NCBI GenBank assembly: GCA_023511615.1
Contig: JAIMBL010000019.1
Coordinates: forward strand, 1-37,119
Direction of reading: 5' to 3'
Origin: Leptolyngbyaceae cyanobacterium HOT.MB2.61
GTDB lineage: Bacteria; Cyanobacteriota; Cyanobacteriia; Leptolyngbyales; Leptolyngbyaceae
DNA: 37,119 bases
Position 1 is the first letter of the stretch. Each line of letters opens with the position of its first letter. The position numbers were made by a program, and so were the translations under genes. The notes below the pieces were generated by a model. It was given only the letters and a program-made list of their open reading frames with translations, was not told the origin of the DNA and ran no database searches. This document shows positions 1 to 37,119 of the stretch, piece by piece.

Positions 1-171
1 CTTGCACTTTAGCAGACTTGATCCCGCTTGAAAACTAGGCACAGTAAACCTTTGCTGCTTTTTTCAGCAAGCCCTACCTACTTAGATATGGGGTGAGGGG
101 ACTTTTTAAGTTATTGATAAAGCATCTGCGGGGTTGAGAGTGCCATAACCCGATAATTGGAGGTTTTAATC

Positions 172-1983
172 ATGGAAGTCCTGAATCGGCAAGAAAGCCA
201 GGAATATGAGCGTCAGATAATTTCACAGTTGATCTGCTCGCGCTTAAACCGATGTGAGATAACGGCTTCAAACAGCCATACCGTCAGGACTGAATACCCA
301 GAAAGCTTTGGTTCTATAACGCAGCCCTCTGAAGAAACCCCAGACGATTCTTCCCAAAACGAGCTGCAAGCCTCTACTGGTCTGCCCTCTCACCACACCT
401 ACGGCCTGGAATTGCTGGGAATGAAGAATCTGCATCAGGTTTACCGTAACCTTTCTATCCCAGAACTGGTGGAACACGCGGTGATGCGGGGAGAGGGACG
501 ACTGGCCGATAATGGCGCATTTTGTGTCGAAACCGGAAAATACACTGGCCGTTCTCCTAACGATCGCTTCATTGTAGATGAACCGGAAAGCCATCATGAA
601 GTGGACTGGAACCGGATTAACCGCCCTGTTTCAGAGGCGATATTTGAGCAACTGTACCAGCGATCGCTGGAGTACCTTCAGGGGCGCGACCTCTATATAT
701 TTGATGGTTATGTCGGGGCCGACCCCAAGTATCGCTTTGGGGTACGGGTCATTAACGAGCTTGCCTGGCAAAACCTGTTTGTTCACCAGCTTTTCCGCCG
801 CCCCACAACGGAAGAACTGGACAATCACCACGCCGACTTTATTGTCATTGCCCTACCTGGCCTGCGGAGCGACCCAGACAGGGATGGACTCAATAGTGAA
901 GCATTCATCCTGTTGCACCTGACCCGACAGATCGTGCTGATTGGTGGCACTCACTATGCAGGAGAGATGAAAAAGTCGGTCTTTTCCCTGCTGAATTACG
1001 TGATGACGAAGCGCAATGTGCTGCCAATGCATGGGGCTGCTAATATTGACGCCAGTGGACATACTGCCCTGTTCTTTGGGCTTTCGGGAACGGGGAAAAC
1101 GACCCTTTCCGCTGACCCCAATCGGCGACTGATTGGGGATGACGAGCATGGTTGGTCAGAAGATGGCATCTTTAACTTTGAAGGAGGTTGTTACGCGAAG
1201 ACGATTCGCCTCTCCCAGGAGCATGAACCGCAGATCTGGTCAGCCATTCGGTTCGGGGCATTGTTGGAGAACGTGACGCTGGATCCCATCACCCGCAAAC
1301 TGGATTACAACAGCGATCGCCTCACTGAAAACACCCGCGCTGCCTATCCTCTAGAATTCATTCCCAATAGCGTTGCCTCTGGCATGGGCAACCATCCCCA
1401 AACCATAATTTTCCTGACGGCTGATGCCTTTGGTGTCCTGCCTCCCATCGCCCGCCTCACCCGCGAACAGGCCATGTATCACTTTCTATCGGGTTATACC
1501 AGCAAGCTCGCAGGTACGGAACGAGGGATTACAACGCCTCAAAGTACCTTTTCCGCCTGTTTTGGGCAGGTATTCTTCCCACGGTCGCCAATGGTGTATG
1601 CCCAAATGTTGGGCAATCGCCTGCTGCACCATCCCCAAACCCAGGTTTATCTGGTAAACACAGGCTGGTCAGGCGGCCCCTATGGAGTGGGCAAACGAGT
1701 GTCAATCCAGCACACCCGCAAAATGGTATCGGCTGCCCTCAACGGCGATCTGGATCAGGTTAATTACAAACCCCATCCCATTTTCAAAATCCTTGTCCCA
1801 GAATCAGTCCCTGGTGTTCCGCCAGAAATTTTCGATCCAAAATTAACCTGGCACGACCCCATTGCCTACGATCGCCAGGCCCTTACTCTGGCAAAACAAT
1901 TTGCCGAGAATTTCAAGCAATTTGCCAATGCCCCCCAGGAAATTGCAGAAGCCGGTCCGGTAGGGGAAGTGGTTAGTTGTTAG
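172..1983 (+). CDS. pckA: phosphoenolpyruvate carboxykinase (ATP)
   Basis: ATP-dependent PEP carboxykinase interconverts oxaloacetate plus ATP with PEP, CO2 and ADP in the cytoplasm. The protein shows the P-loop GLSGTGKTT (about residues 303-311), the metal-binding stretch IGDDEHGW (about 320) and THYAGEMKKS (about 260), all typical of the ATP-type family. I chose the ATG at 172 because GGAGG lies at 159-163, eight bases upstream; a TTG at 157 is in frame but would overlap that Shine-Dalgarno site. The 603-residue protein is longer than the roughly 540 of E. coli PckA. The excess is an N-terminal extension of about 75 residues, polar and Ser/Glu-rich, before the conserved start around GLELLGMKNLHQVYRNL. 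An inverted repeat (TCAAATGAG at 1984-1992, CTCATTTGA at 2022-2030) follows the stop. It has no U-tract, so it is not a clear terminator. Confidence 0.96.
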   Translation: MEVLNRQESQEYERQIISQLICSRLNRCEITASNSHTVRTEYPESFGSITQPSEETPDDSSQNELQASTGLPSHHTYGLELLGMKNLHQVYRNLSIPELVEHAVMRGEGRLADNGAFCVETGKYTGRSPNDRFIVDEPESHHEVDWNRINRPVSEAIFEQLYQRSLEYLQGRDLYIFDGYVGADPKYRFGVRVINELAWQNLFVHQLFRRPTTEELDNHHADFIVIALPGLRSDPDRDGLNSEAFILLHLTRQIVLIGGTHYAGEMKKSVFSLLNYVMTKRNVLPMHGAANIDASGHTALFFGLSGTGKTTLSADPNRRLIGDDEHGWSEDGIFNFEGGCYAKTIRLSQEHEPQIWSAIRFGALLENVTLDPITRKLDYNSDRLTENTRAAYPLEFIPNSVASGMGNHPQTIIFLTADAFGVLPPIARLTREQAMYHFLSGYTSKLAGTERGITTPQSTFSACFGQVFFPRSPMVYAQMLGNRLLHHPQTQVYLVNTGWSGGPYGVGKRVSIQHTRKMVSAALNGDLDQVNYKPHPIFKILVPESVPGVPPEIFDPKLTWHDPIAYDRQALTLAKQFAENFKQFANAPQEIAEAGPVGEVVSC

Positions 1984-2111
1984 TCAAATGAGCTTCTGTT
2001 TCCTGGCCCCTCACCCTTTCCCTCATTTGAACCCTTTCTGGGGATAACAAGTCTAATCTAGATGTGGCCGTGTTGTTTCAGGTTGCTCAGGACACCGGGT
2101 TAAAAGGGTTA

Positions 2112-2152
2112 TGAGGCGAAGCCCCCGGTCAGGGGTTCCACCTTCCCGTCCT
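2112..2152. repeat. GC-rich palindromic repeat, family C, copy 1
   Basis: The stretch contains the pattern GCGAAGCCCCCGGTCAGGGG followed by TTCCACC. It resembles copies at about 18885-18930, 21234-21283, 22170-22214 and 24266-24294, which share a G-run, a C-run, a CAGGGG-type core and TTYCACC. It lies immediately upstream of the adaptor gene and makes that gene's start harder to place. Confidence 0.55.
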
Positions 2153-2159
2153 GAACCTG

Positions 2160-3545
2160 GTGGCGATGGGTGCTATGGCTGTAGTAGATCACACCAACAT
2201 TCGGGTTGACTTGATGAAAGCGCTTAAGCAAATTCCTGGGGTCAGGTTCCCCGTCAAACTTCCTCCTTCGGCGATCGCGCTGGTTCTGGTGGGTTTGGTT
2301 GCTGGGGGAGGTTTGGTTGCCTTCCGTTCCCTGGAAACAAGAAAGCCGCGCCGAAATGCGGAGGCGATGACGGTGCCTGTCAAATTGCAGGATCTGCGTG
2401 TTCGGATTCAGGCCAGTGGCACGGTAACACCTATTCAGTCGGTCAACATCAGTCCCAAAAGTGCGGGACGGTTGGTTGAACTGCTTGTTGACCAGGGCGA
2501 TCGCGTCCGGGCAGGGCAGGTTGTTGCCCGTATGGAAGATCGGGATTTGCAGGCCCGGTTGGCGCAGGCAGAAGCTACTCTGGCGCAGGCAAAGGCTCGT
2601 TACCTGAAAGCCCTCAACGGTAGCCGTCCTGAAGAAATTGCCCAGGCTCAGGGAAGAGTGGATGCAGCCCTGGCCGCTGCCCAGTTAGCCAGGGAACGAA
2701 GAGCTCGGAATTTATCACTCTACCAGCAGGGAGCCATTTCTAGAGATTCCTATGATGCGGTTTTGGCCGATGAGCGCAAAGCCCAGGCAGACCTGAAGGT
2801 TGCCCAGGAAAGCCTCGCTCAGACCCGTAGAGGCAACCGTTCGGAGGATATCGCCGATGCGGAAGCAGCAGTTGACCAGGCAGAGGCACAGGTGCAGCAA
2901 ATTCAGGTTGAAATAAACGATACGATCATTCGCGCTCCCTTCAGCGGCATCATCACTCAAAAATACGCCAGCGTGGGAGCATTTGTGACTCCTACCACCT
3001 CTGCTTCGGCAACCTCTTCGGCCACTTCCACATCGATTGTGGCGATCGCCAGCGACCTAGAAGTGGTGGCCAGGGTACCCGAAACTAGCGTCAGCCAGAT
3101 TCGTCCAGGCCAGGCTGTTGAAATTCAGGCAGATGCCTACCCCGGTAAGAGGTTCAAGGGCACGGTTCGTCTGGTGGCCCCGGAAGCTGTTGTTGACCAG
3201 AATGTGACTTCGTTTCAAGTCTGGGTCGCCCTGCAAACCGGGCAGCGGGAACTGAAATCGGGAATGAATGTGAGTCTGGTGTTTATGGGCGATCGCATTA
3301 AAAATACCCTCGTCGTGCCTGCGGTAGCCATTGTTTCGGAGAAAGGCAAAACCGGTGTTTTGGTGGCAGGGGATGGCAAACCCCAGTTCCGACCGATCAC
3401 AATTGGCGTTTCGATGGGAGACCAAACCCAGGTTCTGCAAGGGTTGAAACCGGATGATAAGGTCTTTGTGTATCTGCCCAGACCCACCCAGGATCGCAAC
3501 ACAGGTGGTCAACGGGGTGGAGGGCCCGCTATTCGGTTCCGTTAG
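2160..3545 (+). CDS. HlyD/MacA-type periplasmic adaptor (membrane fusion protein)
   Basis: This is a membrane-fusion subunit of an ABC or RND-type exporter, anchored in the inner membrane with its bulk in the periplasm. Residues about 37-55 (AIALVLVGLVAGGGLVAF) form one membrane anchor. A barrel-sandwich half follows (SAGRLVELLVDQGDRVRAGQ, about 98-117), then a long Ala/Gln-rich alpha hairpin (about 130-250), the second lipoyl half (IIRAPFSGIITQKYASVG) and beta-barrel domains. The C-terminal tail is Gly/Arg-rich. The start is uncertain: GTG 2160, ATG 2166, ATG 2175 and ATG 2214 are in frame and none has a good Shine-Dalgarno site. ATG 2214 (MKALKQIPG) gives the most typical N-terminus. The MacB-type permease 156 bp downstream is the likely partner. 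Confidence 0.9.
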   Translation: MAMGAMAVVDHTNIRVDLMKALKQIPGVRFPVKLPPSAIALVLVGLVAGGGLVAFRSLETRKPRRNAEAMTVPVKLQDLRVRIQASGTVTPIQSVNISPKSAGRLVELLVDQGDRVRAGQVVARMEDRDLQARLAQAEATLAQAKARYLKALNGSRPEEIAQAQGRVDAALAAAQLARERRARNLSLYQQGAISRDSYDAVLADERKAQADLKVAQESLAQTRRGNRSEDIADAEAAVDQAEAQVQQIQVEINDTIIRAPFSGIITQKYASVGAFVTPTTSASATSSATSTSIVAIASDLEVVARVPETSVSQIRPGQAVEIQADAYPGKRFKGTVRLVAPEAVVDQNVTSFQVWVALQTGQRELKSGMNVSLVFMGDRIKNTLVVPAVAIVSEKGKTGVLVAGDGKPQFRPITIGVSMGDQTQVLQGLKPDDKVFVYLPRPTQDRNTGGQRGGGPAIRFR

Positions 3546-3559
3546 TTGGTAAGAGGGGT

Positions 3560-3665
3560 GGGGGGTAGATGGGTGGATGGGTGGATGGGTCAGTTCTGAG
3601 TTCTGAGTTGTCCCAATACCTGATCTCCAGCCCCCAGTTCCTGACTTCTGGCTCCCGCCGCCCCT
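3560..3665. repeat. STRR-like short tandem repeats between adaptor and permease
   Basis: The spacer contains GGGTGGAT units in tandem (about 3567-3590), then a doubled AGTTCTG, and C/T-rich ATACCTGATCTCC-type sequence. It looks like the short tandemly repeated sequences common between cyanobacterial genes. A related purine-rich run lies at 6765-6825. Confidence 0.5.
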
Positions 3666-3701
3666 TGCCTTCTACCTCTGCAAAACACTCAACAAAAAAC
3701 A

Positions 3702-4919
3702 ATGGATATTTCTGAAAGCATCAGCATGGCGCTCAAAACCCTTTCGGCAAATCGGCTGCGGAGTTTGCTGACAGTGCTGGGCATTATTATTGGCAATGCT
3801 TCAGTGATTGCCATGATTGGGGTTGGCCAGGGAGCGCAGCGCTATACAACTCAGCAGTTGCAGTCCCTGGGAACCAATCTTTTGTTTATTTTCCCAGCCA
3901 GTGGGGATGCTCGACGAGGTTCGCAAGGAGGTGGCAATACGTTAATGCTGGCAGATGCTCAGGCGATCGCCCAACTGATTCCAGCCGTCAAAGATGTTGC
4001 TCCCCAAATTTCCGGGCAGCAACTGGTTACCTATCAGGGCAACGCCAGGCGCACCAGCGTAATTGGCACCACTTCGTCTTACCCAACAGTGCGTAACGCC
4101 CCGGTTCAAGATGGGCGGTTTCTGACCCCGGCAGATGTGGACTCCAACAGCCTGGTTGTCGCGGTAGGGGCACAACTGGCGCAGGAATTGTTTGGCGATC
4201 GCTCCCCCCTTGGCGAAAGCATTCGGATTAACAATATCCGTTTTGAAGTGATTGGGGTGATGGCTGCGAAAGGGGCATCCGGTGCGGGTAACCAGGATGA
4301 GGCTGCGTTTGTACCGCTCACAACAATGGCAAACCTGTTGACGGGGCGCAGTTCTCCCCGTGGCATTTCAGTCAACAGTATTGCCGTCAGTGCCCGCGAT
4401 GAAGCCAGTGTAGACATTGCCCAGTACCAGATCACAAACCTCTTACGCTTGCGCCATCAGCTTTCTGGCCCTGACGATTTCACCGTTCGCAATCAGCAAG
4501 ATACGCTGGATGCGGCCAATAATGTTACGGGAGCGCTAACTATCCTACTTGCCTCAACAGCAGGTATCTCTCTGCTGGTGGGCGGAATTGGAATCATGAA
4601 TATCATGCTGGCATCAGTGACAGAACGCACGTCAGAAATTGGTTTGCGAAAGGCGATCGGAGCATCCCAGGCCGATGTTCTGCAACAGTTCCTGATTGAA
4701 GCGGTGATTCTGGCATTGACGGGGGGTGTGATTGGGACGGTGATTGGGGTGGGGGCTGTGGTCCTTGTAGGCATGTATACGCCCCTGCAAGCAACCGTTT
4801 CGGTGGAGGCGATCGCGCTGGCCGTAGGAGTTTCTGGCAGTATTGGCTTGGTTTTTGGCGTTTTCCCAGCCCGCCGCGCCGCCCGCCTGGATCCGATTGA
4901 GGCACTGCGGAGCCTTTAA
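3702..4919 (+). CDS. MacB-type ABC transporter permease (FtsX domain)
   Basis: This permease is of the MacB/YknZ type. It begins with the characteristic SISMALKTLSANRLRSLLTVLGIIIGNASV, whose membrane helix is about residues 20-43. A periplasmic MacB core domain follows (about 45-265), then three C-terminal helices (about 275-300, 325-352, 370-390). The end FPARRAARLDPIEALRSL is a family hallmark. At 405 residues it is a separate permease and not the MacB fusion that carries an ATPase domain. No ABC ATPase gene lies on either side, so the nucleotide-binding subunit must be encoded elsewhere or has been lost. The ATG at 3702 has no clear Shine-Dalgarno site. The stop abuts the methylase stop on the opposite strand with no spacer. 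Confidence 0.92.
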   Translation: MDISESISMALKTLSANRLRSLLTVLGIIIGNASVIAMIGVGQGAQRYTTQQLQSLGTNLLFIFPASGDARRGSQGGGNTLMLADAQAIAQLIPAVKDVAPQISGQQLVTYQGNARRTSVIGTTSSYPTVRNAPVQDGRFLTPADVDSNSLVVAVGAQLAQELFGDRSPLGESIRINNIRFEVIGVMAAKGASGAGNQDEAAFVPLTTMANLLTGRSSPRGISVNSIAVSARDEASVDIAQYQITNLLRLRHQLSGPDDFTVRNQQDTLDAANNVTGALTILLASTAGISLLVGGIGIMNIMLASVTERTSEIGLRKAIGASQADVLQQFLIEAVILALTGGVIGTVIGVGAVVLVGMYTPLQATVSVEAIALAVGVSGSIGLVFGVFPARRAARLDPIEALRSL

Positions 4920-5744
4920 TCAGCAGGTAATCAGAAGTTCGGTAATTTTGCCGCGCTTTTCGGCGTTGGAATTGATAGAACGGGCAGCCTGAATCGTATG
5001 AATCGTAAACCCCCGGTACAGGTCTCGAATAAAGGGACAATCTGAATTAGAAAGCATCACCTGCACACCCCGGTTAGCCAGAGTAGCGAAGGTGTCCCGT
5101 AAGCGAATCTGGTCTTCCGAAGAAAACGCATAGCGGTTATAGGACGTGAACTTGCTCGTCGCACTGATAGGGTGATAAGGTGGGTCAAAATAAACAAAAT
5201 CTTTGCAGTTCCTGGCATAGTCCAGTACCGCTTCAAATGGCTGAACCTCAATTCGCGCATTTTGTAAAGCCCAGGATGCTGCCCGAAGGTGTTCCGGATC
5301 GCAAATTGCCGGATTTTTGTATCTCCCTAAAGGCACATTAAACTGCCCCTTTGAATTCTCACGGTAAAGGCCATTGAAACAGGTTTTATTGAGATAAATG
5401 AGCCGTGCTGCCCGCTCAACGTTTGATGCACCGGTTTGAGAACGCATGAAGTAGTAATACTCAGGACAGTGGCGATCGCGATGCAGTTTCAACAATTCAA
5501 TCAGCTTCTCAACCTCATCCCGAACACAGCAAAATACATTCACTAACTCCGGATTAATGTCCATCAGAAACGATCGGGCAGGTTGCAAATAGAAAAAAAT
5601 CGCTCCTCCCCCAAGAAACGGTTCATAGTAAGTTGAAAAGCGTTTGGGGAAGTGGGGAATATATTGTGGAATGAGTTGCCCTTTTCCGCCTGCCCATTTC
5701 AAAAAGGGACGGGGATGAATGGATTGTAAAAGCTGACTCTGCAT
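4920..5744 (-). CDS. DNA adenine-N6 methyltransferase, Dam/D12 class
   Basis: This D12-class (Dam/DpnM-type) enzyme would transfer a methyl group from S-adenosylmethionine to adenine N6 in DNA. It has FLKWAGGK (residues 14-21, motif X), FLGGGAIFF (about 43-51, motif I) and DPPY (187-190, motif IV). At 274 residues it matches the size of GATC methylases. No restriction endonuclease gene adjoins it, so it looks like an orphan methylase. GATC specificity is inferred from the family and fits a HIP1-rich genome, since GCGATCGC contains GATC, but it is not proven here. Its stop abuts the permease stop. A perfect 11-bp hairpin lies 24 bases upstream of its start codon. Confidence 0.93.
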   Translation of the reverse strand: MQSQLLQSIHPRPFLKWAGGKGQLIPQYIPHFPKRFSTYYEPFLGGGAIFFYLQPARSFLMDINPELVNVFCCVRDEVEKLIELLKLHRDRHCPEYYYFMRSQTGASNVERAARLIYLNKTCFNGLYRENSKGQFNVPLGRYKNPAICDPEHLRAASWALQNARIEVQPFEAVLDYARNCKDFVYFDPPYHPISATSKFTSYNRYAFSSEDQIRLRDTFATLANRGVQVMLSNSDCPFIRDLYRGFTIHTIQAARSINSNAEKRGKITELLITC

Positions 5745-5767
5745 TTCATTATCATACGAGCGATTTC

Positions 5768-5796
5768 CCAGACAGCAGTTTTTTTCTGCTGTCTGG
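5768..5796 (-). promoter_or_regulatory. perfect hairpin in the methylase leader
   Basis: CCAGACAGCAG (5768-5778) and CTGCTGTCTGG (5786-5796) are perfect complements around a loop of seven T. On the methylase strand the stem ends 23 bases before the ATG and is followed by GGAAATC. There is no U-tract, so it is not a standard terminator for that strand. On the plus strand it is followed by A6, also not terminator-like. It could be a leader structure or an operator. Confidence 0.6.
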
Positions 5797-5915
5797 AAAA
5801 AAGGACATTAAGAGTAAGCCAGGCAATTGATTTTTTCCCAATCGCTCGACCAGGTTCTCAAGTTTCCAGGAGTTTTGTCAGTCAACTTGGCCGAAATCTC
5901 TTAAACTGATGACAA

Positions 5916-6037
5916 GGTTCTCCTGGCTTGCTGGTGAAAGAGAAGCGTAAGCGACTCTTTCATCTCAAACAAAATCCCTGGAATATTGATTTTGTTTTGG
6001 TGATAACCGTCGCTAGCACCAAACTCTCAGGAGAGCC
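5916..6037 (+). repeat. 122-bp three-hairpin element, family A, copy 1
   Basis: It starts GGTTCTCCTG and ends CAGGAGAGCC, which are near-perfect inverted ends. Inside are hairpin 1 (TGAAAGAG...CTCTTTCA), hairpin 2 (AACAAAATC...GATTTTGTT) and hairpin 3 (TTGGTG...CACCAA). Further copies are at 21863-21986, 28322-28442 (inverted) and 35115-35236. The core AAAATCCCTGGAATATTGAT is identical or nearly so in all four. It lies between the methylase and ycf33. Confidence 0.9.
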
Positions 6038-6081
6038 GATGACAATAGCAACTGTGATGGTAAAACGGCAACTGGAAACCC

Positions 6082-6285
6082 ATGCAAAATCTTTGGAATA
6101 ACGTCTCTAAGTGGCCTCTGTTTGTTTTGGGGGCAATTCTGGGTGTCTTTTTCAATGCGGTTAAGCCCCTGGTACCGTTGCTAAAAAATCCGGTTACGGC
6201 GATCGCGCTCATCGGCCTCCTACTTGGAGGAGTTGCCTTTATTGGCTTTACGTTGCGCGCCATGATGGGAATGAGTCCGATCTAG
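6082..6285 (+). CDS. ycf33: Ycf33/DUF751 small membrane protein
   Basis: This 67-residue protein has two hydrophobic segments (about 11-35 and 39-60), so both probably span the membrane. The start MQNLWNNVSKWPLFVLGAIL and overall size match the Ycf33/DUF751 family of cyanobacteria and plastids, whose function is not established. The family's usual place beside rbfA is kept here, 84 bp upstream of the rbfA start. The ATG at 6082 has only a weak upstream GGAAA. Confidence 0.8.
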   Translation: MQNLWNNVSKWPLFVLGAILGVFFNAVKPLVPLLKNPVTAIALIGLLLGGVAFIGFTLRAMMGMSPI

Positions 6286-6369
6286 CCGCTCACAACCCCG
6301 CGGCTGATTACGGCAAAGCTGCTAGCATGAAGCTATTGACTTTTAGCTATGGGGAAGGGCAGTTTTGTT

Positions 6370-6765
6370 ATGGCTACGAGTCGTCGGGTTGCCCGCGTTG
6401 CCGAACTCATCAAACGTGAGGTCAGCCAGATGTTGCTTTCTGGCATCAAGGATGATCGGGTCGGTGCAGGGATGGTCAGTGTGACGGATGTGGACGTTTC
6501 AGGCGACCTCCAGCACGCTAAGATTTTTGTCAGTATTTATGGAACTGCGGAGGCCAAGGCCGAAACGATGGCGGGTTTGAAGTCCGCTACAGGCTTTGTT
6601 CGTAGTGAACTGGGACAACGGATTCGTCTACGCCGCACTCCAGAAGTTGTGTTTCTAGAAGATAATTCTCTGGAGCGGGGCGATCGCGTCCTTTCCCTCC
6701 TGAACCGCCTCAACCAGGAACGACAAACCTCCGATACGGCAGACTGGGACGATGGGGATGAGTAG
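6370..6765 (+). CDS. rbfA: 30S ribosome-binding factor RbfA
   Basis: RbfA binds the 30S subunit late in assembly and is needed for 16S rRNA 5'-end maturation and cold adaptation. The sequence [40 protein letters not shown] and [10 protein letters not shown] is typical of cyanobacterial RbfA, with a single KH-like domain. I prefer the ATG at 6370 (131 residues) because homologues start with [10 protein letters not shown] and a purine-rich GGGGAAGGG lies upstream. An in-frame ATG at 6349 would add seven unusual residues. The acidic C-terminus (TADWDDGDE) is family-typical. It is followed by nagZ, likely co-transcribed. Confidence 0.95.
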
Positions 6766-6826
6766 AAAGGTGGATGAGTGAATGGGTGAGTTATGAGTGT
6801 TAAGTTTTGAGTTATGAGTTTGTAAG
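6766..6826. repeat. STRR-like repeats between rbfA and nagZ
   Basis: The spacer is a run of degenerate heptamers of the type GAGTTAT, GAGTGTT, GAGTTAT and GAGTTTG. It resembles the run at 3590-3610 and gives nagZ no usual ATG or clear Shine-Dalgarno site. Confidence 0.5.
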
Positions 6827-8458
6827 TTGCTTCCCTTCCTTCCCGATATCGACTCCCTTTCTCTGTCCAAACAGGTTGCCCAGATGGTGGTAGTACGGGC
6901 TTCTGGGTATTTGTTCGACCATCAAATTCAATATCCCCAGTGGGAGCCGGATGCTGCCAGGCTGCGTCACTGGTTGCAAGAACTGGGGGTTGGTGGGGTG
7001 ATTTTGTTAGGGGGAAGTGCGGCTGAAATTGCTTTGCGGACTCAGCAGCTTCAGGGATGGGCAAAAATTCCGCTACTGGTGGCAGCCGATGTGGAAGAGG
7101 GGGTGGGGCAGCGCTTCTCCGGAGCAACCTGGTTTCCGCCAGCCATGGCACTGGCCGCTGTCGCTGAAAAAAATCTGCCATTGGCAAAGCAATATGCAAT
7201 CCAGATGGGAACCATCACCGCTCAAGAGGCGCAGGCCATTGGGCTGAACTGGGTACTGGCTCCAGTCGTGGATGTGAACAATAATCCTGACAATCCGGTG
7301 ATCAATGTACGTGCCTTTGGTGGTACTCCTGAAATAGTGAGCGACTTGGCGATCGCTTTCCTTCAGGGGGCCCAGCGTCATCCCGTTCTGACAACAGCCA
7401 AACACTTTCCCGGCCATGGGGATACTGCTACAGACTCCCATCTGGATCTGCCAGTCCTGAACCATTCTCTGGAGCGGTTGTACCAGATTGAATTGCCACC
7501 CTTTCAAAGGGCGATCGCCGCCGGGGTGGATGCGGTCATGAGTGCACACCTGCAAATTCCAGCGTTAGACCCAGACTATCCAGCGACCCTTTCTCACCGG
7601 GTTCTCACAAAGGAACTGAGACAAACCCTGGGGTTTGATGGGTTAATTGTCACCGATGCCCTGGTGATGGGGGCAATTGCTAATCGCTATGGAGCAAACC
7701 AGGCACCCGTGCTGGCAGTAGAAGCCGGAGCCGATATTTTGCTTATGCCCATCGATCCGGAGGGGGCGATCGCAGCCGTCTGTGCTGCCGTTGAAGAAGG
7801 GCGCATTCCAGCGGAACAAATTCGGGCGTCCGTTGAGCGAATCTGGAAGGCAAAGCAAAAGGTTTGTTTTTCGTTGCAGGAGGAGCCTGCCCATGCCTGG
7901 GAGATGCTATCACCTGCTGTAGAAGCCTGTGCCATAACAACTTCACTGGCCCAGCCAGAGGCGATCGCCACAGTTGCTGACATTCTGCGGGAATCTATGC
8001 AGGTTCATTGTCCCACCCCTCTCCCTGCCGCTGATGGAGAGAACCTCCGCAATTTAATTGTTGTAGATGATTCCCTGGCCTGCGACTTTCTCAATCGTCA
8101 CGCGCCCGCGATCGCCATCCCCCATCAGTTTGGCTACCAACTTCAGATGGTGGATAGCCACACTCCCACCCGTCTCGCGGGCATGGATGAAACCGAACGG
8201 CATCCCACCCTCCTGCAACTCTTCATTCGCGGAAATCCCTTTCGTGGCAGTGCAGGCCTGACCCAGACCGCCCAAACCTGGTTGCACTTCCTGCTGGAGT
8301 CCGAACAATTGCGGGCCCTTGTTATTTATGGCAGCCCCTATGTCCTGGAAAAGTTTCTGCCAGGTTTGCCTGCCGATATTCCTTACCTGTTTACCTGTGG
8401 GCAAATGCCAGAGGCTCAGGCGATCGCCCTTAATGCTCTGTTCGGAAAGCATTCCTGA
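6827..8458 (+). CDS. nagZ: beta-N-acetylhexosaminidase, glycoside hydrolase family 3 (NagZ)
   Basis: NagZ removes N-acetylglucosamine from peptidoglycan-derived sugars during cell-wall recycling. The GH3 barrel covers about residues 1-340. It has KHFPGHGDT (192-200) followed by DSH, the loop that carries the His-Asp acid/base pair in this family, and the nucleophile region IVTDALVMGA with Asp277. The protein is 543 residues, against about 340 for E. coli NagZ. The extra ~200 residues form a C-terminal domain as in other longer NagZ proteins. The only plausible start is TTG 6827, since an in-frame stop lies at 6815-6817 and the N-terminal residues LPFLPDIDSLSLSKQVAQMVVVRA align with the fold; the next ATG (6884) would cut it. 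Confidence 0.92.
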   Translation: MLPFLPDIDSLSLSKQVAQMVVVRASGYLFDHQIQYPQWEPDAARLRHWLQELGVGGVILLGGSAAEIALRTQQLQGWAKIPLLVAADVEEGVGQRFSGATWFPPAMALAAVAEKNLPLAKQYAIQMGTITAQEAQAIGLNWVLAPVVDVNNNPDNPVINVRAFGGTPEIVSDLAIAFLQGAQRHPVLTTAKHFPGHGDTATDSHLDLPVLNHSLERLYQIELPPFQRAIAAGVDAVMSAHLQIPALDPDYPATLSHRVLTKELRQTLGFDGLIVTDALVMGAIANRYGANQAPVLAVEAGADILLMPIDPEGAIAAVCAAVEEGRIPAEQIRASVERIWKAKQKVCFSLQEEPAHAWEMLSPAVEACAITTSLAQPEAIATVADILRESMQVHCPTPLPAADGENLRNLIVVDDSLACDFLNRHAPAIAIPHQFGYQLQMVDSHTPTRLAGMDETERHPTLLQLFIRGNPFRGSAGLTQTAQTWLHFLLESEQLRALVIYGSPYVLEKFLPGLPADIPYLFTCGQMPEAQAIALNALFGKHS

Positions 8459-8466
8459 TAAATGAT

Positions 8467-9549
8467 TCAGAGTGAAGTCGCTTTGATGACTGGTTGAGTG
8501 GGATATTCTTTGATAAACCGTAAGGCGGACATGGGAACTCGCCGCCCAGGCAAGTAGCGGGGGGGCCGTCGATGCATGGGTCTATCTGCGTAAGTTCCTG
8601 GCTCAGGGAGCATTCTAGGTTGTTGGGCTCTGGCTACTGCGAGTCTTTCTTCGGCGATCGCGAACCAGATCTGCCCAAATGTTCGAGGATTAAGCTCCCT
8701 GCCCTTCAGTTCAGGAAATAGTTGGAAGAACCAGGCGTTTGTCAAACTATCCAATCTTGGGCTACTCGGCCCTCGCTCTCCCAGTTCTTGCAACCACCGA
8801 TCGTAATTGTTGCGATTGTAGGTACCTAATTTTGAGCGGGTTTCTGGGGAGAGTTGTGCCAGTATGTCATACAGCTTCTGGGCGATCGCGTCTGACTGTT
8901 GGGCAGAGTTAGATTCCACTGGATAAAAAACATGAATGACCCCGCGATCGTTCAGTAAATCCTGAAAGAATTGATAGCTAACTCCTAAGTGGGCAAGGCG
9001 ATCGCGCTGTTCTGCTTCCTTTTCAGATTGGGCTGTTTCAGGGGCTGGGGTGCTCTCCGAATCAGGCACCTGAATTGCAGGTGGAGGTGAAGCCTGAATC
9101 GATCCTGGGGATACCGCTGGTGGTAGTTCGGGAGCAGGACGGATCAGGTAATGACTAGCGAGGACTGCGATCAATACACCTGTGATACAGACCCCGCTGG
9201 CGATCAGAACTACGGGTAAAGTCCCCCAATTTCGCCCATTCTCTCGCCACCCTCTATCAACTGGGGTCACTACTCCTCCCAGCCTGAGGCACTCCTGAAC
9301 GATGGATTCTAACATCCGCAGGAGTTGCCCCTCATCAAGAGAAATGAGCCTGAGATCATTGAGGTATCTCAAAATTCTCTCCCCAACGAAGTCAACGTGT
9401 TCACTTTCCAGCTTCTGTCTACAGCAAAGCCGCCTTAAAAATTCCTTCGATTCCCGGCTTAGCGGATCTTCTCGAAGCACTCGCCGGGTGAACTCTAACG
9501 CATAGGCAGTGAGGCGATGCTTGTATTCACTTGTATGAGAAGTAGTCAT
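8467..9549 (-). CDS. single-pass membrane protein of unknown function
   Basis: I do not recognise the family. The 360-residue protein has a helical N-terminal part (1-95), a hydrophobic helix at about 111-136, a Pro/Ser-rich linker (about 137-178) and a C-terminal domain (about 181-325). That domain contains LGVSYQFFQDLLNDRG, LSPETRSKLGTYNRNNYDRW and NPRTFGQIWFAIAEERL. The tail is Arg/Pro-rich. This layout suggests a cytoplasmic helical domain joined through one membrane span to a second domain. It is convergent with nagZ (8 bp between stops) and divergent from the ribbon-helix-helix gene. A palindromic AT-rich site lies just upstream of its start. Confidence 0.85.
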   Translation of the reverse strand: MTTSHTSEYKHRLTAYALEFTRRVLREDPLSRESKEFLRRLCCRQKLESEHVDFVGERILRYLNDLRLISLDEGQLLRMLESIVQECLRLGGVVTPVDRGWRENGRNWGTLPVVLIASGVCITGVLIAVLASHYLIRPAPELPPAVSPGSIQASPPPAIQVPDSESTPAPETAQSEKEAEQRDRLAHLGVSYQFFQDLLNDRGVIHVFYPVESNSAQQSDAIAQKLYDILAQLSPETRSKLGTYNRNNYDRWLQELGERGPSSPRLDSLTNAWFFQLFPELKGRELNPRTFGQIWFAIAEERLAVARAQQPRMLPEPGTYADRPMHRRPPRYLPGRRVPMSALRFIKEYPTQPVIKATSL

Positions 9550-9565
9550 GGATTTTCTTGAATTA

Positions 9566-9593
9566 GTATATATGAACTATATACAGTATATAC
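9566..9593. promoter_or_regulatory. palindromic AT-rich operator candidate
   Basis: GTATATA (9566-9572) and TATATAC (9578-9584) form a perfect inverted repeat around TGAAC. It is followed at 9586-9593 by GTATATAC, itself a palindrome. The site lies between two divergent genes, 17 bases from the start of the membrane protein and about 100 from the ribbon-helix-helix protein. That protein is of a class that often binds such sites. Confidence 0.45.
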
Positions 9594-9695
9594 GCTTGCT
9601 GGAGAAAACTTACAAAAAACTGCAAAATAATCGTACAAATGTACTGCCAAACATCTATAATCCATATAGATCTCTTGTACTTTATCTGGTTTGCA

Positions 9696-10004
9696 ATGGA
9701 GAAAAAACTGGTTAGTTTTCGCCTTCCCGAAAATTTGCTGGCAGAGTTGAAGGCCAGGGCACAGGCAGAGGGTGTATCGGTTACCGAGCTTATCTGCCGG
9801 TTCTCCCAGCAAGGGTTGCACGGAAGCCTCCAGGAAGCGATGGGTAACAGTGGCGCTGACACGGATATCCGACTCGCCCTGGTCAGGTTGGAGGAGCGGG
9901 TTAACCGCCTAACCCAACTGGAAACCCGCCTGGATACCTTTTTGGGCACCAGGCTGATCGGCATCCACAGTGGTACAGGGCAGGGGGTATTACACAGCCG
10001 ATGA
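9696..10004 (+). CDS. ribbon-helix-helix (CopG/Arc-like) DNA-binding protein
   Basis: The first 40 residues read as a ribbon-helix-helix domain: a beta strand (KKLVSFRLP), helix A (ENLLAELKARAQAEG) and helix B (SVTELICRFSQQGL). The rest (about 45-102) is polar with a possible short coiled coil (IRLALVRLEERVNRLTQLETRL). I start at ATG 9696 because MEKKLVSFRLP is the domain's natural beginning. An in-frame ATG at 9639 would add an unlikely Ile/Phe-rich leader. Such proteins are often antitoxins or autoregulators, but no toxin-like gene follows within 90 bp. A TTGCAAAC hairpin follows the gene. Confidence 0.75.
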   Translation: MEKKLVSFRLPENLLAELKARAQAEGVSVTELICRFSQQGLHGSLQEAMGNSGADTDIRLALVRLEERVNRLTQLETRLDTFLGTRLIGIHSGTGQGVLHSR

Positions 10005-10014
10005 CAATAGAACC

Positions 10015-10033
10015 TTGCAAACACTACAGTTTG
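10015..10033. repeat. TTGCAAAC-type hairpin, copy 1
   Basis: TTGCAAAC-ACTACA-GTTTG has partial dyad symmetry. It nearly repeats the perfect hairpin at 10513-10536, which differs by one base in the loop. The two copies flank the gene at 10095-10511. Confidence 0.5.
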
Positions 10034-10094
10034 TGAATAAAGTTTGAGTTAATCTTGCAGAAATCCCGTTTCAGCAGCCAGAAAGGAGTCGCGA

Positions 10095-10511
10095 GTGAAC
10101 GCCGCCGAACAGGCAAACAGCCTGGAAGTTGCCAGCAAAATCGCCACTGTGGTTAACCTGTTCAAAGCTGAATTTCCTGATGCAAGGTCAGATCTGAAGC
10201 CGTGGGCCAATGATCCAGACACCCGCGAGCTGGTTGATCCCGACTCGATTGATATTGGATTTCACTTTCCTGGAGTTTCCAAATCCCTTCAGAGTCGCAG
10301 TATTTTGCTCCAGATTCGGTTTCACGAAGATTTGGAAACGGGCGATCGCCGCGTTATTGGCATTGAAATGGTAGGCTTTAACCACCGTGGCAAACAATGG
10401 CGACTCTCCACTATCGAAAATTGGGCGTTCGAAGGCGAAAGCTGCCCCACCCCCGAAAGGAGCGATAAGCTGAAAGCATTCCTCAGAAAAGTTTTGGAGC
10501 TATTTGACTAG
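10095..10511 (+). CDS. conserved hypothetical protein
   Basis: I do not recognise a named family. The 138-residue soluble protein includes DPDSIDIGFHFPGVSKSLQSR, ILLQIRFHEDLETGDRRVIGIEM and RLSTIENWAFEG, a mixed alpha/beta pattern without membrane segments or a signal peptide. The GTG start at 10095 is supported by AAAGGAG at 10082-10088, seven bases upstream. It has no neighbours of known function. Similar hairpins flank it on both sides, the second starting two bases after its stop. Confidence 0.75.
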   Translation: MNAAEQANSLEVASKIATVVNLFKAEFPDARSDLKPWANDPDTRELVDPDSIDIGFHFPGVSKSLQSRSILLQIRFHEDLETGDRRVIGIEMVGFNHRGKQWRLSTIENWAFEGESCPTPERSDKLKAFLRKVLELFD

Positions 10512-10512
10512 T

Positions 10513-10536
10513 GTTGCAAACACTAAAGTTTGCAAC
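10513..10536. terminator. perfect hairpin after the hypothetical gene (TTGCAAAC type, copy 2)
   Basis: GTTGCAAAC (10513-10521) and GTTTGCAAC (10528-10536) are perfect complements around ACTAAA, directly after the TAG at 10509-10511. The position suggests a 3' RNA structure or terminator, but no U-tract follows. A near copy at 10015-10033 precedes the gene. Confidence 0.5.
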
Positions 10537-11116
10537 AGTTCCGGCAGCGGACTTTTGCCCAGCGTCTGGCGATGGCCGCAAAGCTGACCCAGGGAGCAAA
10601 AGCCCTATCCCTACTGGGAGTTAAGCGCGCCAGGGGTGAAACTGGAACAGAAGAAGTGCGAAAAGTATTTGCCCGTGCAGTTCTAGGGGAGAAATGGCTT
10701 CCAGAACTAACCCCCACCCACGATGAGGAACAGATGTGGATTCAAGACTCCATTGGACTTGCCAGGCAACTGCATTCCCTTCTGGAATCCTTAAATATTG
10801 CTTACTACATCACTGGTGGAGTTGCCAGCATTGCCTATGGAGAGCCGCGAACAACCAGAGATTTAGATCTGGTGATTCAAATTGAGCGGAGTGAGATTAC
10901 GCAAGTTGTGACGGCTCTAGAACAGGCAGGATTCTACTGCCCACCGATCGCCGTAGAAGAGATTCGGATGGGGCAGGGTCAAGTATTGAGTGTCACCCAC
11001 ATTGAAAGGTGCAGAATGAGACATTGGATTTTTCCTACCTCTTTAAATGGGCAGGGGAGTTGGAATTGTCTGATGAATTAGCTCAGGCACTCCTTGAGGC
11101 AGGTGTTGATGCTTGA
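10530..11116 (+). pseudogene. broken nucleotidyltransferase-fold gene with internal deletion
   Basis: The open part encodes a nucleotidyltransferase-like protein. IAYYITGGVASIAYGEPRTTRDLDLVIQ carries the GG, YG and DxD features of the MNT/AbiEii-like fold. After SVTHIE (about 11013) the open frame gives junk and stops at 11081. In the +1 frame, from about 11014 to the TGA at 11114-11116, the DNA encodes KVQNETLDFSYLFKW and then AGELELSDELAQALLEAGVDA. That is the expected C-terminal helix region (LDFSYLxxW) of the same family. So about 50-60 codons are missing and the ends are joined out of frame. The start is unclear because the TTG at 10530 lies within the preceding hairpin. The tail overlaps the 3' end of alr by 34 bases. 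Confidence 0.8.
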
Positions 11117-12276
11117 CTCACGGCAATGCGGGGCAACCGGTGTTTGAAGCCGCAGAGGATTTCCCAGGAAATGGTGCCCAGTGTTTTTGCCCAATCATCC
11201 GCCGAGACGGAGTGATCGCCATCTCGTCCCAGCAGGGTCACTACCTCGCCTTCCTGGACATCGGGGACCTTGCTAACATCCACCATGAGCTGATCCATCG
11301 TGACCGTGCCGATTTGGGGAACTCGCTGTCCTCTCACTAAAACATGCATCTGGTTGGAGAGGTTGCGGGGTACCCCATCGGCATACCCAATTCCGACAAC
11401 AGCCATCCGCAGTTCTCGATCCGCAACGAATTGATGGCCATAGCTAACTCCTGTTCCAGGCGAAATGGTTTTTACCTGAGTCACCCTGGCTTTAACCTGC
11501 AAAGCGGGCTTGAGGTCTATAACAGAGCGCAAATGGTCAGCCGGGTAGAGTCCGTAGACAGCCAATCCAACTCTAACCATGTCATAGTGCAGGTTGGCGT
11601 TTGCCAGAGTTGCCGCCGAGTTTGCCAGGTGTAGTCGAGGTGGGTTGATGCCAGCAGCCCGGATCTGAGCGATCGCCGACTCAAACCGCTGGTGTTGCCG
11701 ATTCATAATGGTTGGGTCGGGATCATCTGCCGTTGCCAGATGAGAGTAAATGCTGGCGATTTGTAAATTGGGCAGACAATGAACCAGGTGCGCAAACTCT
11801 GTCGCTTGTTGGTAGGGGGTTCCTAATCGAGACATCCCTGTATCCAACTTGAGATGGACGGGCAGCGGTGGACGATCATCCAGGTTCGCCAGAGTTTCTG
11901 AGAAAATTAGTGCCTGCTGGGGTGTACAGATAGTGGGTTGCAGGTTCCAGTGGGCGATCGCCCGAATCTGATCGGGGGTATGGTTGGCTCCCAACACCAG
12001 AATTGGCGCATCAATGCCCGCTTCCCGTAACTCAATCCCCTCCGGGATCGTAGCCACTCCGAGCCAGGTTGCTCCTGCCCTCAGCACCACCTGTGCCACT
12101 GTTACTGCTCCGTGCCCATAGGCATCCGCTTTGATTACGGCCATCAGTGCTGTTCGGTCAGCCAGCAGGCTGCAAATTTGGCGAACGTTGTGGGCGATCG
12201 CGGCCAGATTGACCTCCACCCATGCCCGCTCTCGCTGCATCAAAGCCAGGCTTGGACTATGATCCCAACTCAACAT
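11083..12276 (-). CDS. alr: alanine racemase
   Basis: This PLP enzyme converts L-alanine to D-alanine for peptidoglycan. MAVIKADAYGHG carries the PLP lysine (Lys49), and SYGHQF (Tyr279) carries the second catalytic base. The C-terminal end CGFKHRLPR is family-typical, followed by about 12 extra residues that overlap the decayed nucleotidyltransferase on the other strand. I start at ATG 12276 (397 residues) because AGAGGAG lies about ten bases upstream. An upstream in-frame ATG at 12318 would place that ribosome-binding site inside the gene. Confidence 0.95.
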   Translation of the reverse strand: MLSWDHSPSLALMQRERAWVEVNLAAIAHNVRQICSLLADRTALMAVIKADAYGHGAVTVAQVVLRAGATWLGVATIPEGIELREAGIDAPILVLGANHTPDQIRAIAHWNLQPTICTPQQALIFSETLANLDDRPPLPVHLKLDTGMSRLGTPYQQATEFAHLVHCLPNLQIASIYSHLATADDPDPTIMNRQHQRFESAIAQIRAAGINPPRLHLANSAATLANANLHYDMVRVGLAVYGLYPADHLRSVIDLKPALQVKARVTQVKTISPGTGVSYGHQFVADRELRMAVVGIGYADGVPRNLSNQMHVLVRGQRVPQIGTVTMDQLMVDVSKVPDVQEGEVVTLLGRDGDHSVSADDWAKTLGTISWEILCGFKHRLPRIAVSQASTPASRSA

Positions 12277-12420
12277 GTCATCAACTCCTCTTATCACACC
12301 ACTCACACCATGATTCAAAAAATCATACTCTCATACCCAGAACAGCATCGTTGAATCTGGATATGAAATAGTTGCTGTATACGGCAGATGAGGGGGAGGG
12401 GAGAGGGGAGATCCGTGACT

Positions 12421-13209
12421 TCACTGCTGCTTAATGGGCACCAGATACATCTGCCCATCCTTGAGCTGTAACTGCCAGCCCAATTTCTCAATTTCCCGTT
12501 TGGCTCTCTCCTGGGTTGGCTTGTCTTTTACTTGAGTCGCCTGACTATAGATGGTGGCCCAGGACTGGAGGCGGACTGGAATGCTGTTGGGGTCTTTGCG
12601 GAGAAACTCTGCTGCCTGCTGAAAAATCGGCACCAAATCTTCGTCTGGAGTACCCCTGGCCCACTGTGCTGCCATCTCATGGGAACGAATGGACCCGGGA
12701 ATATCTCCCAGTAGCAACAGCTGATCCAGCCCCTTAAAGCGCCATACCTGATACGCTTTCGGGTGGATTTGGGGCGAAAGGGCGGTCGTTCCCCGATCCA
12801 TGTATTGAATGGCCAGTTCTGGTTTTCCTAGCTGGTAAGAAAGGGTGCCAGAGAGGAACAGGTAGACATCCACAAAGCGGGGATCGAGGCGAGTAATGAG
12901 GTCAAAATAGTGAGGACTGAGAGAATAGCCCGTTTGCTCCCGTACTGGGGTGTCTCCATAATATTGCAGGAAATTGAGAAATACCCAGTCGGCCAGGAGG
13001 TTATCGAAGCCAAAAGTGGGAACTTTCTTCAGCATCTCCAACCGGATGGCTTCTTGCTTTTCGGCCTGTTTGGGGTCAGAAACCCAGAGGGATGGGCGGT
13101 TTAATTGCGAACGCTGCATCCAGACAACGCCAGCCAGAGCGATCGCCGCGATCGCCCCACCCACCAGAAAGGGCACCCACTTCGCACCCCGACTTTTACG
13201 ATAAATCAC
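12421..13209 (-). CDS. membrane-anchored TPR-like protein
   Basis: The 262-residue protein has a basic N-terminus, one membrane helix (about residues 11-30) and a helical periplasmic or cytoplasmic domain. FGFDNLLADWVFLNFLQYYGD, LDPRFVDVYLFLSGTLSYQLGKPELAIQYMDRG and GIPGSIRSHEMAAQWA-like helices resemble tetratricopeptide units without strict consensus. I know related uncharacterised proteins in cyanobacteria but no function. It stands alone, with the start at 13209 in an AT-rich region. The spacer to alr has a purine-rich run (about 12390-12412). Confidence 0.75.
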   Translation of the reverse strand: MIYRKSRGAKWVPFLVGGAIAAIALAGVVWMQRSQLNRPSLWVSDPKQAEKQEAIRLEMLKKVPTFGFDNLLADWVFLNFLQYYGDTPVREQTGYSLSPHYFDLITRLDPRFVDVYLFLSGTLSYQLGKPELAIQYMDRGTTALSPQIHPKAYQVWRFKGLDQLLLLGDIPGSIRSHEMAAQWARGTPDEDLVPIFQQAAEFLRKDPNSIPVRLQSWATIYSQATQVKDKPTQERAKREIEKLGWQLQLKDGQMYLVPIKQQ

Positions 13210-13794
13210 ACAAAAGCCCTCCCTATCAAAAGTCTACGCGAGTTCTTCTAATTTCATCTGATTTCAATTGAGGACAGAGAGAACCCCAAAAATCGCAACT
13301 TAACAAAACGCAACTAATCCTTCGAAAACTTAGTGTAAAAATTTAACAAAAATGATGGTGAATCCCCTATCCCAATCCCCCCAGATTCGGTTAGATTGTC
13401 GGAAAGGTTTTCACCTGAGGCGATCAAGGTTGCTCAGTATCCGGCATAAATTGCGCATAATTAGCGCAGACAGAAAACTAGCCAGTAGATAGCCAGCAGG
13501 TATAGGTACCTGTATCCACTGCCCGGTCGGGTATTGGAAAATCGGTCTGCTGCCTGGTTAACCCCATTTGGTGCATCGATACTCCGAATCACCTTGAAAA
13601 CTGTCATCTATTAGATAGATTGCGATCGCGGCTTCCAGGTATCTTTGGATTCTGTTATTCCGATGTGACAGCCCAGGTTCCCTGCCGAAGCCAGATTGTG
13701 ATCGTAAATAGCGTCTAGTTCCGGTGGCTGCTCTACTGCCCCCGTGATCCGCTTCTATCACCTATAGGCAACTCTTCTATTTACTTGACAATCA
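13210..13794. other. 585-bp intergenic region
   Basis: I see no convincing gene. It separates two divergent starts (the TPR-like gene and the S41 protease), so it should hold both promoters. Small features include the dyad TGCGC-ATAATTA-GCGCA (13452-13468) and AT-rich sequence at 13300-13350. I cannot assign promoter elements with confidence. Confidence 0.4.
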
Positions 13795-15120
13795 ATGAAC
13801 CGAATCTCCAAGCGCTCTCCCCTGTTCCATCTTTCGCTTTGCGGTGGGGCAATTCTTACTACAACTACGCTTTCTTTTTTGGCTCCTGCTCCTGAACGTG
13901 TTAGTGCAGCTTTAGAGGACAGTCCTAAAACCATCCTTGACGAGGCGTGGCAAATTGTGAACCGGGAGTATGTAGACAACACCTTCAACCACACCAACTG
14001 GCAAGCCATCCGGCAGGAACTGCTGAGCAAGAACTACACGTCAAAGGAGCAGGCATACGCGGCATTACGGAAAGCCTTAGAGAAACTGAATGACCCCTAC
14101 ACCCGCTTCATGGATCCCAGACAATATGAGGCGCTCAGTAATCAAACTTCGGGAGAACTCTCCGGGGTCGGAATTCGTTTGGAGGTAAATGATCAGACGA
14201 AAATGCTGACCGTTGTGGAGCCAATTGAGAATTCTCCTGCAATGAAGGCGGGAATTCAATCTGGCGATCGCATCCTGGCGATTGATGGCAAATCAACCAA
14301 AGGCATGACCGTTGAAGATGCCTCTAACCTGATTCGGGGTAATGTGGGCAGCAAGGTCAAATTGAAGATTGGCAGAGATGGAAAAGCAAGCTTTGATGTG
14401 TCGCTGACACGGGCTCGCATTGAACTGCCAACGGTTCGCTATTCCCTGAAGCAGGAAAGCAATAGCCGGATTGGCTACATTCGCCTGACTGAATTTAGCT
14501 CCCATGCTGCCGAGCAGATGCGGCGAGCTATTCAGGATCTAACAGCGCAAAAGGTAGAAGGGTTTGTGCTTGACCTGCGTGGCAATCCTGGTGGCCTGCT
14601 TCAGTCCAGCATTGAAATTAGCCGAATGTGGCTGGACAAGGGCGCAATTGTGAAAACTGTTGACCGGATGGGCAAAGATGAGCGGATTTCTGCCAACCAA
14701 ACAGCCCTGACTAAACTTCCACTAGTTGTGCTGGTAGATGGTAACTCTGCCAGTTCCAGCGAAATCCTCACCGGAGCGCTGAAAGACAATAAACGGGCAA
14801 TGGTGGTTGGCAGCCAGACCTTTGGCAAAGCGCTGGTACAGTCTGTCCATTCCCTATCGGATGGGTCGGGCCTGGCGGTTACGATCGCCCACTACTACAC
14901 TCCCAACGGCACCGATATCAGCCATAAAGGGATTACCCCTGATGTCAAAGTGGACTTGACCGATAGCGATCGCCGGAAGCTAACTACCAATCCTAAACTT
15001 CTGGCAACGAAGGAAGATCCCCAATATGCTCAGGCAATCACCCTTCTGGAAAAGGTGGCATTGAAAAAACCTGCTTCCGCAGCCTCGGCAGTGCCACAGG
15101 TAAGCACCCACAAGGAGTAA
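13795..15120 (+). CDS. carboxyl-terminal processing protease, S41 family (Ctp)
   Basis: This exported serine protease of the Ctp/Tsp family would act in the thylakoid lumen or periplasm. A signal peptide occupies about residues 1-38, ending near APERVSA. The N-terminal helical part follows, then a PDZ domain (about 125-210, with SGVGIRLEVND and GIQSGDRILAIDG) and the catalytic domain. The Ser-Lys dyad is Ser320 in NSASSSEIL and Lys345 in TFGKALVQ, 25 residues apart as in the family. Cyanobacteria carry several paralogues (CtpA, which matures D1, plus CtpB and CtpC). The sequence around QTSGELSGVGIRLE looks closer to CtpB than CtpA to me, but I would not assign it without a tree. Confidence 0.93.
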   Translation: MNRISKRSPLFHLSLCGGAILTTTTLSFLAPAPERVSAALEDSPKTILDEAWQIVNREYVDNTFNHTNWQAIRQELLSKNYTSKEQAYAALRKALEKLNDPYTRFMDPRQYEALSNQTSGELSGVGIRLEVNDQTKMLTVVEPIENSPAMKAGIQSGDRILAIDGKSTKGMTVEDASNLIRGNVGSKVKLKIGRDGKASFDVSLTRARIELPTVRYSLKQESNSRIGYIRLTEFSSHAAEQMRRAIQDLTAQKVEGFVLDLRGNPGGLLQSSIEISRMWLDKGAIVKTVDRMGKDERISANQTALTKLPLVVLVDGNSASSSEILTGALKDNKRAMVVGSQTFGKALVQSVHSLSDGSGLAVTIAHYYTPNGTDISHKGITPDVKVDLTDSDRRKLTTNPKLLATKEDPQYAQAITLLEKVALKKPASAASAVPQVSTHKE

Positions 15121-15137
15121 CCAGATCTGGGTAAATC

Positions 15138-15216
15138 GGTAGTGCCCAAATCGTAATGATTTTTGAGTCGTTAATGATGGCGGCTAGCGCCACTCATCAT
15201 TACCTTGTTAGGTCTA
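15138..15216 (+). repeat. 79-bp structured repeat, family B, copy 1
   Basis: It matches the reverse complement of 24167-24245 with only four mismatches. GTAATGAT near the left and ATCATTAC near the right pair, and the inner TAATGATG/CATCATTA arms around a GC-rich loop can also pair. One end reads GTTAGGT and the other GCCCAAA. Confidence 0.85.
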
Positions 15217-15230
15217 CCGGTAAATCTTGC

Positions 15231-15295
15231 CCAAACCTCGGAGGTTTAGCACTGATGTGAGTCATAAGGTGCACAGGTTAAACCTCCGATGTTTG
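15231..15295. repeat. imperfect inverted repeat around a 15-bp palindrome
   Basis: CCAAACCTCGGAGGTTTA (15231-15248) contains the perfect palindrome AAACCTCGGAGGTTT. It pairs imperfectly with TTAAACCTCCGATGTTTGG (15278-15295). It lies between the protease and sbcC, downstream of the family B repeat. It could be a 3' structure of the protease mRNA or a fragment of a mobile palindrome. Confidence 0.5.
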
Positions 15296-15447
15296 GTATG
15301 CCTTTGCCAAAACCTCTAAGTTCGAGCGTAATTGAGTTCATATGTACTTTAGAGCGTCTGTACTGCTAATCTGGAGATCAGCGAACTGCACCTCTGCTAT
15401 TCACATGCGGTGAACCGTCGCGTAAGCTGCTGTAGCACCTGACTGCT

Positions 15448-18400
15448 ATGATTCCGCAACGTCTGACGCTTCGAAATTTTTTAAGTTACCGGGAAGCCAC
15501 TCTGGATTTTAGAGGGCTGCATACCGCCTGTATTTGTGGAGCCAATGGGGCAGGGAAGTCTTCGCTGTTAGAAGCGATCGCCTGGGCGGTTTGGGGGCAG
15601 AGCCGTGCCGCTTCGGACGATGATGTGATTCACATTGGCGCTCAAGAAGCTCAGGTGGATTTTCTCTTTACCAACAACCAGAATCTTTACCGCATTGTTC
15701 GTAGCCGCTATCGAGGGCAGGGAACGATGCTGGAGTTTCAAATCGCCCAGGGGAAGCACCAGGAAGCCAACGCAGAAGCATTACAAGGAGCAGAAGAGTC
15801 GCCCTCCAACCCATCCTTTCGGACTCTCACCGCTAAAGGCATTCGTGCCACCCAGCAACTCATCCTGGAACACATCAAACTGGACTACGAAACCTTTATC
15901 AACTCTGCCTATTTGCGTCAGGGGCGGGCCGATGAATTTATGCTGAAGCGTCCCAGCGAGCGGAAGGAGATTTTGACCGACTTGTTGAAGCTGGATCAAT
16001 ACGATGACTTGGCAGAGCGAGCAAAAGACCAGGCACGCCAGCTTAAGGGTCAGATTGAACTGCTGGAACGTAGCCTGGAAAATGTTCAAAACCAACTACA
16101 GCAGGACAGCCCCATTGCCCAGGAACGAAAAAAACTGGAAACCGCACTGACGGAATTACAGCAGCAACAAATTGAAGATGGCAACCAGCTCCAGGCATTT
16201 CAACTAATTCAGCACCAGCGCCAGACCTGGCAGCAAGAGTTGACCTGGCAGCAGCAACAGCAGCGCATTTTAGCCCAGGACTGTCAGCGGTTGCAACAGG
16301 AACTGGCAGCCGCCCAACAGCAACAGCAGAATCTGGAGGCATTGTTTCAGCAGGAGGGGGCGATCGCAGCGGGCTACCACCATTTCCAATCCTTGCAAGC
16401 CCAGGAAGAAATTCTGGCTGGTAAGCAAAAGACTCACCAGACCATTCAGACTCAGCGACAACAATATCAACAGCAACAAACGGCAACCATCACTCAACTA
16501 CACAGCAAACTCCAGCATACCCAGGCTCAATTAGAAGTCCTGTTGCAGCAGGAAGGCGACATTCAACGCATTTTAAGTAAGGCAACCGATATTGAAGCGG
16601 CACTGGCGCAACTTCAGCAGGCACGGATGCATGCCAGTCAAATGGATCAACTTCAAGCTCAGGTGACTCCCCTTCTGCAACGTCGCCAGCAGATTCAGTC
16701 CCAAATTGATCGCATACAAACTCGTCTTATTGCCCGCCTGGAAGAACTACGTACTTCCGCCCGACAGTTGCAGGCTCAGCAAGAACGCCAGCCCAGGTTA
16801 AAACAGGCCATTCTGGAAGTGAGCGATCGCATCACAACGCTAGAAGAACGCCGGGCTTACCAGCAACAGGTGCGGGAGAAAGGATTGGAGCGTCGTAGCT
16901 TTATGGAACGCCTCCAGGCCCATCAGCGGGACTACGAAACCCAACTGGCAGAGGTGGAGCAAAAGATTCTCCTGTTGATGCAGGAAGCCCAGATGAGTGA
17001 AGGACTGGTGGGGCGGGGCAATGGGGAGGCAGAGGAAGCCCTGGAACAGGGGAATGGAAAGGTTTCTCAGTCGGTCATCCCAAATTTAGAAGCCACCCTG
17101 TCTTCTTCCCCTATTCCCTATTCCCTATCTCCTAATTCCTACCCCCCCTGCCCACTTTGCGATCGCCCCCTGGATGAACATCACTGGAACCTGGTTCTGG
17201 AAAAACATCGAGTCAAACAGCAGGAAATTCTGGAGCAAATCTGGATCATTCGAGAACAGTTGTCGGTGTCTGAACGTGAAATTCAAGTTCTACGGCAGGA
17301 GTACCGTGACCTGGAGCAGGAACTGGCGGAGTATAGCTCGATACTGGAGCGTCGAGGACAATTGCAAGAGCAACTTCAAGTAATGGCTGATGTGCAAGCC
17401 AGTTTGCAACAGATCGTGGCTGAGGTCAGGGAAATTGAGCGATCGCTCAAAACAGGTGACTACGCAACCGAATTGCAAGAAGAACTTAATCTACTGGATC
17501 AGAGCTTGCAGCAGTTGAATTACGACGAAAAGAACCATGCTCTGGCACGGGGAGAGGTCGATCGCTGGCGCTGGGCCGAAATTCGACAGGCAGAAATTAA
17601 GCAGGCACAACGGCGACAAAACCAGATTGCCCAACGTCAGCCGGAACTGAAATCTCAGTTAGCCGAGTTGCAGCATCAGTTAAACCAATTGAGTGCCGAA
17701 ACGACTACCCATCTGGAACAACTGGATCAGCAGATAGCCGCCATTGGGTACGACCTGGAGCAGCACAATCAGTTACGCCAAGAATTACGGCAGGCGCAGT
17801 CATGGCAACTTCGCTATCAGGAACTGTGCCAGGCACGGCAGCACTATCCCCAGGTGCAACAGCGAGTGGAACAACTGGCCCATGCCTTTCAGGAGCGACA
17901 GCAAGCTTTCCAGGCTACTCAAATCTCGGTTGAAACTCTGATTCAGCAGTTGCAACAAACTCCCGATCAGCAGACTCAAATTCAGAGGTTAGAACGGCAA
18001 ATGCAGGAACGGCGATCGCTCCTGGACGAGAATCTGGCCCATCTCGGTCGTCTCCAGCAACAGCAGCAGCAGATCGAAACACTTAAAGCTCAACACTCAA
18101 CACTTAAAACCAATCTGCAATCGACTCAACGCCAGTACCGAATTTATCAAGAATTATCCCAGGCGTTTGGCAAAAATGGAATTCAGGCATTGATGATTGA
18201 AAATGCGCTTCCCCAGCTAGAAGCTGAAACCAATCAAATCTTAAGTCGCCTCAGTGCCAATCAATTGCATGTTCAATTTGTAACCCAACGGGCCGGAAAG
18301 GGCAGCAAGTCAGCGGGCAAAGCTGGGGCAAAGTTGATTGATACCCTGGACATTTTAATTGCAGATGCCCGTGGAACCCGCCCCTACGAAACCTATTCCG

Positions 18401-18681
18401 GTGGAGAAGCCTTTCGAGTAAACTTTGCCATTCGATTAGCCCTGGCACGCCTCCTGGCTCATCGCTCCGGCACGGCCCTGCAAATGTTGATTATAGATGA
18501 AGGGTTTGGCACCCAGGATGCAGAGGGATGCGATCGCCTGATTGCCGCCATTAATGCGATCGCCCCTGATTTTGCCTGCATTCTTACTGTCACCCATGTC
18601 CCCCACTTCAAAGAAGCCTTTCAATCTCGAATTGAAGTCCGAAAAACTGAAAATGGCTCCCAATTAAGCCTTTCGGTTTAG
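15448..18681 (+). CDS. sbcC: SbcC/Rad50-type exonuclease subunit
   Basis: The ATPase subunit of the SbcCD nuclease processes hairpins and double-strand ends. Walker A GANGAGKS is at residues 31-38, followed by two long Gln-rich coiled coils (about 180-545 and 575-900). The zinc hook CPLC (Cys568, Cys571) joins them, and the C-terminal ATPase half has the signature SGGE (984-987) and Walker B MLIIDEGFG (Asp1017, Glu1018). At 1077 residues the length is normal. Just before the hook, residues about 515-566 are an unusual Gly/Glu/Ser/Pro-rich insert. Its DNA (about 17107-17140) is a C/T-rich heptamer run. No sbcD lies nearby. Confidence 0.95.
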   Translation: MIPQRLTLRNFLSYREATLDFRGLHTACICGANGAGKSSLLEAIAWAVWGQSRAASDDDVIHIGAQEAQVDFLFTNNQNLYRIVRSRYRGQGTMLEFQIAQGKHQEANAEALQGAEESPSNPSFRTLTAKGIRATQQLILEHIKLDYETFINSAYLRQGRADEFMLKRPSERKEILTDLLKLDQYDDLAERAKDQARQLKGQIELLERSLENVQNQLQQDSPIAQERKKLETALTELQQQQIEDGNQLQAFQLIQHQRQTWQQELTWQQQQQRILAQDCQRLQQELAAAQQQQQNLEALFQQEGAIAAGYHHFQSLQAQEEILAGKQKTHQTIQTQRQQYQQQQTATITQLHSKLQHTQAQLEVLLQQEGDIQRILSKATDIEAALAQLQQARMHASQMDQLQAQVTPLLQRRQQIQSQIDRIQTRLIARLEELRTSARQLQAQQERQPRLKQAILEVSDRITTLEERRAYQQQVREKGLERRSFMERLQAHQRDYETQLAEVEQKILLLMQEAQMSEGLVGRGNGEAEEALEQGNGKVSQSVIPNLEATLSSSPIPYSLSPNSYPPCPLCDRPLDEHHWNLVLEKHRVKQQEILEQIWIIREQLSVSEREIQVLRQEYRDLEQELAEYSSILERRGQLQEQLQVMADVQASLQQIVAEVREIERSLKTGDYATELQEELNLLDQSLQQLNYDEKNHALARGEVDRWRWAEIRQAEIKQAQRRQNQIAQRQPELKSQLAELQHQLNQLSAETTTHLEQLDQQIAAIGYDLEQHNQLRQELRQAQSWQLRYQELCQARQHYPQVQQRVEQLAHAFQERQQAFQATQISVETLIQQLQQTPDQQTQIQRLERQMQERRSLLDENLAHLGRLQQQQQQIETLKAQHSTLKTNLQSTQRQYRIYQELSQAFGKNGIQALMIENALPQLEAETNQILSRLSANQLHVQFVTQRAGKGSKSAGKAGAKLIDTLDILIADARGTRPYETYSGGEAFRVNFAIRLALARLLAHRSGTALQMLIIDEGFGTQDAEGCDRLIAAINAIAPDFACILTVTHVPHFKEAFQSRIEVRKTENGSQLSLSV
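17107..17140 (+). repeat. short tandem heptamer run inside sbcC
   Basis: CCCTATT-type units repeat in tandem with decay (CCCTATT, CCCTATT, CCCTATC, TCCTAAT). They encode PIPYSLSPNSYP just before the zinc hook of SbcC. This type of repeat is usually intergenic in cyanobacteria. Confidence 0.75.
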
Positions 18682-19041
18682 GAATACAGTAGTTTAAGGA
18701 TGTTTTTGAGCGTTGCTGAAAAGCAGGGTGCATTAAAACGAAGTTTCAAGTATTCAGCACTTGGTGTTGCTGAGCCGCGCTATGATTTCGCCAGATTCTA
18801 GATGGAGTATCAAGGCTTTCAGAAATTGTTTCATAGACTGATTCAGCAATGCCCCCCCAGATTCAGCAACGCCTGCTTTGGGAAGTGGAGGGGTGAAACC
18901 CCTTGCCTGGGGCGCAGCCTCCACCCCCTCTTTTTACGAATAATGAGGGCGACCTGCTTCATTCAAAGGCTGCGATCGCCGACCATGGCCCGGTGACAAT
19001 TCTGCTAAAAAAAGAGGCAGAAGGATATTGATCGGGGGCTC
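18682..19041. other. intergenic region with a GC-rich hairpin (family C, copy 2)
   Basis: No gene is convincing here. At 18885-18928 GTGGAGG pairs with CCTCCAC around GGGGTGAAACCCC and TGGGGCGCAGCC, and the sequence continues CCCCCTCTTTTT. In that orientation it could terminate sbcC transcription, though it lies 200 bp past the stop. Reverse-complemented, it matches the family C repeat at 21234-21283. The apcF-like gene ends at 19042 on the other strand, and a T7 run follows it on that strand at 19008-19014. Confidence 0.5.
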
Positions 19042-19551
19042 CTAAACATCTGTTTCGCTAATTTCCCGCACTACGTAGTCGAAGGGCTCATCGACAAAGC
19101 TGGTATCTTGCACCCCCACTGCCGCTAATTTTTCCTTGACAACATCCTTCATCAACTGGATGCTGCGGGCGGTGGGGCCGAGGGGAATTCCCAGGGAGTT
19201 GAAAGTGTCCTTTAAGCCTGCCAGCAACCGCTCATCCAGAACGCTGGTATCACCCGAAACCAGGGCATAGCTGCAATAGCGGAGAAAATAACCCATGTCT
19301 CGCAGGTACATGGCATGGCGGCGGGTGGTATAGGCGTTTCCACCCGGTTTAAGCAGTTCGGGTTGTTCTTCAAAGAGTTGGGCGGCAGCTTTTTTGACAA
19401 TTTCAGCCGCGTTAGAGCTAATCATGGATGCGGTTTGTACCCTCAAGGCCCCCGTTTCTAGAAAGTCTTTCAGGGGGGCAATAGTATCCCGATCTAAAAA
19501 ACGACCGGCCAGATCACAATTGTTAATAACGCTTGTTAGTTTGTCTTGCAT
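19042..19551 (-). CDS. apcF: allophycocyanin beta-18-like subunit lacking the bilin cysteine
   Basis: The 169-residue protein aligns end to end with ApcF, a beta-type subunit of the phycobilisome core terminal-emitter trimers. LDERLLAGLKDTFNSLGIPLGPTARSIQLMKD and the end FVDEPFDYVVREISETDV identify ApcF over ApcB. Asn72, the usual methylated asparagine, is kept in GGNAYTTRR. The following segment reads RRHAMYLRDMGYFLRYCSYAL where family members have RRxAACLRDMDYYLRYASYAL. Thus Cys82, which holds phycocyanobilin by a thioether bond, is Tyr82, and Asp87, which contacts the bilin nitrogens, is Gly87. A new Cys93 is present. The gene has a good ribosome-binding site (AGAGGAA before the ATG), an intact frame and no neighbouring phycobilisome genes. 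It may be a chromophore-free paralogue, or it may bind bilin without a covalent bond. Confidence 0.92.
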   Translation of the reverse strand: MQDKLTSVINNCDLAGRFLDRDTIAPLKDFLETGALRVQTASMISSNAAEIVKKAAAQLFEEQPELLKPGGNAYTTRRHAMYLRDMGYFLRYCSYALVSGDTSVLDERLLAGLKDTFNSLGIPLGPTARSIQLMKDVVKEKLAAVGVQDTSFVDEPFDYVVREISETDV

Positions 19552-19898
19552 AGGATTCCTCTAATCAGGATGTTGTTCACGGATGGTCGATCTACCGCCA
19601 CTTGAATCAGACATCAAGCGATTCAGGGCTATGCTCTAACTCCTCTAACTGTAATGAGATGGGGAATCTAAGTGGAGCGAATTTATATTTTTTAGCGTGC
19701 AACAATCCTTAACAAGGATTCTCCTTACTAAGGCCGGTTTAGTAAAGAAAACTTAACAGTTAAAATTAGCACCAATTTAAGCGGAATTTGCGACGGATGA
19801 AGGGGGTGGGGCACAGCCCATGCGTCACCTTTGCTCTTTAAATTGGTATTAACAACAGAAGCCTGTTAGCCAATATTTCTGAAGCATCTCCACCTAGC
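19552..19898. other. 347-bp region upstream of the apcF-like gene
   Basis: It must carry the promoter of the apcF-like gene, which reads leftward. The region near 19740-19780 is AT-rich, and a short GC-rich stretch (GGGGGTGGGGCACAGCCCA at 19803-19821) resembles weak family C sequence. I see no gene and cannot fix the promoter. Confidence 0.35.
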
Positions 19899-21065
19899 TT
19901 ATTTCCTTGCCTGCCTCAAATTTTCTAGATTCCGTTGGGCGATCGCACAATTGGGGTCAAAGGACAGTGCCAGTTCAAAGGCTGCGATCGCCGCTTCCAG
20001 CTGATTCATTTGCAGGTGGGCAAACCCAAGCCCATTGGTCGGGTCTACATTGAGCAAAGTCCGTTCAAATGGTTCGCTGCTGTAAAAACTGGTGGTTTGG
20101 GCCAGGTTCAGACATTTTTCAAAATAGGCCACGGCTCCCAGGGGAAACCCTAACTCCAGCAGCAGGTATCCCGTCAGGTAATTCAGTGGCAAATGGTTGG
20201 GGCACCATTCCAAACCGCGCTGGCAGAGGAGACGGGCCGTTTCGATATCGTTTCTATCCAATGCCTGGCTTGCCATAAAGTGCATCAGAGTTGGTACCCA
20301 GTAAAACCCTTCCGGCTTTTCGCCGCTCATCAAGTTGGGAAGCAGGCGATCAAAGGCTTCTGTGTAACACTCCTGAGCTTTCTCAGGCTGGTCAGTCCGC
20401 AGGTAGTTACGAGCAAGGCAGTCCAACAGCCAGAAGCTTAATCCTTCTTGCTGTCGAATGGCTTCTAGGATAGGAATGTCGCGGGTAAGGGTTTTCTGGC
20501 GCAGGGCTTCCTCATCGCTATTGCCATAGTGCAGAATTCTCGCCCCCTGGAGGTATTTATAGATCAGTGGCGGGGCAGCGGCGCGATCGCCCTCGTACTT
20601 AAGCTGTTCGTGATAACGGTTGACGTATTGAAAACCAGGTAGATTGCGAAACAACCGGACGTGAAACCCGCCCAAAAACGCATCTTCTGGTACGTTGACA
20701 TCATTTCGCGTCACCGCAAATGCCAGTACCTCTGGTTGGGAAAGCAGTTGCTGGCGAAAGTCTGGGTCTTCAACAATCAGTTCTTCGTCAGCGTCCAGAT
20801 GCAAAATCCATTCCCCAGTAGCCCTGGCTAGAGAATAATTTCGCGCCGCTGCAAAGTCATCACACCATTCAAAATAATCTAGCTTTGCGTCGAATTGGGC
20901 TGCGATCGCCAACGTATTATCTTCGGAACCTGTGTCAACCACCACAATCTCATCGATATAGGGTTGGGCACTCGCCAGACACCGCGCCAGATTTTTACCC
21001 TCATTTTTGACAATCATGCAGAGTGACAAAAACGGTTTGGAGGGCTGTTCAGGCTGACTAATCAT
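19899..21065 (-). CDS. family 2 glycosyltransferase with TPR-like C-terminus
   Basis: The N-terminal half is a GT-A family 2 glycosyltransferase: LSLCMIVKNEGKNLARCLAS, IVVVDTGSEDN and the metal-binding LHLDADEEL (Asp91, Asp93). It resembles the WaaE/SunS-like group that transfers a sugar from a nucleotide donor; the acceptor is unknown. The C-terminal half (about 215-388) is built of TPR-like helices, ending with LGFAHLQMNQLEAAIAAFELALSFDPNCAIA. Such fusions are common in cyanobacteria. The ATG at 21065 has a distant purine stretch (AAGGAAGAG). There is no membrane segment, so it is probably cytoplasmic. Confidence 0.9.
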   Translation of the reverse strand: MISQPEQPSKPFLSLCMIVKNEGKNLARCLASAQPYIDEIVVVDTGSEDNTLAIAAQFDAKLDYFEWCDDFAAARNYSLARATGEWILHLDADEELIVEDPDFRQQLLSQPEVLAFAVTRNDVNVPEDAFLGGFHVRLFRNLPGFQYVNRYHEQLKYEGDRAAAPPLIYKYLQGARILHYGNSDEEALRQKTLTRDIPILEAIRQQEGLSFWLLDCLARNYLRTDQPEKAQECYTEAFDRLLPNLMSGEKPEGFYWVPTLMHFMASQALDRNDIETARLLCQRGLEWCPNHLPLNYLTGYLLLELGFPLGAVAYFEKCLNLAQTTSFYSSEPFERTLLNVDPTNGLGFAHLQMNQLEAAIAAFELALSFDPNCAIAQRNLENLRQARK

Positions 21066-21233
21066 CGTTCTTTGAGACTCTTCCTTGCACTATCCGGGCA
21101 CTATCCGGTTTAGATGCTGAGCGATTTTTCACAGTAATGCTATGGTACCCAACTCGCCAAAAACTCACCTTCGGTTCGTTCACTCTAAAACCTTTCAAAG
21201 CATTAATAAATAGGTAGACTAATTGGAAGAAAA

Positions 21234-21283
21234 GGGAGTGGGGTCGTTGCCCCCAGGCAGGGGGTTTCACCCCCTCCACCCCC
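21234..21283. repeat. GC-rich palindromic repeat, family C, copy 3
   Basis: GGGAGTGGGG, GCCCCCAGGCAGGGGG and TTTCACCCCCTCCACCCCC make paired G and C runs. It lies between the glycosyltransferase start and the small gene at 21333-21755. Confidence 0.6.
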
Positions 21284-21332
21284 AAAAACATCTTTAATTT
21301 AATTGCACCCAGCTACTTACCACTTGATTCGT

Positions 21333-21755
21333 TCAAAAATGCAGCCGTTCTTCCAGCCAGATCAAAACTTCTTCTTCGGACTCCAGATAGGTGGTTTGTC
21401 TAGTAATGGGATCATAGGCCTGCCACCAGGTGTGTCCTTCCTGATCGGAAATTTTTTTAATTTGAGGTTCTGATTTAGTAGAAGGCCATGCCCTAACATC
21501 GAGGGGTTGGTTCAAAACATTCCAGAACCTACGCCAGAAACCTGGATTCGCTGTCGTTTGGGTGTACTCCAGTTCCAGGCAATGCGTTAGATGGTTAACC
21601 TGTTCTTCGTGGGTGTAATTTTCAATCTGGTTTCCCAACAGTGCTCTCCAGAAATTGTCAAGCCAGCTTAACAGAGCCATTTTACTTACCTGGGGAGCTT
21701 GAATAGAATTGGGAATCAGCTCTAATTCTTGATAGGTTTGCCACTGAGTTTTCAT
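21333..21755 (-). CDS. hypothetical protein
   Basis: I do not recognise the 140-residue protein. It is soluble, rich in Trp and Glu, with MALLSWLDNFWRALLGNQIE, a helical centre (EEQVNHLTHCLELEYTQT) and an ending that includes WWQAYDPITRQTTYLESEEEVLIWLEERL. The last part looks like a small beta-hairpin plus helix. AAGGAG lies a few bases before the ATG, which supports it as a real gene. It is preceded by a family A repeat on its upstream side. Confidence 0.75.
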   Translation of the reverse strand: MKTQWQTYQELELIPNSIQAPQVSKMALLSWLDNFWRALLGNQIENYTHEEQVNHLTHCLELEYTQTTANPGFWRRFWNVLNQPLDVRAWPSTKSEPQIKKISDQEGHTWWQAYDPITRQTTYLESEEEVLIWLEERLHF

Positions 21756-21862
21756 ATATCACTCCTTAAAATTCCATGAAGAAACAGGCGCAGTTCTTGT
21801 CTGATAGAAGCGCCATGCAAACTAAATTTCTTCCCCTTGCCCTACTCGCCTGGTTAATTCAG

Positions 21863-21986
21863 GCGTTTCTCCCGGCTTGTTGCTGAAAGAGTCATGCAAT
21901 CTGCTCTTTCATCTAAAATAAAATCCCTGGAATATTGATTTTGCTTTGGTGATCAGCAACGCTTATCACCAGGCTCTTAGAAAAGC
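21863..21986 (+). repeat. three-hairpin element, family A, copy 2
   Basis: It is 124 bp with ends GCGTTTCTCC and CTTAGAAAAGC, more diverged than the other copies. Hairpin 1 TGAAAGAG...CTCTTTCA and hairpin 3 TGGTGAT...ATCACCA are kept, and the core AAAATCCCTGGAATATTGAT is identical. It lies between the 140-residue gene and puuE. Confidence 0.85.
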
Positions 21987-22169
21987 TATTCAGGTCGGGA
22001 GAATAAAGAGAAAAGAGTTTTTTATTTCTGTGTTTATTTTTACAAATTCCTGAATTTCCGGCAATTTTTGTCTTGGATTCATGACATTGTCTGTCTGTGT
22101 CGGCTGGCGATCGTGAATTTGCTAAGTTATGGCTGCCCGCCAGATTTTTTAGGAGACTGGGTTTAAGAG

Positions 22170-22214
22170 GGTGTGGGGCAAGGCGCCTGGTCAGGGGTTC
22201 CCCCCTGCACCCGG
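22170..22214. repeat. GC-rich palindromic repeat, family C, copy 4
   Basis: The sequence has GGGTGTGGGGCAAGGCGCC, then TGGTCAGGGGTTCCCCCC and TGCACCC. It closely resembles the copy at 2112-2152 in its GGTCAGGGGTTC core. It lies upstream of puuE. Confidence 0.5.
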
Positions 22215-22243
22215 TTCTAAGCCTGTTGGCTATAGCTATATAT

Positions 22244-22275
22244 TTCGGTAAAACCAGATATTCGGTAAAACCAGA
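22244..22275 (+). promoter_or_regulatory. direct repeat upstream of puuE
   Basis: TTCGGTAAAACCAGA occurs twice exactly, at 22244-22258 and 22261-22275 (period 17). The second copy ends 26 bases before the puuE start codon. It could be a pair of regulator sites; the period of 17 is not a whole number of helical turns. Confidence 0.5.
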
Positions 22276-22301
22276 ATCGTGAATTCAACGAGGCTTCCAC
22301 T

Positions 22302-23216
22302 ATGACAGAACGCTACCCTCGCGACCTGATTGGCTACGGGCGAACGACACCCAACCCACAATGGCCCAATCAGGCTCGTGTGGCGGTACAGTTTGTGATC
22401 AACTATGAAGAAGGGGGCGAGAACTGCGTTCTGCATGGAGATCAGTCCTCCGAGGTGTTCCTATCGGAAATTGTGGGGGCGGTTCCTTTTTATGGCATCC
22501 GGCATATGAATATGGAGTCGTGCTACGAATACGGTAGCCGGGCGGGTTTCTGGCGGTTGCATCGGATGTTTACGGAACGGGGAATTCCGGTGACTGTGTA
22601 CGGTGTGGCGATGGCATTGGAACGAAACCCGGAGGCAGTTGCTGCCATGAATGAGGCCGATTGGGAAATTGCCAGTCATGGCTATCGCTGGATTGATTAC
22701 AAGTATTTTGGTGAGGCGGAGGAGCGAGAGCATTTGCAGAAGGCGATCGCCATTCACACTCAAGTCACCGGCAGTCGTCCTCTGGGCTGGTACACCGGGC
22801 GCACCAGTCCCCACACGCGCAAACTTGTCGTGGAAGAAGGGGGATTTCTTTACGATGCTGACAGCTACGCCGATGACCTGCCTTACTGGATATTCGACTA
22901 CGGCAAGCCCCATCTGGTTATTCCCTACACCCTCGACAACAATGACATGCGGTTTGCCACTCCCCAGGGCTTTAATTCAGGCGATCAATTCTTTGCCTAC
23001 CTGCGGGATGCTTTTGATGTTCTTTATGCAGAAGGGGAGACGGCTCCCAAGATGATGAGCATTGGCCTACATTGCCGTCTGGTGGGCAGGCCAGGACGGG
23101 CAGCCGCTTTAGCCAGATTTCTGGATTATGTGCAGAACCATAGTCATATATGGCTTTGTCGTCGGATTGATATTGCCCACCACTGGCACCAGCACCACAA
23201 GCCACCTACCACCTGA
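22302..23216 (+). CDS. puuE: allantoinase PuuE (polysaccharide deacetylase-type)
   Basis: This PuuE-type allantoinase belongs to the polysaccharide-deacetylase fold and not to the amidohydrolase family. It opens allantoin to allantoate in purine breakdown. The start RYPRDLIGYGRTTPNPQWPN, QFVINYEEGGENCVLHGD, EIASHGYRWIDYK and IGLHCRLVGRPGR are characteristic, and 304 residues is the usual length. It is not in a purine operon here. The xdhC-type gene at the right end of the window belongs to the same pathway at its start (xanthine dehydrogenase maturation), about 13 kb away. The ATG at 22302 follows a weak GAGG. Confidence 0.93.
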   Translation: MTERYPRDLIGYGRTTPNPQWPNQARVAVQFVINYEEGGENCVLHGDQSSEVFLSEIVGAVPFYGIRHMNMESCYEYGSRAGFWRLHRMFTERGIPVTVYGVAMALERNPEAVAAMNEADWEIASHGYRWIDYKYFGEAEEREHLQKAIAIHTQVTGSRPLGWYTGRTSPHTRKLVVEEGGFLYDADSYADDLPYWIFDYGKPHLVIPYTLDNNDMRFATPQGFNSGDQFFAYLRDAFDVLYAEGETAPKMMSIGLHCRLVGRPGRAAALARFLDYVQNHSHIWLCRRIDIAHHWHQHHKPPTT

Positions 23217-23407
23217 TATCTGAACTCACTTCTCACTCCTCACCCCTCACTTTCTCAAAAAAGTGGGCGCAAATCCTGAGCCTATGCATAATGGCTAGCA
23301 ACTTTTGCTCTGGTGGAGAAGATTGGGTGCTTGAAGTGGCTTACCAATCTGCCCCTTTGCTCGTAAGGCCTGGTTGGAGAAGAAGGTTCTTTATCAGGTC
23401 TAGCGTT

Positions 23408-23452
23408 TTGAGCCTGAGATGTATCTCAAGGTTCTTGAGTCAGTGACATTCG
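23408..23452. repeat. imperfect direct repeat D, copy 1
   Basis: TTGAGCCTGAG begins a 45-bp stretch repeated at 23901-23945, with a shared ACATTC end. On the minus strand each copy can form a small hairpin (here CTTGAG/CTCAGG). The copy ends just before the stop of the small membrane protein gene. Confidence 0.5.
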
Positions 23453-23454
23453 AC

Positions 23455-23733
23455 TTACTTTAGTCTCTCCCAACTACCGTGATGTACGGGTACTAAATTT
23501 TGATTGAGCATGGCACTCCCTCTCGATACCTCGGCGGTGCCCCAAACTAAGGTGGCTAGACCTAAGAACAGGAGGCTAGCGGCCACTCCAATTGCGATCG
23601 CTAAAGTATTTGAAACGGGTTTAGTATCTTCTGCTAGATCAGGGTCTACCAGCAGAGCTTCCTCATGCATGATTGGGGTAACTTCAGCCGAGCTTGTTAC
23701 CCACGTCTCTAATGCGCCGCGATGGTGAAGCAT
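23455..23733 (-). CDS. small single-pass membrane protein
   Basis: The 92-residue protein has a polar N-terminus (1-40), one hydrophobic helix (about 42-64, TLAIAIGVAASLLFLGLATLVW) and a short polar tail. I do not recognise the family. AGGAGAGGAA ends two bases before the ATG, which makes it a credible gene despite its size. A downstream start at Met22 (MHEEALL) is possible. It stands alone, and a hairpin-forming direct repeat occurs just past its stop and again about 170 bp upstream of its start. Confidence 0.65.
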   Translation of the reverse strand: MLHHRGALETWVTSSAEVTPIMHEEALLVDPDLAEDTKPVSNTLAIAIGVAASLLFLGLATLVWGTAEVSRGSAMLNQNLVPVHHGSWERLK

Positions 23734-23900
23734 GGTTCCTCTCCTAGGGCCTTCTAAGGTGTAGAGCTGAATGGCACTACTTAAGCCCTGGATTAGAGTT
23801 TGAGTTGAAAACTTGAGAGTTTGAGTTGAAAGCTAAAGTCAGGTTTAACTGACTGCAATGCTGTTTGCTGGCTTTCAACCTGGCTGGACTGATTTGAGCT

Positions 23901-23945
23901 TTGAGCCTGAGCGTGATTTCAGGGTTCTTAAAGCAGTAACATTCA
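23901..23945. repeat. imperfect direct repeat D, copy 2
   Basis: It matches 23408-23452 at roughly three quarters of positions. On the minus strand CCTGA pairs with TCAGG in this copy, whereas the other copy pairs CTTGAG with CTCAGG, so the hairpin seems kept while bases changed. Confidence 0.45.
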
Positions 23946-24166
23946 TATAGAGCTAATTTATTTATACGATCTGCTTCAGGCATCAGCGATGAAGAATCTT
24001 TATGAAATTTAGCCCATGCTTAACGTTCAATGAAATATTGAAACTGGACAAAATGTAGCGTGTAGCGCAGCAGCGATGTGCTGAAATACTAAAGCTGGGG
24101 CACAGTCAGGGCTGGTCAGCGTGAGAGGCGCTCCGTATCGCCACCAGAGCAAATGCGCGGATCGGA

Positions 24167-24245
24167 TAGACCTAACAAGGTAATGATGAGCAGCGCCAGC
24201 CGCCATCATTAACGACTCAAAAATCATTACAATTTGGGCACTACC
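24167..24245 (-). repeat. 79-bp structured repeat, family B, copy 2
   Basis: It is the inverted copy of 15138-15216, with four differences in 79 bases. Both copies are intergenic and about 9 kb apart in opposite orientation. Confidence 0.85.
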
Positions 24246-24424
24246 CGCGGATCGATAGGAACCTGTCCCAAGGGCTGGGGGCGAAGTCCCCACTCCTTCT
24301 CTAATTCGAATGTCCTAACGCACCTGCTTAAAGCTATAGTTGCCAGTTAGACATCTTCCCTGAGACATAGAAAGAAATGAGATTAATCTCCTAAACTGAC
24401 AGGTTGTGCTTGTGCCTCTAGAAA

Positions 24425-26140
24425 GTGGGGAAGTTGAGTCAAGTGGGTTTTTCTGCCTGGTTTCGAACCGTTTTGATTTTTTTGCTGCTGACGGGTGTTG
24501 TGTTTCGCTTTGTCAACTTGAAGCACAAGGCTTACTGGCATGATGAGGTTTACACATCCATGCGGGCCGCAGGTTACAAAGGGTTAGAGATTGGCCAGGA
24601 ACTGTTTACCAACCAGGTGATTCCATTTGGCGAATTGCAGAAATATCAGCAAATCAAGCCAGAGAGTACCCTTGCAGACACGGTTAACTCTCTGGCGAAG
24701 GAAGATCCGCAGCATCCCCCACTCTACTTTGCTATTGCCCGGTTTTGGATGCAGTGGTTTGGCAGTTCTATCATCGCCTCCCGGCTGCTTGCCGTGTTTT
24801 TTGGCCTGCTGGCAATACTTTTGATGTATGCCCTTGCCTGGGAACTTTTTGCTTCCCATTCTGTAGCTTTGATGGCGACTACCCTACTGGCCCTGTCGCC
24901 CTTTGATGTTTTGTTTGCTCAAACGGCCCGACAGTACAGTCTTCTTACAGCAACCACGATTGGTAGCTACTGGCTTCTGGTCCGGGCGTTGCGAACTGGA
25001 GTGAACCAGCCCAGGAATCGAGACGCGAACACGCAGCGATCGAAGTTGCAGTGGAGAGATTGGGGACTATATGCCCTGTCAGTCGTATTGGGTTTGTATA
25101 CTCACCCCTTCTTTGGTCTGACGGTCATTGGTCAAGTAGTCTATGTGGGATTGAAATGGTTCGCAAATCGACCGGGGCGGAGTGTTTCGGGACAGGCTGA
25201 AAGAAGGCGCGGTTGGGTACTGAGATTTGGGGTTGCGATCGCCGCGGCACTGATTCTCTATGCTCCCTGGCTATGGGTGATGATCACAAACGCCCAACGG
25301 GCTCTGTCGGTTACTAGCTGGAGCCAGGGTTTTCCGGGGATAGATTTTTTTGCAAAACTATGGACCCTCAGTTTTACGTCCCTGTTTTTCGATCTGTATT
25401 TTGACTCCCAGCTTGTTTTAACCTTTCTGCTGCGGATTCCGATTCTGGTGCTGATCGGGGTTTCTCTCTATGCCCTTTGCCGTCGTTGCGATCGCTCAGT
25501 CTGGCTCCTGATTCTCACTTCAATCCTGGTTCCTTTTCTGTTACTGGCAGTACCCGACTTACTGACAGAAAGTAGACGTTCCACAGTTAGTCGCTATCTG
25601 ATTTCCTGCTACCCCGGCGTGCAACTGGCGGTTGCCTACTTTCTGACGATGAACCTGGCAACGAGTCGGGCCGGTTTAAATGCAGTCAGTAAATCTCGTA
25701 GAACTTCCAGCAACCATCCACTGAATCAATGGATGCGACGAGGATTTTTTGCCCTTCTGGTTACGGGTAGTCTGGCATCGCTTACGGTCAGTGCTCTCTC
25801 AGACGGTTGGTGGCATATTGTTCCAAGCAACTTCAATGCCGATACTGCCCGCCGCATCAGTGCGGCATCTTCGCCAATCGTCATTAGCGATTTTGGCTAC
25901 GACTACACCAACCTCGGAGACCTGATATCGCTCAGCTACCTGTTGAACGAAAACATACCACTGGTGGCCGTCCAGACTGCAAATTGGGCAAAAACGAAAG
26001 GCTTCCAGGAACAAATTCAGGGAAAAACAGCGATCGCCTTCCGCCCCTCTGACAAATTGAGAATCGCCCTCCAACAAACTCACGGCCCCCTGCTGCAACT
26101 GTCACCAACAGAAAACCTCTGGCAGCTTTCCAAAAATTAG
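24425..26140 (+). CDS. GT-C type membrane glycosyltransferase (family 39/83-like)
   Basis: A polytopic protein of 571 residues with about ten hydrophobic helices between residues 14 and 460. WHDE at residues 38-41 in the first luminal loop is the acidic motif of PMT/ArnT-type GT-C enzymes. Such enzymes transfer sugar from a polyprenyl phosphate on the outer face of the membrane. QHPPLYFAIARFW, LALSPFDVLFAQTARQYSLL and ESRRSTVSRYLISCYPG support the family. The C-terminal 110 residues form a soluble domain. GTG 24425 is the best start available and has no clear Shine-Dalgarno site. The acceptor is unknown. Confidence 0.88.
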   Translation: MGKLSQVGFSAWFRTVLIFLLLTGVVFRFVNLKHKAYWHDEVYTSMRAAGYKGLEIGQELFTNQVIPFGELQKYQQIKPESTLADTVNSLAKEDPQHPPLYFAIARFWMQWFGSSIIASRLLAVFFGLLAILLMYALAWELFASHSVALMATTLLALSPFDVLFAQTARQYSLLTATTIGSYWLLVRALRTGVNQPRNRDANTQRSKLQWRDWGLYALSVVLGLYTHPFFGLTVIGQVVYVGLKWFANRPGRSVSGQAERRRGWVLRFGVAIAAALILYAPWLWVMITNAQRALSVTSWSQGFPGIDFFAKLWTLSFTSLFFDLYFDSQLVLTFLLRIPILVLIGVSLYALCRRCDRSVWLLILTSILVPFLLLAVPDLLTESRRSTVSRYLISCYPGVQLAVAYFLTMNLATSRAGLNAVSKSRRTSSNHPLNQWMRRGFFALLVTGSLASLTVSALSDGWWHIVPSNFNADTARRISAASSPIVISDFGYDYTNLGDLISLSYLLNENIPLVAVQTANWAKTKGFQEQIQGKTAIAFRPSDKLRIALQQTHGPLLQLSPTENLWQLSKN

Positions 26141-26194
26141 GTAACTCCAATGATTGCATCCTGTATCTACAATCTGCAATAATTACTTACATTT

Positions 26195-26370
26195 GAAGGG
26201 GAGTAGCTGCTGGTTAATCCCAGCCTGCCTGAATCAACATACTGGTGATGAACCTGGTTCAGGCGACAGATGAGGCGATTAGTTGCCAGATGCTCGTTGT
26301 TACTGATGACCACCCCTCTCTAACAACCAGCAACTAACAACTAGCAACCCTCTGTAAGCGAGACCTTCAC
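26195..26370 (+). ncRNA. yybP-ykoY manganese riboswitch
   Basis: The 5' part GAAGGGGAGTAGC (26195-26207), a middle TCAACATACTGG (26233-26244) and the 3' part TAAGCGAGACCTTC (26356-26369) are the hallmarks of the yybP-ykoY class. GAAGG and CCTTC close the basal stem. This class senses Mn2+ and controls manganese exporters, and the next gene is one. The arm between the two halves is long and carries a STRR-like run, CAACCAGCAACTAACAAC (26324-26341). An expression-platform hairpin follows at 26384-26427. Confidence 0.85.
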
Positions 26371-26383
26371 TGAGTTCATGATT

Positions 26384-26427
26384 GAGTGAGCTTGGTGAAG
26401 TCGTCTCTGTCCTCATCAAGCTCGCTC
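26384..26427 (+). promoter_or_regulatory. expression-platform hairpin of the manganese riboswitch
   Basis: GAGTGAGCTTGGTGA (26384-26398) and TCATCAAGCTCGCTC (26413-26427) pair over 15 positions, with two G-U pairs in RNA. No U-tract follows, so it is not a classic terminator. GTGAAG (26395-26400) could instead pair with CTTCAC (26365-26370) of the aptamer 3' part, which offers a switch between two states. GGAG (26451-26454) is the likely ribosome-binding site, ten bases before the ATG. Confidence 0.6.
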
Positions 26428-26464
26428 AGATGCTAACAAGAGAATCCTGAGGAGCTGAGAGGAC

Positions 26465-27079
26465 ATGCTGACAGCCTTTACTGCCGGGCTTTTGCTAATT
26501 ACAGTTTCTGAATTGGGCGACAAGACGTTTTTTATCACCACGCTGCTGGCGATGCGTCATTCTCGCCGGCTGGTTTTCGTGGGTGCAGTTGCCGCGCTGG
26601 CGGCCATGACCGTACTTTCGGTTCTGATGGGACAGGTAGCCACCCTTTTACCTGCAAAACTGGTTCACTGGACTGAAGTAGCTCTGTTCATTGGATTTGG
26701 GCTGAAGCTACTTTACAACGCCAACCAGATGTCTTCTGCTCCCCCTGACAATGAAGTTGAAGAGGCCAAAGAAGCCATTGACGATGCCAGCCCCAAACTA
26801 GCCCACTGGAGGGATGGCTGGGGCATTGTTGCCCAATCCTTTGGACTGACCTTTATGGCAGAGTGGGGCGATCGCACCCAGTTTACGACCGTTGCTCTGT
26901 CGGCTGGCAACCATCCCCTGGGTGTAACGGTTGGGGCGATTGCAGGGCATGCCGTTTGTGCTGCGATTGCAGTTCTGGGCGGTTGTTTTGTTGCCAGACG
27001 CATCTCCGAACGCGCCATTACTGCCCTGGGAGGGGCTCTGTTTTTACTCTTTGGAATCGTAGCGGCAGCAGGCCGGTAA
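26465..27079 (+). CDS. mnx: TMEM165/GDT1-family manganese exporter (Mnx)
   Basis: The 204-residue protein has six predicted helices in two repeats, each with the family motif ExGD(K/R)T: SELGDKTFF (Glu16-Thr21) and EWGDRTQF (Glu133-Thr138). The acidic linker (about 95-115) separates the halves. Cyanobacterial members (Mnx) move Mn2+ out of the cytoplasm into the thylakoid lumen or periplasm. The upstream manganese riboswitch strongly supports this role and predicts induction at high Mn2+. It stands alone. Confidence 0.93.
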   Translation: MLTAFTAGLLLITVSELGDKTFFITTLLAMRHSRRLVFVGAVAALAAMTVLSVLMGQVATLLPAKLVHWTEVALFIGFGLKLLYNANQMSSAPPDNEVEEAKEAIDDASPKLAHWRDGWGIVAQSFGLTFMAEWGDRTQFTTVALSAGNHPLGVTVGAIAGHAVCAAIAVLGGCFVARRISERAITALGGALFLLFGIVAAAGR

Positions 27080-27096
27080 CTACCTTACTCGCCCAT

Positions 27097-27121
27097 AAAA
27101 AAAGACCGCGATCGCGGTCTT
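27097..27121 (-). terminator. HIP1-based intrinsic terminator
   Basis: AAGACCGCGATCGCGGTCTT (27102-27121) is a perfect 20-bp palindrome centred on GCGATCGC. Read leftward it is followed by T7 (complement of A 27097-27103), so it suits the Hpt gene that ends at 27159. In the other direction it may also help end mnx transcription, but the U-tract is missing there. Confidence 0.8.
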
Positions 27122-27158
27122 GACCTGCCAGGAGAGAAAGAGTCATGGATGGGGCAAC

Positions 27159-28094
27159 CTATTGAATGGCTTTCATGATGAACTCAGCCAGTTCAATCAA
27201 CTGTTCTTTATTGAAAGCATCCAGCAGAGCTCTGGCAGCCGCTCGTGGCTCGGCTGGGATGGTAATTTTGGCAATAGATGGAGGCGCAGCAGCAGGGGCG
27301 GTTGGTGGAGAGGTGGAAGACGGCGGTGCAGCAATTTGTTGCAATGCTTTACTGGGGGTAATTTCACTGCTTCTTCCAGCAATCAGCAAGTCACCAGCCT
27401 GTTTCAATTCCTTAATAATGAGTGGAGCGAGAGTTTGATAAGGGGTTCTGGATTGGGCGATCGCCCGCTGCGCCGTTTGAACCAGCCCCCGCCACTCTGG
27501 ACGGGGGTGGAGCTGAACAAGACGGCCACAAAATGCTGCCAGTTGCTGGCGATTAGTGGGAGTATCTCCCTGCTTGAACAACTCCAGCATCTTTTTCAAC
27601 GCACCGTTGAGCAAGGCAGCCAGTTCGGCCCCGGTTTTGGCCGATGGTTGAGCAGCGGTGGAGGTTCCCGCTCCTTTCATACGCTTATTGAGGTAGTTTT
27701 GTAGTTCGGCAAAGAGCGGTTCTGCCGTCTGGACTGCTTGCTCTGCATCTTCTACCCTCAAACCATAGGGAGACTGGAGTTCTTCGACCAGCTCTTTGAG
27801 AGTATCGAACCCTTTCAAAAACAGGTTTTCTAGATGCTGATCAATTTCAACGGGATGCTCTTTAAGCTGCTTGAAACAGTCTTCCAAATGGTGGCTGACT
27901 CTTTGAATACTGTTGAAGCCTAACATCGCTGCCCCCCCTTTGACGGAGTGGGCTGCCCGGAACAATTCATTTAATTGTTCTGAATCTGCCATCGTTGCTT
28001 TGAGATTCAATAGTCCCTGTTCAATCGTATCGAGGTGTTCCTTCGCTTCCTCGATGAAGTAACCTAAAATTTGCTGCTGTTTCGTCGCTTGCAC
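27159..28094 (-). CDS. Hpt (histidine phosphotransfer) domain protein
   Basis: The N-terminal domain (about 1-135) is an Hpt domain with the phosphoacceptor in AAHSVKGGAAMLG (His49), as at the front of CheA-like kinases. It would relay phosphate between a kinase and response regulators. No kinase, CheW or receiver domain follows. Residues about 140-235 form a second helical region, and a Pro/Ala/Ser-rich linker (about 242-280) precedes a short C-terminal helix (RALLDAFNKEQLIELAEFIMKAIQ). The start is GTG 28094 with GGGGGGA about ten bases upstream. A 26-bp palindrome lies about 95 bp upstream. Confidence 0.85.
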   Translation of the reverse strand: MQATKQQQILGYFIEEAKEHLDTIEQGLLNLKATMADSEQLNELFRAAHSVKGGAAMLGFNSIQRVSHHLEDCFKQLKEHPVEIDQHLENLFLKGFDTLKELVEELQSPYGLRVEDAEQAVQTAEPLFAELQNYLNKRMKGAGTSTAAQPSAKTGAELAALLNGALKKMLELFKQGDTPTNRQQLAAFCGRLVQLHPRPEWRGLVQTAQRAIAQSRTPYQTLAPLIIKELKQAGDLLIAGRSSEITPSKALQQIAAPPSSTSPPTAPAAAPPSIAKITIPAEPRAAARALLDAFNKEQLIELAEFIMKAIQ

Positions 28095-28187
28095 GACCGA
28101 TCCCCCCGAAGTGCTAACGTTGTAGTGGTTGATTAAGCCTGTTTTTGAGGATTGTAAACCCCAAAAACATCTGGAAATTCGGTGTTG

Positions 28188-28213
28188 TTGATTTCAGGCG
28201 TGCCTGAAATCAA
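28188..28213. promoter_or_regulatory. 26-bp near-perfect palindrome, operator candidate
   Basis: TTGATTTCAGGC (28188-28199), GT, and GCCTGAAATCAA (28202-28213) form two perfect 12-bp arms. It lies about 95 bp upstream of the Hpt gene start and could be a regulator site or an RNA hairpin in its leader. Confidence 0.55.
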
Positions 28214-28321
28214 TCCTGATAGACAAGCAGGAACCTTTGGAGGTGGTGAGCATTGATACCTCCTTAGTCTCAGTATTCCCATGTCCAATGGGTATCTCAC
28301 AAGTGTTTGGATGTCTAAAGA

Positions 28322-28442
28322 GGATCTCCTGAGAGTTTAGTGATAAGCCTTGCTTATCACTAAAACAAAATCAATATTTCAGGGATTTTGTTTGAGATGA
28401 AAGAGTAACAAGCTACTCTTTCACCGGCAAGCTGGGAGAACC
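28322..28442 (-). repeat. three-hairpin element, family A, copy 3 (inverted)
   Basis: This 121-bp copy is in reverse orientation. Hairpin 1 is extended (TGAAAGAGTA/TACTCTTTCA), and hairpin 3 is perfect over 13 pairs (TTTAGTGATAAGC/GCTTATCACTAAA). There it has A-T where copies 1 and 2 have G-C. It lies between the Hpt and slipin genes. Confidence 0.9.
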
Positions 28443-28473
28443 TCTAAAGATAGGAGTAGAGTAATTGGCTGCG

Positions 28474-29313
28474 CTAAGGGCGATCGCTTTCTTCGACTTC
28501 CTTTGTGTTCAGAAAAACCTCTGGATTAAACGGTTTAACCTCTGCTGGTTTTGATAAGGTTTGTGGGACGGCTGCCCAGCGCTGGGCCAGATTGATGAAA
28601 TCAGACGGCATCATGATAATGGTGGTCGTGTTGTTTTCTGCACCGATTTCAGTCAACATTTGCAGGCGGCGAAGTTCTAAAGCCGAAGGGTTCTGGCTGA
28701 TATTTTGAGAAGCTTCTGCCAGCTTTAACGAGGCTTCCTGCTCAGCAGTTGCTTTGATCAAGCGAGCCCGCTTTTCTCGAATTGCTTCGGCTTCCTTTGC
28801 CATTGCCCGCTGCATTCCCGGCGGAATTTCCACATCCTTCATTTCCACCCGTTCAATCACAATGCCCCAGGGTTCAGTAATCTCGTCAACAATTTCCTGC
28901 ACCTTAATGTTGATCTTGTCCCGGTTTTGCAACACATCATCTAGAATGTTTTGACCAACAACGTTGCGGAGGGTGGTCAGCGCAATCTGGTATACCGCCA
29001 TTTCGTAGTTTTCAACCCGATTGATAGCCTTCGAGGCATCCAGAATTCGATAGTAGAGAACGGCATTGACCCGAATCGTTACACTGTCGGCAGTGACCGT
29101 CTCTTGCGGCTCGATGTTCACAGTACGGGTTCGCACATCCACCTGTACCTTCTGGTCAACCCAGGGCACAATCCAGTACAGCCCAGGTCCCTTAATGCCT
29201 CTGGCTCTACCCAGGCGAAAGATAACCCCCCGCTGATATTCGCGATCGAGCTTGAACCCTGAGAGCCCAACGATCAGCGCGGCGATGATCAAGGTGCCAA
29301 TGACGCTGCCCAT
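28474..29313 (-). CDS. slipin (stomatin-like SPFH protein)
   Basis: The 279-residue protein has one N-terminal membrane segment (about 3-20), then the SPFH domain beginning EYQRGVIFRLGRARGIKGPGLYWIVPWVD. RTRTVNIEPQETVTADSVTIRVNAVLYYRI is typical of slipins. A coiled coil (about 175-215, MQRAMAKEAEAIREKRARLIKATAEQEASLKLAEA) follows, and then the C-terminal TTTIIMMPSDFINL. Slipins form membrane-bound oligomers. Their partner is usually an NfeD protein, and none is present next to it here. Confidence 0.93.
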   Translation of the reverse strand: MGSVIGTLIIAALIVGLSGFKLDREYQRGVIFRLGRARGIKGPGLYWIVPWVDQKVQVDVRTRTVNIEPQETVTADSVTIRVNAVLYYRILDASKAINRVENYEMAVYQIALTTLRNVVGQNILDDVLQNRDKINIKVQEIVDEITEPWGIVIERVEMKDVEIPPGMQRAMAKEAEAIREKRARLIKATAEQEASLKLAEASQNISQNPSALELRRLQMLTEIGAENNTTTIIMMPSDFINLAQRWAAVPQTLSKPAEVKPFNPEVFLNTKEVEESDRP

Positions 29314-29508
29314 CTATTGTGTTACCAATCCTACCCATCCATTCTAGTGTTCCTTCAGGAAAATTTTGACGGGTCGCAGACCCTCAAAGTTTAACCCTCA
29401 TTCACCTCCTGGATATTCGCTACCATCAAACTCAATTTGACAGAGTACTAGAATGGCTCCAATGATGCCGCTGTAAGCGCCAGTGTGAAATCCATGTAGG
29501 AGAAACGA

Positions 29509-29846
29509 ATGTCCTCCCACAACAATCAGCCAGAGCCTAGCGTCCAGCAAGCCCTGATTCAATTTGCTCGAACCGTGGAGCATGGGTTTAGCGGTTAGAT
29601 GAAAAGCTAGAAATATTGACTGACCAGGTGGGATTCTTAACAGAAGGCTTGACCAAGATCAAACCATTGGTTCAACCGCAAGCGAAAGCCACCCGGAATC
29701 TGACAGAAGGGTTAAGCGAGATCAAGTCAATGGTTCAGCAACAGGCAGAAACCACAAAACAAGAGGCAGAGGTCGCCAGGCAACAGGCAGAAAAGGTAAA
29801 ATCCCCGGCCAGTAGTGTTTCAAGCCTGGTAGCACTGTTAAACTGA
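29509..29846 (+). pseudogene. frameshifted small coiled-coil protein
   Basis: An ATG at 29509 with an AGGAGA site encodes MSSHNNQPEPSVQQALIQF and onward, but stops after EHGFSG at 29598. The +1-base-shifted frame continues as RLDEKLEILTDQVGFLTEGL and TKIKPLVQPQ (from about 29592), ending at 29846 with a Gln/Glu-rich repeat (AETTKQEAEVARQQAEKVK). Joined, they give one cyanobacterial protein of about 112 residues with a coiled coil, so one base has been lost near 29590. It may be a true mutation or an assembly error. The stop is 6 bp from the end of the opposite gene. Confidence 0.75.
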
Positions 29847-29852
29847 TAACTC

Positions 29853-30938
29853 TCAGGAAACCCTGGCTGAGTCTGCCGGGCACTGGATCGGATTTGCTTT
29901 GGATGGCTCTATTAAAGGAGCGGTTTTTGCGGGTTGCTTCGATTCGCAAACAACTGTTGCTGCAACGCTGGTGCCATTTTCTTTCGTGATGACAACCAGC
30001 CCCGTAAAACTCTTTAAACCATCAGCCTTTGGAGTAGCAGTCAGGCGGGATTGAGTTCCACCAGATGTTGAGAGTTTGTAGGTGTAGTGGTGGCTTTGAG
30101 AAAGAACGTTCGCCGATCGCTCCAATTCTTCCAGGCTAGAGGCAAACCGGCCATTTTTGAGATAAAAATCTCGCTGAACCTTATTCATTTTGTCGAGGTA
30201 CTGTCTGACCTCTGCCATCTCATTCAACTGAGTCTGACTGTATTCAGTTGGGCTGCCTGTTTGATTTGAGAAGGGGGGCACACCCGTCTGGGTTGAACCG
30301 TTTTGGGCAAAGGAAGCAATCACCGCTGCGATCGCCCCCAGTAGAAATGCAGGTAGGGTTGCGATCGCTAGCGCCATCAGGAATTTAGACGAACGGACTT
30401 TGGCGGGAAGCAGATGAGTTGGTAACTGAACTTTGGTGGCCGCTTGTTCAACTGCTGCCAGCCAGCGATCCAGATGGGATTGAACCTGGAAAAGAAGACG
30501 TTTTCTAACAGACTTTAAATTTCGGAAGTGGGCGTTTGGACGAAGTGGTTTGTGCTTTAAAGGAGTATTGGAATGATTGACTGAAGGAGCCGCAACAGTC
30601 ACCTTTTTAGTAGCAGAAGGACGCGATCGAACCGTACTTTCCGAGCCAAAGACCTGAAACTCATCTGCCCAAATTGGAGAACCATCCCCTTCTTTTTGTC
30701 CATATACTTTTACTGTTTGGATAGATTGAGTTCCCAAATTAGCCAATCCCTGGCGTACAAAATTGACCAAAGCCTTTGGGTTAAGCGGGCGGTTTGAAAT
30801 CAAAATGACTTCCAGACAACTATTGCTGAGCCGGGTTTCAGCAATAATTCCTTTGGGTTGCAAAGCAAGATTCATCAGCTTTGCAATGGCTTCTGGATTA
30901 CCCTGCTTAGCAATTTCCAAGAGATTAGGTTGAGTCAT
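29853..30938 (-). CDS. membrane protein with a type IV pilin-like C-terminal domain
   Basis: The 361-residue protein has an N-terminal alpha/beta domain (about 1-98, MTQPNLLEIAKQGNPEAIAK) found in several cyanobacterial proteins. A basic Pro-rich linker follows (about 100-180), then a membrane helix (about 185-210) and a periplasmic C-terminal domain (about 235-345). The last contains YLDKMNKVQRDFYLKNGRFASSLEELE and YTYKLS, as in the pilin-like head of type IV pilins and pseudopilins. There is no prepilin peptidase site before the helix, so it is not a pilin itself. No pilus genes adjoin it. Confidence 0.8.
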   Translation of the reverse strand: MTQPNLLEIAKQGNPEAIAKLMNLALQPKGIIAETRLSNSCLEVILISNRPLNPKALVNFVRQGLANLGTQSIQTVKVYGQKEGDGSPIWADEFQVFGSESTVRSRPSATKKVTVAAPSVNHSNTPLKHKPLRPNAHFRNLKSVRKRLLFQVQSHLDRWLAAVEQAATKVQLPTHLLPAKVRSSKFLMALAIATLPAFLLGAIAAVIASFAQNGSTQTGVPPFSNQTGSPTEYSQTQLNEMAEVRQYLDKMNKVQRDFYLKNGRFASSLEELERSANVLSQSHHYTYKLSTSGGTQSRLTATPKADGLKSFTGLVVITKENGTSVAATVVCESKQPAKTAPLIEPSKANPIQCPADSARVS

Positions 30939-31347
30939 AGGACAAATTGCTTAGAATGAATTGGCTCGAAAAAACACTCGGAAAAATCAATGAACGGGAT
31001 CCCTCAGCATCGTGGGATAGCCCAATGCAAAACTTCAACCCTATAAATCAGGTAGATGCTATTCAAGATACTCGCAAAATTAAAAATAGATACCTCAACA
31101 AATTGAGAGGCGTCTTTTTTTTCATGATGAATGGAGTGCCGGTTCTCTTCAGAGGTTACTTAAAAAGGGGTTGGCGGCTAAAGCTGTGGTTACGAAGATA
31201 AAGTCTGCAGCCCAGATGTAAGAAGAGCGAGCGTTTCATACCTGTAAGCGAGACTGTAACTCATCTGACACTCCCTTCGTTGCCATTTCGCTTTACAATG
31301 CTTTGCAACCCTTGTTGGTAACGACCCATCCCTATCGTGGAATTCCT
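30939..31347. other. intergenic region before the GH57 gene
   Basis: I do not accept an 84-codon open frame here (TTG start, terminator-like sequence inside). At 31091-31122 a short stem (CTCAA/TTGAG) is followed by CGTC and T8, which could be an intrinsic terminator of a short plus-strand transcript. The rest is AT-rich and likely carries the promoter of the branching enzyme gene. Confidence 0.4.
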
Positions 31348-32937
31348 ATGAGTATTGGATACCTTGCCCTTGTTTTGCATGCTCACCTGCCCTTCGTCCG
31401 CCATCCCGAAAGCGACTATGTGCTGGAAGAGGAATGGCTGTATGAGGCAATCACAGAAACTTATATTCCTCTGCTCCAGGTTTTTGAAGGGCTGAAACGG
31501 GATGGTATCGACTTCAAAATCACCATGAGCATGACCCCCCCTCTGGTGTCCATGCTTCTGGATCCGCTGCTGCAGGAACGCTACGACGAGCATCTCGCCA
31601 AGTTAGAAGAACTGGCGGAGATGGAAATTGAGCGAAATTCCTATAACGGACACCTCCGCTACCTGGCAGAGCACTATGCCAAAGAGTTTAATCAGGTTCG
31701 AAATATCTGGGAAAAGTACGATCGCAACCTGGTCAAAGCCTTCAATCTATTTGCTGAGTCGAACAACCTGGAAATCATCACTTGCGGAGCCACCCACGGT
31801 TACCTGCCCTTGATGAAAATGTATCCGCAGGCAGTCTGGGCCCAGATTAAGGTAGCAGTTGAGCATTATGAGGAAACCTTTGGACGCTCACCAAAGGGGA
31901 TCTGGTTGCCAGAATGCGCCTACTACGAGGGACTGGAGCGAATGCTGGCAGATGCCGGACTGCGCTATTTCCTCACCGATGGCCACGGTATCCTTTATGC
32001 CCGTCCCCGTCCTCGCTTTGGCAGCTATGCCCCGGTGTTTACTCCAGCAGGGGTGGCTGCCTTCGGTCGAGATCACGAATCCTCTCAACAGGTCTGGTCA
32101 TCAGAAGTGGGCTATCCTGGAGCACACGAGTATCGGGAATTTTACCGGGATCTGGGTTGGGATGCTGAATACGAATACATCAGACCCTACATTATGCCCA
32201 ACGGACAGCGGAAAAATGTGGGCATCAAGTACCACAAGATCACTGGGAAAGGGTTAGGGTTGGGTGACAAGCAACTCTACGACCCCTACTGGGCCAGGGA
32301 AAAGGCAGCCGAACATGCTGGTAACTTCATGTATAACCGGGAACGCCAGGTTGAGCACCTGTACGGTATCATGCAACGCAAGCCCATCATTGTGTCGCCC
32401 TATGATGCTGAGTTGTTTGGTCACTGGTGGTATGAAGGTCCCTGGTTTATTGACTACCTGTTCCGCAAAACCTGGTACGATCAGCACACTTATTCAATGA
32501 CCCATTTAGCAGATTATCTGCGAGAAAATCCTACTCAGCAGGTATGTCTACCATCCCAGTCAAGCTGGGGCTTCAAAGGGTTCCACGAGTACTGGTTGAA
32601 TGATACCAATGCCTGGATTTATCCCCACCTGCATAAGGCGGCAGAACGAATGATCGACCTGGCAAAGCAGGAGCCCGCGGATGAGTTGGAGTGGCGAGCA
32701 CTCAACCAGGCAGCAAGAGAACTTTTGCTGGCGCAGTCTTCGGACTGGGCGTTTATTATGCGAACAGGAACAATGGTGCCCTACGCTGTCCGGCGGACGC
32801 GATCGCACCTGATGCGGTTTCACAAGCTCTATGACGAACTGAAACAGGGCAAAGTTGATTCTGGCTGGTTAGAGAAGGTAGAAGCGATCGATAATATCTT
32901 TCCCAACATCAATTACCGTGTCTACCGACCAATATAA
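31348..32937 (+). CDS. GH57 1,4-alpha-glucan branching enzyme
   Basis: The 529-residue protein is a family GH57 branching enzyme that makes alpha-1,6 branches in glycogen. The N-terminus MSIGYLALVLHAHLPFVRHP, the nucleophile motif WLPECAY (Glu189) and the acid motif SPYDAELFGHWW (Asp353) agree with characterised archaeal and Thermus enzymes. I start at ATG 31348; an upstream in-frame ATG at 31303 would add a 15-residue leader that lacks family similarity. Cyanobacteria usually also carry a GH13 GlgB elsewhere. It lies near another alpha-glucan enzyme (GH13, opposite strand), separated by a transposase remnant. Confidence 0.93.
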   Translation: MSIGYLALVLHAHLPFVRHPESDYVLEEEWLYEAITETYIPLLQVFEGLKRDGIDFKITMSMTPPLVSMLLDPLLQERYDEHLAKLEELAEMEIERNSYNGHLRYLAEHYAKEFNQVRNIWEKYDRNLVKAFNLFAESNNLEIITCGATHGYLPLMKMYPQAVWAQIKVAVEHYEETFGRSPKGIWLPECAYYEGLERMLADAGLRYFLTDGHGILYARPRPRFGSYAPVFTPAGVAAFGRDHESSQQVWSSEVGYPGAHEYREFYRDLGWDAEYEYIRPYIMPNGQRKNVGIKYHKITGKGLGLGDKQLYDPYWAREKAAEHAGNFMYNRERQVEHLYGIMQRKPIIVSPYDAELFGHWWYEGPWFIDYLFRKTWYDQHTYSMTHLADYLRENPTQQVCLPSQSSWGFKGFHEYWLNDTNAWIYPHLHKAAERMIDLAKQEPADELEWRALNQAARELLLAQSSDWAFIMRTGTMVPYAVRRTRSHLMRFHKLYDELKQGKVDSGWLEKVEAIDNIFPNINYRVYRPI

Positions 32938-33054
32938 GCTACAGGGACTGAGACCAAGGGTTCCGTTCAAGAAACAAGGACTCACATCAAAGAGCCCTTA
33001 GATTGAGTCCTCTTCACCTGGCTACTTACGATCAGGCAGTGCGGATAGGATAAT

Positions 33055-33506
33055 TTGAAGCGGCTCAACGGCAATGGGCAACGCCCTCGCCCCCGTCATG
33101 CCCAGGCAGACGAAGTGGCTCAAGCAGCCTTAAAAAACTTGCCCCAGCGAGTTGAACAATTGAGTCGGCAATATCCAGGGGCAGACATCGAAGTCTGGGC
33201 GTTTGATGAATATCGCTTGGGACTCAAACCCATCATTGGTCAACGCGAGGACAACGTCCCAATCCCAGAGGGTCTCCACGTTGAGTTCTTGCCGCCTGAT
33301 TCTCCTGAACTCCAGCCGGCAGAACGCCTGTGGTCATTAAGTGATGAACCTCTCGTCAATCGCAAGTTTGAGTCCTTAGCTGAGTTGGAGGAAACCCTGG
33401 CCAGACGATGGGTCACCCTTTCAGCGATGCCAGAGGTCAGCCGTCTGCACCCCTTTTTCACTGGTGAAAGGAAAGCTAAAATTAGTGCTACTTTACTATT
33501 CGGGTT
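33055..33506 (+). pseudogene. IS630-family transposase remnant with internal deletion
   Basis: The sequence starts inside the transposase (PRPRHAQADEVAQAALKN), includes the first catalytic acid in WAFDEYRLGLKPI, then jumps to VPIPEGLHVEFLPPDSPELQPAERLW, which holds the third. The whole middle, including the second Asp (LVLDQAGWH-type region), is missing, so about 70-80 codons are deleted in frame. The N-terminal helix-turn-helix is absent, and no terminal inverted repeats are seen. The frame runs on to 33564, but its last ~20 codons overlap the GH13 gene and do not resemble the family. It is inactive. Confidence 0.85.
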
Positions 33507-33511
33507 CCATA

Positions 33512-34990
33512 TTACTTACAAGAAAAATGCCGCAGGATGCAACCACTCCGAGGTGGTAGAGTGATTTGCAAACTGGCAACTTCCGTATCCTGACTCCATT
33601 CAAATTCAGCCGAGCCAAATAGCTGCTGGTTAAATCGAGAATTCAATCCCGCTTCTGTTGGAATCATGCTTGCTTTAGCTGGAGCGGTACCAACATTTAC
33701 CGCAACCAGCAGTTCTTCATCTCCTAAAACACGGGCAAACACATACATCATGGCTTCAGCGAAGATAACCCGGTAATCTCCCGTCCGCAGAGCAGGATAA
33801 GCATGGCGCAGAGAGATTAGTTTGCGGTGATAGTCAAAAATTTCTAGATCCCAATCCGACTCCAGGGGAAATCCACGACGAGAATCGGGATCTAAAGCTC
33901 CCGGTAAACCAACTTCATCGCCGTAATAAATACTGGGAGCACCGGGAAATGTGAGTAGCAGCAGCGTTGCGAGTTCTACGCTGGCTCTGTCACCCGCTGC
34001 AATGGTAATCAGTCGTGCGGTGTCGTGGCTTGCCAGCAAATTCAACTGGGTTAGCTGAATCTCCCACGGATACAGGTTCAAAAGTTCCTGAATTTTTTCA
34101 GCATACTCTTTTGCAAACAATGGAGGATAGGGTTGGTAGGAGCGATCTTGAACCTGTTCCATGACGACGCGATCGCCCGCTGTGAATGCGATTGTTGGTG
34201 CGGCAAACAAATAATTCATCACCCCATCAAACTGAGTACCATCCAGCCATTCCCGTGAGTCACCCCAGACTTCGCCCACAATGTAGGCTTCACGATTAAT
34301 GGCCTTGACGCGATTGCGAAACTCCTGCCAGAAACCGGGAGCTTTAACCTCGAACGGCACATCTAACCGCCAACCATCGATGCCGAACTGAATCCAGTGT
34401 TCGGCAATTTCCATGAGGTATTCCCGCACCTCTGGATTGTCGTGGTTGAAAACAGGTAATGCCCGGTTTCCAGCCCAGCCCTCGTAGTTGGCAGGATACT
34501 CCCCGTTGTAAGGGGACAGAGGCCAATCATGAATTTTGAACCAGTCCACCCAGGGAGAGTGGGGACCATTTTCCAGCACATCATGAAAGAAGAAAAAGCC
34601 CCGGCTGGAATGGTTCAATACTCCATCGAGAACCACCCTGATATGGCGTCGGTGCGCTTCATCCAGCAACTCTTTGAAGGCGGAGTTGCCGCCCAGCATC
34701 GGGTCTACCTGATAGTAGTCGTGGGTGTGATAGCGGTGATTGCTGGCGGATTGAAAAATGGGGGTGAAGTAAATGGCATTGATACCCAAATCCTGCAAGT
34801 AATCCAGTTTGTCGATGACACCCCACAGATCGCCGCCCTTGTAGCCCTGGAGTGTGGGCATCGCATTCCATTCTTCCCAGGTTGCATTCTTCAACAGTTT
34901 CTTGTGGGGATGATGACTGCGGGCGAAGCGATCGGGAAAAATCTGGTAGAAAACAGCGTGTTTAACCCAAGCTGGTGTTTGAATTTGCAT
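33512..34990 (-). CDS. GH13 alpha-amylase-family glycosidase (neopullulanase/cyclomaltodextrinase type)
   Basis: The 492-residue protein has the GH13 regions: WRLD with the nucleophile Asp210, VGEVW with the acid Glu240, and ASHDTAR with Asp323. The N-terminal VFYQIFPDRFARS and the layout recall neopullulanase/cyclomaltodextrinase-type enzymes, which cut maltodextrins and related glucans. It lacks the extra N-terminal domain of those, so its exact specificity is open. No signal peptide is seen, so a cytoplasmic role in glycogen or maltodextrin turnover is likely. I start at ATG 34990 (MQIQTPAWV); a TTG at 35011 would overlap the GGAG at 35006-35009. The last residues overlap the transposase remnant. 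Confidence 0.92.
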   Translation of the reverse strand: MQIQTPAWVKHAVFYQIFPDRFARSHHPHKKLLKNATWEEWNAMPTLQGYKGGDLWGVIDKLDYLQDLGINAIYFTPIFQSASNHRYHTHDYYQVDPMLGGNSAFKELLDEAHRRHIRVVLDGVLNHSSRGFFFFHDVLENGPHSPWVDWFKIHDWPLSPYNGEYPANYEGWAGNRALPVFNHDNPEVREYLMEIAEHWIQFGIDGWRLDVPFEVKAPGFWQEFRNRVKAINREAYIVGEVWGDSREWLDGTQFDGVMNYLFAAPTIAFTAGDRVVMEQVQDRSYQPYPPLFAKEYAEKIQELLNLYPWEIQLTQLNLLASHDTARLITIAAGDRASVELATLLLLTFPGAPSIYYGDEVGLPGALDPDSRRGFPLESDWDLEIFDYHRKLISLRHAYPALRTGDYRVIFAEAMMYVFARVLGDEELLVAVNVGTAPAKASMIPTEAGLNSRFNQQLFGSAEFEWSQDTEVASLQITLPPRSGCILRHFSCK

Positions 34991-35114
34991 AAATATGCCA
35001 TAGCTCTCCAATTGCTAAAGGTACTAGCACTATTTAGAAATGTAACTCTAACCACTGGAAGAAATATCGTGCATCAAGCTGGTAGGGGGCACCACCATGA
35101 ATGAGCATTGGGGA

Positions 35115-35236
35115 GGTTCTTCCGGCTTGCCGGTGAAAGAGTAGCAAGCTACTCTTTCATCTAAAAACAAAATCCCTGGAATATTGATTTTGTTTTAGTG
35201 ATCAGCATCGCTTATCACCAAACTCTCAGGAGAACC
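35115..35236 (+). repeat. three-hairpin element, family A, copy 4
   Basis: It is 122 bp from GGTTCTTCCG to CAGGAGAACC. Hairpin 1 is a perfect 12-bp stem (TGAAAGAGTAGC/GCTACTCTTTCA) with a two-base loop. The core AAAATCCCTGGAATATTGAT is kept. It lies upstream of the GH13 gene. Confidence 0.9.
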
Positions 35237-35740
35237 ATTGGGGATTGGTTAAAAGCCCACCAGGATAAATTGGTCGCATTGTTCATCCCCGCGAAAAACC
35301 GCTTATCCTCTTGCAGCAAAACAAATGGCCCGCCAAGGAGTGTGTTTGCCTTTGATGCCATCAGCACCCCAAAAATGGCTTTGGTATGGTCTCCTTACAT
35401 AATTCCGGCTCAATTCGTTGCTCCGGTAGGCGAAGGGCTTGAACGATAAAGGGGGGGATCGAAATTTGTAATCCCATCTTGAGCGAAGGTGATAACGGTT
35501 TGATTGCTACCATCCGTGTATATCTGCTGATCTGGCATAGTCTAATTCGGGTGTGATGGATTGATACGGGCAATGGGCACATAATTTCGACAACGTGCTG
35601 TTGAGGTGGTGACAAATCTTCAGCAAGATCCAGAGGTTGAAGTTTGAAGTGGACTCCTTCCCAAAGCAGACTAAAATCCTGAGCATCGCAAAACCCCTGG
35701 CTTTCAACTAAACTGGAATCACCAACTATCCCACTGGCCT
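35237..35740. other. intergenic region, possible gene remnants
   Basis: No clear gene. On the minus strand a 42-codon frame at 35410-35538 (starts MPDQQIYTDGSNQTVITFAQ) reads like real protein, and another frame to its right (about 35540-35707) encodes GFCDAQDFSLLWEGVHFK-like sequence. They may be fragments of one decayed gene. I cannot assign a family. Confidence 0.35.
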
Positions 35741-36463
35741 ATGTCCCTTGCCAAAGACCTCAACCTTCAAGAGGAACCGTGGGAGGACCTTCCCCTTCCA
35801 CCCAGTGATTTAGAGAGCGACGAACCGCCTTTGGAAAGCGACCTGCATCTGCGACAAATTGTGCTGCTGATTCAATGCCTAGAGTACATCTGGCGTGATA
35901 GAAATGACTTCTATGCCACTGGCAACCTCACCATTTACTTCAGTCCTGATCAAATCAAATCCCGTGACTTTCGAGGACCCGATTTTTTCGTCGTCCTGGG
36001 AACCGAACGTAAACCTCGCAAGAGTTGGGTGCTGTGGGCAGAAGGTGGCAAATATCCCAATGTAATTGTGGAGATTTTGTCTGATAGTACGGCAACGATG
36101 GATCGGAGTCTAAAGAAACAACTCTATCAGGATATCTTCCGCACTCCCGAATATTTTTGGTTCCACCCAGAAACCTTGGAGTTCGCGGGCTTTTCACTTG
36201 TTAATGGACAATATCAACCCCTGCAACCTGATTCACAAGGATGGTTGTGGAGCCAACAATTGGGACTCTATCTAGGAATTTATGCCGGGCAGTTGCGTTA
36301 CATCACAGCCGAGGGTGAACTGGTTCCTACTCCCCAGGAAGCAGTAGAACAGGCTCAGCAGCATGTAGAACAGGCTCAACGGCAAGCAGAAGATGAGCGA
36401 CAGCAGAAGGAACTCTTACTGATGAAACTGCGGGAGCGTGGAATTGACCCAGAGACTTTGTAA
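35741..36463 (+). CDS. Uma2 family (DUF820) protein, endonuclease-like
   Basis: The 240-residue protein belongs to the Uma2/DUF820 family, which has the PD-(D/E)XK nuclease fold and is very abundant in cyanobacteria. Their real function is unknown. RGPDFFVVLGTERKPRKSW and PNVIVEILSDST carry the acidic residues of the core (Asp and Glu). A Gln/Glu-rich coiled coil (about 198-230, EAVEQAQQHVEQAQRQAEDE) ends in LLMKLRERGIDPETL, the usual tail of this subgroup. It stands alone. Confidence 0.9.
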   Translation: MSLAKDLNLQEEPWEDLPLPPSDLESDEPPLESDLHLRQIVLLIQCLEYIWRDRNDFYATGNLTIYFSPDQIKSRDFRGPDFFVVLGTERKPRKSWVLWAEGGKYPNVIVEILSDSTATMDRSLKKQLYQDIFRTPEYFWFHPETLEFAGFSLVNGQYQPLQPDSQGWLWSQQLGLYLGIYAGQLRYITAEGELVPTPQEAVEQAQQHVEQAQRQAEDERQQKELLLMKLRERGIDPETL

Positions 36464-36533
36464 AAGGTTTAGCAAAGTGCTGAATAGCAATGAGAACTGA
36501 ATGCTGAGCAATGAGTCTCGTTTTTGCGAATGC

Positions 36534-36644
36534 GGTTTGCTGGTTCGACATCGAATCGGAGACTACAGAATCATCTATTCATTAGATGATGAACTGGTGC
36601 AAGTATCTGGTACGGCGATCGCTTACCGCAGCGGAATCTACGAG
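36534..36644 (+). pseudogene. RelE/ParE-type toxin remnant
   Basis: In frame with the downstream xdhC-type gene, the DNA encodes GLLVRHRIGDYRIIYSLDDE and LVQVSGTAIAYRSGIYE. This matches the C-terminal strands of RelE toxins (RxRIGDYRxIY...V...HRxxVY). The N-terminal half is absent and no antitoxin gene is present. No stop separates it from the xdhC-type frame, so the open frame runs from ATG 36501 through the end of the window. Confidence 0.65.
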
Positions 36645-36677
36645 TTGTGCATGGAGGTGATTGGACAAGGTAACAAT

Positions 36678-37119
36678 ATGCTTGAGTTTTACCGACAAAT
36701 AGCTCTTGCCCTGCAACAGGGACCGATTGTTCTGGCAACGGTTGTTTATACCAAAGGATCGGTTCCCAGGGAGGTGGGTGCCAAAATGGTGGTGTGCTCT
36801 GATGGAACCATTATTGGCACCATTGGTGGTGGTGCAGGAGAAGCAAGGGTAATTGATCAGGCCCATCAGGTGTTGACAACTGGAAAGAAACAGTTAGCAG
36901 AAATTGATCTGTCTGGATCGCCCCAACGGGAAACACAGGGAATTTGCGGTGGGGTCATGCAGGTCTGGCTAGAACGCTGGCAGGGTGAACCTGCCCTGGC
37001 ACTTATCAACCAGATCATTGAATGTTTAGAGTCAGGAAAAGTGGCCGCGTTAGTCACGCCATTTGAAGACACGCGATCGCCCTATTTAGAGCTGGGCGGC
37101 GGGGGCGGCCGGGGGGGGG
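36678..37119 (+). CDS. XdhC/CoxI-type molybdenum cofactor insertion protein (partial)
   Basis: The N-terminal part of an XdhC-like protein, which binds molybdenum cofactor and matures xanthine dehydrogenase: ALQQGPIVLATVVYTKGSVP, VGAKMVVCSDGTIIGTIGGG and RETQGICGGVMQVWLE. The ATG at 36678 follows AAGG with about nine bases between; upstream sequence in the same frame is the RelE remnant. The gene runs off the window. The last ~25 bases are G/C-only and give LGGGGGRGG, which is unlikely to be natural sequence. Confidence 0.88.
   Translation, partial: MLEFYRQIALALQQGPIVLATVVYTKGSVPREVGAKMVVCSDGTIIGTIGGGAGEARVIDQAHQVLTTGKKQLAEIDLSGSPQRETQGICGGVMQVWLERWQGEPALALINQIIECLESGKVAALVTPFEDTRSPYLELGGGGGRGG

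Follow-up and report, generated by a model that had tools for sequence, protein, structure and literature searches.

The Mn2+ aptamer of the yybP-ykoY family is described as a four-way junction with docking of loops L1 and L3, an architecture found in the L. lactis element, in which a conserved L3 adenosine contacts Mn2+ (PMC6754395). P1.1 is the switch helix of this architecture, and in L. lactis its 3' strand also belongs to a competing downstream hairpin (PMC11087558); translational switching by Mn2+ is described for the leader of E. coli mntP (PMC11647493).

Manganese handling is central to cyanobacteria because of photosynthesis. According to a 2024 paper on Synechocystis Mnx, Mn-dependent control in cyanobacteria is little known, with only ManSR identified (PMC11649195). 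UPF0016 genes are under yybP-ykoY control in 328 of 333 screened strains (PMC7380456), so the association of exporter and riboswitch is not new; the same source names an Anabaena member under ManSR, whereas the Anabaena loci sampled here (L028, L044 and L080) carry the riboswitch. Intergenic heptamer repeats are also known from cyanobacteria (PMC4679880).

The window analyzed here is a 37,119-nt stretch, one contig of the cyanobacterial genome G000 (383 contigs), in which a Mn2+-sensing yybP-ykoY riboswitch probably turns the gene for a predicted manganese exporter on translationally through a relay of pairing strands. No description of such a cyanobacterial relay platform was found in the literature searched, in which coverage of subscription journals is thin; what appears to be new is the platform together with a repeat-built arm.

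Aptamer and exporter gene of the window

The exporter gene and a PMT_2-type gene (24425-26140) flank a gap of 324 nt, and both the aptamer start (26194/26195) and the start codon (26465) lie where the initial annotation placed them. Its call of a downstream exporter is confirmed by Pfam: PF01169 matches over two stretches of the protein, and the translation contains ELGDKT and EWGDRT, the GDT1/UPF0016 motif being two copies of E-x-G-D-(K/R)-(S/T) (PMC7380456). Elsewhere in the genome, two adjoining distant matches, one to each half of the exporter, resemble a split paralogue (G000:C382:12165-12741); that contig has no RF00080 match.

Leaders for comparison were taken from the best 80 of 296 confirmed exporter relatives and from 29 further loci, loci having been obtained for 30 of the 57 genomes with a match; together with the window these gave 108 distinct leaders once L084 (the locus of the window), L087 and L096 (duplicates of L013 and L048) had been removed before counting. 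The sample therefore favors close orthologues; the relatives used, which among those best 80 include named Nostoc, Stenomitos, Pantanalinema and Leptolyngbya members, are 55-71% identical to the exporter. Both aptamer halves occur in order in 107 of the 108 leaders, the single failure being L103, which lacks the element and also has no match to R1, a covariance model of the platform. In four leaders the tblastn match begins inside the gene, and their listed start codons are accordingly wrong.

The leader RNA (26190-26480) folds at -118.6 kcal/mol (z -6.97), and none of 200 dinucleotide shuffles folds as well. At the gathering score of 45 the Rfam model RF00080 has no match in the window; a permissive search returns 26197-26307 at 40.8 bits (E 7.5e-10), which is significant though below the cut-off, and this match together with the conserved aptamer letters bears out the earlier call of a Mn2+ riboswitch. 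The gathering cut-off is considered uninformative here because the E. coli K-12 mntP leader (L170:968-1058) reaches only 44.9 bits, with a match that omits its GCGAGACC half, and because none of 20 related loci and none of 146 genomes across the phylum attains it; 25 of the latter match at E <=0.01 under strict filters, in which weak matches are lost. The cut-off is a curation threshold and no structural feature, and was not taken as defining membership; since the E. coli mntP switch itself falls short, annotation by this score will miss true members. In the window the Rfam match also ends too early; it covers neither the P1.1 pairing nor the GCGAGACC half and puts the long P4 arm in the wrong place. 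Position 26307 was rejected as the end of the aptamer because of the conserved GCGAGACC at 26358 and the covariation of CCUUC with GAAGG. Other Rfam matches from the permissive search (miRNA, snoRNA and sRNA models) were far under their cut-offs and were taken as chance.

The conserved letters fit the published architecture at the level of secondary structure: P2, P3 and P4 of the four-way junction are present in the fold, and P2 and P3 in the alignment (A2, 38 of 40 thinned rows; L029 and L095 were omitted for insertions). Two segments of L3, UCAACA and CUGG, are invariant in all 38 aligned leaders; L3 is the Mn2+ site of the family, and one of its aligned adenosines would correspond to the Mn2+-contacting one. 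The letters of P1.1 are GG/CC in 97 leaders, AG/CU in six and GG/CU, a wobble, in four of 107, with no combination that breaks the pairing; the unconstrained minimum-energy fold of the window leader forms hairpin A instead of P1.1. The E. coli mntP leader has GGGGAGUAGC, UCAACAUAC and GCGAGACC in common with the window (L1, L3 and the 3' half), GCGAGACC likewise comes after the corresponding arm, and a Mn2+ exporter gene lies downstream in both. By every structural test applied to its sequence the leader is a predicted Mn2+ riboswitch, only the Rfam cut-off being missed, and Mn2+ would be the ligand.

A sigma-70-like promoter match (TTGACT, TACGAT, 9/12) is present at L004:2256-2284 and ends about 13 nt before the P1.1 strand, a position from which the RNA would start at the aptamer; no comparable match was found in the window.

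Table 1. Features of the leader and the exporter gene, in window coordinates
Feature	Position	Strand	Basis
yybP-ykoY (Mn2+) aptamer, predicted	26194-26369	+	RF00080 match and conserved 3' half
P1.1 switch helix, 5' strand UGAAGG, into L1	26194..26199	+	sequence; letter pairs in 107 leaders
Loop L1 GGGGAGUAGC	26198-26207	+	invariant except one covarying base in 38 aligned leaders
Helix P2 (GCUGG/CCAGC)	26209..26224	+	minimum-free-energy fold; alignment A2
Helix P3 with loop L3 UCAACAUACUGG (26234-26245)	26226..26265	+	fold; alignment
Arm at P4 position, 92 nt, one long imperfect hairpin	26266..26357	+	fold z -4.8 against 100 dinucleotide shuffles
Dispersed heptad-type repeat in arm (approximate extent)	26311..26353, core 26324-26341	+	genome site counts; BLAST
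Aptamer 3' half GCGAGACCUUCAC	26358..26370	+	identical or nearly so in relatives; outside Rfam match
P1.1 3' strand CCUUCA	26364-26369	+	pairs with UGAAGG, closing the aptamer
Hairpin A (anti-aptamer), takes P1.1 3' strand	26360..26407	+	fold; covariation in 39 leaders
Helix B, 26384-26398 with 26413-26427	26384..26427	+	fold; covariation; excludes A and C
Hairpin C, 3' strand of B with Shine-Dalgarno region	26408..26465	+	fold; strand-swap z -9.4
Shine-Dalgarno AGGAG, 10 nt before ATG	26450..26454	+	AGGAG in 101 of 107 leaders
GDT1/UPF0016 (Mnx-type) cation exporter gene, 204 aa	26465..27079	+	PF01169, E 3.8e-45

Helices A, B and C of the platform

Past the aptamer, the leaders have the potential to form three helices. 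Hairpin A contains a continuous 15-bp stem (26365-26379 with 26386-26400), extended in the window fold by 26360-26364 with 26403-26407. The competing pairing CTTCAC/GTGAAG of the initial annotation (26365-26370 with 26395-26400) is real but is merely the foot of this hairpin, and the unbroken 15-bp stem described there is helix B. That account was right to see competing pairings and missed the third, hairpin C, which encloses AGGAG as well as the start codon's first base and so links the switch to translation. A, B and C share strands and therefore exclude each other chain-wise.

Support for the helices was sought in a strand-swap test, in which the pairing of a leader's own strands is compared with that of strands exchanged between leaders; the test is register-free, and kinship is handled through thinning alone, by an alignment score per base that approximates identity. 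In 40 leaders thinned at <=0.80, A, B and C reach z -8.6, -7.9 and -9.4 (0 of 1000 exchanges each), against +2.3, +1.3 and +0.3 for three unproposed pairings; in 18 leaders thinned at 0.72 the values are -5.7, -4.9 and -7.0 (0 of 2000 each), against +0.9, +1.3 and +0.7. When only six leaders are left at 0.66, A and B fall to z -1.5 and -1.8 and only C stands at -3.6; the unproposed pairing of the A 5' strand with the Shine-Dalgarno also has z -1.5 at this thinning. The start of L112 was corrected by hand for this test.

Column-wise counts in alignment A1 (39 of 40 thinned rows, L107 being omitted for a long insertion) differ among the helices. For A, 97.4% of cells are paired and the covariation score is matched by 0 of 500 shuffles; on two further measures A does not beat the shuffles (two-sided-change pairs 68/500, further pair types 380/500). 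For B, 88.5% of cells are paired, with eight two-sided-change pairs (6/500) and a covariation score matched by 0/500. Counted in a single fixed register, C is weak (71.3% of cells paired, 3/500; covariation score 21/500; two-sided-change pairs 205/500), so its support comes from the register-free test; the register differs by lineage, UCAAGCUU pairing with GAGCUUGA in L004 and CUUAGAU with AUCUGAG in L005. The A 5' strand, the shared strand and the B 3' strand are all altered from the commonest state in L070, L081 and L112; three-way changes are also present in L010 and L028, but there the A 5' letter is common elsewhere, leaving two steps strictly informative. L104 shows one as well, in a less certain alignment. 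At the level of sequence the aptamer signature, the three helices and, through covariation, their strand sharing are thus demonstrated.

Folding suggests that the choice between the helices would fall before the leader is complete. At equilibrium the Shine-Dalgarno of the full window leader is closed with or without P1.1 held (0.0013 in both), B lies 5.4 kcal/mol above the best P1.1-held structure and C wins; opening of the window Shine-Dalgarno at equilibrium through a held P1.1 therefore fails, and transcripts ending before the Shine-Dalgarno were tested. In these, B averages 19.0 expected pairs when the P1.1 strand is held and 4.0 otherwise, with an increase in 104 of 107 leaders (5.2 to 21.5 in the window); more than three B pairs form despite a free A in 20 of the 40 thinned leaders. 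With B formed the window Shine-Dalgarno is 90% unpaired, against about 0% with A free; with B forced across the 107 leaders its mean openness is 0.51, above 0.5 in 58. In 67 of 107 leaders the energy gap between B and the best P1.1-held structure is within 2 kcal/mol. In the 106 leaders of the full-length openness test (L112 has no Shine-Dalgarno at its listed start), holding P1.1 raises mean openness from 0.18 to 0.33; 98 of them open further, 39 by more than 0.2, and one closes by more than 0.2. By sequence and folding, one strand thus pairs with the Shine-Dalgarno in one state and with another partner in the other; this does not hold for the window at equilibrium.

In the favored reading, Mn2+ would let the aptamer dock and hold the 3' strand of P1.1; hairpin A could then not fully form, and its 3' strand would pair downstream as B, which would lock the anti-Shine-Dalgarno strand and permit ribosome loading. 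Without Mn2+, A would invade P1.1, leaving the 3' strand of B free for C to shut the start. Because the site stays closed in equilibrium folds of the window leader even when P1.1 is held, the choice is predicted to fall during transcription: if P1.1 is held when the 3' strand of A emerges, B would capture the anti-Shine-Dalgarno strand ahead of synthesis of the Shine-Dalgarno. We infer the ON direction with Mn2+ from the topology and the exporter gene, and it agrees with that of E. coli mntP (PMC11647493). The platform sequence of E. coli mntP differs; past GCGAGACC its minimum-energy fold, the structure compared, is mainly one long hairpin, and a hidden relay may exist among alternative folds. 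Base-level predictions follow for each of the three helices.

Termination, decay and loss of sensing

The most prominent alternative to translational control is a transcriptional switch, in which A would be an intrinsic terminator built with the P1.1 3' strand, and Mn2+ would prevent it and allow read-through. The topology of A is that of the L. lactis terminator invading P1.1 (PMC11087558), and at least five U occur in the 8 nt after A in 60 of 107 leaders and 15 of the 40 thinned ones, as raw counts. In the window, however, only four of the 8 nt after A are U, with no U run (UCGUCUCUGUCC), and only two of 8 after B, in agreement with the missing U-tract remarked earlier for the 15-bp stem; a terminator scan returned no plus-strand site in the window leader and none at hairpin A in L004, the sole relative scanned. 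As the U-tract is missing, a GC hairpin followed by one is not present and the terminator reading of the window was rejected; a terminator would also leave the covarying Shine-Dalgarno pairing unexplained. The transcriptional switch is accordingly held to be improbable for the element, although termination may be added in some lineages, because U-rich sequence follows A in those 60 leaders. Where the L. lactis competing hairpin is a terminator, that of the window, lacking a U-tract, appears to be the first relay step toward the ribosome site. Control in the window leader is most likely mainly translational, the preference over termination voiced in the initial annotation agreeing with the absence of both a U-tract and a plus-strand terminator site and with the pairing of the Shine-Dalgarno.

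Three further explanations are each considered far less probable than translational control. By analogy, a translational OFF state might be coupled to Rho, which would cut the untranslated leader until Mn2+ relieves both effects; this is very unlikely, and it counts against it that most cyanobacteria are not known to carry a Rho gene. The model for it is E. coli mntP, in which translational switching is accompanied by Rho termination in the leader (PMC11647493). RNA decay was proposed in the initial annotation; the hairpin state would expose or hide an RNase site and translation would be passive, which the position of the covarying third pairing, directly on the Shine-Dalgarno, makes a poor candidate with little probability. 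That the aptamer is degenerate or repurposed, kept as a structure with Mn2+ sensing lost, could be argued from the score below the Rfam gathering value and from an arm grown from repeats; it is hardly credible, however, given that the letters of the Mn site are invariant in 38 leaders, that P1.1 covaries and that E. coli mntP likewise falls below the cut-off.

The P4 arm and distribution of the element

The inflated arm reported for the window is indeed long but is not unique. Arm length ranges from 19 to 140 nt across the 107 leaders, and ten exceed the window; the arm was accordingly rejected as an anomaly of this locus. Of the arms of at least 45 nt, 24 of 31 fold with z below -2. The presence of an intergenic-type repeat in the arm, on its 3' side, is confirmed: CAACCAGCAACTAACAAC (26324-26341) has 132+153 genome sites at <=3 mismatches against 26+30 for the reversed pattern (285 against 56), and BLAST of the arm against its own genome gives 42 matches at E <=1, the arm itself counted, often in heptad runs. 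Three relatives, picked because heptads are visible in their arms, show the same excess of their own heptads over the reversed pattern (85 against 1 in G028, 65 against 0 in G032 and 34 against 0 in G006). Heptads abundant in the same genome occur in the P4 arms of the window, L096/L048, L090 and L086; two of these genomes have CTAACAA-like heptads and the other two CTGACTG- or CTGATTG-like ones. Over 31 P4 arms, mean identity peaks at lags 7 (0.34) and 14 (0.32), against 0.22-0.28 at the remaining lags from 3 to 15; the lag-7 periodicity has z above 2 in 12 arms and not in the other 19. From the site counts, the heptads of the three relatives and the lag-7 identity, the P4 arm of one clade therefore tends to consist of local heptad repeats while still folding as a hairpin. 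The seven-base period is also that of known cyanobacterial heptad repeats such as TAACTGA; the heptads here differ in being CTAACAA- or CTGACTG-like and in forming part of a riboswitch arm.

A wider reading joins the two novelties: a four-strand relay (P1.1 3', A 3', B 3' and Shine-Dalgarno, each pairing with its neighbors only) would carry the Mn2+ signal, and the clade-specific, heptad-rebuilt P4 arm would possibly tune the switch. This combined reading is speculative and, taken whole, rather unlikely; if true, growth of the repeat would make the 3' half of the aptamer appear later and may in that way set how fast, or at what threshold, the switch responds. The series of P4 lengths provides natural material on arm growth in a co-transcriptional switch.

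Although described as unusual in the initial annotation, the platform is ordinary for its group, since the aptamer halves are accompanied by the A strand in the same 107 of 108 leaders. R1, searched in the 146 genomes with strict filters that lose weak matches, gives one match in each of 25 genomes, at least four of which (G000, G013, G051 and G057) contributed rows to the model; all 25 matches adjoin an exporter orthologue, and no other gene was found under the same platform among the 146 genomes. An orthologue at E <=1e-30 is present in 33 of these genomes, including all 25, which again contradicts the oddity of the platform; of the 33 orthologue-bearing genomes sampled, 25 thus have a concrete candidate RNA switch on the Mnx-type gene. 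The upstream regions of the remaining eight orthologues have no aptamer motif near the gene (<=2 mismatches), no R1 match and no RF00080 match; within the 146-genome sample the element is either complete or missing altogether.

RF00080 matches at E <=2.5e-4 also occur outside the class, in the same phylum, in G076 (two places), G090 and G105, with no R1 platform match beside them. Among the element-less loci (L162-L169), L163, L167, L168 and L169 display repeated AAAATGA-like words upstream when inspected by eye; a transcription factor binding these words may have taken the place of the RNA switch.
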